Assembly: GCA_903927685.1 (NCBI GenBank)
Contig: CAIYOB010000081.1
Span: forward strand, 1 to 5,550
Source: an uncultured Planctomycetaceae bacterium
Lineage (GTDB): Bacteria; Planctomycetota; Planctomycetia; Pirellulales; Pirellulaceae
DNA: 5,550 nucleotides
Reading direction: 5' to 3'
Shown: positions 1 to 5,550 of the stretch, piece by piece
Layout: the number at the start of each line of letters is the position of its first letter
Position numbering within the stretch: position 1 is the first letter of the stretch
Translations under genes and position numbers: made by a program
Notes under the pieces: model-generated
Told to the model about the DNA's origin: nothing
Seen by the model: only the letters and a program-made list of their open reading frames with translations
Databases searched by the model: none

Positions 1-1191
1 TGATCGCCGCCACAAACGGCGGGCGTTTACAGCGTGTGAGCGTTCTCAAGAGCGCTACCTCGGCATCGGGCAGCGTGCAGCTCGCATCGCTCCAGTGGAT
101 CTCGTGGGCCGCCAATTCGCGAGAGCCCTGGGCCAGGGCTCTCAGAAACAGCCGCGAATCGTCCGCGTACCCGCTGGGATCCCAGATCGGCGACCGCCAC
201 ACGATGCCCAGCGGCAGCTGCGGGCTCGGCGAGCGCAAGGCGGCCAGTTCATCGGCCATCAGTTGGATCACGGCATCCAAGCTGGCCGGCACATGGCCGT
301 CGCCGTGCCCCGTTCGCTTCGGCGTCTCCGCTTTTTTGTCTTCCGTCTCCGCTCCGCGATCCAGCACCTTCGCGTGGGAGAACCACCGGTACTGCCCGGC
401 CAGCCAGGACAGAATCCAACCGCGCTCGCCGTCCAGGCGACCGTCGTGTTTCTCGTAGTAGAGCCACAGGTCGTGCATCATGGCGGCAATGGCTGCGTGC
501 CAGCACGTGGGCCGCCCTTGCTCGAGCAGATAACCCGCTTCGGCCGTGGTATACCGATTGAACTTCTCGACGTAGTGTTCGATGGACCGGTAACTGAAGT
601 GCTCGATGGCCAGGTCCGGATCGGGAGGCAGGCGGATGGCCGGACCCGAGAACTCGACGCCCCCGTGAAGCCGCTCGGAGAAGCGAAACCGGCCCCGCTT
701 CAAAACTCGCGGCATGGTGTAGCCCGGCCACCAGCCGCAGTGTTCAATCCATTTGCCGCAGAAGTACGATTTGAACGGAACGGTGATGGCGACGATCTCG
801 TTGCCCCGTTCGTGAACCAGTCCGCGGATCAATTCGCCAGTCCGTGGCGGAACCCGTTCGTCGGCGTCCAGAAACCACAGCCAATCGAAGCGGGCTTCCG
901 GGATGGCCATATTCCGCGCCGCATCGAAACCGGCAACGAGGGGGTGGGGCAGAACCCGCGTCACGTGAGGGCGCGCCAGTTCCACCGTCCGGTCGCTGCT
1001 TTCCATGTCGATCAGCAGCAGCTCGCCGACGTGCGGCTGCAGCGACTGCAGGCAGGCGACGATGTTCGCCTCTTCGTTACGAGCGAGAACGACGCCGGTA
1101 ATCCCGGGCGGACTCCTCGGGCGGCGAGTTCTTCGACAGTGTCTGGCCGGTCAAGCCGGGCCGCGGCGCTGTCGGGTGACGTCTGACGCAT
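1..1191 (-). CDS. Two-module glycosyltransferase (GT2 plus start of a GT-B-like module), partial, with an apparent frameshift near its 5' end
   Basis: Reading the minus strand, codons are open from about 1102 to the left edge. They encode a GT2 domain beginning ITGVVLARNEE (residue 31 if the frame is repaired). It has the nucleotide-sugar site IDMESSDRT, the DxD motif LDADER (D109, D111), and the stretch IEHFSYRSIEHYVEKFNRYT typical of WaaE-like GT2 enzymes. From about residue 329 a new module starts, GIVWRSPIWDPSGYADDSR, resembling the N-terminus of GT-B glycosyltransferases; it is cut by the window edge. Such enzymes transfer sugars from activated donors to glycans in the cytoplasm or at the inner membrane face; donor and acceptor are unknown. 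The only plausible start is ATG at 1191-1189 (MRQTSPDSAAARLDRPDTVE), with GGGAGG directly adjacent to the ATG and an in-frame stop upstream. That start lies in a different frame from the GT2 domain. One missing base in the run at 1103-1108 would give ...ARGVRPGITGVVLARNEE. About 397 codons are visible; the C-terminus is outside the window. Confidence 0.82.
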
Positions 1192-1197
1192 CCTCCC

Positions 1198-1225
1198 AGT
1201 ATGGCGTCGTGCGGTTCGTCGTCAA
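1198..1225 (-). promoter_or_regulatory. Candidate sigma70-type promoter for the minus-strand glycosyltransferase
   Basis: On the minus strand, TTGACG (1225-1220) is followed after 16 bases by CATACT (1203-1198, four of six matches to TATAAT). The -10 box ends only six bases before the ATG at 1191, so transcription would begin at or beside the start codon, giving a leaderless or near-leaderless mRNA. This is pattern matching only. Confidence 0.25.
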
Positions 1226-1287
1226 GCCAGCCTTCCGCACAGCTTTCCGCACGGCCCGTGTGGCATTGCCTTTCGTGGTCCGAAACC

Positions 1288-1317
1288 TTGACGCGGCACG
1301 CCGGTTTGCGGTACGCT
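1288..1317 (+). promoter_or_regulatory. Weak candidate promoter upstream of the NifU-like gene
   Basis: TTGACG at 1288-1293 is followed after 18 bases by TACGCT at 1312-1317, which matches TATAAT at only three positions. It would leave a 5' leader of roughly 140 bases before the start at 1463. The -35 box is good, the -10 box is poor, and chance occurrence in GC-rich DNA is quite possible. Confidence 0.18.
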
Positions 1318-1462
1318 GAAGGGCACGTTCTCCGGATTCGGCCAAGCAGCACAATCGCCTGACAGTGGCATCCATGAGCACTCGCCGCCAGCGCATTGCG
1401 GTGCCAATGGTTGATTCACCGGCGATGTCGCAGTTTCCGCGATGTATTTGACGAGAAACGAC

Positions 1463-1909
1463 ATGCCCGCCCCCTACTCGTCGACCCTGTGGGAGCACTT
1501 TAATTCGCCGCGAAACGCTGGCGAGATGGAGCATCCCGATGCCGTCGGAGCGGCCAGCGTCAACGGCCGCGCACCTCGTTTCGCGATCTACTTGAAAGCA
1601 ATCGACGGCACCGTGGCCAAGGCCAGCTTCCAGACCTTCGGTTGCGGCTATTCGATTGCGGCCTGCTCGGCCTTGACAGAGTTGGTGACCGGGAAGACGA
1701 TTGCGGAATGTTGGGGGATTACGGCGGACCATGTTGTGGCCGCGTTGGACGGGATGCCCGAGGAGAAGCGTTTCTGTGCGGATATGGGCGTGGCCGCCCT
1801 CCGCGACGCGCTGGCACAGTTGGAGAAGAAGCCGCTGTCATCCATGAGCGATCGGCCGGACGAGCCGGTCGCGGCCGATACGGAACCACGTAACGCCGGT
1901 GGGAGATAA
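1463..1909 (+). CDS. NifU/IscU-like iron-sulfur scaffold-family protein lacking most canonical ligands
   Basis: The 148-residue protein matches the IscU/NifU N-terminal fold family. It has EHFNSPRNAG (residues 11-20), a beta-strand segment around 41-60, FQTFGCGYSIAACSALTELV (57-76) and a C-terminal helix after FCADMGVAALRDAL. IscU-type proteins assemble Fe-S clusters in the cytoplasm using three Cys, one Asp and one His. Here only two of these five are clear: C61 (GCG) and C105. At the first Cys/Asp site (usually CGD) the sequence is R39-F40-A41, and the His before the last Cys is F104. C68 and C83 are extra cysteines. There is no C-terminal Nfu or ferredoxin-like domain; the tail from about residue 125 is charged and looks disordered. 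A canonical scaffold role is therefore doubtful; a divergent or structural homologue is possible. The start at 1463 (MPAPYSSTLWEHF) fits family N-termini. An in-frame ATG at 1442 adds seven residues, and neither start has a clear ribosome-binding site. No cysteine desulfurase is adjacent. Confidence 0.85.
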   Translation: MPAPYSSTLWEHFNSPRNAGEMEHPDAVGAASVNGRAPRFAIYLKAIDGTVAKASFQTFGCGYSIAACSALTELVTGKTIAECWGITADHVVAALDGMPEEKRFCADMGVAALRDALAQLEKKPLSSMSDRPDEPVAADTEPRNAGGR

Positions 1910-1920
1910 GTAAGACCGCT

Positions 1921-1971
1921 AATCGACGCTGATGGACGCTCATGTTCAGCGATCAGCGTGAATCAGCGGTG
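1921..1971. repeat. Short intergenic repeat of 10-bp units with imperfect inverted symmetry
   Basis: Units follow one another with a 10-base period: GACGCTGAT (1925-1933) and GGACGCTCAT (1934-1943), then in reverse orientation ATCAGCGTGA (1952-1961) and ATCAGCGGTG (1962-1971). Arms 1925-1943 and 1952-1970 pair at 14 of 19 positions around an 8-base loop. It fills the gap between the NifU-like stop and the next gene's ribosome-binding site. With no T-tract it does not look like a standard intrinsic terminator. Similar 10-bp-periodic intergenic repeats occur in several bacterial genomes, but I cannot assign this one to a named family. Confidence 0.55.
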
Positions 1972-1978
1972 CGTCTTC

Positions 1979-1982
1979 GGAG
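1979..1982 (+). promoter_or_regulatory. Ribosome-binding site that decides the start of the GT2-RHS gene
   Basis: GGAG lies eight bases before the ATG at 1991. This favours ATG 1991 over the in-frame GTG at 1958, which sits inside the upstream inverted repeat and would add 11 residues with no family resemblance. Confidence 0.55.
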
Positions 1983-1990
1983 CAACAACC

Positions 1991-4912
1991 ATGTTCGTCA
2001 CTCGCGCCCGCCTGCGGCATTCCGGCGTGAATCAAGACGGCCAGCCGATCCGGCTGTCGCTGTGCATGATCGTGCGGGACAACGCCGCCACGCTCCGGCC
2101 GTGTTTGGCGAGCATCCGCCCCTGGGTGGACGAGATGGTCGTGGTCGACACGGGCTCGACGGATGAAACGCCGTCGATCGCGCAAGAATTCGGCGCCCGC
2201 CTGTTCCATTTCCCTTGGTGCGACGACTTTTCGGCGGCCCGCAACGAATCGCTACGGCACGCTCGCGGCCAATGGCTCTTCTGGATGGACTCCGACGACA
2301 CGATCGACCCGGACAACGGACGCCAGCTCAGCGACCTGGTCAACGGCCAGGACCCGCGCGGCGTTGTGGCGTATGTGATGCAGGTCCATTGCCCCGTGCA
2401 GCGCGACGAGACCGCCAGGGGCCTGACCGTGGTCGATCACATCAAGCTGTTCCGCAACGATCCGCGGATCCGCTTCGAGTTCCGCATCCACGAACAAGTT
2501 CTGCCGTCCATCCGCCGCCTCGGCGGCGAGGTGGCGTGGACGGACATTTTCGTCGTCCATTCCGGCTCCGACCAAACCCCGGCCGGGCGCATCCGCAAGT
2601 GCGAGCGCGACCTGCGCATCCTGGAACTCGAGCTGGCCCAACGGCCCGATCATCCCTTTGTCCTGTTCAACCTGGGCATGACGCACGCCGACATGGGCGA
2701 ACACGGGACCGCCGAGGCGTTCCTGCGGCGCTGCCTGACCGTCTCCCGGCCTGACGAGTCGCACGTCCGCAAGGCGTATGCCTTGCTGGTCGTCTCTCTC
2801 CAGGAGCAGGATCGCCTGGACGACGCCTGGGCAGCCAACTGCCATGGTCTGGAGCTATTCGGCGCGGATCCCGAGTTGCTCTTCCTCCGCGGCACGTTGG
2901 CCCACCGGTTGGGCAGACGCGAACTTGCCGCCGAGGCGTATCGGGGCGCGTTGGCCAACCGGGACCAGCGGCACTTTTCGAGCGTCGATCCCGGCGTGTT
3001 GGGCTACAAAGCACGCCACAATCTGGCCATTGTGCTCCAGGAACTTGGCCGGCCCGACCTGGCTGAGGTCCAATGGCGGCACGTGATCGGCGAGGCGCCC
3101 TCTTTTGCCGACGCCTACCGATGCCTCGGCGAGACGCTGGGGCAGGTCAGCACCACGGCGTACGATGCTGCGGGCAGGCCGATCGCCTCGATCGATCCGC
3201 TGGGCAACCCGACAACCAACGTGTACGACGCGGCTGATCGTCAGATTGCGACGGTCGATCCGCTGGGCCACCGAAACACGACGGCCTACGATGCCGCGGG
3301 GCGCACGGTCGCGTCGATCAACGCTCCGGGCCACGCCACGACGTTCGCGTACGACGCCGCGGGCCGGCGGATCGCGACGACGGATGCCCGCGGTGCGATC
3401 ACGACCACGATTTACGATGCCGCGGGCCGGACCCAAGCCACGGTGGATGCTCATGGCAGCCGGACCACCCTGGGTTACGACGTTGCGGGTCGACAAGTGG
3501 CGGTGACCAACGCGTTGGGTCACGTCTCGACGACGGTCTACGACGTCGCGGGGCGAACGGCTGCCGCCATCGATCCTTTGGGCCATCGGACGAGCTTCAG
3601 CTACGACGCCGCCGGTCGCCAGGTCGAGCTGATGAATCCGCTCGGATATTGCACGACCAGCGTGTACGATGCCGCCGGGCGGTCCGTCGCCAGTGTCAAT
3701 CCGCTGGGTGCCCGCACGACCTTCGGCTACGATGCTGGCGGAAGGCAGCAAGTCGTCCTGGATGCCAATGGTAACGCGACCACCACGGTGTCCGACGAAC
3801 TCGGCCGAAACTCCGCCCAGATTAACGCCCTGGGGCACCGCACGACCAGGGTCTACGATGCCGCCGGACGCACCACGGCCCTGGTCGACGCCCGCGGGAG
3901 CCGGCACAGCTTCAGCTACGATGCCACGGGACGCCAGACCGCGCTGATTGACCCGCTGGGCCGGATCACCACCAGCAGCCACGACGCGGCCGGGCGGCAG
4001 ATACTGCGCATCGACGCGCGCGGTAATCGGACCACGTACTCGTTCGACGCCGTGGATCGGCTCGCCGGTCGATGGTATCCCGACGACGCGCGGGCAACGT
4101 TCGTGTACGACGCCGCCGGCAACCGCATCGTACGCGGCGATTCGACGGGCATCCAGACGTACACCTACGACACCTTGAACCGTGTCGAGTCGATAGCCAG
4201 CCCGCTGTGCGGGTGGATGACCTACGCGTATGACGCAAACGGCCAACGCCAACGAACGATCGACCTGGACGGCGGAAGGGTGACGTTCGCATACGATGCC
4301 GTGGGCCGTATTGCCGAGGTCGTGAACTCGCAAGGCGAGCGCACCACCTTCAGCTACGACGCGGCTGGTCGGCGGACGCTGAAACAACTGGCCAATGGCA
4401 CGCGAGGGTCGTTCACGCACGATGCCGACGACCGCTTGGTGTCGCTGGCGAACCTGAAGTCCGACGACTCAGTGATTTCCAGCTTTGATTACGCGTGCGA
4501 CGCCGTTGGGAACCGCACGTCAGTTTTGGAGGCGAACGGCGATCGGGTCACTTGGACCTACGACACCACGTATCAGTTAACCAACGAACAGCGTTCTGGC
4601 GTGAATGCCTACCATACGACGTTCGTTTACGACCCCGTCGGGAATCGCCTCATGAAGAACGAAGACAGGGCCCTGACGACTTACACGTACGACACGGCCA
4701 ACCAGTTACAGACGAGCCAAGACGCCAGCGGCGTGACCACGTACACGTTCGACGCCAACGGCAACCAACAGATCGTGGAAGCCCCTGGTGGAGCGACCAC
4801 GACGTACGTCTGGGACTACGAGAACCAGACGACGTGCGTGGAACTGCCCGGCGGCGAACGTGTGACGATGGCGTACAATGCCGATAACCGCCGAGTCCGA
4901 AAGGTGACGTGA
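1991..4912 (+). CDS. Chimeric GT2 glycosyltransferase-TPR protein fused to RHS/YD repeats
   Basis: The protein has 973 residues. Residues 22-30 (LSLCMIVRD) open a GT2 domain, with VVVDTGSTD at 50-58, the conserved block FPWCDDFSAARNES and the metal/nucleotide motif DSDD at 100-103. TPR-like helices follow from about 221 (HPFVLFNLGMTHADMGEHG) to 383. This first part matches the cytoplasmic GT2-TPR enzymes common in planctomycetes. The last TPR stops after its first helix (SFADAYRCLGETLG), and the next residues are already an RHS repeat (QVSTTAYDAAGR). Sixteen YD repeats occupy 391-725, fifteen of them exactly 21 residues apart, followed by irregular YD motifs to 973. RHS/YD repeats normally form a secreted or surface-exposed beta-shell, yet no signal peptide or transmembrane segment is visible. 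The frame ends at TGA 4910-4912, just before the RHS core, which continues in another frame at 4914. I infer a fusion of a truncated GT2-TPR gene to a headless RHS gene. An assembly chimera is a real alternative. The start rests on GGAG at 1979-1982. Confidence 0.88.
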   Translation: MFVTRARLRHSGVNQDGQPIRLSLCMIVRDNAATLRPCLASIRPWVDEMVVVDTGSTDETPSIAQEFGARLFHFPWCDDFSAARNESLRHARGQWLFWMDSDDTIDPDNGRQLSDLVNGQDPRGVVAYVMQVHCPVQRDETARGLTVVDHIKLFRNDPRIRFEFRIHEQVLPSIRRLGGEVAWTDIFVVHSGSDQTPAGRIRKCERDLRILELELAQRPDHPFVLFNLGMTHADMGEHGTAEAFLRRCLTVSRPDESHVRKAYALLVVSLQEQDRLDDAWAANCHGLELFGADPELLFLRGTLAHRLGRRELAAEAYRGALANRDQRHFSSVDPGVLGYKARHNLAIVLQELGRPDLAEVQWRHVIGEAPSFADAYRCLGETLGQVSTTAYDAAGRPIASIDPLGNPTTNVYDAADRQIATVDPLGHRNTTAYDAAGRTVASINAPGHATTFAYDAAGRRIATTDARGAITTTIYDAAGRTQATVDAHGSRTTLGYDVAGRQVAVTNALGHVSTTVYDVAGRTAAAIDPLGHRTSFSYDAAGRQVELMNPLGYCTTSVYDAAGRSVASVNPLGARTTFGYDAGGRQQVVLDANGNATTTVSDELGRNSAQINALGHRTTRVYDAAGRTTALVDARGSRHSFSYDATGRQTALIDPLGRITTSSHDAAGRQILRIDARGNRTTYSFDAVDRLAGRWYPDDARATFVYDAAGNRIVRGDSTGIQTYTYDTLNRVESIASPLCGWMTYAYDANGQRQRTIDLDGGRVTFAYDAVGRIAEVVNSQGERTTFSYDAAGRRTLKQLANGTRGSFTHDADDRLVSLANLKSDDSVISSFDYACDAVGNRTSVLEANGDRVTWTYDTTYQLTNEQRSGVNAYHTTFVYDPVGNRLMKNEDRALTTYTYDTANQLQTSQDASGVTTYTFDANGNQQIVEAPGGATTTYVWDYENQTTCVELPGGERVTMAYNADNRRVRKVT
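3135..3141 (+). other. Fusion junction with microhomology between the GT2-TPR and RHS segments
   Basis: CGCTGGG at the join encodes the last TPR-like Leu-Gly. The same heptamer occurs at the matching place in RHS units, for example in the codons for Asp-Pro-Leu-Gly around 3198-3204 and 3260-3266. Aligned there, ETLGQVSTTAYDAAGR runs in step with DPLGHRNTTAYDAAGR, so the crossover keeps both the reading frame and the 21-residue register. Seeing the heptamer is direct; crossover at this point is inferred. Confidence 0.5.
3161..4165 (+). repeat. Sixteen-unit RHS/YD repeat array with a 63-bp period
   Basis: Units of the form YDAAGRxxAxxDPLGxxTTxx begin at 3161 and recur every 63 bases through 4106 (fifteen exact spacings); the sixteenth unit is 60 bases. 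Nucleotide identity between units is high around TACGATGCCGCGGG and lower elsewhere. Degenerate units include YDAADR (3224), SDELGR (3791), HDAAGR (3980) and FDAVDR (4043). The array lies inside the coding sequence; later YD motifs, after 4166, are irregularly spaced. In-frame tandem DNA repeats of this kind can expand, contract or recombine with other RHS loci. Confidence 0.88.
4901..4906 (+). promoter_or_regulatory. Internal Shine-Dalgarno-like site before the downstream RHS core frame
   Basis: AAGGTG lies seven bases before ATG 4914, and the upstream frame stops at TGA 4910-4912, one base before that ATG. The arrangement would suit translational reinitiation. The same bases encode Lys-Val of the upstream protein, so the match to the anti-Shine-Dalgarno sequence could be chance. 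Confidence 0.35.
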
Positions 4913-4913
4913 C

Positions 4914-5550
4914 ATGCCAGTTACCAACTACATCTGGGACGAAGTCAACGACACGTTGCTGATGGAAAAGGACGAGGCCGGGAACACAACGGCCGCGTAT
5001 ACGTACGAGCCCGGCCAGTACGGTCCGCTGATCTCACGACGTGGAAGTGGTCAGACCAACTACTACCACTTCGATGAGCAAGGTTCGACGCGGCAACTGA
5101 CTGACGCGAACCAGAACGTAACCGACTCCGCCGTGTACACCGCCTTCGGCGAGACGGTCGCCTGTTCGGGCACAACGACGAACCCGTTCGGGTACAAAGG
5201 CGCGCTTGGATACTACGCCAATCCGGAGACCGCCGATGTGTACGTGCGGGCAAGGCCGTACGAGCCCCTCATCGCCAGATGGCTCTCACACGCTCCTATG
5301 GTTCTCAGGTTTCGAGGCATCAACGGGTACGCGTATGCAAGCTGGAATCACGGTTACGCGAGTGGTGCTATCGAGATCCCAGGAAAGGCTCACTTTAACC
5401 CAGCAGAGATGGGGTTTCGGTTAGTATCAGCGGGGGTTGGCTATGCATCTGGGGAACGGCATGCGATTCCCACAGGTATCGCGTTTGTGGCCGACCTCAA
5501 GTGGGGGCCTGCAACCGACGAGCACTCCGAGGAGGGAGTTCGAGACTCCA
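4914..5550 (+). CDS. RHS repeat-associated core and start of a C-terminal tip, partial, split from the upstream RHS gene
   Basis: The frame is open from ATG 4914 to the right edge, with 212 residues visible. It starts inside an RHS repeat (VTNYIWDE, residues 3-10), so the ATG is not a natural domain boundary. The RHS core hallmarks follow: YYHFDEQGSTRQLTD at 50-64, VYTAFGE at 74-80, NPFGYKGALGYYANPET from 90, and VRARPYEPLIARWLS ending at 125. In RHS proteins the core plugs the beta-shell and marks the boundary of a variable C-terminal domain, often a toxin. The expected RDPI is here HAPM (126-129), and the usual DPxGL-like cleavage motif does not appear in the visible part. Residues 130-212 (INGYAYASWNHG, HFNPAEMGFR and on) match no domain I recognise and continue outside the window. 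The gene is probably the 3' part of the 1991-4912 gene, separated by a frame change at 4905-4914; AAGGTG at 4901-4906 could support coupled initiation. Confidence 0.82.
   Translation, partial: MPVTNYIWDEVNDTLLMEKDEAGNTTAAYTYEPGQYGPLISRRGSGQTNYYHFDEQGSTRQLTDANQNVTDSAVYTAFGETVACSGTTTNPFGYKGALGYYANPETADVYVRARPYEPLIARWLSHAPMVLRFRGINGYAYASWNHGYASGAIEIPGKAHFNPAEMGFRLVSAGVGYASGERHAIPTGIAFVADLKWGPATDEHSEEGVRDS

What the first reader, a model, noticed from the sequence alone, without database searches (positions are those of the whole stretch)
3100..3230. In-frame fusion of a GT2-TPR glycosyltransferase to a headless RHS array at a CGCTGGG microhomology
The upstream part is a recognisable cytoplasmic GT2-TPR enzyme that stops halfway through a TPR (after SFADAYRCLGETLG). 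The next residue already belongs to a YD repeat, with no linker, signal peptide or RHS N-terminal region. The heptamer at 3135-3141 recurs at the same codon position in RHS units, and the fusion preserves both the frame and the 21-residue phase. I know of no described GT2-TPR-RHS architecture. It could be a new way of diversifying RHS loci, a glycosyltransferase-linked polymorphic protein, or a chimera made by deletion or assembly.
Basis: partly seen in the sequence, partly recalled or inferred. Interest (0 to 1): 0.8.

Follow-up and report, generated by a model that had tools for sequence, protein, structure and literature searches.

The report
Glycosyltransferase gene fused to RHS array
A sugar-transferring enzyme gene is joined in frame to the repeats of an RHS protein, most likely because DNA between two neighbouring genes was lost, and the locus resembles a recurring planctomycete gene neighbourhood in which the RHS tip is often a separate gene with its own start.

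Summary
The in-frame join is real in the sequence: GT2-TPR up to L394 (3139), RHS repeats from G395 (3140), no stop. It looks derived: public protein P0002 is 380/383 identical to the GT half and departs from it exactly at the join, continuing as an intact 536-aa GT-TPR enzyme. No other fusion was found: no match spans the join in 397 class genomes, and none of 235 listed RHS hits matches the GT half. RHS genes flank 19 of 35 GT-TPR loci chosen by GT score, against 1 of 20 controls; the nearest downstream RHS match is on the same strand in 14 and on the opposite strand in none. Best reading: loss of the DNA between neighbouring genes at up to 6 nt of microhomology. An assembly or library chimera is not excluded. 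The frame break at 4910 is probably a recurring split, not decay: in 11 loci of relatives a separate ORF for the Rhs core and tip starts behind an array, in 9 with the array stop beginning 2-7 nt before its ATG, as in the window; related cassettes also stand without an array or in tandem. That split is the more interesting lead.

The parts
2..1006 (-). GT2 glycosyltransferase gene (cut by window edge), divergent from the rest
   Evidence: Pfam PF00535 2.8e-8; 50-52% identical stretch beside GT-TPR in L079 and L081
1442..1909 (+). NifU N-terminal-domain protein
   Evidence: Pfam PF01592 2e-25; NifU-like match in 10 of 45 GT-TPR loci, 0 of 20 controls
1991..3139 (+). GT2-TPR half of the fused ORF (residues 12-394); the open frame's first start codon is GTG 1958
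   Evidence: 380/383 identical to intact P0002 up to L394; Pfam GT2 and TPR
3135..3140 (+). CGCTGG, the longest stretch ending at the break that both parents could share if the RHS parent resembled its sister units
   Evidence: P0002 has Val after the last shared Leu; the same letters in RHS units at 3198, 3261, 3702, 3954
3140..4909 (+). Headless RHS (YD) repeat array, in frame with the GT half
   Evidence: PF05593 7.3e-77, TIGR01643 3.2e-65 for the whole protein; 14 matches to a unit pattern starting at residues 392-686, spaced 21 residues except one gap of 42, the first overlapping the join
4900..4913 (+). Weak Shine-Dalgarno-like AAAGG, then array stop TGA 4910-4912, 1 nt before the next ATG
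   Evidence: Sequence; similar layout in relatives; the window's own motif failed the strict SD test
4914..5550 (+). Separate ORF with Rhs-associated core and a C-terminal tip, runs off the window
   Evidence: TIGR03696 2.4e-9; separate core ORFs starting at the same point in relatives

Best explanation
The fused ORF arose when DNA between a GT2-TPR gene and an RHS gene lying downstream on the same strand was lost in one lineage. The break fell after codon 394 of the GT-TPR gene and inside a YD unit of the array, at up to 6 nt of shared sequence, and happened to stay in frame. Shown: the in-frame join, the near-identical intact GT-TPR protein, the frequent same-strand downstream position of RHS genes in relatives, and the lack of another fusion in the sets searched. 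Inferred: that it was one deletion, that it happened in a cell, and the microhomology. Likely consequence (inferred): the GT half may still fold, since natural short forms end nearby, but the array has lost the head that most RHS genes in these loci carry, so the fused protein probably does not do the RHS job; the core-tip ORF keeps its own start.
For: P0002 is 99% identical and departs exactly at the join. RHS in the flank of 19 of 35 GT-TPR loci against 1 of 20 control regions, Fisher p 3e-4; nearest downstream RHS same strand 14, opposite 0; distances 1.7-8.0 kb. Microhomology of 6 nt or more is expected in only 0.3-0.4% of random joins. GC3 is similar on both sides (GT half 0.83-0.86, array 0.79-0.81). 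6 nt is shorter than the k-mer overlap that assemblers normally need (recalled).
Against: One sequence, no reads, no whole genome held. The fused protein does not appear among the best 120 of two searches of a 5.8-billion-protein set. No near-identical RHS parent was found (best 59% over the whole array; proteins over about 1720 aa were outside the length limits), so linkage in this very lineage is not shown. 16 of the 35 loci show no RHS in the flank fetched, some with short flanks. Repeat arrays are prone to misassembly. Related genomes inflate the linkage statistics, and the controls come from only 10 genomes.
Confidence: 0.5

Rival explanations
1. Assembly or library chimera: two neighbouring or unlinked stretches of one or two strains were joined by template switching or by an assembler in the repetitive array.
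For: Intact protein at 99% identity exists elsewhere; fused protein not seen in the protein searches; no second fusion; the array is repetitive.
Against: At most 6 nt shared at the join; same strand and in frame; composition alike across the join; partners are often neighbours in relatives.
Confidence: 0.34
2. A maintained, functional fusion: a glycosyltransferase has replaced the RHS head and the chimera is expressed, for instance to glycosylate or display the array.
For: 984 codons open; natural short GT-TPR forms end near the same place; the array stop and the tip ORF keep the layout seen in relatives.
Against: No match spanning the join in 397 genomes and no GT half in 235 listed proteins; 18 of 22 RHS ORFs in GT-TPR loci carry a non-repeat stretch of at least 139 residues before the first YD motif, absent here.
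Confidence: 0.1
3. Recombination with a displaced RHS fragment from elsewhere in the genome rather than loss of DNA from one locus.
For: RHS arrays and loose core cassettes occur at several loci per genome in relatives.
Against: RHS genes lie downstream of GT-TPR on the same strand in 14 of 35 loci, which makes the local event simpler.
Confidence: 0.06

Closest known systems
GT2-TPR glycosyltransferases (PDB: GmaR 22ao; SunS 7msp/7msn)
   Same: GT2 domain near the N-terminus; P0002 matches GmaR at 4e-25 (query 21-173) and SunS at 4e-15 (query 23-272). Both are protein or peptide glycosyltransferases (SunS by the NCBIfam name; GmaR recalled).
   Different: GT-TPR ORFs of the 43-locus cluster (window included) have a median length of 1342 aa; the one scanned, in L001, also has GT1-type, methyltransferase and a second GT2 domain. 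In the window the enzyme is cut at L394 and continued by RHS repeats.
RHS / YD-repeat shell proteins (PDB 7q97, Tse15 8uxt, teneurin-like 9ifo)
   Same: YD repeats (7q97 at 1.3e-39) and an Rhs-associated core.
   Different: No head; repeats fused behind a glycosyltransferase; core and tip in a separate ORF.
Salmonella orphan rhs-CT modules (PMC3967940, passages read)
   Same: Extra pieces near a main rhs gene that share sequence with it and carry other tips; rearrangement can make new fusions.
   Different: That paper says orphan fragments usually lack translation initiation signals; here the cassettes have an ATG at the core start and mostly a Shine-Dalgarno motif, and the main gene itself is split at that point in part of the loci.
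TcB-TcC (BC) split of Tc toxin shells (recalled)
   Same: An RHS shell made from two polypeptides.
   Different: There the split lies elsewhere and the second protein also holds repeats (recalled); not compared here.

Membership tests
GT2-TPR glycosyltransferase | GT2 domain followed by TPRs | tested here: met
   Pfam PF00535 and several TPR families; 99% identical intact relative
GT2-TPR glycosyltransferase | Complete C-terminal TPR region | tested here: not met
   The last 153 residues of P0002 are absent from the window; natural short forms also lack most of them
RHS repeat protein | YD repeats | tested here: met
   PF05593 7.3e-77
RHS repeat protein | N-terminal head before the repeats | tested here: not met
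   Repeats start at the join. Of 22 RHS ORFs in relatives' GT-TPR loci, 18 have at least 139 residues before the first YD motif (16 at least 237), and 13 of these 18 have 8 or more Cys in the first 250; four start within repeats (two second pieces of cut genes, two at locus edges)
RHS repeat protein | Rhs-associated core | tested here: met
   TIGR03696 2.4e-9, but in a separate ORF from 4914
Polymorphic tip cassette | Conserved core with variable C-terminus among copies of one genome | tested here: met
   For relatives: in 4 of 6 pairs compared the first 90 residues are at least 83% identical per 30-column block, and in all 6 most later blocks are below 30%. The window holds one copy only, cut off, so this is not tested for the window itself
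Microhomology-mediated deletion | Both parents and the lost DNA known | not testable with these tools
   Only the GT parent is known, as a protein
Assembly chimera | Coverage or read-pair break at the join | not testable with these tools

The most novel reading that the evidence does not exclude
Planctomycetes carry a recurring locus in which protein-glycosyltransferase-like GT2-TPR genes stand upstream of RHS arrays (many with Cys-rich heads), and in many lineages the RHS protein is made as two polypeptides: the array, and a core plus variable tip started from its own ribosome-binding site, with spare tips as ready-to-translate cassettes. Tips could then be exchanged without gene fusion, and the GT could modify the array or head. 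The window would be a rearranged copy of such a locus in which the GT has replaced the head.
Probability: 0.4. Interest if true: 0.75.

Novelty: new variant of a known kind. Interest (0 to 1): 0.5.

Why it matters
The fusion alone is probably a one-off rearrangement. What makes the window worth keeping is its setting. GT2-TPR genes and RHS genes were neighbours far more often than the control regions predict, which makes glycosylation of RHS proteins a testable idea. And the RHS tip is repeatedly encoded as its own ORF with start signals. In Salmonella, orphan tips are described as usually lacking translation initiation signals and as being expressed after recombination (PMC3967940, passages); here they look able to be translated directly, so a split RHS system could use several tips in turn or at once.

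Tried and rejected
Decay by frameshift at 4910: I first took it as a sign of a pseudogene; rejected because the same kind of array-stop/tip-ATG layout recurs in relatives. Programmed frameshifting: unlikely, because the offset between the two frames differs among loci (array stop begins 2, 4, 5 or 7 nt before the ATG). P0253 (RHS plus GT2 in one protein) looked like a second fusion, but it has RHS first, then a different GT2-DUF2062 protein, and no match to the GT-TPR half. P0122 and P0132 seemed to cover the join; I take that as spurious alignment of repeats, since neither matches the GT half. Phage origin: P0002, a NifU-like and a zinc-ribbon-like protein of L068 and an integrase of L072 hit PHROGs, but 6 of the 10 proteins scanned had no hit. 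Exact junction 32-mer in viral contigs: 0 matches. Window RNA families: none at gathering scores. Pfam on 10 whole core-tip ORFs named no toxin domain; two showed only weak RHS matches below the curated cut-offs. One search used a wrong frame for the RHS query, so its lack of RHS hits is void and was redone. Two partial core matches (in L163 and L164) were left out of the 31 core starts. An earlier count said 11 loci with NifU; the table gives 10.

Full report
Check of the observation. The ORF from GTG 1958 to TGA 4912 encodes a GT2 domain, TPRs and then RHS/YD repeats. The last GT-side residue is L394 (codon 3137-3139) and the next, G395 (3140-3142), is already the Gly of an LG motif of a YD unit; 14 matches to the unit pattern follow at 21-residue spacing, with one gap of 42. 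CGCTGGG is at 3135 and at the same codon position in four further units. So the description is right. Three inferences drawn from it are weaker than stated: the shared stretch is at most CGCTGG, because the intact copy has Val after the same Leu; phase is not independent of frame; and short members of the family end near the same place. Of 18 short ones that I picked (7 genome loci, 11 listed proteins), 17 end 7-53 residues after the join column, 5 of the 7 loci within 12; 11 of the 120 listed homologues are 430 aa or shorter, and some of these may be cut by contig ends.

The GT parent. A homologue search with the GT half returned P0002, 536 aa, 380 of 383 identical, continuing without a break through further TPRs. 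The fused form is therefore the derived one. The fused protein itself is not in the best 120 of the junction search or of the array search, and no RHS protein near-identical to the window's array was listed (best P0129, 59% over the whole array). Those searches only consider proteins of about 541-1722 and 324-1030 aa, so a longer RHS parent would be missed.

No second fusion. The GT half matches none of the 235 proteins listed (120 and 115 new ones) at 1e-4. A 167-aa query across the join, searched in 397 genomes of one class, gave 74 matches in 31 genomes: 73 begin at query residue 78 or later, that is at most 3 residues before the RHS side, and one is a GT-TPR gene matched over residues 2-91 (at most 9 candidates per genome are scored, cut-off 1e-20). 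None of 95 GT-TPR frames in the loci then held, duplicates and distant relatives included, contains RHS repeats.

The partners are often neighbours. I fetched up to about 10 kb either side of GT-TPR genes. The 35 loci L064-L098 were taken from the top by GT-TPR score, leaving out G001 and G003, which I had already seen. An RHS match lies in the flank in 19 of the 35, against 1 of 20 control regions of 19.9 kb from 10 genomes with long contigs (Fisher p 3e-4); the GT-TPR loci are 3.1-19.9 kb, so the controls are if anything longer. Nearest RHS downstream: 14 on the same strand, 0 opposite; upstream: 5 same, 1 opposite; among 24 loci with at least 7 kb downstream, 13 have a same-strand RHS there. 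With the ten further loci that I fetched knowing or suspecting RHS nearby or with weaker GT-TPR scores the figures are 26 of 45, and 17 downstream same strand. Some genomes are close relatives and controls sit at arbitrary round coordinates, so the p value is a guide only. A NifU-like match occurs in 10 of 45 loci and 0 of 20 controls; the window's own upstream GT2 has a 50-52% identical neighbour in L079 and L081. Other neighbours are GT4-type glycosyltransferases, Clp-type AAA proteins, methyltransferases and further GT2 proteins. Of 22 RHS ORFs in these loci, 18 begin with at least 139 residues before the first YD motif, and 13 of the 18 have 8 or more Cys in the first 250; by eye I see no signal peptide in most, but no predictor was run.

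How the join arose. With the two genes a few kb apart on one strand, loss of the DNA between gives exactly this product. Random joins share 6 nt or more in 0.29% of cases, 0.40% of in-frame ones, so a microhomology-guided event is plausible, though the RHS parent's letters are inferred from sister units. Composition is alike on both sides (GC3 0.83-0.86 in the GT half, 0.79-0.81 in the array, 0.69 in the core ORF), which fits one genome but does not prove it. An artefact stays possible: no reads, one sequence, repetitive array. I weigh natural deletion at 0.5, artefact at 0.34.

The frame break at 4910. The RHS core follows in another frame from ATG 4914. In L072 and L094 the array also ends in a stop and, 2 nt later, an ATG opens the core ORF. 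A search with the core in 38 chosen genomes gave 86 matches in 28, 44 of them in open frames under 500 aa by my count of the table, contig-end cuts included. I then fetched 20 stretches, chosen because their core frames were short, so what follows is not a rate: 31 of 31 core starts (window included, two partial matches left out) are separate ORFs with an ATG at the core start; 12 follow an array, 19 do not. In 10 of those 12, window included, the array stop begins 2-7 nt before the ATG; the exceptions are L166 and L171, where the array match ends 89 and 75 nt upstream. A strict Shine-Dalgarno motif precedes 27 of 31, against 8.3% of 6217 ATGs in the same DNA; the window itself is one of the four without, having only AAAGG. 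Continuous array-core genes exist as well, in G002, G003, G014, G017, G036, G041, G068 and G093, so the split is not universal. In six pairs of cassettes compared within a genome, the cores are alike over about the first 90-120 residues (the pairs in L162 and L167 less so) and most later blocks are below 30% identity. Tips are often Cys-rich; Pfam named no tip domain in ten core-tip ORFs; by eye two (L160 4322-5314 and L167 8819-9814) show a His-Asp-Cys-Cys motif like that of phospholipase A2 (recalled), and P0125, an RHS protein, carries a precomputed PF00068.

Comparison with what is known. By sequence the GT half is closest in the PDB to GmaR and SunS (engineered TPR proteins score on the TPR part), the array to Rhs proteins and teneurin-like proteins. 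Two papers were seen as passages only: PMC3482391 (polymorphic toxins; 12 of 61 places shown; they mention planctomycetes and glycosyltransferase toxin domains, not GT2-TPR neighbours of RHS genes) and PMC3967940 (orphan rhs fragments that usually lack initiation signals and are expressed after recombination). Searches for a GT-RHS neighbourhood, an RHS fusion or a split RHS gene listed no paper whose title or start of abstract describes it; lists were capped, searches found no paper, and most subscription journals are not in that library.

Verdict. The join is real in the sequence, derived, and without a second example in what I could search; it is most simply a deletion product of a recurring gene neighbourhood. 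The neighbourhood and the split RHS tip are the parts worth pursuing.

Noticed in passing
window 4900-4916; L162, L165, L167, L168, L170, L172, L173, L174, L179: RHS array stop begins 2-7 nt before an ATG that opens a separate core-tip ORF; an SD motif usually sits in the end of the array gene. A split RHS gene rather than a frameshift.
   Followed up: partly
L160 (G215:C70), also L161, L162, L164, L165, L167, L168: Core-tip cassettes without an array just upstream or in tandem (four in L160), cores alike, tips mostly unrelated, own ATG and mostly an SD motif.
   Followed up: partly
L072, L073, L083, L093, L094 and other RHS loci: RHS proteins in GT-TPR loci often start with a Cys/Gly-rich head without obvious signal peptide.
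   Followed up: no
L068, L072, L083, L087, L092: Cys-rich, zinc-ribbon-like pieces ending in CPLGKW or similar, alone or fused to glycosyltransferases, near GT-TPR genes; one hits phrog_13558.
   Followed up: no
L029 and L085: RHS genes cut into two ORFs (1318/1316 and 639/649 aa) at a similar earlier place, the second starting MG(S/T)xKKTISY in both.
   Followed up: no
L098 9454-13012: GT-TPR match in two pieces (query 19-341 and 339-383) separated by about 2.5 kb of other sequence.
   Followed up: no
P0253 (880 aa): RHS repeats followed by a GT2-DUF2062 protein in one frame: another RHS-glycosyltransferase join, in the opposite order and with a different enzyme.
   Followed up: partly
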